Positions 1 through 64,000 of a stretch of DNA of 64,000 nt are shown here, one piece after another. Below the pieces are notes generated by a model. The model worked only from the letters and a program-made list of their open reading frames with translations. It was not told where the DNA came from and searched no databases. Made by a program: the position numbers and the translations under genes. The stretch is taken from the NCBI GenBank assembly GCA_025677825.1, contig JAIXMO010000012.1:620001-684000 (forward strand). Direction: 5' to 3'. Origin of the DNA: Helicostylum pulchrum (Eukaryota; Mucoromycota; Mucoromycetes; Mucorales; Mucoraceae). Each line of letters starts with the position of its first letter. Position 1 is the first letter of the stretch.

Positions 1-272
1 ACTCATCGAGATTTTCAGTTGGAGAAGCTGTACTGCCAACTAATTTAGAATATCGAAGTTGACCTTTTAATACATCTTCTTGTAAATATTCGGTCGGTAA
101 CCCTGTTCCTTCATTTTGGCGTTTGGCAGCTATATCAAAAACTTGAACAATCTTTTTTTGGGTGTAAGTATATATTTTTATATACTATCAATATACAAAA
201 AACCTTAATTTATACCTTATCATCAACAAATCTTATTTCAAAAGCGTAACTGTTACTTTTTGAAGAAGTCAT
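1..272 (-). CDS. 5' part of an unidentified protein gene (runs off the window)
   Basis: The first two exons of a minus-strand gene are visible. Exon 1 is 272..216, starting at ATG 272 and giving MTSSKSNSYAFEIRFVDDK. A 64-nt GT-AG intron occupies 215..152. Exon 2 runs from 151 to the window edge and reads on without a stop, ending at residues like LVGSTASPTENLDE. The frame is kept across the intron (19 full codons in exon 1). The visible 69 residues are hydrophilic, with no signal peptide or membrane segment, and I recognise no family. The start is the first ATG after an A-rich leader. Confidence 0.6.
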
Positions 273-3200
273 TTTATCTTTACATGTACAAAGAAGAAAG
301 GAAAGAGAGAGAGATAAAAGAAGAAGAAAAAAAAGTAATAAAGAAAGGACAAAAAAAGATGAAAATCCACGTTTTATATATTTTAAAATTCAGACGAATT
401 AAAAAAAAAGGCCTATAAAGGTTATTAATGTCGTTTGTCTTTTTTTTAGAGTGATACCACAGTCAGCAAAACGAATGTTTCTTTTTTTCCTTTCCTTTCT
501 AAGCGTTATCTTTCTTTTAGTTTTGATGGTTCTTGGCAGTACATCATTAATTCTTTTAATTGGAATAAACCATCAAGTTATATTTGTTTGTTTTCTGGAT
601 ACAGGTTTTATATTTAATTAATTATATGCTGCAGTGTGCTGCAAATCCAAAAAAAAAGCGGTTTTTAAAAAATAGGCCGTAATTAAACTTTTTGTGTTTG
701 ACAACAGAGAAAACGCAAGTGTTATCGTTGATATTAAACTTCGGTAGAAAAAGTTTTTTGAATTATTTTGCATTGCTGTGGCTCTCCTTCTCCTTTCAAA
801 TAGAAAAAGAGACGTCAAGCACGCTCGTACCGGCTATTGACAAATCTATTCCAAAAATATGTTACAGTAACGGCTCTAGACAAAAGTTCATATGAGATAC
901 CAGGCTCTTAAAAATCGCTCACTTTAGAAATCACTGCTAAAATTAGTAGTTAAAATAAATATTGGTTTTTATTTTTTTAAAGAAACAGGAAACGCTTTTT
1001 GGGCCCAAGTTATTTAGTACAAAATAGTTTTTTTAGATATATCTTTGATAAAAAAAGTTAAAAACGGGCTTTTATGTTTTTGTGGTTATTTTGAACTTAC
1101 TCAATATCCAATTTGCCTATATTTGTGGGAAAAACAAGGATAGTATATAACTCATTTAGATGCTTCTAGTCTATTTTAAATAATACTTTTAATACAAAAA
1201 CTGAAAGAGTAACCACAGTTTTAGACTTTTTTTTTTTGGTTTAACATCGTGTAACCATTTTCAGAGCAATGCGATTACATAAAATGTAGTTTTTTATTAC
1301 CGTGTTTGTTTATAGTACCGAATGTAGACATATAAAAACTATATACTGGATATTTATAAATGAAAGTGCTACATCCAGAATTGAGCGAGAGAACGCGCTT
1401 TAAAGAATTTACCATTTTAAGGACCGCTTAATTCAAATTTTAGCGAAAAAAAACGTCTAAAACGGTGATTACCCGTTCAATGTTTTTATTAAAGATAGGG
1501 CTTTAGACGGATTCAATATGCCTAAAAGGGCACTTTATTTTCGTTGTTTTTTTTTTACAAAAATAGTCAAATCGGATTGGGAGCACTTTTAGAATAACCA
1601 CAAAAACACAAAAGGGGTTGACCTCCCAAAATGACCAGAAATGATCAAAAATGATCGACGGAAAAAAAAACATCGAGAAAAATATGCAACAACAAGCAGT
1701 TTGTTATAGTTGATATTAGAGACAACATTCCAAGGAGTAGCTTTTACGAAATAACTTGGAAAAAAGAGTCATTTCCTGATGTTTAATCACACAATGAAAA
1801 CATCTTATTTCGATCACCGAAAAATGACCTTTTTTAGAAGTTACTTCTAAACCATCACTTAAAAACACGCGTTTTTAAGAGAATAACGGATGAACAATGA
1901 TGGATTATAGCGCTTTAAGTAGTTCTTGAGCTGACACAAGTTATCGTACGAAAACATATGCTGTGTATCGTTTTCTGCAAGAGCTCAAATATTATCTTCA
2001 TATTAAATTCTATTAAAGTTTTTATTGTTCTCAATTTAAATAGTACAGAGCTATTTATTAGAATACCACATGGCAATGAATCTTAAAACTGCAGGCCATG
2101 CTTTACCGGACTAAAAGGTATCTTTGGGTTTCGTTTATTTGATTTATATTATATCCCTTTCTAATCTTTCATCACATAGTACAACATATGATTTTAATTA
2201 CTTTTTCTGGTTAATTTTCTAAAGATTAACTGCTAATCAAGTCTAAATTCATTGTCTTTATATCTTAATTACTTTGCAAGTTTATTTCATTATCCTCTTT
2301 CTATCAGTTTGATTATTACCCTTTTTTTGAATAGCATCACTTTTGAAGACTAGGCTCTTTTCTGGGCTGAAGGTCGTTTTTCAACCTTCTGTATCTGTCG
2401 TTCAGAGTGCTGCCCTTTTCCTTTCGTTAATGCCTAGTGTATTTTATTTTAAAAATAGACTCTCATAGATTGAATAAATAATGTACGATATATTGGCTTA
2501 TCATGATGTTGTCGTTTCACTCTTTTCGCGATGCTAGTTTTTGCAGGTTCTTGTGTGTCTGAAGTGTGTTTATACGAACCGTCTTGTAATCGAGGGGCAT
2601 TAGTTAAGCACCTGTCAAAACGGCTTTGCTGGGTTCTTTCAAAAGACCCTATAGGCTACATAAAAAGTGTTAACGTTCAATACAAGTTTTAAATATTAAA
2701 AAGCTTCTTTTCTTTACCTATTTACTAGAACGAATCAAAAGTTGATTATATTTTTATTTTATTTTTTTAAAAAAGGAAAATGATGTATTTATATATGTTT
2801 TTTTTTTACTCTTTTTCGATAAATCATGCAGAGATTGCACCTATTAGCTGGCAGCTTCTTACCTTCGCAAGTAAAAAAAATATTTTTTAATTTTAGGGGA
2901 TAACACGAAGCCGTAGCCCTCATAAACATCAATATATTGGAGTTTATTTCCTCTGAGAAAAAACATCAACTATTTTATTTACTAGACTTTTGGATTCACC
3001 ACTAATCAGGCAGTTTTCTCTCGAATAGATACACCAAATATCGTATGTCACATGTTACATCAGCAACTTTAATATTTATCAGATTTAATTAAATCAACTT
3101 TTTATCCCCAACTTATATCACAATGTAAAACCACCAGTTTTTTTTCTTGCGCTGTAAGAGCGTAAAGCTAGTTTTTTTTTACTGCTGCGTAAAGTCGTTC

Positions 3201-3387
3201 TGTACCAGAAAACCTTCGTTTTGAAACATCTACATTAAACCTTTCGATTAAAACGGGATTTTAATTTTTTTGGTCTCACTGTATTTGTGTTACATACAAA
3301 AGTGGCTTAAATTAAAAAAAAAAAAATTCTACATCTTTTTTTCATATTTCTTTTTTCCCCTTCTTTTTATTTTTATATATCTAAACT
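273..3387. other. 3.1 kb AT-rich intergenic stretch, no gene seen
   Basis: I read both strands and found only short open frames broken by stops, poly-A/T tracts and no recognisable motif. A short repetition of the words aaatgatc/aaatgacc occurs near 1630-1660. The stretch may be old, fully decayed mobile DNA, since its size is unusual beside the compact gene-rich parts of the window, but nothing in it proves that. The last 100 nt before 3388 are pyrimidine-rich and are probably the promoter and leader of the next gene. Confidence 0.5.
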
Positions 3388-4439
3388 ATGGACCTTTCTA
3401 ACGTTGACTACGCCAAGCTTGAAGCTTCTCTCTGTAACACATCCGGTACCGTTTCTCTTGCTGAACGTTTCAGATCTTTATTCACTCTCAAGAATATTGG
3501 AACTAACGAAAGTATTGACATTATTGCTAAAGGTAAGTTGCTTAGTGATAACACACTTTTTTTTTGAGTAAAAAAAAAAAGGGAAGAGCTCGGTTTTAAA
3601 GTATATGAATGTATGTAGCCTTCAGTGATGATTCTGAACTTTTAAAGCATGAACTTGCTTACTGTCTTGGTCAAATTGGTAACCCTCGCGCCAACCCTAC
3701 CCTCGAAAAGGTCTTGGAGGACCTTTCCGAACACGAGATGGTTCGTCACGAAGCTGCTGAAGCTTTAGGTGCCATTGGATGTTTAGAATCCCTCCCTATT
3801 CTCGAAAAATTCTTGAAGGACGAAAACGAATCTGTAGTTGATACCTGTGAATTAGCTATTGACAAGATTAAGTATGAAAACGATCCCAAGAACAAGGCTG
3901 AACGTGAAGCTAACAAGAGTCAATATAATTCAGTTGATCCTGCCCCACCTACCACCGAAACAAGATCTGTCGAAGAATTGGAAGAGATTTTAACTAGCTC
4001 CAAGTATAAGTTATTTAAGCGTTACAGAGCCATGTTTGCTTTACGTGAGATTGGTACAACCGAAGCTGTTCTTGCTTTAGCAAAGGGTTTAAAGGATAAG
4101 AGTGCGTTGTTCCGTCATGAGGTTGCTTATGTGTTTGGTCAATTGCAACATCCTGCTTCTGTGCCTGCTTTAACTGAATGTCTTCAAGATAAAAATGAAG
4201 TTCATATGGTTAGACATGAAGCTGCCGAAGCCTTGGGTTCTATTGCTACTCCTGAGGTATTGGCCACTTTAGATTCTTTCAAAGCTGATTCTGAACAAGT
4301 CGTTCGTGAAAGTTGTGCCGTTGCTCTTGATATGTACGAATATGAAACCAGTGGTGAGTTACAATACGCTAACGGTCTTGATGCTCAACACCAAAACATG
4401 CACTCTCTTAAACTTGCTAGCGCTCAAGAACAATCTTAG
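3388..4439 (+). CDS. LIA1: Deoxyhypusine hydroxylase (HEAT-repeat di-iron enzyme)
   Basis: This enzyme performs the second step of hypusine synthesis on translation factor eIF5A, hydroxylating the deoxyhypusine side chain in the cytosol. The exons are 3388..3532 and 3619..4439, joined in frame by a GT-AG intron, giving 321 residues, normal for the family. The protein is a double set of HEAT-like repeats, and the four His-Glu pairs that bind the two irons are all present: residues 59/60 (KHELAY), 92/93 (RHEAAE), 215/216 (RHEVAY) and 248/249 (RHEAAE). A less conserved linker at about 136-170 separates the two halves. The start gives the usual short acidic N-terminus (MDLSNVDY). Nothing looks damaged, and I consider the identification firm. 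Confidence 0.95.
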
Positions 4440-4916
4440 ACTCTCACTAGAAACAACATTTATTACATTTGTACATATAAAAAAATTATAAACCCCCAAC
4501 CCCAACCCCCCCTCTCTTTCTCTCCACCCATATTATTACGCGAAGAGTTTAGATATGTTTTACTTAACTTTAGACTAAATAAATAAAAAAAATTAAAGAT
4601 ATACCATTCTTGCAAGCTTTGTAACCCTCAAATATGTTGCTGTTATTTAGAGTTTTATCTGTCTAAGTTTTCTTTAGATACTTTTAAATACTTTACATAC
4701 TCTTTACTCGAGACAAAAGGAGGTACTTGTTGCCCTCTCTCTACCGGCAGTATGTATCGAATGCTATCTGTGTCAAAGTACGCGGTCAAACCCTATTATA
4801 GTTTTACAACTCCTACTACTCTCGCTGAATACGGTATGTATAAAAAAGGTTGTGTTTTTTACCTTTTTACTTTTCTCTTTTTTCTTTTTTCTTACCCCAT
4901 TAAACATAATAACAAG
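4440..4916. other. Intergenic stretch, 3' end of LIA1 to start of CAP2
   Basis: It contains the AT-rich 3' region of the hydroxylase gene, a C-rich patch at about 4492-4530, and the leader of the capping-protein gene. A short open frame starting at 4752 is not supported as protein: it lacks similarity to the N-terminus of the capping protein and runs through the real first exon and intron. No other feature is seen. Confidence 0.5.
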
Positions 4917-5944
4917 ATGGTATATTATTCGCTAAAAGAAGAAAAAAGAAATACGCTTCACAAATACTAATATTAGTTTTAAATTAGAGTGACCAATTTG
5001 ATTGTGCATTAGACTTGATGCGTCGTTTACCACCTCAAAACGTAGAGGAAAACTTGACTAAACTTTTTGACTTGGTTCATCCTACTTTAGTAGACGATTT
5101 ATTATCTACTATCGACCAACCTTTAAAGGTAAAGATTTGTCCAAAGACTAAAAAGGATTACCTTATATGTGATTATAACCGAGATGGTGATTCCTACAGG
5201 TAAAAAAAAAAAGGAAAAAGAAAAGATGGAGAGAACCACCTTCTATATATTCATATATATTTTACTAACCAAATATCTTTGTTCTAGATCCCCTTGGAGT
5301 AACGAATATGAACCTGAGTTACCTGACGGTCTTATTCCTTCTCCTACTCTTCGTAAACTTGAAGTTGCCGCAAACGAAGCATTCGATACCTACCGTGAAA
5401 TGTATTATGAAGGCGGTATCTCTTCAGTTTATGCGTACGATGCAGAAGATAAGTTTGTTGTCGTTGTCTTAATCAAGAAAGGTACACATATACACAAAAT
5501 AAATAGATTGTATAGTTAAACTAAAATGATATAAAATATTTAGTTGGTGATGGAGCTAGACGTATGAAGGGTGCTTGGGATTCTATTCACGTCTTTGAGG
5601 TACAAGAACGTGGCCGTAATGCACAATACAAGTTAACATCAACCATTATGCTTTATATGATTACCAACAATCAAGAACTCGGTAATTTGAATTTAAGTGG
5701 TAGTATGACGAGACAAATCGAACAAGATTACCCTGTTGATGAACCTGCTGCTCATATTGTCAATATTGGTCGTATGGTTGAAGATATGGAAATGAAGATG
5801 CGTAATTCGTTACAAGAAGTTTATTTTGGTAAGACAAAGGATATTGTGAATGACTTGAGAAGTCTAAGCTCCTTGGAAGAAACAAGAAGACAAGCAAAGA
5901 TACAAAAGGAATTAGTTGGTCGTTTGATGGATAGAAATAAATAA
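4917..5944 (+). CDS. CAP2: F-actin-capping protein subunit beta
   Basis: This is the beta chain of the CapZ heterodimer that caps fast-growing ends of actin filaments at cortical patches. Four exons give 269 residues: 4917..4919 (only the ATG), 4988..5199, 5288..5481 and 5544..5944. The ATG-only exon is followed by a 68-nt intron with donor GTATAT, a branch-like ACTAAT and an acceptor TTAG. Splicing gives the family N-terminus [18 protein letters not shown]. Further family hallmarks are [27 protein letters not shown], the TSTIMLYM segment and a charged C-terminal helix ending in [12 protein letters not shown], the actin-binding tentacle. Length and sequence are typical for the family. The only uncertain point is the tiny first exon. 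Confidence 0.93.
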
Positions 5945-6232
5945 CCTTCTTTTCTTTAAAAACAAAAATAAACTGACTGATTCATATATAAAACTTGGTA
6001 AACCTGTCATATATTTTCCCTACACACAAAAAAAGGGGTGGCAATTTGACGTGTATAGATTAACAACATGCATACATTGTCGAAATGACTTTAAACACTA
6101 CTTAAAGTAATTTCTGCTGTCGATAATTTAGACAACCGACGTTTTCTCGCAAGTAAAGAACTTTTTTTTAAAATATTTGTTCCCCTTCTTCTTTTTTCTT
6201 TTCTTTTCTACTTTCTACACCTAGAAAAAAAA

Positions 6233-7472
6233 ATGCGTTCTCTCTTTGTAGTGCTTGCTTCTGCACTTGCAGCTTGTACAACTGTACTTGCTCAAGGAGC
6301 TATTGTTAGAACTCACTCTATCTCTATGCCTTATATTGGTAAAAAAAAAGCACTTTAAAAAAATACACTCGAACAACACGTTAACCCCTCCTTTTATAGA
6401 TGATGAACTTCAAAATAGATGGTTTGACTTTGCTGGAAACACCGTTATTAACACAAACCACCAAATTCGTTTAACTTCAACAAAACAATCTCAACTCGGT
6501 TACTTGTGGTCGCGTTTGGTAAAGCTTGTTTTTTTTTCTTTCGTTTATTCAATGTTTTCTTACAGTTATATAGCCTATAATAGGTGATAACTTTCAAATT
6601 GAAGTTGAATTCAAAGTAGATGGTGCTTCAGGTCATCTTTATGGTGATGGTTTTGCTAGTATGTGTTTACAGAAAATAAAAACACACAGAAAAACTTTAA
6701 CCTAATATATTACTTTTTAGTGTGGCTCACCAAGCAAAGAATGACCGAGGGTCCTGTATTCGGTTCTGTCGATAACTTTGAAGGTCTCGGTATATTCTTT
6801 GATACTTATGATAACGAAAGAGCTCATGTAAGTGTACCATTATATATGCATATAGATATATTTTACTCAATTCATTGAAACATAATAGCGTCATACATTC
6901 CCTTATGTTATGGCAATGCTTGGTGATGGTACTCAGTCATACAACAACGATAAGGACGGTAGTGATAAAGAGCTTGCTGGCTGTGAGGTAAAAATAAATA
7001 AATACGCGATTATATAAATATAAATAGAGGAAGAAGAAATTAAAGATCGAAACCTGTCAATTTTTGATATGTATAGGCTGATTTTAGAGCAAAAGGATTC
7101 CCTACTCGTGCCCGTTTAACTTATCACAAGAACAACTTCCTTCAATTAGAATTAGTTTGGCGCAACGAAGATGAATGGGAGCAATGTTTTAAAAAGACAG
7201 AGGTTGTACTTCCTGAGCAAATTTACCTCGGCTTCAGTGCACATACAGGTGAAGTTACTGACAATCATGATATTATTTCTGTTACTACCAAATCTTTGCA
7301 ACCTGCCACCAAGGAACCCACCTATCCACAACAAAAGCCTAAGAAGTCTTCTAGCAGCGGTGGAGGTGTTCTCTCTGTCCTTTTCAAGATTATATGTGCT
7401 GGTGGTTTGGTCGGTGTCTTGTTTGTTGGTTATCGTTTCTATGATCAAAAAAACAGAATGAAGCGTTTCTAA
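6233..7472 (+). CDS. L-type lectin of the secretory pathway (VIP36/ERGIC-53 family)
   Basis: This is a membrane cargo receptor that binds high-mannose glycans of proteins travelling between ER and Golgi. The exons are 6233..6338, 6400..6518, 6574..6658, 6721..6827, 6889..6987 and 7077..7472, for 303 residues. A signal peptide occupies residues 1-20 (ending ALAACTTVLAQG). The lectin domain shows typical pieces: WSRLPIIGDNFQIEVEF, HLYGDGFAMWLTK, GPVFGSVDNFEGLGIFFDTY, a calcium-site Asp in the latter, and NFLQLELVW, EIYLGFSAHTGE-like and ISVTT at the end. A serine/lysine stalk leads to one membrane helix (VLSVLFKIICAGGLVGVLFV), followed by a short basic tail ending KRF. The acceptor at 6572 was chosen because only it gives SRLPII. 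VIP36-like is more likely than ERGIC-53, as there is no long coiled-coil stalk. Confidence 0.88.
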
Positions 7473-8175
7473 ATAAATTTTTTTTCTCCTCTTTTTGATT
7501 TACTAACCAATCATAATCGAAAAAGTGTAATAATAAATATTTTGAACTCTTGCTACGTACACTTAAAAAAAAGAACAAGAAATTTTATCACGTTTATTTA
7601 TCTTTTTTTGTGTTAAAAGATGATTAAACAGTATCAGGATTGTTTGTAGAAAATGTAAATTGTACTACTTTTTTTAGCAAGTAAACCTATACCGAAGTTA
7701 TTCGCCGCTTCAGCTTGACGGTAAAAGTATCCGAGTTAGAAAAAGCAAACACAGTAGTAGATTCTGTTATGCTATACCGACGCCTAAAGGCAATAAATAG
7801 CGTACAAAAACAAAAACAAAGCACAAGAGTGTGGTGTCCATACATACAACTATTCTCCTACTCATCATACCGATTATAATGCGTAATTACTAACAGTTTA
7901 TTATTATTATAACACGTTAGTTTTCAAGTAAATATATCCTCCCATCTGAGAAAAATAGAATTAAAGCTACAAACTTTGACAAGTTGGTCCTCTTCTGTTT
8001 CCTTTTAAGTAACTTATACTTATTGAAAGCCCGTTTTTTTTTTTCAAAGCGCCGGGTGACGTAAGTAGTTTGGAGTGTGCTTTGAACGCGTACTCCTTTT
8101 GAAATCCCTTTTTAATATTTTTTTTTCGTATATTTTTTACCTTTTTTTTTATTTTTTAAAACTACATCTTTAATA
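7473..8175. other. Intergenic region upstream of the proteasome gene
   Basis: This 0.7 kb stretch has no open frame of note. Its downstream 150 nt are T-rich and pyrimidine-rich and probably carry the promoter and leader of the proteasome alpha-2 gene. Apart from one CREB/ATF-like octamer, listed separately, I see no known site. Confidence 0.45.
8057..8064 (+). promoter_or_regulatory. CREB/ATF-like octamer TGACGTAA upstream of PRE8
   Basis: The word TGACGTAA, a typical bZIP (ATF/CREB) target, sits 112 nt before the proteasome alpha-2 start codon. It is seen directly, but a single 8-mer can occur by chance and no second copy was found. The regulatory role is only a suggestion. Confidence 0.25.
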
Positions 8176-9130
8176 ATGGCTGATCGATACAGTTTCTCAC
8201 TTACTACTTTTTCTCCCTCGGGAAAACTTGTTCAAATTGAATATGCTTTAAACGCTGTTTCTCAAGGTGTTACCAGTGTTGGTATTAAAGGTACATTTTT
8301 ATACATTTTTTTCTAGTTTGCTGTGTGTCTTATATATATTACATGTAGCTACCAATGGTATTGTTATTGCAACAGAAAAGAAGTCTGCATCAAGTCTTGT
8401 TGATGATTCCACTCTTGAGAAAGTCGCTACCATTTGTTCCAACATTGGTATGATTTACTCTGGTATGGGACCTGATTTCCGTGTTTTAGTTAGTAAAGCA
8501 CGTAAAGCAGCACAAGCGTATAAAAGATTATATATGGAAGAACCTCCAGTAAAGATTCTTGTTCAAGAAGTAGCAGGTGTTATGCAAGAATATACTCAAA
8601 GCGGGTAAGAATTAATCAAATCAACAAGGAAAATATTGAGAGAAAAGGAGGGGGATAATTAATATATGTATCTCTATATAGTGGTGTACGTCCCTTTGGT
8701 GTTTCGCTTTTAATTGCAGGTTATGACGAAGTTAATGGACCTTCGCTTTATCAAGTTGATCCCACTGGTTCTTATTTTGCTTGGAAGGCCAGTGCCATTG
8801 GTAAGAATATGATTAATGCAAAGACCTTTTTGGAAAAGAGATACAACGAAGAAATGGAATTGGAAGATGCAGTACATACAGCTATTTTAACTGTAAGTTA
8901 TATACAAGACTAAAAGAAAAACAGAAGAAAAAGAATTGCATGAATTAATGACTCTTTATTTTTTTTAGCTCAAGGAAGGATTTGAGGGACAAATGACAGA
9001 AAATAGTTTAGAAATTGGTATTATTGGTACAAGCACTATTGGCGTTTACGGTGGTGAAAGAAAAGAAATTCCATTATTTAGAAAATTAAGCTTGAATGAA
9101 GTCAAGGATTATTTAGCTAATATTGCTTAA
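8176..9130 (+). CDS. PRE8: 20S proteasome subunit alpha type-2
   Basis: This is one of the seven alpha-ring subunits of the 20S proteasome. The exons are 8176..8290, 8349..8604, 8682..8892 and 8969..9130, giving 247 residues, close to the usual 235-250. The N-terminus [20 protein letters not shown] is the alpha-type signature ([12 protein letters not shown] is particular to alpha-2), followed by IEYALNAV. Other expected pieces are [54 protein letters not shown] and the helix ending in LANIA. As in all alpha subunits there is no catalytic N-terminal threonine. All splice sites are GT-AG and keep the frame. Confidence 0.95.
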
Positions 9131-9380
9131 ATTCATATTTAATGACAACAATAAGGAGAAGAAGAAAAAAATACGAAAAAAATATAAAAAAAAAGAGGAC
9201 CTTTTTTTTTCCCCTTAAAAATAAAATAAATAAATAAATATAAAACACACTTTTTTTTTTCTTTACTTTTTTTGCTTTTGTTTTTCCTTTCAATCACATC
9301 AAAAGAAAGAATAAAAAAAAAGTAACTCAAGGTGTTTGACAATTCTAGCGCATTTTTATTTGTTGCCTATCAACTAGCAC

Positions 9381-12300
9381 ATGTGGATATCACGAAAATT
9401 AGCTGCTATAGCATCACCTTCAAACACCCTTGATACTTTTAGAGATAGACTTAGTAAACCTTTGCCACCACTTTCAGGTGTAAATAAACGCAGTAAAAAA
9501 AAGAGAGAATAAATAAAAACATTCATACTTAGATCAGCCAACATTTTTATTATAGGAACTAAAGATCGAACCATTAGTTATCATTGTTTCTGGTGAATCA
9601 AATATAGGGAAATCAACATTTATTCGATTTGGCCTACAAAATTTAATTGCAAAACATGACTCAAATAGGCCAGGTAAAAAAAAAAAGAATCTCCTTACTA
9701 TATTTTGGATTCTAAATTACTTGTTTTGATTAGATCTACAGTGCCACCACACGAAAATATTATTAGATGACATTAATTATCCTATTGATATTATTGAATT
9801 AAATGGCTCTGTTATAAACCAAGATTCATTACCATTAATCCACGGAGGACTTATTTGTTATGATGCAACAAGTCCAGATTATCTCGATAGTATAACTGAT
9901 TTATCAAGTAAAAATATATATATATATATATATATATAAATTTATAATTATTCCCCTTATATACTTATATATACATATTACAGATTATTACTTTAGTCGT
10001 CAAATCCCTGCTTTTATTGTTGGTCTTAAATCAGATTTAACCACTGCATGTCAAATCCAACCATTAGTTCAACAACAGTTTCATGTAGATGCCTTTTCTG
10101 AAACTGGTGTAGACCAAATGCAAGAAATATTCAAGCTGCTTGTACAACAATATTATCCAAGATGTGTCAATCACAAACAAGAGGTGAAACCCCGTCATCC
10201 TATACAATGTGATAATGGTGAAGCTGGTTTTATTTATGCTCAAACTCGGACAATAGATAAAATTAGTGTCACATCGGGAACTGAAGCCGATCCCGACAAA
10301 GTCTTGAATGAGAATATTGCTTCTTTTTCTTCATCTTTTCATATGACCAACAAAAGAGGAACTTTTCCCTCTCACCTGAGTAGTCGTCGTGGTTCAAAAG
10401 ATAGTAGGTAAATTACATATATATATTAAACTATTTTATTTTTTTATTTGTTTATTTCCTTTATATAAACCTTTTTTATATATATATATGACTTTTTTTG
10501 ACCAACTATTTTCTTACTTTAGCGAATCGTTCGGTATAGGTTTAACAACTGAAGATATCGTAGATCGATTACTATCAACAGAATATAGTAAAACAGGTAA
10601 ACAGAGACAGAGAGAGAAAAAAAAGGGGGGGGGGAACATACACTAATTTTTTTTTTTAAAAAAAAATATTAGCTTAGTTGAATCAATAACAAACCTCCTT
10701 ATTTATTATTATATAGATGAAAACATTATACCGATATTTTTGACATTTTTCAGAAAATTCATGAAACCTTATGAGCTAGTTAAAATACTAGTAGAAAGGT
10801 AAACTTAATACGTATATGTTATCTATAAACTATATCACTCACCAAAAGAAAAACGCCATCACTTAACTAGATTTGAAAATGATGGTTTATCTGAAGCTTT
10901 ACCAACTGATTTACAAAAAAGGTTTGTTCCCCCCTCTCTCTTACTCCTCCGACAAAAAAAAAACGCATTGTGTAACAAAAGCATGTGTATATTTATTTTT
11001 ATTTTTTTTTCATGTCAGAATTCACTGCATTTTTTCGTTATGGTTATCACACTATTGGAATGATTTTTACGGTACACAAGCACGTAAACACATTATTCTC
11101 TTTTTAGACCGAATTTCAAAATACGATAGTCATACACCCATTTGTGATTCCTTAGCACCACTTGTAGTTAGAGAACCACCGACCTACGATCCAGATAACG
11201 TTTGGGGACTTGTTGACGACGTACAAGAAGAAGAACCTAGTACCCCTATCAAAAGAAATGAAAAAAAAGATAGTGGTTATGCATCAGGTACATTTACATT
11301 TGTCCCTTCCTCACCAACAAAGTCCGATGCTCCGCCTTTTACATTAAAGAGGCTTTCCAGTACAACCACACAACCACCTACATTACTATCTCCTAATTTA
11401 AACAGAATATTATTACGTAGCCACGGTAAAGCAGTAACACATTCTGGATCCCATCCCGATCTAAAGTCATCTTATGCAGCTACCTCTCACCATAATACAG
11501 AGTTACCCAGGCGCGCTGAATTTGCAGGTGGTCTGATAAACATTGACAACGCCACAAAACAATCTTATCCACCTTCTTCTATCTCTCGTTCCCTTGCAAC
11601 TACTTCGGGCGGTCGGTGGACTACTTCGTTAGGTAACCAACTTTTAGCTTCTAGTTTTATTAGTACCTTTCGACAAAACAAATCTGAAAAAGATCAAGCT
11701 GGACATAACTACAAGTTGTTTATCAAGGCGTCCGATACCTCCATAGCTGATCAGTTGACTTGGATAGAGTCCGAGTTATTTTCAAAAATTAAGGTAAAAA
11801 TTTACTCTTTCTTCGCCCCCTCCCCCTCCCTAAAGGAAGGGGTAAGACAGAAAAACTTACATCTTATTTTTCGAACAGTCTCGCGAGTTTGTTAGAAATA
11901 TTTGGAACTCGCCTGTCAACGATAATAAACGCTCCTCACTATTATCATGCAACAACACCGTCCTAGCATCTATCGCGCATTTTAACTTTATTTCGGCCTG
12001 GGTAGTTACAGTTATTGTAACTCAATCTAGGTTAAGTAAACGGGTCGCGTTACTCCAAAAGTTTATGTCGATTGCAGTTCATTTAAGAAACCTCAACAAC
12101 TATAATACTTTGATGGCTATCTTGGCTGGTATCAATAGTGCCTCCGTACTTCGATTAAAACAAACGAGACAAGCCATCCTAACCAAAAAAATATATAAAC
12201 AATTTCAAAGTTTAGAAAAGCTGATGAGTACAGATAAATCTTTTAGTTCTTACCGCATGGCTTTAAAAGCTTCTTCTAGTGGTACACCCGGAATACCCTA

Positions 12301-12728
12301 TCTGTAAGTCTTTTTTTTTTTTTATTACCTAATTTTGTTTTAGTTCTTTGTGCACTAACAAAAATTATATAGTGGGATTCATACTCAGGATTTGGTTTCG
12401 TTGGCAGAAGCCAATAAAGACTTTAGGGCGGATGGTTCGATACATTGGGAGAAATTTAGGTTAATGGGGGAAACCATTATGGCCACCATGAAATTCAAGT
12501 GCCCAAGTTACACAATCGAACCTGATGCTAAACTATTGGCCTTGATTGCGGATACTTACATTTTATCCGAAGACGTAAGTTTTTTTTTTTCTGAATTTTT
12601 AATATGTAATACTTATTTTTTTGTACTTCTCTATTTTACAGGATCAATACAAGATGTCTACTGCCGTAGAACCAAGATTAGCTCCGTCAAGTACAAATAG
12701 AATAAGAGATCTATGGCTGAGAATATAA
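9381..12728 (+). CDS. CDC25-type Ras guanine-nucleotide exchange factor with a degenerate Ras-like N-terminal domain
   Basis: Eleven exons give 836 residues: 9381..9479, 9556..9673, 9734..9907, 9984..10407, 10523..10596, 10717..10798, 10871..10921, 11019..11793, 11879..12303, 12373..12574 and 12642..12728. Residues about 34-190 form a small-GTPase-like fold: Walker A GESNIGKS at 46-53, a LICYDATSPDYL strand, a G4-like VGLKSDL where Asn is replaced by Leu, and a G5-like FSETG. A normal G3 (DxxG) is missing, so nucleotide hydrolysis is doubtful. RasGEF-N (about 275-400) shows IPIFLTFFRKFMKPYELV and SLWLSHYWNDFYG. A Ser/Thr-rich linker follows, then the CDC25 catalytic domain (about 575-836) with IAHFNFISAWV, HLRNLNNYNTLMAILAGI and PYLGIHTQDLVSLAE. 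It should activate Ras-type GTPases at membranes. Its 3' end is convergent with the F-box gene. Confidence 0.88.
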
Positions 12729-13011
12729 AAAAAAAAGAATCCTGATCCCTCCTCTCTCTCTCATTTTTTTTTTCTAAACATGTACATACACCTTTTATCA
12801 TTCATTTTCTTTAATATTACTGCTATTACTATTACTGTTACAAATACCCTTACACCCCCTTTTTTTAATTTACATATTTTTCTTTATTATTTATATATAC
12901 TTTTGTACTTCTTGCCAACTCTACTACTTCCTAATAATTTAACTCTTTTTTATTATTATTATTATCTACAAATATCTTTTGGGGGAGGAAAAAGACCAGT
13001 CTTTTTTTTTT

Positions 13012-14193
13012 TCAGCAACTATGTAACCAACTTTTAATTTTTAATATATCATGTTGATGTAACATAATAGACTTAAAAGCCTCTTGTTTTTTATACCCCC
13101 GCATTGAATTTAAGTAGTGAGATCGTAACCGTAACGATTCTTCGGACACAGTATAAAACCAAATACTTCCAGCGACTGAGACATGTACGGGGCGCTCGGG
13201 CTCCCCGTTCTCTTCTGCTTGTTTTCTTTTAATCAACATCTCATGTGCTTCATTCCCACCCAAGACTTGCCACACTATATCATGTACGTGTTTTTCTAAA
13301 CCCTGCGACTTGACTTCTACCCATTTCAACTGTGGACACATACATAATATATCCAGCAACGCGTAATCTAGTTTACAGTGATCAGCAGTAGCACGTATGC
13401 GTAAACTTTGTAATTCAGTAGCATGTGCTGCAACCGCCTGCAGCGTGCTTGTACTATCACACTTGATCGAGAGATGTTGTAACTGAGTTCCATACTTGGT
13501 GATTGTACGACACAAAACAGAACTGCTGACTTGAGGCAAAGTGATGATCATATGTGTTAAATCTGGACACTGTTGATAAAGCGTGTCTACCAACATTTCA
13601 TTTACTCCATCATATTTGTTTCGATTGGATCCTAATTCAAGTCGAATCAAATTTTTGAATAGCATAAATGGAATGCATTTTTTAGTAAAGTCCGTCCATT
13701 GCAGCATAACTTGTTTCACTTGTGAGGTATGAAGTATACTACCCGTGGTATCAAGTGTTCGTGTAGTAGTTTGATAAACGATATGACAATAATGATATTC
13801 GACGCTATAGATCTGTGGTAAAACAGAAACTGTACGATGAATTAAATCAGTTGAAAGTGCTCTAAAATCACAAAATCGAATAGTTTGAATTTTGGATTGT
13901 GGGCCCAATATTGAGATTAAATCATGCGTGCGCCAATGATTACTGTTTTGTCGAGATCGTATTGTGAGCTGTTTGGTATGTTGCTGAATCACTTGTTTTA
14001 AATAACCATTGACCACAGTACCTTGTTGTAATTGTTTTATGTGCGAATGATATCCTAGTTCCAAATGACGATAAAGAATCGGTAAACTTTTATAGTAACT
14101 TGATTTACAAGTTTTACATATTTGGTTTATATCATTTCGTGTGACTAATTCTAGAATGTGTTCAATAATTTCTATAGGTAATTGAGCAAACAT
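13012..14193 (-). CDS. F-box protein
   Basis: A single-exon gene of 393 residues. Residues 1-45 match an F-box (FAQLPIEIIEHILELV, then ICKTCKSSYYKSLPILYRHL), the part that binds Skp1 in SCF ubiquitin ligases. The rest has weak leucine-rich-repeat character (for example LQHLSIKCDSTSTLQAV, LQSLRIRAT, CPQLKWVEVKS), as in the many fungal F-box/LRR proteins that choose substrates. I cannot name the target. The first ATG gives the F-box directly at the N-terminus, which supports this start. The gene converges on the RasGEF gene, with 283 nt between the stop codons. Confidence 0.75.
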   Translation of the reverse strand: MFAQLPIEIIEHILELVTRNDINQICKTCKSSYYKSLPILYRHLELGYHSHIKQLQQGTVVNGYLKQVIQQHTKQLTIRSRQNSNHWRTHDLISILGPQSKIQTIRFCDFRALSTDLIHRTVSVLPQIYSVEYHYCHIVYQTTTRTLDTTGSILHTSQVKQVMLQWTDFTKKCIPFMLFKNLIRLELGSNRNKYDGVNEMLVDTLYQQCPDLTHMIITLPQVSSSVLCRTITKYGTQLQHLSIKCDSTSTLQAVAAHATELQSLRIRATADHCKLDYALLDILCMCPQLKWVEVKSQGLEKHVHDIVWQVLGGNEAHEMLIKRKQAEENGEPERPVHVSVAGSIWFYTVSEESLRLRSHYLNSMRGYKKQEAFKSIMLHQHDILKIKSWLHSC

Positions 14194-14676
14194 ACTTCAC
14201 GAAGAAGAAAAAAAAAAGAAGAAAAAAAAGGAGAGAAAAAAACCGGAATGTGTTATTTTTATAGTTTTTTGATGTACATACAAGTTGTCATTAATAATAG
14301 AATATTGTCATGCTTCGGGATACAACAAACTTAGCCTCTGGTAGCGTGATAGTCTTGGATTGGCTTAGTTACATGGTTTCACGAACATTCTTAATTGTAA
14401 TCGACCTGTAAACCAATCGTATACAAGCTATAAAAAAAAAGGTGCATACTTCTTAGGCTAAGGGGCTTTAGAAAAGTACAAACAAACTCTAAGCCGTTAG
14501 TAATAGTATCTCTTTATTATTACAGAAAAAAATATTAAAGTTTTTAATATATGCAAAACATACACTTGATGTATAAAAATACGTCCAAAAAAAAGATAGT
14601 GTTTATATATGTCATATAAAGAAAAAATGGGATTGCTTTTTTAAACCTCCTCCGTTTGTTCTTTTCGTGATCAAGC

Positions 14677-14873
14677 ATGATTGAAGTTTCTGGTGAAATC
14701 CTTTATATGCATATTACAAATGGTATCAGAAAACACATGATTTTAGATACTGAAACATTTTACCCGTAAGAACGCAATTAATCATAATAATATTAGAAAT
14801 CCTCATAAGGTTTTGATGATTGGAAGTGATTGGTTGGATACTCACTGTAATTATCACCTTGAGGTTCGATGAT
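14677..14873 (+). pseudogene. Possible Ty3/Gypsy-type aspartic protease relic
   Basis: Two short frames resemble a retrotransposon protease: an N-terminal part from ATG 14677 ending KHMILDTETFYP (an LIDTGA-like position that has lost Gly-Ala), and, after a stop at 14767 and a small shift, a second part VLMIGSDWLDTHCNYHLEVR, close to the ILGMDWL signature of Gypsy proteases. About 850 nt downstream (15723-15770) the frame LKFEGPYLVASPTR resembles the GPY/F motif at the end of Gypsy integrases. No long terminal repeats were recognised. The similarity is short, so other origins are possible. Confidence 0.35.
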
Positions 14874-16548
14874 ATTCATTTTAGTTATCTTTAATCAAAT
14901 TGCTTGTTTCTCCGTTACTTACGAGGAATGATCAACCTTCCCGATTAAATGGGTAAAAGCAGGAAGTAAAGTTATGTTTTGTGTTTTCATTGTTACTTAA
15001 TAATCACACTACTTAAAAAATGAATTTGGTCATTATCTTGTAAATTATTTTTATCTGACGTTGTAAGACGTAATAATTATAAAGAGACAAATTACTGCTA
15101 AAGAAAAAAAGTTCATTGAGATACCTGAGTTATTAGAATATCGCGTAACAATGCATTTTAGTTTCGTGATGTTGGATTCTACCTTTAAATCAAATGGTGG
15201 TGAGGTGTTCAAGCGGGGGACCAAAGATATTCTGAGGGAAATCCAGCCTTAAATCGATCCTACCCTTAAACCGGGTCACCCCTAAATAGAGCAGCTACTG
15301 TAATATGTAACATATTTTTGTTGTATCCTTTGATGAGGACAATAGTAAATGAACGATATTTAACACTTGTAACCAAAAATAAAAAAATAAAAAGGCTTTA
15401 TTTAAAGATAATAAGAGATGCATTGACTAACCAGTTGATACTTGACACTTGAACCAAAAAAAAAAAAAAAAAAAAGAAAGAGAAAGAGAAATAGCTTTAC
15501 ATATTACAGAAAAGAAAAGGCTTTATTTAAAAAAAAAAAAATGTTTCCAGAACTAACCGCGAGGAGGTTCATCTCTGTGTAGTTCCATTTTTTTATAGTA
15601 AAAGAGAATCTTTTGGCAGCCTGAACTCATTTGGGGCAGGGTACGCCCGAACTCATTGGAACAGTGGCGTCGAAGAAACAAAATTCTAAGTGAACCGCCG
15701 GACAGCCCACTCTATTAGGTCACAGCTAAAATTTGAGGGACCTTATCTTGTAGCTTCGCCAACCAGATAGAGACCCAAAATGCGTTCACGGTCCAAATCA
15801 CCCCCTAAAAGTTACGAAGCATTATCATCGCCGAGTCATTCCGCCTGAGGCTTCAACCGTTGTCTAAGTAGTGGTTACGCACTAACTCTTGCACTAATAA
15901 CTGTGAGTATAGCAGTGACTGTTGAAAAGTCCTCTTCGAAGAGATTTATTAGCTCAAGCCCAAACTGTGTTGGCATAAATTCGGTTATATGGCACTCATG
16001 AATCACCATGTAAAGGGAATAATCTGAAATACTAGCAATAGACAAAGAGGAAAAAAAAAAGAACATTTTTTTATGGTGTCTACAAGCCGCATTGACTAGC
16101 TTCACAACATGGTTTCTTGTTTTTGTTCGTTTATTCTTGTGAATACATAGAAAGAAACAATGCTTCATCTACCTAACATTGCTCAAGACGATATTTTGAA
16201 ACTCGGCATTCAGTTTGGTGACGGGTATTGTAATGGTTTATTGTGCTACAATTAATTCTTGTGGAACAAAGGTGGTCTTCTTTTTATGCAGCTACAGCCT
16301 GTCAGGTACAAGAGTAAGTGTACATAAACACCATCTAAAACGCTCAAGCAAACCTAGCTTTGACCTTCAATTCCTGTTCTTTCACTTTGATTAGCTATAA
16401 TGTTGATCATTTTGAAACATTAAGCATCTGAAGGGGGGTATTTTTTCTATAATGAGTACATTGACCCAAAAAAGCTTTCTAGTTTACTAAACTAATACTT
16501 ACAATAGCTTTTTAAGATGCTCCTTCCTTTTATTCTAATGTTAGCGGT

Positions 16549-17010
16549 AATTCTGGTAACTCTGGGTACTAAAAAAAACCTTCTTTTACTTGGTGTCTCT
16601 TAAAAGTACAATGACTTGTTGTGGTGCAAGACTTAAGGCAACTCTTGGCACGGCAAGAAACGGTTCTTTCTCTTGGTGTCTCTTAAAAATACAGTTACTT
16701 GTTATGGTGCAAGACTTAAGGCAAATCCTGGTACAGAAAGAAAACTCCCTCTTCCTCTTCCTTTGGTGACAGAGTCGATCTTCATCTCAGTAACCTGTCG
16801 GAGTGTTTTTTTTTCGGGAAAGGTAAAAAGTGAACTTCATATACTGTTTGAAGTAACAACATGGCTGACAGACAGCTAACATAATCATGGTGACTAGTAG
16901 TTACATAACTTTTAGACGTACGGCTGCAAGATTATTGGTGTCCTTTAACTCTGGTTCCTGAAAAAAAAAGGTTTCACTTGGTGTTTTTGAAGTACAAGTT
17001 TTTTTACAAT
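16549..17010 (+). repeat. Imperfect direct repeats (about 83-bp period)
   Basis: The phrase cttggtgtctcttaaaa followed by an acttgtt-tggtgcaagacttaaggcaa stretch starts at 16589 and again at 16672, giving a period of 83 bp with about 80-85% identity by eye over 60-65 nt. A third, more decayed copy (acttggtgtttttgaagtac) starts near 16976, and it shares the upstream phrase taactctgg-tcctgaaaaaaaa with the first copy (near 16555). No coding sense was found. The repeats may be a duplicated piece of an old element. Confidence 0.6.
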
Positions 17011-20000
17011 GCGTCTATCGGGCTGGCTACTTTATGGTGACATGTTGACCACGGAGGAAAGCATTATGTGTGGCTGAAGCGATCCACTTCTTCTATCCTC
17101 TGAATAGTATGACTTAAGACGTATTGATTGGGTTGCCTGTGTGTGAAAACAATTTCATTGCTGCTGCAATGTTCACTTCCAATTATCCTCATAGCAAACC
17201 CTACTTAAACGTGCTATCCCACGACTAGAGATAACTATCGTTTTCCCTTTCGTTATACTATTCTGCAAAGATCCATATCGTAATCACGAGATAAACACTT
17301 TAAATAAGTTTGTAACTTTAAAGGCTACAAGTTGACCTTGTTGGTTTGTTTTTTATCGTCGAATAGCATCTCTATTACGTTAATCTCTGAAAGCTTCTAC
17401 AGGTAACAAGTTTAACCATCATTTGAAATATCATTTGGTATTGTTTTTTTTTTCTCTTTTTTTCTAAAGAGAGTGTAAACTGATGGTAACTATTTATTTT
17501 AAGCATGGGATGGCTGTTAAAATAGATTTAGCTGTTAACGTAGATGTAGAAAAAGTAACATATTTTTCTTTCTTTCGTTTTAAGCAAAAGGTAAATTTAA
17601 TTAAAATAATGCAGGCTTATTCACATTAGCGCTTTCTAGTTTTCATTCTCAACCACTGAATGATTTACTGCTTTGGAGATAGAGCATAATCTGATGGCTC
17701 TTGTATCAAAATCGGCCATTCTCTTACACTCTCAAAGTTACTCCCAAAAACTATCCTATAATGGCGCTATTTCATGTATTGTGATACGGTTAGGTAAACT
17801 AGTTCGTTTATTTGAAAAGATCACGAGCTAAACACAGTAATTTTTTATTATTTAGGTGTTGAATTATTGTATTTTCAAGCCTTAGAGGATGAAATAGGAG
17901 CGGTAGTCAATTGTTATACTTATCGCCTCGTATCCGTCAACAATGCGATATACATCCAGAAATCCCCACAAGATCTCGATCATCGTAGTATGCACTCTTT
18001 CTTAACCGCCGTCCTTCTATCATTGTATCTTTAGTTCTACTTCTTCAAGCCATTGACCGCTCACTACTAGACTTTCAAGAAGAAGCTGCTTTCGGTGCTG
18101 TGAATATCACTGCTGACTATCACTCATATTGATTTTACCGGTGAAACTTTTTTTTTTTTTTGAGTAGGGAAACTCTACCTCTGTTTTCTTCTCTTCAAAG
18201 AAAAAAGGGGAGAGGGAACTCTGCTTTTTTTTATAAAAAAAGATGAGGGGAAGCCTCTGCCATTTTTTTTTTACGATTTGTCTTTTTTTTATAAGACATT
18301 TTTTTTAATATATCTCATTAGACCATCTTTTGTTTTGGTCTACGATACGACTTTCCCAGTACCGTATCTACTTTTTTTTTAAAAAAAAAACCTGGTTCGA
18401 AAACCTGGTGCACGTATCCTTCTTCTTCTTTTTATGCAGACTATACACATACCATATTCAAATTGTTTCGTTACTATACTCTGTGTTTTTTAACAACTTG
18501 TCCCGTTGTTTTTAATTATAGTGTCATATAGTCGACAAACTATCGCGATGAAAAATGATATACCACCTTTCTATTAACTATGTACCATTGATTTTATGCA
18601 ACATAAGCAACATTGACGATATTGTGTAGTTACATTAATTACGCTTGATAATATAGACGACTAAAAGTTACAGGCCCGGTAAATGCAATCTCTTGTTGAA
18701 AGTAAAGATAATCATTTTAATATATAATTTAAACTGAAAATGATAAAAGCTGCTGACTATATTTTCTCGTTTCGAATAAAAACGCGTAATTTTCACTAAA
18801 GACTTGATGTAACGTGCCTATTTTAAACTCTCTGTATAAAGTTAACTGATGCTCCCAGAACTGGCTGAAAAAGTTGACAAGGTAGTTTAGGTAAAACCAA
18901 AAATAATGTTTTGATTTCTCTCTCCTTGAAATCCCCTAGTATTTTTTACAAGAACAAGTATCTTGGAATTACGGGCTATTATTAAAATGTATCAAGTTAA
19001 AAATGTATTGGACAGTCGTGTAATAAACAAAAAGTTCAATATTTATCGACAAAGCTCAAACGATAGAAGCCATTTCTTGTAAGGCGGGTTTAAAAGGAGA
19101 ACTCTACAACATCATCAAGCGTTAAATATATTGTGCATATACAAAAGGCTTTTAGTGGTATAGTATATATGCTTTCGATGGCCCAGTTTGAGTTCTTATT
19201 AAGGATCTATGCAACAGTTGTAAATATTTAGATGGTTAGAATATACTACACCTGCTCGAATAAAAATAGGCCGAATCAAGACCTCTTTCGCTAACTACCT
19301 CTTCCCATTCTGAAGGAACAATAAACCCGTAGTGAATTTGATCAACGGAATTGGTTTTTCATTTCGAAACTCTGTGTTGATTCCTTTACCATCAACCGTA
19401 TAAAATCGGATATGGCCTCTAAAAAGAAAATATATCGGTTTTATCCCTGTTACTTTTGCCTTTTTGAAATATGCGATATAATCCATTTATAAAATCTTCA
19501 ATTTTTATATAGGATCCTATTTTAAAGCCGGTGCGACCCCAATTTAAAACTTTGGTTTTTTTTTATTGTTCTTTTTATAAATGGCGGTTAAAATAGTTTT
19601 TTATGTCTCAACTTTATTATCATTTACCTTAATATGTATTCCAGAACAGAACCAGGTCTACTTACCGTGGGTAAGACATGTAAATAAACCTCTCTGTTTT
19701 CCATATAGCAATATATATATATATATGCATATAAACTTATCAAACGTGTATTTATGTATTTATCCATACTTACAGATAACTATACAATGTCTATGCTGAT
19801 GATAATCATATACATCACCCATATTGGCGACTAGGTATTTTTATTGCTATTTAAATTGAGTGCAAAAAAAGTAAAAGAAAGAAAAGGTAATAAATTCTTA
19901 CCTTCGTACACACACACAAAAGGAAGCTGTTTCATGTGCTCAATTACTGGTTTAAAGAGAAAAAGGCGTGGAACATTAAGATGCGTACTACAGAGGAATA

Positions 20001-20786
20001 GTGGACTTGTACAGTGTAAATAAATAATTCTTTTTAATCATCTTTTTGTTATTACACTCTGTAAATTGAGGTTACATTTTCTTTATAAACACAGCGACGA
20101 CCCCCTATTTTTAAACTCAAGGGGCAAATGCAATTCCTCTTACATCTTTCCTTTACGATTCTTTTCGTAATCTTATTCGCCACTTGCAACATTGGAATTA
20201 TACTATTTCTCTGTATATATTTAGCTTCAATTGAAAATATATCCGTCAAAAAGTTATATAATTATCCCGTCCACTGCTCGATATAAGGGTGGATTTCTTC
20301 CAGGTTTTGAATAAAAGTTACGGCGGAGATACGGATCTAACCTGTTTTCACGGAACCGGTTTGTCGGTAAGCGTGCTTTCTTTATTTCCTTTTTACAAGG
20401 GACTCGCAGCAGATTAGATGTTTTGATAACGTTTCAAATAGTAGCTTATGGTCCAAGAAGCTTGGACGAAGGATATGTACGTGTCTACATGAAAATAATA
20501 CGGCTAATGATTCTCTAAACAATACTTGGATATAACTCAAAATATGAGACATTATCAGCCCTCTTGAAGAAGAAGAATAAGTGGTATATATTCGAGTATA
20601 TGTAATTAAAAATGAGTATATTAATAACCCCCTTTATTCATTTGGCTTTTGTTAAATAGTGGTAAAGAGTAAGTAGTACCTTCTTTTGTATGTAGATAAT
20701 GAATAAAAAGTTTGATTATAGTTAAAAGTACATGATCTCTAAATTTTATTGTCTACATATATATTTATATAAAAGACATGAGGGAG

Positions 20787-21428
20787 TTAAAGAATAGCCC
20801 ACTTTTTTACGGAATCAGTAACATAATCTTGAATAATACAAGTTTTTGAAATCTTTATAGTGACATGATTTGGTATAGTTGCAGCTAAAGTCTTGTAAGA
20901 TTTATACTGAAGAACGAAGAAATCGATATGACAGCCAGTTAGACTCCAACCACGATCATCTACACGAACACAACCATTATGAATTTTACGATTAGGTAAC
21001 TTTAAACCATCCAATTCTTTAATATATAGCAGAGAACCCTTTTTGATATCGTTAGAAGCTACACTGACCCAAGGTACCAGACCATGGGAAGTACCCAAGC
21101 CGTAAGGAGCGGTGGTACGATCCAGTTTAATAAAAGAGTTGATATCGGTGCCCAAATTGACCATGGTGCCAGAACGAAGTAAACCAGTACCTTCCATTTG
21201 AAACTTTTCAAATGTGGATTCAGATACTTTTGCGATTATATCACCGTTACTGGTTAAAAGTTTCTTGGTTTTAGAGCCGTCAAGTCGAATAGATGTACCG
21301 TCGTTTCTCATATCTTGTTCGCCTTCTTTTGGTATCCAATATTGGGTTAATTTTGAAGATTTATGACAGTATGGAAGGGCATGCGTAAATGTAATCAGTA
21401 ATAATAAAACCAGAAATAATAAAGTCAT
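20787..21428 (-). CDS. Secreted protein with a 3D/RlpA-like double-psi beta-barrel domain
   Basis: A single-exon gene of 213 residues. Residues 1-18 are a clear signal peptide (MTLLFLVLLLLITFTHALP), so the product should be secreted or cell-wall associated. The middle and end resemble the 3D/double-psi beta-barrel group: VSESTFEKFQMEGTG, GTMVNLG, a glycine-rich GLGTSHGLVPWVSVA, then HNGCVRVDDRGWSLTGCHID with FFVLQYKSY. The Asp residues in RVDD and CHIDFF are the conserved acidic positions of this fold. Cysteines at both sides of the barrel could form disulfides. In bacteria the fold acts on cell-wall glycans; in fungi the role of such secreted proteins is not settled, so I name only the fold. 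Confidence 0.7.
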   Translation of the reverse strand: MTLLFLVLLLLITFTHALPYCHKSSKLTQYWIPKEGEQDMRNDGTSIRLDGSKTKKLLTSNGDIIAKVSESTFEKFQMEGTGLLRSGTMVNLGTDINSFIKLDRTTAPYGLGTSHGLVPWVSVASNDIKKGSLLYIKELDGLKLPNRKIHNGCVRVDDRGWSLTGCHIDFFVLQYKSYKTLAATIPNHVTIKISKTCIIQDYVTDSVKKWAIL

Positions 21429-21567
21429 GAAGAAAAAGAGAGAAAGAAAGTGTAAAATTGATTATTGCCCGTTGTCCTTTATAAACCTTGCTTTTTTTTA
21501 AAAACAATGAAGTGTCAAAATATCAACATTTATTTTAGACCAGTTAAAAAATAAATAAAATAAAAGG

Positions 21568-21570
<3 letters not shown>

Positions 21571-21625
<55 letters not shown>
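21571..21625. repeat. Compound microsatellite (AC)n(AG)n
   Basis: A perfect AC run of about 15 units switches directly into about 12 AG units, 87 bp beyond the stop codon of the casein kinase II beta gene. The switch point is clean. It is a likely length-variable marker and has no coding sense. Confidence 0.95.
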
Positions 21626-21711
21626 AAGCAGGTAAAATAGTACAAAAAAAAAAAAAAAAAAAAAGAAATATACATTTGATAATTAAGAGAAAGGAAGAAG
21701 AAAAAACTACA

Positions 21712-22556
21712 CTACACTAAATCAGTAGCATTTTGTTCCTTTTTTTCGTTTGCTTTCTTTAAATATTCTTCACGGGCACGGTCTTGCCATCTATGTTGTT
21801 CAGCAATTTGATGAATCTTGAAACCAAAGATACGAGGCTCATAACGATCAGTTGATTTTGTAGGCATATAATTAGGATGAGCTTGGAAAAGCATATGAGG
21901 GAATGAAGTACCAAAATAAGCACCATCAATCGATGCATGACGGGAGGATTTAGGGTTGTAAATATCCTCACAGCGGGGACAGTACAATTTTACGGTTTTG
22001 GTGACTGGAACATCAGATAATCCAACTGGTAAAAGAGGTTGAAGGTTACAAAGTACACGTGGGCATCTACCAAATTCAGCCTTCTTATATTTATCAAGCT
22101 AACAATGAACACGTTAATAAAAAAAAAAAGCCTTGGTCACCTTTTGCAAGTTCAAAGAAGAAAAAAAAAAAAAACCTTACCATCTTTGCTAAACCGCGAG
22201 TTGTAATTACGAAACGAGCATGAATTAAACCATATAAATGACGAGCTGCTCTTTCAATTTGGTCTCTTGCCTTTTCATCGAATCTTTCTTCCTCTACAAA
22301 AAAAAAGGGGGGTTGGGTTAGTTTCGTTCTTGTTGTTGCTGTGTAAACTATATATTTGTTTTTTTTTACCCAAGTTATCTGTAATCATATCCAAAGCTTC
22401 AGCATAATATTGTTGTACTTCTACGTTTAAGCCAGTCAAGTTGAAACGATCTAATATATACTCTTCATCAATTTCACAATAGTATTCATTTCCTTTTGTT
22501 TCCAAAAACCAATCAATCCAGTACTTGGCATAATCACTATCAGATCCGCTACTCAT
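21712..22556 (-). CDS. CKB1: Casein kinase II regulatory (beta) subunit
   Basis: This is the regulatory dimer of protein kinase CK2. The exons on the minus strand are 22556..22370, 22293..22181 and 22098..21712, giving 228 residues. The protein begins [28 protein letters not shown] and carries the acidic groove [14 protein letters not shown]. The zinc ribbon that makes the beta dimer has Cys112 and Cys117 (GRCPRVLC) and Cys140 and Cys143 (YCPRC). The Tyr/Phe-rich [11 protein letters not shown] and [11 protein letters not shown] pieces are also diagnostic. The start is the first ATG in frame; a strong acceptor just upstream (ag before tggatgatatg) and a consensus donor GTGAGTT near 22842 suggest a 5'-UTR intron. 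Yeast has two paralogues, so CKB1 or CKB2 cannot be decided. Confidence 0.93.
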
Positions 22557-23042
22557 ATCATCCACTAATTAAAAATTAAAAAAAAATGATTAACAACAAT
22601 CTCTCTCTCACTTTCTCTCTTTCTCTCTTTTTTTGTTACTTTTTTCTTTGATTTTTTGTTTCTTGTTTGGTACAGTCGACTGTTTTAAGTCCTGTTCTGA
22701 ATCGTTAATTCTATATAAAGAAGAAAATAAATATAAAAAAAAAATTTTAAAGTCGGATTTAAAAAAAAAAAAAAAAAAAAAAGGAAATTTTTTCTGGGTA
22801 AAAAAGTTTATTTAAAAAAAGGTTTGCTGTTTTAACTCACCTTTTCAGTTTGTTAATGATGGTAACAAGCAATGAGAACCACTCCGAAAAAACAAAGTAG
22901 GAAAAAAAAAAAAAAATAAAAAAAAAAAAAAACACAATACAAAAAAAAAAAAAAAGCCACCTGCTGCTCCAAAACAAAATGATGTCAGATGTTAACTATT
23001 TTAAATCTCCGTCATATTTTTATTTTATTTATGCAGAGAACA
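22557..23042. other. Leader region of CKB and spacer, very A/T-rich
   Basis: It holds the probable 5'-UTR intron of the CK2-beta gene (donor near 22842, acceptor near 22567) with CT repeats and several poly-A runs. No coding potential was seen. The downstream half includes the 3' region of the small membrane-protein gene that ends at 23043. Confidence 0.45.
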
Positions 23043-23424
23043 TTATTTTGTGCTGGCAGTGTCCTCCATATCACTATAATCACTTAATAAGCCTTCTTCC
23101 TCTGTAGCTACATCGTATTGTCCTCTTTGTCTTTCTTCTGCTCTATCTACGAGAGGAAAACTAAATCGGTTGGGTATCAGCCTATTTGCTCGCCTTAAAC
23201 AAAAGCACATACCAACACCTAGTATGATGAGTATTACATACTAGATACAAGATTAATTATTACTTGTGTGTGAGTATATATGAATGTATATATTCTTACA
23301 AGAACTATAGTTGCAGGTAAATCGATATCATCTGGCAGCGCACGCTTTGATATACCGTCTATTTGTTTTTATTAGTGTTCGCATCTTTGTAAAAAGAAAC
23401 TAATTACTTTTTTTTACCTGACAT
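23043..23424 (-). CDS. Small single-pass membrane protein of unknown function
   Basis: I assembled this gene from three minus-strand exons: 23424..23418 (ATG TCA G), 23358..23300 and 23240..23043, with introns of 59 and 59 nt that start GTAAAA and GTAAGA and end TAG. The 87-residue product starts MSDGISKRALPDDIDLP and has one membrane helix (ATIVLYVILIILGVGMCFCL). It then has a basic Arg-rich stop-transfer stretch (RRANRLIPNR) and an acidic tail with EEEGLL, which fits the acidic dileucine sorting signal of endosome/vacuole traffic, and ends in an Asp/Ser-rich stretch. All three joins keep the frame, and the helix spans one join exactly. I do not recognise the family. A type with its tail in the cytosol is inferred from the charges. 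Confidence 0.65.
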
Positions 23425-24111
23425 TACAATGTGGAAGAAGAAAAAAATGAAGAAAAAAGGAGAATATTTTTAAATTTTCCATCACCTGGCTGCTGCTCTT
23501 ACTTACAAAGCACACCACACGTCACTTGTAACTTGCATTATTTCCCTTTTGTAAAAAAAAAAGTTTTTCGGTTTGCACTCCGAAAAAAAAAAACATTACA
23601 ACTACCTCTTTTTCTCTAATTCCATCATGGTTGTTGAATGTGTAAAGCGTTGGGTATGTTGTAAATATAAAATAGTGGTAATAATGTGAATGACTAAACA
23701 AAAACCAAAATGGTATGAATAATAGTTGACAAAAAACGATAGTACAGCTACTTGGTACGCCAACTATGATTCAAGACAAGCCGATCGACATGTGGTAAGA
23801 CCCCAACTTACAAAATAAAAAAACAAGCAGTAATAAAAAATAAATAAAAAATAAATAGGTTTATAATCAAAAAACAGCGAATAATTATGTCAAAAATGGT
23901 TACTTTATAATTAAGTTTGTTGCCTTCATTTTATTAGTCAATAATTTACTTCAATTATTGTAAAAGAGACAGAGTTAGAGACAGCACCCAGGCCAAATGG
24001 TCTAGAATGGTTCTTTTTTTTTTATTAGTAAATAAATAGAATACCAGCTGTATTTATTTATTTCTCTTTCCCTTTTATACACATACATTATATCTTTTAC
24101 TTTCTAAAGCT
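23425..24111. other. Intergenic stretch, no gene seen
   Basis: This 0.7 kb stretch holds the upstream region of the small membrane-protein gene (minus) and of the response-regulator gene (plus), which are divergent. A-rich tracts are common. A CT-rich leader directly precedes ATG 24112. No motif was recognised. Confidence 0.45.
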
Positions 24112-24628
24112 ATGAAAACGAGTGCTGTTTCCCGAAAATACAAGTGTAGAAGATTAGCAGTGTTAATTGTGGACGATAATCCAATTAATATCTTGATAAT
24201 GAAGAAAAGCTTATATAAATTACTAAACAGAAAAAAGTTGGATATAAAAGAAGCAAGTAATGGTATAGCAGCACTTGAATTAGTCAATCAATTTAAATTC
24301 GATATTATCTTACTGGATATAGATATGCCTCTATTAAATGGTATTGATACCACTAAATCTATAAGAAAGAATGGTCAAACTATTCCAATCATTGCTGTCA
24401 CCACCAACGATTCAATTGAATCTGTTGATACATATATCCAAATTGGCATGGTACTTGGTTAACAATTTTTTTTTATTTTTATTTTTATGTGTGTTCTAAC
24501 CTTCTGTCTGTACATAGAATCACTGCTTGAGTAAACCTGTAGACCTTCATTTACTGGAACAAACCCTTATTCGCTTCCTATCAACGTCTCAATCTGATCA
24601 AGACGTACGCTTTCCTTATTTCTTGTAA
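24112..24628 (+). CDS. Stand-alone response-regulator (REC) domain protein
   Basis: Two exons (24112..24450 and 24518..24628) give 149 residues that are almost entirely one receiver domain. The key residues are all present: the acidic pair Asp21-Asp22 (LIVDDNPIN), the phospho-acceptor Asp69 (IILLDIDMPLLNG), the switch Thr97 (IAVTT) and Lys119 in SKPVD, which lies in exon 2 and proves the splice (IQIGM joined to NHCLSKPVDLHLL). It should accept phosphate from a histidine phosphotransfer protein or hybrid kinase. Fungal receivers are usually part of hybrid kinases, Ssk1, Skn7 or Rim15; here there is no other domain. Decayed sequence follows within 100 nt, so it could be the last intact piece of a larger gene, but its own ATG, CT-rich leader, intron and stop suggest it can be expressed. 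Confidence 0.75.
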
Positions 24629-25269
24629 AATAAAATAAAACGCCCCAAGTCTTTATTAAATAGGCAAAAAGTATAAGGTTGCATTGATGTGACTCTTATT
24701 TTGTATTTAACTCAGCTTTTTTACGCATGTCTAACATCATACTATACATACAGTGCGTCAAAAAAGTCTGTCTGAAAGAATACAATTTGACTGAAGCCAC
24801 TGCTTCTTTAATTGATTCTACCACCCAGCGTAGTTACTAAAAGTATCACATATTTAAGGAAAACAACGAACTACTATCCAGGAGTCTTATTCCTGCTGAT
24901 GTAACATTTATTGAAAATACCGGTAAGTATCTTCATTTTGTCGTATAATCTACCTCGGACGAAAGCACTTTAAACAGTATTGATCAGGCTTTTAGCCCTC
25001 TCGAACGTATTGCTGAGATCCATACAGAATTCATTAGGGGGCGTTAATGTCAATCTAACGAAATTTGTTCCTTTTATTATTATTGGTCAATAAACAGCTT
25101 TTATACTTGGTATGATTGGCCGAAAACAAAATTATGTTCTAGACGTTCTCACATGTCATTTGAAATTCTTGCATGAAACGACATTTTTGGTGCGTTAAAA
25201 TAAGTAGTACTTGTATAAAAATGATCAAACTAAGCTGTATAGCACTTTTTTTTTGGGGGATACACGTAC
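24629..25269. other. Decayed coding-like sequence after the response regulator
   Basis: The plus strand keeps short readable pieces (for example near 24790-24835 and 25000-25040, giving YNLTEATASLIDSTTQRSY and QAFSPLERIAEIHTEFIRGR) separated by stops and shifts. The family is not recognised. They may derive from a longer gene once joined to the receiver domain, or from a mobile element. Confidence 0.35.
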
Positions 25270-27035
25270 CTTTATAACAAAAAAATTAGACGTAATATAT
25301 CGGGTGACGGTATTACGAATATTACAAGCTCCATTTACGTCTCTATTCCAATATTAAAATGGAGGGTTAATGAAAGCATATTGATGAAAAAATAAAATTT
25401 TACCAAAGTTTGTCTTTCCGCTGAACATTGGAGGCACAACTTCAATGGGTAGACTTGTTGATGTTTGTCTTATATAAAAAAAAATGTTAGTAAATCACAA
25501 TATGTATGATGATTTTTAAAATAATGAAGCACTTTACTTGGTTGTCTCTCAAAGCACTCGCTTGTACGATGGAGGATAGTGTTATCTTCCTCCGAGCAGC
25601 ATTTTAAGTACTTTCGCCTTTCGGGTCTTCCATTTTCCTGGCCAATAACGTCTTTATACTTTATTTTACTAAATATTTATGGTAAAATAGTTAGAGAAAG
25701 CCTAAACCAATAAAAACAGGAGGGTTGAGCCACTAGCAAGTTTGTAAGGCTCATTCGGATTTGTTCTGTGAATAACAAGCTCGGTTCCATACGCGTTTAC
25801 CATTTGTTGATTTAAAAAAACGTGTATCCCTTTTTCTCTCTATGTCGAAAAGAGCTCATAAATTCATGGGTTCTATGTTTTTTAGTAAAATAAAATGGTC
25901 AGTTGTATATTTTATATGCAATGACTCTTTCAATTATTATTACCTTTGTGTCAGGGCAGTCATTGAGTTCATGTATTGTCGTATTCCAACGATGGTAAAA
26001 CATCTCTGGTTTCTATCTGATCATAAACGTTTTCCATATCAGCAATCCTACGATTTTTCAGTTCAATCTAGTTATTCCGTTTGATACCAGAGCATTCCCT
26101 AAATCAAAAATAAATAAGTAAAAATAAAACCATTATAATTAGATATTAAATATTTACTGATAGGAAGCATTGCTAAATTTTCGTGAATGTAACTTGATAG
26201 TTTGCTTATTTATCAATTACTCTTGATTAACTACAATCAACAGCACAAACAATATCTCTTGCGCCTAAGTAAAAAGTAATATGATTGTTTAGTAAAAATA
26301 TATTCGTTCATTTCCTGTTTAAAGACTATTATACCAGGATCTATACCAATAATGTGGTCGGTTGCAAAAATTCCTGTTGGGTTTTTATACAGCGGATAAA
26401 CACCAGTATTGACATTTTCGAGGGGTTTGTTTCTTCTTTGTAATTTCACATCCTGATTGTTCATAGGAATCCAAAACGTTTTTACTTTTTCAAATAGTAC
26501 AGATACCATATGACCGTCCGTTTGCAAGGAAAAAGAAAATCTAGTATGTCTATAATTATTAGGTTCCAAGTTCGTAACGTTTGATTCGTCCAGTACCCAA
26601 TGTTTCTGAGGCCTATTAAAGTTAAAAAGATCTTCCCATAACCGTTGTTTCACTTCAAATACTTGATATGGCTCCCTGAATTGATGAAAGTAGATCAGTC
26701 TATTCCCAGGTTGTAATATTGGCGGTATGTGATTTGTTCTACGTCCTTCCGTGAGATTTTTTGCGATGTGCAGTTAAAAATGAACCATATAATGTTTTTG
26801 GTCCAGTAATTCGAAAGTAGCTTATCACATGGGAGGCACTTGGTAAAAGATTCCACCGTTTAGTTTCCCAATTATCATGGGCAGAGCTTTCCTGAAGTAG
26901 TCTATAGCTGAAGCGAATATATTCCAAGGGATTTTGTTTGTCATATTCATAGTTGTTCAGATCTTCAAAAGGAGTTGATCCAAACTCTGAATCATATATT
27001 ACTTTTACTCGATCGTAAATATCTTAAATCCAGGT
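25270..27035 (-). pseudogene. Decayed Fanzor-type (eukaryotic TnpB-like) nuclease gene, locus 1
   Basis: Minus-strand pieces in the expected order match a Fanzor-like RNA-guided nuclease of a transposon. An N-terminal/middle part (27020..26739) includes NPLEYIRFSYRLLQ and RWNLLPSASHVISYFRI. The piece from 26653 has FSLQTDGHMVSVLF and then HIIGIDPG, whose Asp (codon 26341..26339) is the RuvC-I position. A broken stretch of about 700 nt follows, containing LKNRRIADMENVYDQI near 26000-26050 and GRPERRKYLKC near 25620-25650. A CxxC (CLQC) lies near 25420, and then WNRDVNGACNIRNTV, whose Asp (codon 25341..25339) is the RuvC-III position. Several stops and frame shifts separate the pieces, so the gene is dead. 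A RuvC-II glutamate could not be placed. The family is inferred from motif order. Confidence 0.7.
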
Positions 27036-27039
27036 ATAT

Positions 27040-27730
27040 TAGCTATGATCCTATCTTCAGGAAACTTTTGATACGAAACAATGGCCGTGGCTGCTTGGTT
27101 AGCTATATTTATATAACAATAATTTAGACTAAGTATTGAGAGTTGGTTTTTATTCCACATACCTATAGTTTTAACTGCTATGTTTCTTCCACTATGTTGA
27201 TACCGTAAATAGCATAATCTATAGTGAAAGACTTTATTTCGTAAGTCGTTACACCATTTTTGTCTTCATCTAATTCTTCTATCATTAAACCGACCATTTC
27301 TTCATGGATGGCTTCGGCATCCAATTCTCTTCTTCATCTTCTTCTTTCTTCTGGACCCATTCGACCAATGTTCAACCGTATTCTCATCGTATTGGAAATG
27401 AAATCAGGCTCGATATCATTACAAGAATAAACGTAAGGTGATCTGCTCTTCTGTTTCTCTTTCTTTCCAAGTAGGTGGTCTTCAACTGGTTATGCCAGCT
27501 TTCGACAAAGTTTTTTATTTCCATATTTGTGTAAATCATAGGTTGAAAAGCTGCCCCCACTGGATAAACTTGCTATCGTCAAGGTAATATGTTTTAAAAT
27601 ATTGGAGAAATTCTGGATAAACCGCATAATTAACAAAAATTTCGGCTAGCTTCCTGTTGAATTCACCAACTTCAGTCAGGGAAGTTAATTGTGGTGTAAC
27701 AGTATACTTGATATGGAATAATCATGCAAG
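27040..27730 (-). pseudogene. Mutator-like (MULE) transposase relic
   Basis: Minus-strand frames from 27720 downward read LAEIFVNYAVYPEFLQYFKTYY and then, after one frame shift at about 27548, FVESWHNQLKTTYLERKR followed by NRRADHLTFIL. This is the well-conserved C-terminal end of the catalytic domain of MULE-type transposases (the ESWHNQLK signature). About 180 nt further a frame reads ELDAEAIHEEMVGLMIEEL and NGVTTYEIKSFTIDYAIYGI, resembling the entry to the SWIM zinc domain that follows in these proteins. Stops and shifts make it non-functional. The N-terminal DDE part is absent, and terminal repeats were not found. It lies directly upstream of the Fanzor-like relic on the same strand. Confidence 0.65.
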
Positions 27731-28267
27731 GTAGGATATACTCTTGACATGATATGATTAAGGATATTAAATAAATAAACAAATGATTTAAATAAAATAT
27801 ATATATTCTTTTGTTCAATAACTGTTACGTAAATTTCGGTGAGTAATGCGGGTTGACTAAGCTAATTATATACAAGTAATTAGATCAAGATATATACATA
27901 TATAAATAAAGATATACTCAATTGGTATATTGTAAGGATATAAGTTACTTGTCAAAGATCCTAAACAGGCAGTGATATTTATATTTATTTTGACTTGTTC
28001 GTTTAAATATTTTATTTTTATTTTCGCGAAGTTAAATTGTACTTCAAATAGGTCGCTTAATACGATATCTCCTGCGACTTTATCTCAGCGTGCGTTTCAG
28101 TACGCGACGTCATTTTTTTTTATATTGATATCCAACACACGCGAAGAAAAAAGTCGCGTATTGAAACAGGAAATTGAAAAAAAAAAAATTTAATACCTGT
28201 GGAAAAAAAAAAAAGCTTTTTTCTTTTTTTTTTTCTTTGTCTGTAAAAAAAAAAAACCTCACAAAAG
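27731..28267. other. Intergenic region upstream of MCM7
   Basis: AT-rich, with ta-repeats around 27890-27910 and dense poly-A/poly-T runs in the last 120 nt before the MCM7 start. The sequence acgcg occurs at 28100-28104 and 28138-28142; ACGCG is the core of the yeast MluI cell-cycle box (ACGCGT) used by replication genes, but the full six-base box is not present. No gene was seen. Confidence 0.4.
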
Positions 28268-30826
28268 ATGGCTGCACTTATTCCAGTGAATATCAATGTC
28301 AATTATGACGAAGACAAAGGTAAAATGAATACATTGATTTGTCGTGTGGATTACTCAATTTTTTTTTTTTTTACATGTTTAAGCCGCTATTAAACAATTC
28401 TTGAGTGAATTTAAAACCACTGGTAGTTATATGGGTGAAGAAGAATCTGTTTCCAAATATAATGTTATGATGGTAACTTTTTATTTATTATTCGTGTATT
28501 ATAATAAATTAATCTCTCTCTCTTTGTATAGCAAAACGTTGTTGATAGAGAATTATCAATTGTTACGATTGACTTGAATGATCTCGCAGAGGTAAAAAAA
28601 AAAAAAAAAAAAAAAAAAAGAATTAATCTTTTTATTTAACACTGTTTTTAATTGCTAGTTTGAAGATTCACGTAACCGTACCGTCGCTCATATCATTAGA
28701 AACACCAAACACTATATTGAATTTTTCTGTACTATTATTGACGAGCTCTGTGCAGAAAAGACACCTACCAACCCTGATTTAAGTTACAAAGACAGTGTAC
28801 TTGATGTCATTATTCGTCAAAGAAGTATTCGCGATACAAACAGAACAACTGATTCCGACGAAAGCTTTCCTCCTTCTTTAACACGTCGATAGTAAATAAC
28901 TTTTTTTTTTTTAAAAAAAAAAACCTTCTATTTTACAGGAATAGAGAGAATTTAACCCTAATTTTTTTTTTTTCATTATAGTGAAGTGTTTTTTAAGCCA
29001 TTGAAGGATGATAAGGCATTTGCAGTTCGTCAAGTCAACGGTGCACAATTAGGTCGCCTTGTTACAATTCGAGGTATTATTACACGTGTCTCCGACGTCA
29101 AACCTTTCCTCCAAGTCAACACGTACAGTTGTGATTCTTGTGGTTATGAAATCTTTCAAGAAATTAAGCAAAGACAGTTTACACCTTTAACTGAATGTGT
29201 TTCGCAAGAATGTAAACGTAACGGTATCAAGGGTAAGTTATACATGCAAACAAGAGCTTCTAAATTCTCTGCTTTCCAAGAAGTCAAGTTGCAAGAATTA
29301 ACAGATCAAGTACCTGTTGGTCATATTCCTCGTACCATGACCCTTCACTTGTACGGTGCTGCTTGTCGTCAATTAACTCCTGGTGATGTAGCTAATGTTA
29401 CCGGTATCTTTTTACCCATGCCTTATACTGGCTTTAGAGCTATGCGTGCTGGTCTCTTGACAGATACCTACTTGGATGTGCAATATATTCATCGTCTCAA
29501 GAAGCAATACGATGAAATTGAAATGACTGCACAAGATGAAGAAACCCTTGAACAATTAAAGACTGATCCCAGTATTTACAGTCGTTTGTCTCGCAGTATT
29601 GCACCTGAAATCTACGGTCATGAAGATGTTAAAAAGGTATTGTTGCTTTTACTTGTTGGTGGTGTTAGTAAAACTATTGGTGACGGTATGAAGATTCGTG
29701 GTGATATCAATATTTGTTTGATGGGTGATCCAGGTGTTGCTAAATCTCAATTGTTAAAGTTTATTGCTAAAGTAGCTCCTCGTGGTGTGTATACTACTGG
29801 TAGAGGTTCTTCTGGTGTAGGTCTTACAGCTGCTGTCATGAGAGAACCAGTGACTGATGAAATGGTTCTTGAAGGTGGTGCTTTAGTTTTAGCTGACAAC
29901 GGTATCTGCTGTATTGATGAGTTTGATAAGATGGATGATTCCGATAGAACTGCTATTCATGAAGTTATGGAACAACAAACAATTAGTATCTCAAAGGCTG
30001 GTATCAATACCACGCTTAATGCGCGTGCTTCTATTTTAGCTGCTGCTAATCCTCTTTATGGTCGTTATAATACCCGTATTTCTCCTACACAAAATATCAA
30101 TTTACCTGCTGCTTTACTCTCTCGTTTTGATATTCTTTATTTAATGCTCGATAAACCTTCTGAGGATATGGATCGTCTTTTAGCTGAGCATGTTACTTAT
30201 GTTCATACACATAATAAGCCTCCCAAGATGGATTTCGATGCATTAGAACCCAACATGATCAGGTACTTTTTATATATGCATATACATTACGCGTGTATAA
30301 TGAAATACTAATTTTTTTTTATGCTTGCAGACATTATGTTGCTCATGCTAGAACTAAGCGTCCAGTACTTACAAAGGATGTATCTGAATATGTCACTAGC
30401 GCCTATGTTGGATTAAGACGTCAATACAAATTGGATGAAGATCGTCAGCAACAATTTACTTATGCTTCAGCACGTACATTACTAGGTATTATTCGTATGG
30501 CACAAGCGTTAGCTCGTATTCGTTTGTCAGATACTGTAGAACCTGTAGATGTAGATGAAGCATTGAGATTAATTGATATATCCAAGTCATCGTTGAACGA
30601 TGATGCTAAACGTGATGGACGCCAAGATAGATCACCCATGTCTGGTATTTTCAATATCGTCAAAGAATTGACTTATGAACTTGGTCCTAGTTTAGCATTA
30701 TCCAATATTAGACAACGTATCGCTTCCAGAGGTTATACTGAATCTCAATTGGATGAAGCTATTCGTGAATATAGTGGACTTGATATTTGGCAAACTGATG
30801 GTACTCGTCTTACCGTTATTCATTAA
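28268..30826 (+). CDS. MCM7: DNA replication licensing factor MCM7
   Basis: This is a subunit of the MCM2-7 replicative helicase. Six exons give 736 residues: 28268..28319, 28384..28472, 28532..28591, 28659..28891, 28982..30262 and 30331..30826. The N-terminal domain carries a zinc-binding group (CDSCGYE with CVSQEC). The AAA+ core has Walker [10 protein letters not shown], Walker [12 protein letters not shown], the sensor-1 [12 protein letters not shown] and the arginine finger LLSRFDIL. The C-terminal lid and winged-helix part (from about residue 600) ends with RLTVIH. The N-terminus [17 protein letters not shown] and TRRYEVFFKPL mark it as MCM7 rather than another MCM. All introns are GT-AG and keep the frame. 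It converges on the hydrolase gene. Confidence 0.96.
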
Positions 30827-31098
30827 ATATCTATATATATATATTGTTATATTTTTTTTTTTGACACGCACACACACACACACACACGCACACAAACACA
30901 TATATATACAAATATGTTAAATAAACTCTTTTTCCTTTTTTTTTTTTTTGCAAGTTTTAATGTTTTATTTTGAAAAAATAAACCAGGATAGTAAGATTAA
31001 GAATAAAAAGACATAGTGTTCTACAGAAAAGGTTTCTACTTTGAGTAATAATTTAGGAAGTGGCTGATAATAATACAAAAAAGAAGCGTTAGCAAAAT

Positions 31099-32735
31099 TC
31101 AAGCAGACATCAAGGGTGGTGTGGAATGTTTTAGGGAGGGGAACCGAACCTTTCTAATTAATTTGGCACTTTTACGTGCTGTTTCTTTATCTAACTGAAT
31201 ACCGGATTTTGCCTGCCAAAGAAATATGTTAGATTAAAAATACTAGTAAACATTTACGTACAGTTTTTGTTTTACCTGAAACATTGCCATCATAAATTCG
31301 GCAATTGGTTTATCTATCCATCTAGAAGGTCTGTACGAGTGTTCAAACCAACCTAAATGGCCACCATGTTTAGTGCCCACTAAAACAATATAAGGGTTGA
31401 CTCTAATTTCATCTAATGGAATAGAATGTATAATAGAAATAGGGTCATCTAATGCATTGATACATAATAATGGAACTCTAACATGTTCAATTACTCTGGA
31501 ACAACTAGCATCTCTATAATAATTATTTACAGTAGTATAATTTGACATTTTCTTTGTACATGCATCGTCGTATTGACGGATTGTTTTAGCTGCAAGTACT
31601 TCTTCCAAGACAATTTCACCGTGAGTCAGCATTACATCCTTGTTTCTTTTTTGATGTAAATCTTTTTTCTTTAATATGCATGTGTATATAATTGTAATTT
31701 TACTTACTGTAAAAAGATATTCTTTAGGTTTTCTGCCATACGATAAGAATACACGTTCCGGGTAAAAAAACCTTGATCCATGAAAATACCGGAACTAGAA
31801 ATGCAGTTTGTACAACATTAATAAGCTTTTTTACATAGCACTCTATTTTTAAAATTACTTTAATAAATCAAAGGGATTTGAAACTGAAATACCCGCAATG
31901 AGCGGTGTCTTTTCTTTTTCTTCTCCAAGGTACTGTAATAGTTACAAAGTAAATAAAACCCCATTTTTTTGTCATCATATATATATATATATATATGTAT
32001 ACCTTTACTAGGATATTTGATCCCAAGGAAAATCCAATACCGATTAGTGGTGTTTTTTCTCCGACTTGTTTTTGAATATGACGAAGTGCTTCTCTAAAAT
32101 CGTCTGTAATCGATGCATTAAATAATTGAGGGGTATTTACGTTAGTGAAACCACATCCGCGAGCATTATAAACCACCGCTCTGTAATTAATAGGTGGTCT
32201 TGCAATCTATAAATTTCACATGAATATTACATATACACATATACATATATTTGTTTGCTTACAATTTGAAGTAATCCGCGAATGTAGTTTTCATGACTAC
32301 CACCAGTTAATCCGTGTAAAATAACAATTGTAGGTGTATTTTCTGGTAAAGGGGTTAAAGGTACTGCCCAATCTAACGAAGCATTTCCACCATTTTCAAA
32401 TTCGAGTAATTGTCTACATATACCTTTGTTAATTTTTTTTTTTTTTTTTTTTTTTTTTCTTTTTACCTTTGATAAGTAATATCATTTGTAGTAGATGATC
32501 CATCATATATAGAAGCATACATTGTTTGCAAGTGACCCGATCTTAAATAAGGCGTCGGCGTATAATGCGCTTTTGGTCCAAATAAAGATGGACATGTTTG
32601 TGATATGTATTCATGAAAAGGGATGCTTGTATTATTTGAGAGTTGAATTGGTACTGTGTTTGGGTGATGGATAAACTTAATATTATCAATATTATGTTTG
32701 TCCCTAGTATAACTGCTATTGCTCTTAATGCTCAT
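31099..32735 (-). CDS. Alpha/beta hydrolase of the YheT/ABHD1-3 family (EHT1/EEB1-like)
   Basis: Seven minus-strand exons give 422 residues: 32735..32467, 32413..32263, 32206..32003, 31932..31859, 31794..31708, 31645..31276 and 31212..31099. The family signature is complete: RSGHLQTMYAS, the oxyanion region VILHGLTGGSHENYIRG, VVYNARGCGFT, the nucleophile elbow GIGFSLGSNI, the acid LCINALDDPI and the catalytic His in GTKHGGHLGWFE. Yeast relatives Eht1/Eeb1 make and hydrolyse medium-chain fatty-acid ethyl esters; substrate here is unknown. I start at ATG 32735 (MSIKSNSSY) because a strong acceptor (tcttacag) lies just upstream and a consensus donor (GTAAGTC) is at about 32926, which suggests a 5'-UTR intron. 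A longer start at 32852 would read through that intron. Confidence 0.87.
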
Positions 32736-32929
32736 TATATCCGTATAAAAAAATAAAATTATCAACTGTAAGAAAAAGAAAAAGGGAAAAATAAAATAAA
32801 TAAAGAAAAAGCTTTTATGTGTGTAAAATAAACCGACCAATCGTCGGTACACCTCTCCGACCCGTCTTCCATGTATTCCATTCTACTTATGTGTTCCCTT
32901 CTTTTACATTACTATAATTGACTTACAGG

Positions 32930-33890
32930 TAAATCTAATCCATTAATTGGACTTATCATTTGGTATTGAAACAATAACAACATTTCCCGTTACACTGCAC
33001 AATTGAGAGCATAATAGTCGTAAATATATGTAAAAAAAAAAAAAAAAAAAAAGAAGCTACAAAGATTAAGTATCGTCCTGCCTACGTATATGAACCTCTT
33101 CGCATATATATATATATATATATATGTGCACTCTGAATAAACAAGACATTTGAAGCAATACGTAAAAAAAAGATAAAGAATTGTGCTTTTTTTAACGGTT
33201 CAATTGTACCAATGAAATATCCGCTAGATGCACATCCAAAGTATTATTATTATTTTTACTCCTCAAAAAAAAAAGAGAGTACTCATTGTGCAGATGCTCC
33301 CAGATGAAATGTCATTACAATTCTTGACAAAATGTTGATTACGTCGATTAGCAGTGAATAGAACAAATACGTTTCTCAGTTGCCGAGATCAACTGACATT
33401 TTGACCGTCTTTATTAACTCTCGCTCTATCTCTCTTTCGGCAAACGAGATCGTTCTTGTTTTAACAACTGCTAAAAATAGACCCAAAAACAAAATACAAA
33501 AAACACATGTTGACGTTTCTTTGTGTCTCCAATAGTAGAGCAGTTTCATAATGCTGGTGGCCCTTGCACCTTGCAAGTTATCTGATGGGATCTGTTATAT
33601 TTTGCCCACGAAACTAGGCCAACGTATGAAACCAGCGTCCCTCTACAAGACGCAATACTAGTACAACAGCTTATATAGTTTCTTTTTGGGAAGGGAAGGG
33701 CCTCAAGTCTATTATATTATACATTTATTAATTGATTGAATATAAAATATATATTGGTACACAACCAGGCAAGAATCATCTAAAAGAAGAAAAAAACTGG
33801 GTCTGGAATATTTCAGGGGGGAAAGTGAAAAACGATTATTCGTTAGTTAATGCTTTAACTCTTTATCTAATAAAAGACCATACCTTTGTA
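32930..33890. other. Intergenic stretch, no gene seen
   Basis: Contains a TA microsatellite near 33107-33124 and poly-A runs. Short frames on both strands show no family likeness. The right end borders the decayed Fanzor-like gene. Confidence 0.45.
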
Positions 33891-33894
33891 TTAA

Positions 33895-36173
33895 ATAACC
33901 TGAGCGATAACTCAGGCGGATTATTTTTGCTTGCGTGAAAATACAGAGGGACGTTCTTCCGTCTCCCGTCTCCCGTAAATGCACTAAAATTTTCGAAAAT
34001 TTAACGTAGCAGCTAGGTCTCGATTCCATACCCTTTTCTTACTCTGGCCAATACATGCTGTATTCTCACATCTAATAATTTGGAAAATATTACTGCTACA
34101 AGTTTTAATTATTACTGTTATTATAATTTTACCTTAGCAATCCATGACAGGTGGCCATTGGCATCGCTGTTCGTCAGTAGGGTTGAGGGTTAGGAACTGC
34201 CTTGAACGTTTCCAAGGTATGCTCACAGTTTGGACAAATAGAGGAAGTTTTATACTCGTTCTTTTTCAACATTTCAATCAATCCTTTGTTTCTCGTTGGT
34301 TCATGAAACATTGTATTGGGAGCAGACCAGTCTCCAAAAAATCAAGACGGCATCTGGACCAAATTTGTTTTGTAGGTTGCGAACCAAGGTGTTATCGTTT
34401 TGGTCGAAAAAAAGATTACTTGAAAATTTTATTTTTCGGAAAGGCAAAACTTGTAGCTTCTCTAAGACTGCGCTTATTTTTTGAACATAGTTGGTTTCCT
34501 GTACCATTAGCAAAACGTCTCGTTTTTGTTGGCGGTTTGATCTTTTGGAAAGATGGTTTTGTTGGAGCATTATCTGTAAATAATTAGCATAGACTCGTGA
34601 CATAACGAAACCATCAGTAGATTCATGCTTAGGTTGTGGGAAAAAACCACAAATCCTAACTACGAAAAGATTTCCGTAATACAAATTACAGTTTTCATCC
34701 AAGCGAAAATCAAAGCGGGAGTCAGGGAAATATGCCTTTTCTGGTTTTTGGTTTCGTTTCCGTAATATGCATATAAAGTGTTTTTTTACTGACGCTCTTG
34801 CTGTAATATAAAGTTTGAATTTTTCCAATTGTACAGATTTCAATTCCGTTTTGGAAAGGGCTGCTTCAGCTTCTTTGACGACCAGAGGTAGGGGCTAACA
34901 ATGACATCGTCTTCAGGATAACAGGGAAAAAAAGTATTTAATTGAGCTCTCGACTCATCATCAAGTGCACCAGCTGCAGACATATTTTTTTTGGAGACAA
35001 CAGACTTCATATCATTACATGGTACATAAACTTGTTTACGGATAGCTTCTTTAATATCTTTGTCACTGTAACCCTCCGCTTGCATCTTTTCGCGAACACT
35101 CTTTGCTTTTTCCTTTCATTTAAACAGCTTGTTTAAGAAAGATCGCAGCTTATTCCCAAAATGAGCCTTGATGTTGTTCAGGTAAGTTGTCTGTATCTTT
35201 GTACATTCATATAGCGATATTTATTGAGCATACGGTAACAAAATTGGTATATAAGCAACGTCTCTAACGTAAGCTTCTTTATACTTTGCAATTATTCCCC
35301 TGAAGGTCTTCGTTGTATCCTTAAGCCTTCCATTGCGTAAGAATGCTATGGCAATAATATTTAAAAAGACTTCTACAAAAAACTCCTTATTGACAAAGTC
35401 TTGTATGTTAAAAGTTCTGTTTCTTTCCAATTCTTGCAAAAAAATGTATTTCGAAAAAGCAATCGTATGCGTAACTAATAAATTTACGCTATCAACCAGC
35501 TCATGCAATGGATTTAAGTATTCGTGTTTCCAAATATTGTTTACTGTTGTTTTAACCGCCATAATCTTCTTAAAAGGCAGATCCTCAGAAGAACCTGGCT
35601 GTACAGAAGACCCACTTGGTTTAGAATAAGGCCCACTTTGTTTGGAAGAAGATATATGGTTTAGCAGACGCACTTGGTTCAGAAGAAGACGCACTTGGTT
35701 TAGAAGAATATGTACCTTGTTTAAAAGAAGGACGAGATTTGCTTGATACATATGGCACTATTGGCTCCATAAAATTGTCACCGCTATCGTCAAGGTCATA
35801 GTCGTCAAGAGTGATATTGTCGGAGATACCGGTGCTACTTGTAGCCTTTTCTTTACCTTTATACTTCTTTTGGGAATCACTGGCTGGGGTATTCTCCCGA
35901 CCTATAGTGGAGTTTTATACAGGTTAGATTAGATTTTTACATAAATTTAACAATGCAGCATACTTTTTCTTTTTATAGGTTTTGCAACGGATTGGAAGTA
36001 ATCGTCAGAACTATCTTCTACGTATTTTTCAATGAGTTCTATGAAGGAATCAATTTTATTATTAGTAACATTTCTATGGATTATTAAATACGCAACCTAC
36101 TTGTTTTGATTTTGCTCTTAGGTGGATTATTTTTGTTAAACGGGGATGGGTTTTCCCTTTCCTTTCTTTTCAT
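33895..36173 (-). pseudogene. Decayed Fanzor-type (eukaryotic TnpB-like) nuclease gene, locus 2
   Basis: This is the most complete of three related loci. It begins at ATG 36173 (MKRKERENPSPFNKNN), with one or two introns and a low-complexity Ser/Pro segment (35640-35720). The frame 35590..35221 includes MAVKTTVNNIWKHEYLNPLHELVD and FVNKEFFVEVF. In-frame stops follow at about 35223 and 35124; between them is NNIKAHFGNKLRSFLNKLF. The frame 35085..34842 has KAIRKQVYVPC-like sequence (IKEAIRKQVYVPC). A central part with the RuvC-I Asp appears deleted. Then come LPFRKIKFSS, KFGPDAVLIF and, one shift later (about 34338), GDWSAPNTM, the zinc-ribbon YKTSSICPNCEHT, CHGLLR, a possible intron, CENTAC and WNRDLAATLNF (RuvC-III Asp codon 34019..34017). 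Stops, shifts and the deletion make it inactive. Confidence 0.78.
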
Positions 36174-36179
36174 TTTGTA

Positions 36180-37914
36180 ATAAATGTTTGTGGGAGAAAG
36201 AGGCGAAAAAAATATATATATCTTTTGTAAATCAGGTATATATATTTAATTAATCACTGCTGATTAAGGATTCAATGTGACATCAACGAGCTTACGCAAT
36301 GCAGCGCCAACAGATTTAAATCTAGTAATTCTTACTTTTTTTCGGAACGATAAAGAACTTTTATAAACAATTAGAGCCTAGTTTATTGTTTATCAAACCT
36401 TTCTGAACAACATTCGCGGAAGATATTTGTTAATTCAATAGTAGTAAAAAAAAGTTTATCGCTATCAAAGCCACCCTGTATTTTTTATTCCAAGCGGTGG
36501 TAATGTCAAAAGATAGAAAAAAAAATACGTGTACAAAGTAAAAATGTACAAGATTCAAATCTGATGGCGCGTTACTACTTATTTTCTGGTTTCACGTAGA
36601 GCACTAGTAGTAGTAAATAGGGTTCGAGAAGCTATAAGCATCAGAATGCTTTAACTTTACGTTTTTCATCAAATGTTAATAATAATATGGCATTTAAATT
36701 ATCAGCAGCTTTAAGAATAAACTTGAAGTGCTTGGAATTTTGAATCACCATCTTTTCCAGATTTCAAACTTACTTCGTGGATACACGCTCAACAAATGCT
36801 ACGTATTCGTTATCATTATTATATTCAAAATCATCATCAAAGTCATGGGCAATGATTGATTGTGGGCTGTAATCAGCTACATGATGTCCTCAATTACGAC
36901 AACTTAAGCTTTTAGTTAAAGCAAAGATAAAACGTTTTTGTAACTCAATAAGAAGAAAATAAACCAGTTTGATACAAACCAGTTTAATATACTTACACTA
37001 ACTCCAGGTGTTTGTAATGTTTTTCTGCATGTTATTCGGCACAGAATGGATCCAACAACCCACAAGATTGGCATTATGTTTCAGTATTTGTGTCGCTTTG
37101 CATTTTTAAATTTGAAAAGTGAGAGAAGGGTAGTTTATTCTATTTTTACTTTGGAATTTGATTACAAAATGCTAATTTTTTTTAAAAAAAAACCCCCCCG
37201 GATGACTCTTTTCTTTCGTTTACATTTCTTTTTTGTAAAATCTTTTTTCACAACTGGTCATGATAACGATAATGTTTTTTATATATAGAAAAACGCGAAT
37301 TGTTTAGTAAAATTATTTCTAACAGACAAGTTAACAGGTACGCGTTGTATTTCCAGTAACTTTTATTTGTATTTGGAACAATAATAAAAAATATATTAAC
37401 GTAAATATATGCTTTCTAGATTAAAATGAATAAATGGACATAGACGTACGTTCAGTCATATATTTAATATCTTGTACGTAACCGTTCTTTTAATTGATTT
37501 AGTTCGCTTGTTGGGCTACTATAACTTGACAAAGACGTGAGGTTATAGTAAAGTACACAACTATATATAATACTGTGCGTTATATCTAACTTTACTTCGC
37601 TTATAGATACACTGTTATTAAGGCGTTCGTTACAAACTAAGTTGACCATTGATAGTTAGGTTATTTTCTTAAATTGCGCTGAGCCATCAGCAAAACTTCC
37701 TGATGCATTCCCGTGTAATGTTTTATTATTTTATTATTTTATTTTTAATAAATATTTTTTTCTACCGTAATATTTTTATCGTTTTTTTTATTTTGTTTTC
37801 GTCTGTTTGTTTGCTTTTTTCATATTCCATTCCCCGCGAGCGCTAGTCTCAATTTAGGCACTCTTATTACACGATTTTTCTGATCGGGTGTGTATATATT
37901 AGAAAAAAAGGAAA
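36180..37914. other. 1.7 kb of decayed or non-coding sequence
   Basis: Minus-strand pieces such as KVRITRFKSVGAALRKLVDV (near 36280-36350) and AHDFDDDFEYNNDNEYVAFV (near 36780-36860) still read as protein for 20-25 codons but stop on both sides. I could not assign them. They may be further mobile-element remains belonging with the Fanzor-like locus next to them. The rest is AT-rich spacer. Confidence 0.4.
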
Positions 37915-39399
37915 CTAGACTGATGTGTGTTCACCAAGTTCATTCATTCGGTAACTCGAATTATTATTCTTATCGCCTTCTTCAGAGAGTAAATGATCTG
38001 TGGGGTTATTACTGTTTACCGCTTCGAGCTTCTTCTTCTTTCTCAATTCTTTACGTTTCTTCATTAATTTATACGAATCCACACCACAACATAAGCAATT
38101 ATGTAAAAATTCTGGAATATATGCTAAATAACCATCTACAAATGCTTTCCAAGCTGTCATTTTTTTAGTTTGACCTGTATTTGCAGCATTTTGAATATTA
38201 TCTCCAGGACCAAAGAAACGAAGCATCATGAAACTATCGACCATCATGACACTGCAGATAATAATAATATAAATACCGTTCTTTACTGCTTCTACTGACC
38301 ATGCAATACTTCCATTGGTTCCGTCAGTACCTTTAATAACACCCGCTGTGGCTAATCCACTTAGCAGAATTTCACCAAAATAAAAGTTAAACATAATAGG
38401 TCCTTTCACACACCAGAACATACCATGTGCCTTTACTTTTCCTCGGAGCCATTCACGGTGAAAGACGTCGAGATAAGTAAACAACGCAGTAAGAATAATA
38501 GATAGTGATGTAAAGTTGATAATGGTAAGATAAACATAGGCGCCCTTAAAGCTATAAACTCCTTCACAGTAGCGACCTTTTAATTCGGCAAAAATGGACA
38601 TAAAAGAATCGAGAAGGGTCCTATAAGCAATTTTTTTTTCTTTTAGTGGGTGGGTAACATTACACAACCATTGTCATACGTTACCAAATTGGATACTGGA
38701 ATACGAGAATATCTGTTATAATACGATAGTGCATTCCCCACTTGGAAGGCCTATAGTAGAAATTGATAAGTATACATTATTTTTTCTGCAAAAAGAAAAA
38801 GAAAAAGAAAACTTACAAATGACATTTAAATATAAACATAATTTTTGTATCGACAGGTTCTTTTACATCACCAGCCTCAATTCGAAAAGGTTCAAGATAG
38901 GCTTGTAACGTAGTAAACAAGTTAAATACTGCAAATGCTTCAAATACAACAGCGAAAAACATGATTGTTGTCGAATAGTCAAATCTTAAATATGCGAACC
39001 ATGCTAACGTAGCATATACAGGAGGAAATAATAATACTCGTAATTTATGACGTTGTATTTGTGGTTCACTAACAAAAAGAAAGGTTAATAGATTATTTTT
39101 AATTGATCAGTAAAAAAAACTTACTAGTAATTTCTTAAATGCTTAATAACAACTGTTAAGGTTACAATCCAAGTGACAAAAATCATGGCTAAACAAACAA
39201 GCCAACCGACAACATGCCAGTTTTGCGTAGGATTAGACTTTACATAAGACCAATCTAAACCTGGCTTACTTTTTTATATACGTATAAACAATTCAGTAAC
39301 ATATAAACCTGCTTTTTAATCTTTTTTTTTTACGTACAATCCTCCTGTAGATAATCCAGGTGTAGTAGGACAAGTTATCTCTGGCTCTGCTGAATCCAT
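37915..39399 (-). CDS. TMEM184 / DUF300 (OST-alpha-like) multi-pass membrane protein
   Basis: Five minus-strand exons give 409 residues: 39399..39338, 39268..39125, 39068..38817, 38750..38685 and 38620..37915. The protein has about seven membrane helices, starting with NWHVVGWLVCLAMIFVTWIV. Family marks include KHLRNYYEPQIQRHKLRVLL, a FEAFAVFNLFTTLQAYLE helix, the KCHLPSKWGMHYRI loop, YCEGVYSFKGAYVYLTIINF, LDVFHREWLRGKVKAHGMFW-type sequence and KGPIMFNFYFGE. The cytosolic tail is basic, then acidic, with a dileucine DHLLSEE. Members resemble the organic-solute transporter alpha chain and act at vacuole or endosome membranes; transport in fungi is not proven. The acceptors at 39269 and 38751 were chosen because only they keep the frame and the conserved loop. 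Confidence 0.88.
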
Positions 39400-40535
39400 A
39401 ATTATACACACAAAAAAGAAAAGTAAGGAAAAAAGGAAAAAGATAATAAAACTTAAAAAGGGTGATTCTTTAACTTTTTTTGTCCCACCACGGTCACAGT
39501 TAATTTCAAAATGCGACAACCTTGGCATGCCTTGGCCAAAAAAAAAAAAAAATACGCTAAAACTGTCAAATAAACAGCTGCATGTCATCTTGAACAGTTT
39601 ATACTGTAAGTTAGTCTTTTGTGTGCGTTTATTTTTTTTAAAGAGTATATAAAGTATTATATGTACGGATAAACGCCACACGTAAGTTGTCATTAGGGTT
39701 TCGGAATACCTTGTATCACCTACATTTAAAAAAAAAGACCCCAGATTTACTTAGCATTGTACCTGATAATAGTTGAAAATCTTGGGCTATTGTTACATAA
39801 AAAAATAAATGTATTTGTGTTTTAGCTTTATCGTACATTTTGAAGTTCTCGAAATGAATATATTACCTTTTTTTGTCAAAAGAATATGTGGCTGGATGTT
39901 TGCTTAGCGCTTTAAATAGAAAACTTTTGTTCGGGTCACGCCACTACAACGTTTCACAGTTTTGTACTTACAAAAATGCTTGGATTATAATAGCACAATG
40001 CTTACTGCGATGGATAATTAACATATTTTTATTCTTTTTTTAGTCGTTTTTTGGGATAGTGATATATTTAGCAATAAAAACGAGAGGCCGTAAATGTTTT
40101 TGTGTAAATAAAAAGAAGTAATGGTTTTGATGTAATGCTAATTAAAAGTTTAAATATACTTACCACTAAGAATGGAGGTTTTGGTTCATACAAAAACATT
40201 TACTATAATAAAATTACCCAACACCACCAGTCCCCGTCTTTTTATTTATTTATTTAATCACCGTACTCAATCTTAGTTCAACAGTTAATTGATAGTAACA
40301 AAAGAGTTCATTAAAAAATAGAGCTTTACGGAGGGGAAAATAATCAGTTGCTGTTATTTTGCTTGTTTATTAGGTAATAGTGAGTAATAGTTATTAAGAT
40401 AATAATAACTTGGGAAGATTAGGGTTTTTTTTTGTTTTTGTTTGTATATAGGGGAGAGATAATCATATTAGTTATATATTGTTATAATATATAAAGGATA
40501 AAAAAAGAAATATTGTAATAAGGTAAGATAATTAT
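39400..40535. other. 1.1 kb spacer, no gene seen
   Basis: AT-rich sequence between the TMEM184 start and the UNC93-like stop. Only short broken frames are present. The left 100 nt are probably the promoter and leader of the TMEM184 gene, and the right 200 nt the 3' region of the transporter gene. Confidence 0.45.
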
Positions 40536-42068
40536 TTAAACTTCGGATTTTTCAACTTTGCCTGAAAGTCTTTCGCTCAAGTGAACGGAACCATTTTCAT
40601 CACCGACATTTTCGAGTTGACCACCAACTAAAGTACCAACAGCATGGCCATCTTCAAGGTTTTCAATTGTTTCGATAGTAACATCAGGAACATCCTTAGC
40701 AACAATAAAGGCTAAAAGAAGACCAACAGTGTTAATGGCAAAAACGATAATAAGCTGAGTCATGTAGGCAACTTTTTTAGCCTCAAGTTGACTAGCAACA
40801 GCATTACAGCCATTTTGAATAGTCTTATAGAAACCACCATATCTTGTAGCACGTTCAACATCGTTGGTCATTGTACCTAAAAGCCAGTAGATATAACCTT
40901 GATACATGGCATCAATTAAACCGAAAAGAGCATATACGACAACGATACCAGGATACTTGGGATCAGTGACATCGAGCTGAACATAATCGGGTTTGAGAAT
41001 AGAATCACGAGTATAACCCTTTTGAATAAAGATGGCAGCGACCCAAAGAGCAGTAATAATGACAAGAGTAAGAAGATTACCATATATAGCACGAACTTTA
41101 CGAGTACCAATTTTAGTAGAATCAAGGAAGACACCAAACAAACCAGCACCAATAATTTGGAACAGCCAGTACAAGAGATTGTTTAAAGAACGAGCACGAA
41201 GAGTCATAAATCCAGGAGCGTTAATACCGTTCCATTGATAGGTATAGAACCAGTTAGAGCCGGCAAAGAGAGGAATCAAGATAAGCATACGAGGATCCTT
41301 AAAGAGTTTTAAGACTTCGAGAGATTCGCGCTTCCAGTTGGAAATTTTATGGAAAGAAACTTTAGATCCATCAGCACGAACGACTTTGTTAGAAGGAAGA
41401 AGACCCATAGTCAATAAAGCACCGATGGACATGATAACCATAAAAGCAATATAAGTAGACTGCTTAATAGCAGTACCTTTAGAGTTCCATTCGTTAGCAA
41501 GAGGAACAGTTGCACCAATAGTAGCTCCCCTAGTAAATAAATAAAGTAAGTTTATTTTCTTCTATGCTGCATACGTGCATATATAATCTTACAAGTTGAA
41601 AATCATCCAGAAAATTGAGAAAGCTTTACCCTTATCATTTTCGGAAGGATAAGACATCATAATACCACCTTGAGCTGTCCATAAGAAACCAGCGCCGATA
41701 CCGAGAATAGCACCAGCAGCAATAGTGAATGCAGAAGATTTAGAAAGGAAAGAACCTACATAAAGTACATAGGCAAGAGCACCAGGGATTATAACACGGT
41801 GACCGAAAATATTATAGCTGTAAAGATAGAAATAATTAGATTTGATACATTCTATATATATGTATATGATTTACATAGGAGCACCGACTAAAGAGAAAAT
41901 GGTGAAAGTGACAGCAGTGGCGGTGGCAGCATTAGTAGCTGCTTCAGTGGATGATTGACCACCGCCGCCCATACCACCAAGGGCGTTGTACATACCAGGA
42001 CAACAGAAACAGACCATGCCCACAATGAACACTTGGACCATTGGGCTATTATATCGAAAAGTACCCAT
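40536..42068 (-). CDS. UNC93-like (DUF895) major-facilitator membrane protein
   Basis: Three minus-strand exons (42068..41875, 41817..41593, 41529..40536) give 470 residues with about eleven membrane helices. The first part MGTFRYNSPMVQVFIVGMVC and CPGMYNALGGMGGGG is the conserved start of fungal DUF895 proteins. It is followed by IYNIFGHRVIIPGALAYVLY, AAGAILGIGAGFLWTAQGGI with MMSYP, and QWNGINAPGFMTLRARSLNN. Late pieces include RATRYGGFYKTIQNGCNAVASQ. These proteins belong to the MFS superfamily by fold; their substrate in fungi is unknown, and relatives in animals regulate potassium channels or receptor traffic. The C-terminal 60 residues are hydrophilic and acidic. Codon use in this gene is more C/G-ending than in its neighbours, suggesting high expression. 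Confidence 0.88.
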
Positions 42069-44090
42069 TTTAAAGTTTTGATTGAATTAGTGTATAAAGA
42101 ATTAGTATTTTTTTTTAAAAAAAGATGAGAAGCAGTTGAGAGCGATGATAAAAAAAATTATTCAAACTAAAATGGAGGTATATATAGTATTTTTCAAAAA
42201 CCCCCCCCCCCCCCCCTCTTGCTTCAAGTAAAACCTACAATAGGTAATATCAGGGTTCGTAAAGTATTGTGATACGCGACTACACCAATTTCTGTATAAA
42301 CAAGCGCTTGTTATAACTAAGTATCATGTCTACAAGTGTAAGTATTTGAAGTTTAGATACCAAAAATAGTAATTTGTGAGCTAGGAGATGATCCGCCGAC
42401 ATCACGATTTAATATCTTAAAAAAAAATTACACATTGTAAGGTACACAAAAAATTTTGATTACGAAAGTACTTTGGCGCGTGAGAATATATTTTCCAAAA
42501 CATTTCTTCGTATAGTCTCGTTAATTATGCGATCATATTTATTTTACTGATCTGACCTGAATAATAAAGAGAAATCAATTATTTTAGCTGTGCATTTTTT
42601 TTTTTATAAAATAGAAAATTACATATTAATGCAAGATGCAGTAATGTGATACATACTCTATTTTTCACTATGCTACACAATGAGTTGCGCATTATTGATA
42701 TAGTTTATGATGCGGTACAAAAAAACAACCCAAATTCTCGGTTCCCTCGGCGGTCTCAAATCGACCCTTTTAAATATGTCAGTTTCCGGTTTCTGTAGAC
42801 ATTTTTTTAAAACAAAATTACTAGATTTCGATATCAAATACTTATTTCTAAATATCTACACTAGTTAAAATAAAATAAGAATGTATAACTATACAAAAAA
42901 AAAAAACTTGCGTGAATATTAAATATACATAAAAGCTCTTCATACATAAAAAAAAAATAAGCTTGTCCTACTTGTAGAAAAATTTCGATCTATGGAGAAG
43001 GGTTGCAGGTTTTAGGTAACACTGGCAGCCAGTAAAAGAGAGTAGTTTTTGTTTCGGCAGGGTTAATAGACCCTTTATAGCTTTGTACCAATAAATAGTA
43101 TAGGATGATTCCACCGTCCGACTTATCAAAAAGGAACAGAATTCCTTTTTACTGCTGACGATCACGAGTACTTTTTTTAATTCTCAAAAAAAGGAAAAAC
43201 TCGCTTGCTAGTTTATTTAACTTTGTGTTTATAGAAACGTTCCATTGAACTTTATAGTATAATGTTTGATTTGTAATTATTAAGAGATTATCAGGCTGTG
43301 TCATTAATAAGGGTTAACATTGTGATGCAAACGATCGAGTAAGAACATTATTTTACAGATGTACTTATTTCTGTTGAAGACACAATATCGCCAATTGTAA
43401 CTAATCATATCTCGCTCCCTAACTTCAATTTCATAAGAAATATCAGAATACATAAAGGACTGTACAATATATACACTTTACAAAAAAGTATAGTTCGTAT
43501 TTTTACTTGTTAAGTATCAACATACATATCGGCATTCAATAAATTCGAACAAAAAGTAAATATAGGTAGTTTTGTTTTCTAAAAAACGAGATCCATATCC
43601 AATAAAAAAAATTGTTAAAAAATTATTAATAGCCCGAATTCCAATAAAAAGCGCGTTAGAAAAGTTTGATTTTGCTTCTGGGAAAAAAAAGGTAATCAAA
43701 GCTTAGCGAAGGCAAACGTCAGCTGCATATCAACTCCATTATATTATGTATTTAAGAATGGCTGTTTCGAATAAGCCTCAATAATAAAAAATAAATAAAA
43801 AATTATGCGAAGACTATAAATATAATAAACTAATTCGTCGTTATCAATGCTGCTTTTTGTTTCTTTAAATAACTTTAGTATTTACGTTATTTAAATGAAC
43901 AGCTCTGAAGCATTCGCCCCATCTTCTTCATATAATTAGTCGAGAAAATGCTATCTCAGACGTAGACTATGAAAATGGTATCAATAATAATTCATCGTAA
44001 CAGTAGACTTGTCATAGCCGAAAATAGATCATTTCGTCCTGCAAGTACGAATGCTGCATATTCTGTAAACAAAAAGAGTATAAGGTAAAA
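42069..44090. other. 2 kb spacer with decayed sequence, no gene seen
   Basis: Apart from a poly-C run at 42202-42217 just upstream of the transporter gene, the region is AT-rich. Minus-strand frames at 42968-43165 and 43517-43699 are 60-65 codons long, rich in aromatic residues, and show no family likeness or splice partners. I take them as chance or old remains. Confidence 0.4.
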
Positions 44091-44149
44091 GTATATATAT
44101 AATATATAGACTCGTAACTAAATGGTTGTTAAGTATATTCGTTTTTTTA

Positions 44150-44825
44150 TTAGCGTTGGTGCCGATAAAGTAAAAAGTTCGATTATGGTGTAATCGTAAC
44201 TGATGAGAAGCTTTGTTTCTTCTTGACTGATTCTGTTATGGCTCGCGGAAACAAATTCAAAAAGAATGAAGACGGAACGCCTATTCCTTTAGGAGACGAA
44301 TCAATCCTTGTCTATGATAAAGCAGTAAAAGATCTTTATTCAAGACATACCCAACTGATTATTAGAGATTGGAATGTTACAAAAAGGCCACTTGTAAGAG
44401 CATTTATCGATACACACAAATATTAAGAAGTAGTTTAAGAATCAAAGAGTCAGTCAATACGATCGCAGAAATTATATCTTAATTGATGATTATAGCTTTC
44501 AAGGACTTTTAGATATAAGCAAGTATTTCTGGAGCCGCAACTCTGTTCTTGGTACGAGAGCCCGACTTTATTTTCTTATGACTCATGTCATGCTTCTTCG
44601 TAGTGAAAATGCATTGGCAACGAAACTTACTAAGCTATTTTCTATGGATTTACACGATCAAGTAACCGTCCTCCAGGTGTGCCGCAATTGCTGCAGCAAT
44701 TGCTTTTGGAAAAACTAATAAAGACATAAAGCTCGAGTATGAGTCTGCTAGATTACGATGTTCGTTCAATTGGGGCATTCGCTTTGTACTTCTTTTCACA
44801 TTATTATCATGAAAGCATATTCATA
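44150..44825 (+). pseudogene. Ndc10/Crypton-type (tyrosine-recombinase-derived) DNA-binding protein relic
   Basis: Plus-strand frames keep recognisable pieces of the Ndc10-like domain found in Crypton-type mobile elements. An N-terminal frame (44190..44426) reads ESILVYDKAVKDLYSRHTQ and KRPLVRAFIDTHKY. After a stop and shift, 44490..44680 reads FQGLLDISKYFWSRNSVLG and TRARLYFLMTHVMLLRSENA, the most conserved block. Further shifted frames read AIAFGKTNKDIKLEYESARL and DVRSIGAFALYFFSHYYHES (about 44695-44820). At least two stops and two shifts make it non-functional. The catalytic tyrosine end was not found. The assignment rests on recalled family motifs. Confidence 0.6.
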
Positions 44826-45759
44826 TTAACAATACTAAACTACTTTGTTTGTGTATATATATTATTCCCTTTGGAAATGATACACTTACTTGTAAAATAA
44901 AATGATAAATAATTATAAATAATAAAAAAGCTTTTTTTAGGACGTGATTTTTGATATATGTACTTTTTTAATAGTCGATAAAAAAAGTTGTTAATAAAAA
45001 GTCATCAGCTTGTTTCTTTTTCTTTTTTCTTTCTTCAGCTGTTCTCCTTCTGTTGAAAATGCGCAAACTTAGGTAGACGAGAAGAATATCACAAATAAGA
45101 GGAAGAACAGTATAGTCTTCCTGTACCCAAGCTAAAAAAACCAGCACATTCAAACCCAATATCGATGAGTTCCGTATTATTATCACAAAAGCTATTAGGT
45201 CTAGACGACATAATATAATAAAGACAACTTTAAAAAAATAATCCTAAAAGCTACACCAAAGATCTTAAAAAAACTGAAGAAGAACATAAAATTCTTCGTT
45301 ATACTTATAATGCTCTTGAAGATCAGTACGGCTCCTACTAGACGCATCATCCACTTTGACATCTTAAAGTTTAGCGGAACTGATTACTTATGGCTTACAA
45401 ACAATGTCTGTAACAGTGAGGAGTATTATTAAAAATGTTTAGCGTACATATGAACTTGTACAACAAATTCAACCCTGAAAACCCCGTTGTAAGTATAAAC
45501 TATTTTAAAAACAGGATTTAAATATATATTGTTACTTATAAATGTCAAAACAAACATATAGACCTGTAAAACACAAGCTTGACGCTCTTTTTCTTACCCT
45601 ACCAAAACCACACAAGCAAACATCAAAAGACATAAATTACTTGTGTTTGAAAAAACAGACTGTCATAAGCTTGAACAGAGAAAAAAGAAAACAGTATAAA
45701 AAAACATAGATACCTAGATATTAAGAATCAATCGTAACTATTTAAGTAACTCGATCTTA

Positions 45760-46425
45760 TATATTTATAGGGACTTGGTAAAGATGTTTCTATAATTGAA
45801 GTAAACCTGTCAAAGCTTGTCAAACATTCAAGCTCAAAAGAAGTTGATTTAAAGAAGTACTTCAATGTAAGCTAAGTAATTCATATTGCATCACATTATA
45901 TATTAGACAGAAAGCTAAACATGCATTAATCCGTATATTACCATGCGAGAGAAGGGAATACCTTGCGCGCATTTTACAATTCTCGAGTCATGTCTAGAAA
46001 AAGAAGGACCGTCGAGCTTCGAATTACTAGGACCAAAGATCGTGCGGCTGCTAAAGAGCGCAGATTTGTAAAAGGAAACTCGAAAAAAGTCACTCCAATA
46101 ACGACTATTGGAAATTCTGGCACTGGAGTTGGTAGTAGTATTAAAGTTTATGATAGACGAGGAGGAAAATGGCTGGGAAAATTACGTAGCAGGTACACAC
46201 CAACAATTATGACAGACGAATACATGACTTCCCAGTTATGCGTATATTGATATTTCCCAATAGCTCATCCTGGAAGATCAGATAATATAAAAGTACTTGG
46301 AACTTCTCGTCGCAGCTTTTAAACTTGGAAGAGCAACCAATAATCGTGATATCATGTCTGCAGCAATAGGAATCTCTGCAATGACGAAAGCTATAGTTAT
46401 AAACAAAGCTCTCCTCCTTTTTCTA
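45760..46425 (+). pseudogene. Fanzor-type (TnpB-like) nuclease C-terminal relic, locus 3
   Basis: The clearest frame (45985..46248) reads SRKRRTVELRITRTKDRAA, then TTIGNSGTGVGSSIKVYDRR and GGKWLGKLRSRYTPTIMTDE followed by YMTSQLC, which is the segment around the RuvC-II/zinc-ribbon end of a Fanzor-like subfamily. After a stop (TGA at 46249) the frame goes on with FPIAHPGR and KVLGTSRR. One shift later, ATNNRDIMSAAIGISAMT (about 46330-46385) carries the NRD of RuvC-III. The second zinc-ribbon cysteines have been lost (CVY then stop). Upstream, 45780-45870 keeps DVSIIEVNLSKLVKHSSSKE-like sequence of the same gene. It is a different subfamily from loci 1 and 2, judged by the IGNSGTGVGS block. 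Confidence 0.62.
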
Positions 46426-46843
46426 AACATTAACAATATATATCTTTTTCGCCTCTGACCACCTGAAAAACACACGCTTTAAAGTGGTGGCGCGCCGGGT
46501 TGTGCTTCGCCGCCTGTGCGGTTTGATTACTTCGGGTAAAGCAGAAATATTTTAAACGAATTTAAATTTAAAAACGAACATTTTCTTATTTCCTCTTTTT
46601 GGAATATTGTAATTGCTGGAGGAAATGAAATAATTTTTAATAAGAAACGCTTTTTTTTTTGATAAAATTATTCTTTATATAAAAAGTGGAAGTGTACAGT
46701 GAGTGAGTTGAAGTTAATTATGTGTGTGTCTATTTTTTTATAATACAAAATAAGAGAAACTCGGTTATATAAAAGAAAAAATAAGGGGGGCGTGCGCGTT
46801 TTAAAAAAAAGTCTCTCTTGTCTCTAATAGGTATGTGATGTGA

Positions 46844-46874
<31 letters not shown>
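46426..46874. other. 3' flank of the carrier gene with a GT microsatellite
   Basis: No gene was seen. A (GT)n run (46851-46874) ends 1 nt before the stop codon of the mitochondrial carrier gene. A small C/G-rich patch (46480-46520) stands out in the AT-rich surroundings but shows no known site. Confidence 0.5.
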
Positions 46875-48266
46875 TTATACAAGTTTTGTCGGTGGCCATT
46901 CATTCTTTTCTCTCAAATCGGCTTGAAAATGCAATACTTGTTCATATACAACAAACATGATTGCACTTTGAAGACTAGTCCAAAATACTCTTGGGCCAAT
47001 ACCTCTAAATAAACCAGCCAATCCTTGATTTTTGTAGTTCCAAACCATTCCGTCAATAATACCATTATAATGCTTTAAAGGTGGTTCAATTAATAGTTTA
47101 GTACCGACTGGTTTGTTGTTTCCGGATTGTTGCGTTTGCAATAAAGTTTTCATGACGTCTAATGGGGTAGTAACGGCGCCTGCAATAGCACCAGCTAATG
47201 AACCTGTAATCATATCGACGCCAATAGGTATATGTTGGCCATTGTATTTACGTTGAGCGATCTTTTTAAATTGTTCTAATATGAGGTATGAGTAACACTG
47301 GTTTTTTAAATTAAGAAATGAGTAATAGTTTTACCGTAGCAAGCAAATTGAATCGCGGAATAAGGTACATCTCTTAAAATGGTAGCTCTAAATCCATGAA
47401 ATAATGCACCAAAACCATCGTATCTAACAATCTATTATAATGATAGTAACGTTAATAATTATAAATATTATTTTTGCAGTCCACTTACCATTTTTGTTGC
47501 ATGCCATGTATTTTTATAATTGTATCCACTAACAAAATGAGGATTATTGTACTTTCCCTGCAACTGTAATCTTGTTTTTAAAACTTCAGAAGGTACATAA
47601 ATAATCGAGCCAGCTAAATCACCCAAGGATCCAGCAGTTAAATGAGAAATAACCTCAGGAACGTTTGCCTCATTTAAAGTTCGCTTCGTTAATTCATAAA
47701 CAGCAAAATAAAGTGTCGTACCAGGGACTATATATTAAAAAAAAAAATATTGTCAAAAAAAAAAATATACAAATACAAATATTGTTTTTTTGACAGCTTT
47801 ACGTGATCCAATCATGGCAGGAGATACACCGGCATATAATCCTTTCATAACACCCTCTTGTCTAAATATTAGCTTGTACGCTTGTACCATACTTGAATAC
47901 TTTTGTAATCGACTATAAGGTTGTCCCTGTAATCTTGTCTTGACAGTATCGACACTAATTAAAATTTTAAAAAAAAGCTTAATATGCAAGATCGACAATT
48001 ACATAAGCTAGAATTTTTTATGTAAAAAAAAAAAATGTATACCTGTGCATAACAAAATCAGCTGTGGATCCACCGATACCGCCTGCTATACAAGCCTATA
48101 TAAGAGTTAGTCTATCGACAGTACCTTGGAAGTTTTCCTCCAAAAAAAAACTTACGTCAAAGTAGGGGGGGTATTTAGCACTTCCGTCCATAATAATGGA
48201 AGGAATGACAAATGGGAATGTTGACTGCCTAGTGTTGTTATAACCAGGCTCGGTAAGTGGATTCAT
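46875..48266 (-). CDS. Mitochondrial carrier (SLC25) family protein, MME1-like
   Basis: Six minus-strand exons give 350 residues: 48266..48156, 48095..48043, 47954..47803, 47727..47489, 47431..47335 and 47275..46875. The protein has the threefold carrier repeat with signatures SVDTVKTRLQ (first, Ser in place of Pro), PSEVLKTRLQ (second) and PLDVMKTLLQ (third). Glycine-rich first helices (ACIAGGIGGSTADF, LTAGSLGDLAGSI, ITGSLAGAIAGA) and GLYAGVSPAMIGSLPGTTLY, GFRATILRDVPYSAIQF complete the pattern. The order and the long N-terminus (about 35 residues) resemble the yeast Mme1/YMR166C group, which exports magnesium from mitochondria; the substrate is inferred only. The start ATG 48266 is the first real ATG. 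It is divergent from SF3B2, sharing a 206-nt promoter region. Confidence 0.88.
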
Positions 48267-48472
48267 AAAATGGGTCAAAAACTTTAAAAGAGGAGAGAGA
48301 TAAAATATATGTAGCCTGCCAAAAAAAAAAAAGGAAAAAAAAACTCGAAGTTATCAGGGTTCGTGACCGGTCTTTTTTGCGTCATTATATTTTTTTTTTT
48401 ACTTTTTTTTTTTCCTTAAATAAGAAAAAGGTGCTTTTTTTATCCTTTCTTTACTTTTCTTAACCGAGTAAC

Positions 48473-50503
48473 ATGTCAGCCGCAGTAGCTAATGACATTC
48501 CTGTAAAGGATAATGTAGTAAAAAAGTCACAACTAAAGCAAAAAAAGAGAAATAAAAAGAAGACCAGTAAACAACGTCGTGATGAAGAAGCAAAACGTAA
48601 AGCTGTAAGTTTTTATTGTAAAAAAAAATGTTATCGCGCGTTACTTAATTTTTTTTTCTTTTAAAAATAATACATGTAGGAAATAGAACAACAGATAAAG
48701 AAAGAAAATGATGACTCACTTGATAATGTTGAAATTGAATATGTTGTTCAACCAGTTGATGTTTCAACTTTAAAGAATATGGATGGCATGTCAAGTCTTG
48801 ATGAAAATACACTTCAACAATTTTCTGATATCTTTAAACATTTCCAAACTGGTAAACCCGATGAAGACGAAGAGGTTGGTTTTTAACGAAGTAGAACATT
48901 CAGTGATTTTTAGTCCTTAACCGATTTATTATTGTTAGGAATTCCCTGTTCATGATAATCAAGAACAAACCGAGGATAATGATGGTGAATCTAATGATGA
49001 AGAAAAAGAGTCCGATCTACCTTTATCAAAGAAAAAATTGAAAAAGATTCAACGTTTAACAGTAGCCGAATTAAAGCAACTCGTAAAGAAACCTGAAGCA
49101 GTTGAGGTATGTATAATTCTTTTTTTTTTTGCATGATTTATTTGTAACTAACAAAAATTATTGCAGTGGTGGGATGTTACAGCTACAGATCCTAGATTAT
49201 TAGTGGCATTGAAATCTTACCGTAACACAGTTCCTGTTCCTGCACATTGGAGTCAAAAGCGTAAATACCTTCAAGGAAAGCGTGGTATTGAAAAGCCACC
49301 ATGGGAATTACCTGGTAAGTTGGCAAGCTTTTGATCTATATAACATTACAGGGACTCAATTACTTTTATGTGTGTGTAGACTTTATTAAGGATACAGGTA
49401 TTATGGAAATGCGTGATGCAGTCAAGGAAAAGGAAAGTGCAGCCGGTTTAAAGAGTAAAATGAAGGAGAAGGTTGCGCCCAAGATGGGTAAATTAGATAT
49501 TGATTACCAAAAATTACATGATGCATTTTTCAGATTCCAAACCAAATCAAAATACACAATGCATGGTGAACTTTACTATGAAGGTAAAGAATTTGAAACC
49601 AAATTAAAGGAACAAAAGCCTGGTCAACTATCAGAAGAATTGAAGGAGGCATTAAATATGCCACCATTAGCACCACCTCCTTGGTTAATTAATATGCAAC
49701 GTTATGGTCCTCCACCTAGTTATCCTAGTCTCAAGATTGCAGGTTTAAACGCACCGATACCCGAAGGTGCTCAATGGGGCTATCATCCCGGTGGATGGGG
49801 TAGACCTCCTGTTGATGAATTTAATAGACCTCTTTATGGTGATGTATTCGGCGTAACTCAACCTAACGCAGTACCACCCGAGATTGTTGAACCGGTAGAT
49901 AAAAAGATTTGGGGTGAACTTGAATCAGAAGATGAATACGAAGAAGAAGAAGAGGAAGAGGACGAAGAGGAAAGTGAAGCAGAAGAAGAGGAAGAATCAA
50001 CTGAGGCCGATAATACTGATCTTGCTGATGGTTTAGTGACACCATCTGGTATGTCATCTATTGCTTCTGGTTTAGAAACACCCGATCATATTGAACTTCG
50101 TAAAGATCGTGTTAGAGATGAAGATGAAGGACCAAAACAATTATATCAAGTATTACCTGAAGTACAAAAGAATATATCTGGATTTATGGGCTCTCAACAC
50201 GGATATGATCTTAGTACTGTAGATAAACCAATCGCTAATGTTCCACCAGGAAGATCTCAATCTTCGAAACGTAAAGTGGGTGAAAATGTGGATGTTGCCA
50301 TTGATCCAAGTGAATTAGAAAGTGGTTTAGATGAAGCTACTTTACGTGCTAAATATGATGCTCAAATGAAGGCTAAAAAGCCTGTCGGTGTTGGGGAAGA
50401 AGATTTATCTGATATGTATGCTGAACATGCTAGTAGACAAGCAAAGAAAACAAAGACACAGGATAGTCGAAAGGAAGGAAAGAAGAAGGAATTCAAATTT
50501 TAG
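48473..50503 (+). CDS. CUS1: Splicing factor 3B subunit 2 (SF3B145/Cus1)
   Basis: This subunit of the SF3b complex helps U2 snRNP hold the branch point; SF3b is also part of the minor (U12) spliceosome. Five exons give 588 residues: 48473..48604, 48680..48874, 48939..49106, 49167..49314 and 49380..50503. The conserved DUF382 core starts with WWDVTATDPRLLVALKSYRN, then VPVPAHWSQKRKYLQGKRG and PPWELPDFI. The PSP (proline-rich) part has MPPLAPPPWLINMQRYGPPP, APIPEGAQWGYHPGGWGRPP and YGDVFG. A strongly acidic run lies at about residues 398-420. The N-terminus is Lys-rich. The second intron uses the unusual donor GTTGGT, forced by the frame. The 3' end lies 54 nt from the stop codon of the convergent BRL1 gene. 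Confidence 0.94.
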
Positions 50504-50557
50504 TTATCTTTTTTGTGTGTGTAAATGCTTTTTTTAAAAGAAATAAACGCTTGTTTT

Positions 50558-51356
50558 TTATAAAACTACGAAACTCGATATAATAAAGAATCCAAATACA
50601 AGTAAACAAATGATAATCTAAAAAAAAAAGGTACTTAATACATGTACATTTACATTTATTTTTTCATGTACCATGGCTTTTAAAGTTAATGGTTCTACAA
50701 AGCCATTCATTAATTCACCAAATACTTGAGTTGCTATCTTGGATTTTCCTATAAACTGAGGTTGCACATTCCTACATGTAAATTATAGCTGTTAAGTATA
50801 ATAATATTATGCGTGATTGAATTTGTTAGTGAGGTTTTTTTTTTTAAAAAAAAAAAAAGGATATCTGTCCCATTCATCACAAAATGTCTGCCAATAAGTT
50901 CCTTTTAAGTCAGGTCCACAATCGTTACTGACGTAATTATAGTGGCATGTTCGTGTTTTATCTTCAAATTCTGTGCAGAGTGAAATATGAGTGGCACTTT
51001 TTTTTTTGTTTTTTTGTTTTTTTTTTGTTTGGTTACCTCTAAGCTCAGATTCATAACGATCTTGAATCTCTTGCGAACAGGATCGGATCAGTTGATAAAA
51101 GATGAAGAGTATTATTAAAATACCAGTTGCATGTAGGACTAACTTGATGTAGCTATAATAAGGAAACTGTGAAAAGGGGGGTCAAGTTTATTTTTGGTCG
51201 TTGTGAAGGGGTATTTTCTTACGTTGATAATATAATGGGAGCGTCAGGAGAGGCTAAAAACGAAGTATAGTTACTGAACGAGCTTTTTTTTCGTACTTCT
51301 TTTTCAGTTGTATTTTGTATCTTTCTCTTCTTTACTGGACGGTCGTTAGAGGACAT
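50558..51356 (-). CDS. BRL1: Brl1/Brr6-family nuclear-envelope protein, with an AT-AC intron
   Basis: This protein acts in the nuclear envelope and ER, in pore assembly and membrane-lipid balance. Five minus-strand exons give 173 residues: 51356..51223, 51152..51037, 50970..50865, 50777..50672 and 50617..50558. TM1 is at 46-67 (YIKLVLHATGILIILFIFYQ), TM2 is the last 19 residues (IIICLLVFGFFIISSFVVL). The lumenal domain has the four family cysteines: 92 and 101 (TCHYNYVSNDC), 114 (FCDEW) and 120 (DRCRN), then FGELMNGFVEPL. Intron 3 (50864..50778) begins ATATCCTTTT and ends TTAC, with TACTTAAC 13 nt before the end: a U12-type AT-AC intron. Only the AC end restores Cys120. The last intron is 54 nt, and without it TM2 would be missing. 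Brr6 is the paralogous name. Confidence 0.88.
50778..50864 (-). other. U12-type (AT-AC) intron inside BRL1
   Basis: There is no GT near the end of exon 3, and the sequence after GGGACAG is ATATCCTTT, an exact match to the U12 donor consensus. Near the other end TACTTAAC fits the U12 branch site (TTCCTTAAC, seven of nine with the flanking bases), with its adenosine about 13 nt before the terminal AC. An in-frame AG lies 6 nt further and is the only alternative end; it would remove Cys120. The intron is 87 nt long and in phase 2. Confidence 0.85.
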
Positions 51357-51594
51357 GATTTATTTTTTAAGCGAAAGAAGAAAGAAAAAAAAAAAGACAT
51401 ATTGTCGCACCAATTTAATTTTATGTCATATATTTGCAAGAGAACTGTCGTTTGACTAGTAAATTACACAGGGATGTTGGCCACTTAATAACTAAAAATG
51501 CAGCAAAAATAAAAATGGCGCGTAAAAAGAAGATAATGTAGTTTTTATTTGTAAAAAAAAAAAGAAGTTTTTTTTTGTTCGATTTATTTTTATT

Positions 51595-52797
51595 TTATTC
51601 GCTGCATGGAAACTCTGATAGTCCTAATTCGTCTTCTTCCTGCAAGTAATAGTTTTCGTTATTGTTATAATGCTGCTGCTGCTGCTGCTGTTGGAAGGGA
51701 AACTTTTTTTGTTCTAGTACAACTAAACGGTCTCTTAAATCCATACAGGCATTTTCCCATCTCATTTTTTCCTCCCATATTTCACGTAATTTTTTATAAG
51801 CCAAACCAGTAATAACATCAAAGTGATCCAAGGCATTTTCTAGAGCAGCTTCGGCTCTTTTCGCTCTATTTTCTAAATCAAAGTCATCTTTTGAAGTTGA
51901 AGTAGGTCTGTTTGTTGTTGTTTGTATGGCAGTATTAAATTCAATTTCAGTTTGTACTTGCATATGCCTAATGTTTTTCTTTTGATCGTTACGTAAATGA
52001 TCATTATCGAGAGAATGAGTGATAGCTAATGCGCGTACGTGTTCAGTAGCTAAACCCGTAGCTACTTGATCTCCCGGTAGTTGATGATTAATTAATTTCA
52101 TACGTTCTAACCTCTGTAATAATGCAGATTCTATTTCATCCATTTCATCTGATTTCGAAAGGTATTCATCGTTTAGTTTGTATAGTTTACTATTAATCGA
52201 ATTTGAGTAATGAAGAGAACCACTATATAAACTGGATTCTCTCTTTTTATTTGGTAAGATGGGTTCTCCTTTGTTGTTGTTGTTGTTGTTGTTGTTATTA
52301 TTATTGTTACGTGACACAAATGAACTTGTTTCAAAAGAAGGAGATCTACTATTGCCTGCACTTCTTGATACCATTTTTTGTGGTTTAATTTCAATATAGT
52401 TTTTTCTTGCATTACTACTAGTACTACTAGTGTTCAATTCGCTACCGTGATAAGAAGTAGGTGCAGTATATGTTGAATTTATTGTTACGGGTAAAGAAAT
52501 AGTGCTTGATGGTACAGATTTAGCTGAAATAGACGGTGTGGGTACAGGTGGTGGTGTAGGTTGACTTCTCTTTTGCTTTCTTATTCTTGCAAATATATTA
52601 CTTGATCTTTCTGGAACTGTACGTTGAAATTCTTCTGGGCTTGTTGTCTTTAAAAATTCAACCAATGCTTGTGTACCAGTCATTATCTTTTTACCGCCAT
52701 TTACTTTTTCATCAAGTAAATCATCCATATCATCTTCATCTATATGATAAATACTAACTGCTCTTGGATTCTTTGGTTGAAAATTAGACTTGTTCAT
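51595..52797 (-). CDS. Hypothetical coiled-coil protein with Asn and Gln runs
   Basis: A single exon of 400 residues. The N-terminal 65 residues hold an acidic segment (HIDEDDMDDLLDEKVNGG) and GTQALVEFLKTTSPEEFQRT, a motif I associate with fungal proteins of unknown function. A long Ser/Thr/Pro-rich, probably unfolded part follows with a run of 12 Asn. The C-terminal third is helical and probably coiled coil (about 215-245 with ALLQRLERMKL, and 310-370 with AKRAEAALENALDHF and AYKKLREIWEEKMRWENACM-like sequence), then a Gln run and an acidic tail. It may be a cytoskeletal or polarity adaptor, but I claim no function. The Asn and Gln runs are trinucleotide repeats and are likely to vary in length. 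Confidence 0.7.
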   Translation of the reverse strand: MNKSNFQPKNPRAVSIYHIDEDDMDDLLDEKVNGGKKIMTGTQALVEFLKTTSPEEFQRTVPERSSNIFARIRKQKRSQPTPPPVPTPSISAKSVPSSTISLPVTINSTYTAPTSYHGSELNTSSTSSNARKNYIEIKPQKMVSRSAGNSRSPSFETSSFVSRNNNNNNNNNNNNKGEPILPNKKRESSLYSGSLHYSNSINSKLYKLNDEYLSKSDEMDEIESALLQRLERMKLINHQLPGDQVATGLATEHVRALAITHSLDNDHLRNDQKKNIRHMQVQTEIEFNTAIQTTTNRPTSTSKDDFDLENRAKRAEAALENALDHFDVITGLAYKKLREIWEEKMRWENACMDLRDRLVVLEQKKFPFQQQQQQQHYNNNENYYLQEEDELGLSEFPCSE

Positions 52798-52808
52798 CTT
52801 GTTTATCT

Positions 52809-52847
<39 letters not shown>

Positions 52848-52949
52848 AAGAAAGTACAAAAAAGATGAGAATTTAGGGGGTAATTTTTATATTTTTTATT
52901 AAGGAGAACTTCTTTTTCATGGTTAAATCACGTGTATGCTATACTATAC

Positions 52950-55837
52950 TTAGTTTGACGAAGAGAATAGGAAAGGTCTTGGTTTTTTAGTTGGTGACTC
53001 TTCTTCTAAATCCATTTGCATCGGTTTTAATCCTCTCTTGTTGCTCGATTTATTTAAAAGCGAAAGATCATCGTCTAAAGCAGAATGACTTGAAGTATAA
53101 ATACTAGGAAGTTTAGCAAAAGAGTCTGCTAAACTGGAAGGTGTGGGTAATTCATCATTTATAAATTTTGTTTCCTTAATTTGCGTCATCTTTTCTGCCA
53201 AGTTGTTTTGTCTGTGAAATAATGCAATACGAATTGCTTTGTCTACTGATTCAGGTGTATGAAGTATAGCACATAAATCTAATGCCTTTGCTATCTTTTC
53301 TGCTTTACAGGCTAAATTAATCAATTTTAACAATGCGACATCCATACCCATATAGGCTTCACTAAAGGCATCTTCAAAATCTTCTAATGTATTGGTTGAT
53401 TCAGCTTCATCGTGTTCGTGTCTATTACATGTATCGATACGTATTTGTTCTTCTTCTAATTTTCCTACTTCCGACAATAAATCTAAAAGAGGTAATTGCA
53501 ATGGAATATCTCTAATGGGTGGACGAGGGAAAAACGGATAAGGATTATTTCCACGAAGAATAACACACATAAGTTTATCACGTAATACACCAACAGGCCA
53601 GTATTTTTCTGTCTTATTTTGTTGACTTGCATAGAATTTACCATCAAATATAGGTACCCAACGTCCTTGATAAGGTCTACGTTGATCTTGTAAAACCCTC
53701 AAAACACTAAAAGAATCAAAGGTAGCCATTTGATTTGTTTCCGTAAATCCAACCCAATGAAGGTCTGCATCTGTTGTTAATTGTACATCATCTTTTTGTA
53801 ATACTTCATTCGTGTCTGTATTAAGTAACATATATTTCAAGTTTTGTTGATTATTATATCCAGGTCCATTTGAGTATACAAAGCATGCTAAATCAGTTTT
53901 GGCTGTAACAGAAACAACATTCTCCAAAGAAAAGATATATCTTTGAATACCAGTGGTAGAAAAAATACGGACGTATCCTAATGAAGTAGTAGCAATGACA
54001 GATATACGATTGATAGCTACACTAATAACGTCTTCTCCAGGAAGCATATGCTGTGTCCAATCTTTATCTTGTCCCCAATTATTTGGTCTATAGTATAAAA
54101 TGGAATTTATTGGTTTTGTCTCTTGTTCTCCTTCATCATCTTCATCGTCAGTATCGCCTTGCTTCATCTTACTATCTTTTACAGCTTCTTTACTTTCTAC
54201 TGCATAAACTGTACCAGTTTGACTAATAGCTGCCATCGTAAAGTTAAATACATCAGTAAAATAAAAATTACGGTATTCTGATTGATCATGAAATTCTACA
54301 TTAATAACTGAATGATCTTGTTCGTATATAGTTGAAATAACACCAATTAAATTATATGCCATATATCTACGTTCACCATGAGCTGGCTCAAAAGAAGAAT
54401 TCTCTTCAGGTCTATGATAAGGTGTTTCTCCAGGTTGGAATGTAGTAGGTGGTTGAAATGCCATTTCTATTTTGCGTTGAATTTGATTCACACCTTGAGC
54501 TGCTCTAACACTCAAGAATTGTTGACTTTTACTGTTAGCAGTAGCAGTGGCAGCAGCAGCCTCTGCTGATTCTACATAACCAGCTCCATCATCATCTACA
54601 ACAAAGTCACCTTCGCCTTCTTCATCCTCTAATCCGAATAAATCATTCATTTCATCATCACCCATCTCCATTTCGTTATCCACATCCACATCCATTTCAG
54701 TTTTACGTACCATAGCTGGATGAGGATAATTGCTATTATCGTTTGGAATAACATCATCCCAAAATCGAAGTTGACCGTATAAATCAGTGATAGCTAATTG
54801 ATTTAATGTTGGACTCCAGGCTAATGCAGTAATAGAAGTACTATTGATTTCGGATCTCACTTGTAATTTCGTTTTTGTATCCCATACAACTAATATATTG
54901 TCTCGACTTGTCGTAGCTAAATAATAGCCGTTGGGAGACCAAGCCATTGTAATGACCTCTTGTGTATGTCCTCCTTCTAAAGTATATAACGAAGTCCACG
55001 TACGACTGGAAAATACACGGATATCATGGTTAAGGCCAGGAAAAGCAAAACATGTATTATCAGGACCCCAAGCTACTGTGGTTTGAAGAAGAGAATCCAT
55101 ACTTGCTTTATAGGTGATACCTGGTAATTTCTTCAGCACTTTAGGTAAAGGTTCTGTAGGTGCAACACTCCAGATCAAAATATCTCCTTGTGTATCAGAA
55201 GATACCAAATAATCGCCTTTTCTATCATAACAAACTGATTTTACTGTTGACGTATGACCCTTTAACTGAACTATCTTTGAACTATCTGCAACTAAAACTA
55301 CACGAATATCATTATCACTACATATTTAAGTGAATTAATATAAATTGTTAATCTAAACGAGAAATTTTTTTTTTGTTGGGCACTTACTCGGTAGCAATAG
55401 CAAGTTTGGTACCGTTAGGATTATACGCAATATCTCTTACAGGAACAGTACTTCTAACAAGAATTTTTTCAAAAGTATTGTTGTTACTGTACAATAGGAC
55501 CAGACCGTCTGTACCACCACTAGCAAAACCAGTACTGGAAGTTGCAACACAAGTAACATCCTCGGTATGATTAACTACATTGGCAGCAACATAACCTTGT
55601 GTTTCTGGATCTGTGTCATAAATTTTTAAACCAGTGGCGTCCGAACCTCCAACAACCAACTGCCTACAAATAAATAAAAAAAAAGGGGGGGCACGTTTTG
55701 TAAGTATATATACTTTTTTTTAGCTGAAAAAAAAAAAAAAAAATAGGCGTAGGCACTTACTTTCCATCGTACTTGTAACGAACAAGAGTTTTACCATCGG
55801 GAAAACTCAGTATAGTTTTTAAATCGTCAAAGGGCAT
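52950..55837 (-). CDS. CTF4: Replisome adaptor Ctf4/WDHD1 (AND-1)
   Basis: This protein links the CMG helicase to DNA polymerase alpha and cohesion factors at the fork. Three minus-strand exons (55837..55761, 55663..55388, 55317..52950) give 906 residues. An N-terminal WD40 propeller (1 to about 310) starts with MPFDDLKTILSFPDGKTLVR and includes LVVGGSDATGLKIYD, LKGHTSTVKSVCYDRKGDY, GGHTQEVITMAWSPNGYYLA and SITALAWSPTLNQLAITD. A very acidic linker follows (FGLEDEEGEGDF). The second propeller, typical of Ctf4 (about 400-720), has YMAYNLIGVISTI, INVEFHDQSEYRNFYFTDVF, RYIFSLENVVSVTAK and a helical bundle with LLKLINLACKAEKIAKALDL. The tail ends KKPRPFLF, without an HMG box. It fits the same replisome as MCM7 in this window. 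Confidence 0.94.
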
Positions 55838-56053
55838 AATGGTAAACTAAAGAAGAAAAAAAATACATACACATTGAAAAGCGCGTAATTTTTTTTTCTT
55901 GCAAAAAAAAAAGAGGGCGCGATCACAGTCACTTTGGCAATTTCTACTATATTTTTGCGACCACAAAAAGTAATGCAAATCGGCATAATAATTTTCTTTC
56001 AAGGTATAAAAAACTAGAACATTGTATATTTATTATTTAGATACAAATATAAT

Positions 56054-56158
56054 TTATGCAGTAACATCCTTCATCTTTTTGGCATCGTTTTCAAGGTTAT
56101 CCTGTTCTGTAGGAGCCTCTTTACGTTTCATTGTCATCATTCCACCAAATTTAGGAGC

Positions 56159-56196
<38 letters not shown>

Positions 56197-57005
56197 AAGT
56201 AGCAGTAGATTTTTTAGCAAGAGCAGATAATCCAGTACGTTTCTTTAAGCCACCCATCATCATTTTATTTCCAGTTAATTTTGGTGCTTCAGCAGCAATA
56301 GTAACAGGTTTCATGGATAAGCTAAGTTTAATAGGTTGTTCGCCTTCTCTCTTTAATTCGGTTACTTTTTGTTCTTCAATACCACGTTCTTCAGCAGACT
56401 TGGAAGCCTTTTCAATTTGTTCTCTTAATAATTCTAATTCTCTTTCTTCGTCATCTTTTTTAGCTCTATCCATTTTTTGAATAGCGGCTTGTCTTGCTAA
56501 TGCCTTTGGGCTATTATCGATCCAAGTAATATGTAATCCTCTTTCAGTTTCATCTACACGAAGTATACCATCTCTACTCATTTGTTTACAAAATTCACTT
56601 AGAGAATTCCATCGAGTAGCGTTCATATGAACATGCTCTTTATGTGCAATATATTCTTGATACACTTTATTAGCAAATACTCTCTTTGTGCCATGTCTAC
56701 GAGAAAGTAACCCAAGAAATTCTTTTTTAAATTCGTCTGAAAAGTTATGAACAAATCGTCCTGGATTAGCTGCAACTAAAAGCATTTGTCGTTGATGTGA
56801 TTCAGACATGACATGACACTTAAAACCGTTTTCATCTCTGCATTGTCGTTCACAGGCTTGGCAGTAAAATCTTAACTTTTGAAGACCTTTGGACTAAGTG
56901 AGAATAAAAAGTGTTAAATAAAAGGTCAAGCTATTTTATTAATTATTTCATTACCTTCATACGATTGCCAATGGCCTTGGGGGACATGAATTCTGCTTTT
57001 GCCAT
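56054..57005 (-). CDS. KIN17: KIN17-family DNA/RNA-binding protein
   Basis: A conserved nuclear protein tied to DNA replication, repair and pre-mRNA processing. Two minus-strand exons (57005..56955, 56893..56054) give 296 residues. The N-terminus AEFMSPKAIGNRMKSKGLQK is diagnostic. A C2H2 zinc finger has Cys28, Cys31, His44 and His50 (CQACERQC ... CHVMSESH). The winged-helix part follows (NFSDEFKKEFLGLLSRRHGT, NKVYQEYIAHKEHVHMNATR, WNSLSEFCKQMSRDG). The second half has a charged helix (about 130-160) and a run of 11 Thr made by a repeated triplet. The C-terminal KOW/SH3-like domains of animal KIN17 are absent, as in short fungal forms. It lies upstream of CTF4 in the same direction, 217 nt apart. 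Confidence 0.92.
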
Positions 57006-58459
57006 TTTTTTATTGTTTAGATTCTTACTAATTAAAAGAGATAAAAAGAAAAAAAGAAAAGAAAAGAATCAACTGGCCTTAATTGGCTCAATCGGCTACA
57101 AAAAAAGTCACATGATTTTTTAGCTGTCCGAAAAAAAAGCATTATCTAATCTCAAAAAGAGAAACAGTGTTTAATACGGCGATAGAATGTGATATGTTAG
57201 CCTATGTAGTAAGGTGATGGTCTACTATTGCCTTTCAAAACTGTTCTTGGATGCACTGATGTCTCTTTGCTAAAGCGTATTGCAGTTTTTGCAGACCGAC
57301 ACACTCCGACCTTCGACATTTTTAGCAGCATCCAGGATGATGCAGCACCTTCCTCGACATATGAAAGTAACCTGCGGTATATACGCAAGATTCTGTTAAT
57401 TACGCTTTGCGTAACAATAAGAGGCGACTAAAGATATATATATTTTATTAGATTCGTGAATAAGATGATTATTAACAAATGATATGTACCTTCGTATTTC
57501 TTCTCTTTTCTCCCGTATTCAGAAATGATACCCATTGTCGAACAACTAATAATTCAATCGGCTTTTTATCCTGAATATTCTGGAGAAGTGTAAAATGAAC
57601 GGCGTACTGAGGCTTTTGCAATGATGTAGGCATCAATTGAATCATCATCAATTTCTCCACCAAAGTAGTACAGTGACAATACTTGACGTCAAATTTGACA
57701 TGTCCTACAAAAAATGTTTGACAGTAAGTACCTATTAAGGTTTAGTTGTTTAAAAAAAAATCATACAAGACTAATAATATATACATGTCAAGCGAAAAAG
57801 GCATTGATCTCGGCGAAGAATTGAGTAGAATCAGCCTGAGGGAATACCCCTGCCAAGGACTTCAGGTACCTATCTCGCATAACGTCTTTACGGAGAGACC
57901 AGAATCTTGTAGAATTGACAAGTCGATATTAATATTTGCTGGATTTATTTTTACTGGAACATAAATATTGACCCAAACACCATCTAAGTACGATTCACTA
58001 CTATACTGTTCTGGTACAGGCTGTTCCTGACATATTTGCCCGATATTTTTTATCTGGTGCCTCTCACATATTTCTGCCAAATTCCATTTCCTCCTTTGTC
58101 AATCGGTCAAAAAAAGGCTCGATAATTTACAGGCTTCCATAACTTGTAACTATCTTATTTTGACATTTTATAGTGCTATATTTTCTAGGACGATTCATGT
58201 TAAATAATTTTTTAGCAATATACCTTCTGTTTGTTTGGATTATTGACCCTGTTTTTTAACGTGTTATGCCGTTATGCCTGTTGCCTGTCAATCAGTATTG
58301 CCAGGAATTCATGTACCTTTTTGTTCAATAGCAGATTGAATCGGCACGCAGTCACTTGGATTATGTAACGTGAACCAAAGTGACTGCAGTAAAAAAAAAA
58401 AAAAAAATGTTATAAAAAAAAAACTGTAAGCGTATTCGCTTTCAGCAACAACAAAACTA
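57006..58459. other. 1.45 kb region with decayed sequence, including a possible KDZ-transposon relic
   Basis: The minus-strand frame 57700..57472 reads GHVKFDVKYCHCTTLVEKLM then MPTSLQKPQYAVHFTLLQNI, which resembles the Cys-rich domain joined to Kyakuja-Dileera-Zisupton (KDZ) transposases in fungi. A second minus-strand frame (58080..57862) of 72 codons reads well (INIDLSILQDSGLSVKTL) but is not recognised. Stops separate the two. The plus strand shows no gene. The left 150 nt are the promoter side of KIN17. Confidence 0.4.
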
Positions 58460-59861
58460 ATGATTTGCCCTAATTGTCAACAATCCGAAACAGCTATTAA
58501 TGAAATTGACAATTCAATTTGTTGCACTAATTGTGGTAATGTACTGGAAACCTACCAAATAGTACCCGGAAGAGATGGTTTACAGCTTGAAAACCACGAA
58601 CCCGTGGATAAAGTAAGTGTTAGATAAATAAATAAAAATGTTAAACTGGTTTTAATGATAGTAATAGTACATACGTATATATATATATTAGCCTGTAGAA
58701 AATAAGAAGTATATTGAATGTTTTGTGAGGATTGCCTCATATTTTGGACTTGGAAAAGAAATCGTTGAACTTTGTAAGGTGAAGCTTAATGAATCACGAC
58801 ACCTATTACCTATTGGCTATGCGGATGAGGTTGCCGTTGGGACCGTTATTTGCTTTGGCAGTTTCTTACATCCTGAATGGATGTATGATGACTACATTGC
58901 CGCGTTTCCTTTACCACTCTATAAACCGGCGATTATTAAGACGTATTTGTTATTAGGTGGTGATAATTATGGATGGGCTAAATCTATGGACAACCAACTC
59001 GACTACGTACTTGAATACATTTATCCCACTATCCTTGACCAGTTATTTATCACCAAACCACCACGTCAGTTTAATATTGATTCCTTGAAGATTAATACAC
59101 GTAAATTATTACATTTGGGAGGACAGTATGGTTTGAATTATGGTTTAAAGATTAGACCGTTAATTGTTGCAGTGGCATGTGTATGTGCATTACATTTACG
59201 TAGCAAGATCCCAAGCAAGTATCTTAGTGGTAGAGGCTCGAAAGCAAAAAGAAATGCAGCCAAATTATCGAATAGTAAAGCCAATTATCATTATAATTGG
59301 AGCTTTAAAGCATTCGCACTTATGGCATATTGCAGTGAACGATTTTTAAGGAAATGCTATTCTATATATTATCGATTTATAACATTATGTGTTCAAAAGT
59401 TTAATTGGTTATCACAACCTGTCGATTGCAAAGAAGTATGTTTTCACTTGGATGATGTATTGACATTATTTTCAAAAGTTGGAAAAGAAGAAGACGAGCC
59501 AATGATGACATTACCAAGAGGATTATTTTTTCCAATTTCTTTTGTTGAATCCATGTTAAATACAAGACTTACAATTGATAGTTTAAAGCAAGCAAGAAAG
59601 CACTTACGTGATGATCATGGTGGTGACACGGAATTAATGGATAAGGAGTCAATTACCTTCTGCTTTTACAGGTTATTAAAAGAAGGATACTCTGAGAAGC
59701 AATTATCTCTTTTGTCCGTATTTCAAATTAGGAACTTGTGCTATATCGTTGATTACAGGTTAACGTTTGAAAATATACACGACAAGAATAATTACTTGGA
59801 CCGAGAACTCATTGCGGAAGATGATATGTGTGATGAAGAAATTAATTTGTATATGAAATAA
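58460..59861 (+). CDS. Divergent TFIIB-family transcription factor
   Basis: Two exons (58460..58612, 58692..59861) give 440 residues. The N-terminus is a TFIIB-type zinc ribbon with Cys3, Cys6, Cys22 and Cys25 (ICPNCQQ ... CCTNCGNVLE). The following part (about 60-280) is helical and placed like cyclin folds (FVRIASYFGLGKEIVELCK, ADEVAVGTVICFG, LKIRPLIVAVACVCALHLRS), but clearly diverged from TFIIB and Brf1. The C-terminal 130 residues are charged and unfamiliar. It could be a Brf2-like or Rrn7-like factor for RNA polymerase III or I, or a fungus-specific member; I cannot choose. The exon 2 start was set by the acceptor before CCTGTAGAAAAT, which keeps the frame from the ribbon. Confidence 0.68.
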
Positions 59862-59929
59862 TGTTACACCACAGATTTGTAATAAGCAATTTAAAAAAAA
59901 TTTTACTTCTATTTTTACCCTCTCTTTTA

Positions 59930-59932
<3 letters not shown>

Positions 59933-59960
<28 letters not shown>
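59933..59960 (+). repeat. Poly-T tract before the GT71 gene
   Basis: A 28-nt T run lies 19 nt upstream of the mannosyltransferase start codon. It is a possible poly(dA:dT) promoter element that keeps nucleosomes off, or an intron-like pyrimidine leader. Only the sequence is certain. Confidence 0.6.
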
Positions 59961-59964
<4 letters not shown>

Positions 59965-59978
59965 CATTTCTTAATTAA

Positions 59979-61511
59979 ATGAATAGTCGACTGCTCAAGT
60001 TTATTTCTATTGCGCTACTTATAGTTAGTATATGCTTTTTATTTAGTTATCTATTAGAATTGGAGCAAAATAACACACTCTTAAAAGAACAAGAAGACCA
60101 TGAAGAACAAATAAAAGAAAAATTAGCTCTTGAAGAAAAAGAAATTCAAAGAGTTGCCAGAATATTAAATAATAGAGCTGTTGTTGAACCTGAATTAACA
60201 CTGGAAAATACAAGAAATTTAAACGATTCTTATTACATTGCTGTACCTACTCGTGCTGAACCTTGGAAACCTGAAACACTTGAATTACTCAACTCACCTA
60301 TTGGTCAAGTAATTCAAGCTGATCTTTTTACTGTCCCTGAATTGTTACCCAGCTTCAAGGCACTAACAACACAAGAAAGACTATTCAAATCTTTATTTCA
60401 ATACTTTGATCCTATTATCGCTGAAGGTGTCATTGATGTCTCAAAACATCAAGACTTTAAAGAAACCTGGTTATTATATACTCGCTTAGAACGTATATTA
60501 TTTCCTTGGATTAGACCCAACTGGAAATCTGCTTTTGATATCAATTTATCTTCTTCAGGCGGTAAAGGTATTGTAATGTGTGTTGGTGATGGTCAATTCA
60601 TGCATGCTTCTACTTCTGTCAAAGCTATTCGTGAATTGTTAAAATCGGATTTACCAATTGAAATATTTTATATCGATGAATACGACTTATCCATTGAAAA
60701 CCGTGATTATTTTGATGCCATACCTAACGTAAAGACAAAATCTATTGATACTTATATTAATAACGCGTATACAAGACTTGGTGGTTGGTCTATTAAACCT
60801 TTTGCTATTTTAGCTAGTAGTTTTGATGAAGTTATGATGATGGATGCCGATGTTTTTATGTTTAATAAGCCTGAAACATTTTTTGAGGATAAAGGATATC
60901 AAAAGACTGGTGCTTTATTCTTTTTGGATCGTACATTATTTGATAACTTTTATGAAGGTAAAAAATGGTTACGATCTTTCTTGCCTACTTATAGTAGCTA
61001 TCTTGAACAATCAAGATGGTGGAAAACTACTTCTGCTCATGAACAAGAATCTGGTGTTGTATTGATGGATAAGCGTAAGGTTTTATTTGGGTTATTAGCT
61101 ACTTGTAAAATGAATGATAAAAATGAAAGAGACAAAGTTTCTTATAAACACTCACATGGTGATAAAGAAACATTTTGGATTGGATTTGAAATGATAGCTA
61201 CACCTTATTCATTTGTCAAGTCCGTTGGAGCTGTTATTGGTGGATTAGGTGATGCAGGTGCAGCAGAAACAGTATGTGGTAATCAACTTCACTTGGATGC
61301 AAATAACAAACCAATGTGGTGGAATGGAGGACTTTTACGTGATAAAAATAAATGGGATGATAGATACATGTCATTTACACATTTTGCTCAAGGTGAAGAT
61401 TGGGAATTTGAAACCTCTTGTGTTAGAGAAACTGATAAAATTACAGAATTAACAAAGTACGAAAGAGGTATTGGTAACAGATTAATAGAAATGGATAAAA
61501 AAAACAAGTAG
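59979..61511 (+). CDS. Alpha-1,3-mannosyltransferase of the MNN1 family (GT71)
   Basis: A single-exon gene of 510 residues, a type II Golgi membrane enzyme that adds alpha-1,3-mannose to glycans of cell-wall proteins. A short cytosolic end is followed by a signal anchor at 7-28 (FISIALLIVSICFLFSYLL), then a charged coiled stem (about 30-65). The catalytic part starts at about 195 with GKGIVMCVGDGQFMHA and SVKAIRELL. It includes EIFYIDEYDLS, the metal-binding DxD in EVMMMDADVFMF (about residue 289), then GALFFLDRTLF, the QESGVVLMDKRK block, KETFWIGFEM and NGGLLRDK near the end. Length and order fit the family. It converges on a GT15 mannosyltransferase gene, with only 15 nt between the stop codons. 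Confidence 0.9.
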   Translation: MNSRLLKFISIALLIVSICFLFSYLLELEQNNTLLKEQEDHEEQIKEKLALEEKEIQRVARILNNRAVVEPELTLENTRNLNDSYYIAVPTRAEPWKPETLELLNSPIGQVIQADLFTVPELLPSFKALTTQERLFKSLFQYFDPIIAEGVIDVSKHQDFKETWLLYTRLERILFPWIRPNWKSAFDINLSSSGGKGIVMCVGDGQFMHASTSVKAIRELLKSDLPIEIFYIDEYDLSIENRDYFDAIPNVKTKSIDTYINNAYTRLGGWSIKPFAILASSFDEVMMMDADVFMFNKPETFFEDKGYQKTGALFFLDRTLFDNFYEGKKWLRSFLPTYSSYLEQSRWWKTTSAHEQESGVVLMDKRKVLFGLLATCKMNDKNERDKVSYKHSHGDKETFWIGFEMIATPYSFVKSVGAVIGGLGDAGAAETVCGNQLHLDANNKPMWWNGGLLRDKNKWDDRYMSFTHFAQGEDWEFETSCVRETDKITELTKYERGIGNRLIEMDKKNK

Positions 61512-61526
61512 TTAAAACTTTTTTTT

Positions 61527-62731
61527 TTAATAAAATCTTAAACAACTATAACCATCATTGTCGAAATTTCGTTCAGGGCGACACGTACACTTTGAATATA
61601 ATGATTTTTCACTTGGACAATGAGTAAAATAATCTGCTACTCTATAGCCAATATCATCCCAAAAGTGAATATCTTGCTTTGTTAAAAACATGACTGCACC
61701 CATAGATTGAATGATTGGATCCCCCCATCTTTCATAAAATATACCATTCTTTTGATCCAAGTAGTTAAAAAACCGTTGATATTTTTCTCCTCTATAAAAA
61801 CTAACGTCTGCAATCTAATTAAACGATAATTTATTACTAACATACATACATACATACATATACGCACACTCTTTCTTTTTACCTGGAAATTATTCCAAAA
61901 ATGACAACCATTAAATACATTGGATTCATCTAAAATAAAATGCCACAGTGATTCTGGGTTACTAGTTGGTTGAATCCAGTCTTGATGCTCTTTTGCAAAG
62001 TCTAATACTGTTTGATACAAGGTTGGAATTGTTTCTCTATATTCATACAACGCCACAGAAAATGATGTTGTCTTTTTATTTTCAAACATGTACTGAAAGG
62101 GGTCTGTATCCATTGGACACAAGTATTCTGTTCCTGCTTCGAATCTCCAACTATAATCTAATTCTTGCATCAGAGCATGTCTATAAATTGTACCGGCCAT
62201 AAATCTAGACTGAAATCGATAGTCTTCACTATTACCAAACATGGTAGTATTTAAATCGTTGCGAGCTTGTGCCGCTTTTTGTAAATCTGTATTTTCGTTA
62301 TATCCATATAAATCACGTTGTACTCGTTCAAAGCGAACAGTAGCTTTAGTGAGTGAACTAGCCAATTCCATATACTCTTCAGAAAGTTCTTGATCTGTAT
62401 AAATAATATAAGGATAACTGTGCTGTTTATTAAACTGATCTTCTAGATTGCGAATGGTAAAACGTAATTTAGTAAGCGAAGCTGAATCACTCTTGACAAA
62501 AGTAACAAAGGCAGCTCTAAACCTATCGTGTGGATATGACAAATTGGCTGGATTATCATATTGCCAAGCTGAGGTACTGTAAGCAAAATAGTCATCGTCC
62601 CATGTTACTCCTAGTTTAGTTGTAATCGGATTGTTTTTACGTATAGTCGAGGTCGAAAATAAATAGATACCTGTCAGTATCACTATAGCAACTAATATAA
62701 TCCTGGTAGCTGGTTTATTCGAATTGATCAT
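61527..62731 (-). CDS. Alpha-1,2-mannosyltransferase of the KRE2/MNT1/KTR family (GT15)
   Basis: Two minus-strand exons (62731..61883, 61814..61527) give 378 residues, a type II Golgi enzyme extending O- and N-linked mannans. The signal anchor is at about 10-27 (IILVAIVILTGIYLFS). The catalytic domain shows FVTFVKSDSASLTKLRFTIR, YPYIIYTDQELSEE, RFQSRFMAGTIYRH, YSWRFEAGTEYLCPMDTDPF, then, across the intron, NGCHFWNNFQ joined to IADVSFYRGEKYQRFFNYLD, and ERWGDPIIQSMGAVMFL and IHFWDDIGYRVADYFTHCP. These are the standard GT15 blocks. It has one more Cys-rich end (KCTCRPERNFD). It is the convergent neighbour of the GT71 gene. Confidence 0.93.
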
Positions 62732-63417
62732 TTACAGAAACAAAAAAAAAAACAAAAAAAAAAGAGAAAGAGAAAGAAAGCGACTTTTTTTATAAAGTAT
62801 GCTTGAGGGTGCATGTTATTCAGTTCTTTTTACTGCAGATCCCCTTGGTAAACTCATTTTTTTTTTTTAACTTTTTGTGTGACCTTTAATTAAACTAAAA
62901 GGTCCATGGAATTTATAGTTTTTTTATTAAAAACATAAAAATCTAATATAAAAGCACACAATTGATTTGATACTCAACCTATTGCGTGCTGTCTTCTTTT
63001 ACTGCTGTATGTATACTTTTCTTACATTATAGCTTTGATTATATGATGCGTGTGTTTTCTTCTTCGTTTTAATTTAAAGCCCCGTTTACTCGCTCCTATC
63101 TTATAAATATAATCCCTCTGCCCCTTTTCTATTTATCTGATGAGCTGAGGGAGTTTTTTTTTTTAGCTATTGTTCATGTATGACATTTTTTATTGTTTTT
63201 GCGCTACCACAAATAGAGCATAAAAAAGGGCTTTGCTTATCTTTTATCTTTTATCTCTCTTTTTTTTTATTTTTATTCCATCTTTTCTTTTTTCTTTTAT
63301 TATACAGATAAAAAAAAGTGTATCTTTTTCCTTTTTACTGTATTCTTTTTTTACTCGATTTTAAATACAAGCCGTATAACTATTACTTTATAAAGTAGAC
63401 TACATATAAAAAAGATC
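62732..63417. promoter_or_regulatory. Shared upstream region of the GT15 and H+-ATPase genes
   Basis: This 0.69 kb stretch separates two divergent genes. The side toward the ATPase holds long C/T-rich tracts (about 63225-63300 and 63320-63350) with a TATA-like tataaa at 63390, about 28 nt before the start codon. Pyrimidine-rich leaders of this kind are common in strongly expressed fungal genes. No specific factor site was recognised. Confidence 0.4.
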
Positions 63418-64000
63418 ATGTCTATTAATAAACCAAATGAAACTATTCCGCTTACAACTATGGTTGAAAAGGAATGGAAAGATCAAGTCTCTCCAGACCT
63501 TGAAATATACTTGGATACACAACCTACGTACGGATTAACCGACGCGCAGGTTACTGACAGGTTATCAAAGTTTGGCCGGAACGAACTACAAGAAATTAAA
63601 AAGAGCAAAATTAAGCATTTTTTATCTTTTTGTAAGCATACACATACAATATATATTATTCCGTGGTATTTACTAATTTATCTTCTAGTTACGGGTGCTA
63701 TTGCATATCTTATGGAAATTTCAATTATTCTAACTGCTGTAACTCAAGACTGGGTAGACTTTAGCATTATTTTAGCCATGCTAGTGATTAATGCCTTGAT
63801 TGGATATAGCGAAGAAGCTAAAGCAGATTCTGCAGTAGCAGCATTAAAAAATAGTCTCGCCTTACACACACGGTGCTGGAGAAACGGAAAAATCATTGAA
63901 ATCGATGCAACCGAACTTGTCATTGGTGATGTAATTGTTATACGATTAGGTGATATTGTACCTGCCGATGTACGTTTATTAGGTATTGGTGCTACAGGTG
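63418..64000 (+). CDS. PMA1: Plasma-membrane H+-ATPase, N-terminal part (runs off the window)
   Basis: This is the start of a P3A-type proton pump that energises the cell membrane. Exon 1 (63418..63631) and exon 2 (63689 onward, open to the window end) give about 175 residues. The cytosolic N-terminus has the cation-ATPase pattern (YGLTDAQVTDRLSKFGRNEL). The first membrane helices read FLSFFTGAIAYLMEISIILT and DFSIILAMLVINALIGYSEE, followed by KADSAVAALKNSLA, the RCWRNGK turn, VIGDVIVIRLGDIVPADVRL. These match plant/fungal H+-ATPases better than calcium or sodium pumps. The DKTGT phosphorylation site lies beyond the window. Fungal genomes often hold several paralogues, so the exact orthologue is open. 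Confidence 0.9.
   Translation, partial: MSINKPNETIPLTTMVEKEWKDQVSPDLEIYLDTQPTYGLTDAQVTDRLSKFGRNELQEIKKSKIKHFLSFCKHTHTIYIIPWYLLIYLLVTGAIAYLMEISIILTAVTQDWVDFSIILAMLVINALIGYSEEAKADSAVAALKNSLALHTRCWRNGKIIEIDATELVIGDVIVIRLGDIVPADVRLLGIGATG

Follow-up and report, generated by a model that had tools for sequence, protein, structure and literature searches.

Minor introns and minor-spliceosome snRNAs of the Mucorales have already been published (PMC2846911, PMC4133162, PMC10639083). Bartschat and Samuelsson (PMC2846911) describe both AT-AC and GT-AG U12-type introns, in small numbers per genome, in Rhizopus oryzae and Phycomyces blakesleeanus; for Phycomyces they give 8 or 9 AT-AC and 8 to 12 GT-AG introns by two scoring methods. 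The counts cited in PMC10639083 are about 4 U12-type introns for Rhizopus and about 20 for Phycomyces. The same source lists 205 minor introns for Rhizophagus irregularis, a fungus for which it reports all four minor snRNAs, and 249 for Basidiobolus meristosporus, and it puts the AT-AC share of minor introns at about 26% in human and 77% in Blastocystis. In the literature library searched, we found no paper on U12 in Thamnidium, and none of the papers listed for the Brl1/Brr6 family, going by titles and the openings of abstracts, concerns a minor intron in this gene.

Here we describe a Brl1/Brr6-family gene whose third intron (50864-50778, minus strand) is very probably a U12-type AT-AC intron that would be removed by the minor spliceosome. 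It lies in a 64-kb stretch of DNA, which we call the window. At least 13 further U12-type introns were found in open frames of the same genome. As reported for Rhizopus and Phycomyces, both AT-AC and GT-AG types occur; 10 of the 14 introns here are AT-AC, three are GT-AG and one is AT-AG, compared with the Phycomyces figures above, and here one host gene belongs to the Brl1/Brr6 family. The 14 introns, which do not amount to a full census, seem fewer than the numbers listed for Rhizophagus irregularis and Basidiobolus meristosporus.

Gene organization and identity

In budding yeast the Brl1/Brr6 family has a role in nuclear pore biogenesis and in spindle-pole-body insertion (PMC8449258). The spliced reading frame in the window (CDS 51356-50558, minus strand) has five exons and a product of 173 aa, Table 1. 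This product matches PF10104 (Brr6_like_C_C) over residues 44-171 with E 1.4e-28 and 99.7 bits, covering model positions 1-129 of 133, and is 93% identical to a Thamnidium elegans protein. Its Cys92, 101, 114 and 120 align with the homologues as the four conserved cysteines of the Brl1/Brr6 domain, and two membrane segments, judged by eye, flank them. The original prediction had called this a fungal BRL1/BRR6 gene. Membership of the family is supported by the PF10104 match; the assignment is made at family level, not to BRL1 or BRR6, as the genome holds three PF10104 loci at E 1e-3, the gene in the window and two others (L046 and L047).

Elsewhere in the window, the product of a mannosyltransferase-like ORF (59979-61511) shares 95% identity with an unnamed protein, 91% with a Thamnidium elegans protein, its best match among named ones, and 77% with a Pilaira anomala protein. 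Taken with the identity of the Brl1/Brr6 protein, these values make a mucoralean species close to Thamnidium elegans the most likely source of the DNA.

Table 1. Exons, introns and intron 3 signals of the Brl1/Brr6-family gene, in window coordinates.
Feature	Coordinates	Strand	Evidence or remark
Exon 1	51223..51356	-	Start codon at 51356; spliced frame and PF10104 match of product
Intron 1, GT-AG, 70 nt	51153..51222	-	Junction in line with homologues
Exon 2	51037..51152	-	Spliced frame
Intron 2, GT-AG, 66 nt	50971..51036	-	Spliced frame
Exon 3	50865..50970	-	3' end ...GATGAATGGGACAG (DEWDR, phase 2)
Intron 3, AT-AC, predicted U12-type, 87 nt	50778..50864	-	Motifs, protein fit, snRNA pairing, genome profile
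Predicted U12-type donor ATATCCTTT	50856..50864	-	More T after donor; pairing possible with U11 5' end AAAAAGGG and U6atac AAAGGA
Predicted branch site TACTTAAC	50791..50798	-	U12 pairing -4.4 kcal/mol, weakest computed among 14 introns
Terminal AC	50778..50779	-	13 nt after TACTTAAC, AC counted in
Exon 4	50672..50777	-	5' end completes codon of Cys120
Intron 4, GT-AG, 54 nt	50618..50671	-	Spliced frame
Exon 5 and stop codon	50558..50617	-	Hydrophobic C-terminal segment; spliced frame and homologue alignment

Signals and junction of intron 3

Intron 3 opens directly after exon 3 with ATATCCTTT, which agrees with the U12-type donor RTATCCTTT. The branch site of a U12-type intron is expected to be close to TTCCTTAAC and to lie some 10-20 nt from the 3' end. 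Here ATACTTAAC is found 13 nt before the end; it has a single mismatch to the consensus and is off at one position in pairing with U12. In the 13 sister introns this distance is 10-21 nt. Joining exon 3 to exon 4 after the terminal AC gives a phase 2 junction that reads DEWDR-C-RN, includes Cys120 and restores the protein better than any other of the 76 choices described below. The donor, the branch motif with its spacing and the AC end that keeps the frame and brings in Cys120 had all been proposed in the original prediction, and each was found at the place given for it. Its further claim that exon 3 lacks a GT donor is slightly too strong: a GT does exist, with its first intron base at 50880, but using it removes conserved sequence.

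If intron 3 is retained, the frame ends after 137 residues, before either the fourth cysteine or the second hydrophobic segment is reached; production of the protein should therefore require correct minor splicing.

We scored the window with a donor, branch and acceptor profile built from the 13 sister introns found elsewhere in the genome. Intron 3 reached 35.0 bits, at exactly the 3' end given in Table 1, and ranked first by 12 bits, the next place in the window scoring 23.1. Among 30 first-order random windows the highest score was 28.4 bits, and 0/30 reached the score of intron 3. This test is not fully independent, because the 13 introns were themselves found with patterns requiring TATCCTT(T) and YTTAAC or CCTTAAC; unlike the profile score, the protein fit is independent of the motif tested.

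Splice choice tested against homologues

Candidate joins between exons 3 and 4 had to be in frame and free of stops, with GT-AG, GC-AG, AT-AC, AT-AG or GT-AC ends, a donor between 50960 and 50801 and an intron of at least 30 nt, giving 76 choices. Each was scored for protein fit against a profile from six homologues, and the scoring was repeated without the Thamnidium homologue. The AT-AC join 50864/50778 came first at 307.6 bits and the AT-AG join at 50772 second at 292.9 bits; without the Thamnidium homologue the two scored 261.3 and 246.7 bits. The W-x-x-C that contains Cys120 is present in 6/6 informative homologues (seven were found, one of which is without the whole stretch), and the paralogues L046 and L047 read TEWENC and RNWEKC here in a single uninterrupted frame, with no intron at this place. 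The earlier claim that no other splice choice gives this result holds on this scoring.

The second-ranked join is also the strongest alternative: the same donor spliced to the AG 6 nt downstream, which would make an AT-AG U12-type intron and a protein without Cys120 and Arg121. This join stays in frame, its end lies 19 nt from the branch motif, inside the observed range, and another AT-AG intron seems to be present in the genome, in a TBC-domain gene (L054). Against this, it is 14.7 bits worse against the homologues and 10 bits worse against PF10104 (89.6 bits, compared with 99.7 for the AC end), and it drops the cysteine found in all six informative homologues and in both paralogues. We regard it as improbable.

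Removal by the major spliceosome, either as a U2-type intron with other ends or as a U2-type AT-AC intron, is less probable still. In its favour, the gene's three remaining introns are GT-AG, and the major spliceosome does remove some AT-AC introns. However, W-x-x-C is lost in both of the in-frame GT-AG pairs listed for this junction, the six best of the 76 choices include no GT-AG pair, and intron 3 combines a U12-like branch site with a donor, ATATCCTTT, that is unlike the U2 donor consensus. It is equally implausible that the gene is a decayed copy in which the interval is not spliced, with a frame intact across five exons, 93% identity to the Thamnidium elegans protein and a PF10104 fit that covers positions 1-129 of 133.

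In the annotated Mucor flavus protein (P0006), sequence from the end of exon 2 runs straight on into exon 4, and all of exon 3 is absent together with the first part of exon 4. Judged from the protein alone, this gap probably reflects a mistaken gene prediction at an AT-AC intron; a predictor that does not allow AT-AC ends would skip in this way.

Candidate minor-spliceosome components in the genome

Rfam models were run on the 32.2-Mb assembly at E 1e-3 and gave one locus each for U11, U12, U4atac and U6atac; the same kind of search of the 64-kb window found nothing. U11 (67.3 bits, gathering cut-off 39) and U6atac (58.4 bits, cut-off 33) are over their gathering scores, and the U12 candidate (47.6 bits) and the U4atac candidate (48.2 bits) are under theirs, both 53. 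The U11/U12 machinery that the original prediction took to follow from the intron is represented by one candidate for each snRNA, two of them below the gathering score. The 25-position U11-48K zinc finger model PF05253 had no match in the genome at E 1e-3.

Both the U11 5' end, AAAAAGGG, and the U6atac stretch AAAGGAGA can pair with the intron 3 donor. Clan competition assigns the U4atac locus to U4 instead, with a score of 41.7 bits that is below the U4 cut-off of 46; its identity as U4atac is favoured because its 5' end gives a duplex of -33.2 kcal/mol with U6atac, the one partner for which this value was computed. PMC4133162 describes one U4atac copy in the other basal fungi it compares and none detected in Lichtheimia, from which the genome analysed here differs in having a candidate.

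In the U12 candidate (L009, 1606-1501, minus strand), a large share of the Rfam model's 3' part is missing. For Lichtheimia and other basal fungi, PMC4133162 reports an atrophied third stem and a short last stem of U12, together with a divergent second half of U6atac, and the shortened candidate found here agrees with the short last stem given there for all basal fungi. In its branch-pairing stretch the candidate has GUAAGGAU in place of the GUAAGGAA of the Rfam consensus.

Further U12-type introns

Sister introns were accepted by eye from open frames, a judgement applied to a small sample chosen by motif. A Pfam match spans the join in 7/13 of them, starts after the join in two and is absent in four. 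Among the AT-AC introns, the match crosses the join in a prefoldin gene (L087), a gene with an importin-beta N-terminal domain (IBN_N, L088) and an RNB-domain gene (L091), and it begins after the join in genes with an IPK domain (L026) and a CDC24_OB2 domain (L057). Those without a Pfam match are a protein phosphatase methylesterase by our own judgement (L065) and three unnamed genes (L089, L090 and L094). The GT-AG introns lie in genes with a HIT domain (L050), a WAC domain (L093) and a cornichon match (L095), each with the Pfam match running across the join, as it also does in the AT-AG intron of the TBC-domain gene, where it is below its cut-off.

Most of the set came from the pattern TATCCTTT followed after 50-80 nt by YTTAAC, which has 98 sites in the genome and 35 in a reversed control. 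The first donor base is not fixed in this pattern, and C or T donors therefore enter as well. Flanks were inspected for 54/98 sites (30 + 11 + 9 + 4), of which 13 were accepted, intron 3 counted in; three of the 30 inspected loci (L064, L078 and L079) were left unplaced. Twelve stretches were selected, largely because their branch sites are strong, and eight of these were accepted (L087-L091 and L093-L095); L092 was rejected for having no open join, and L096-L098 for a first donor base of C or T. None of 16 candidates with weaker or undisplayed branch sites was convincing; in seven of them the first donor base is neither A nor G. An AT-AC candidate of 103 nt (L061) has an open frame but no Pfam match and was left out.

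Patterns with a shorter gap gave 19 sites against 10 in the reversed control, 8 against 6, 84 against 34 and 14 against 3. The pattern with 8 sites supplied L054, the fourteenth intron, and none of the 14 sites of the last was accepted. We take the short-gap matches to be mostly chance, because the gap from TATCCTTT to YTTAAC in accepted introns is 46 to 68 nt. As none of the 16 weaker candidates was convincing, and with 54 of the 98 long-gap sites and a minority of the 84 short-gap sites inspected, we estimate that the genome total of U12-type introns may be some tens at most, which may be similar to the number cited for Phycomyces.

Three further observations concern these searches. The FHIT-like gene at L050 (genome C79, near 325872), positions 1320-1635, needs a 5-nt microexon, TGGTC, to keep its frame; this sits between a 73-nt GT-AG intron with a GTATGT donor and the 77-nt U12-type GT-AG intron. 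A search for a join with one intron starting at the first donor found none that preserves the conserved sequence, and the peptide joined through the microexon matches the HIT domain at 8.5e-9. Genome-wide, ATATCCTTT occurs 1101 times and the reversed pattern 387 times, an excess for which the 10 AT-AC introns and the one AT-AG intron do not account. Among the sites of the long-gap pattern, identical matched strings recur on several contigs in two families, one comprising L064, L067, L069, L070, L076, L078 and L082 and the other L066, L068, L077, L079, L083, L085 and L086, and no intron was accepted in either.

Discussion

The donor, the branch site and its spacing, the fit to homologous proteins, the candidate snRNAs, four in number, with their computed pairing and the sister introns are all seen in the sequence, and all support the reading of intron 3 as a U12-type AT-AC intron. 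In the most likely course of splicing, U11 would bind the donor and U12 would bind TACTTAAC, leaving a bulged adenosine to serve as the branch point. U6atac would arrive paired to U4atac and take the place of U11 at the donor, the order of exchange known in general for the minor spliceosome, and 50865 would be joined to 50777, keeping the frame and supplying Cys120.

A wider idea is that in a Thamnidium-like lineage the minor spliceosome drifted towards AT-AC introns while U12 RNA changed together with the branch sites. An A stands opposite the changed U12 base in 8/14 introns, intron 3 among them. This excess has a value of about 0.06 in a binomial test at 33% A, and the co-change is therefore only suggestive; we consider the idea as a whole unlikely.

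Intron 3 opens no new class of biology. It does offer one clean example where gene prediction limited to GT-AG introns should fail, and the Mucor flavus annotation skips the same stretch. The introns found with it add an AT-AC-rich minor-intron set from a fungus near Thamnidium, in which a member of the Brl1/Brr6 family would depend on minor splicing.
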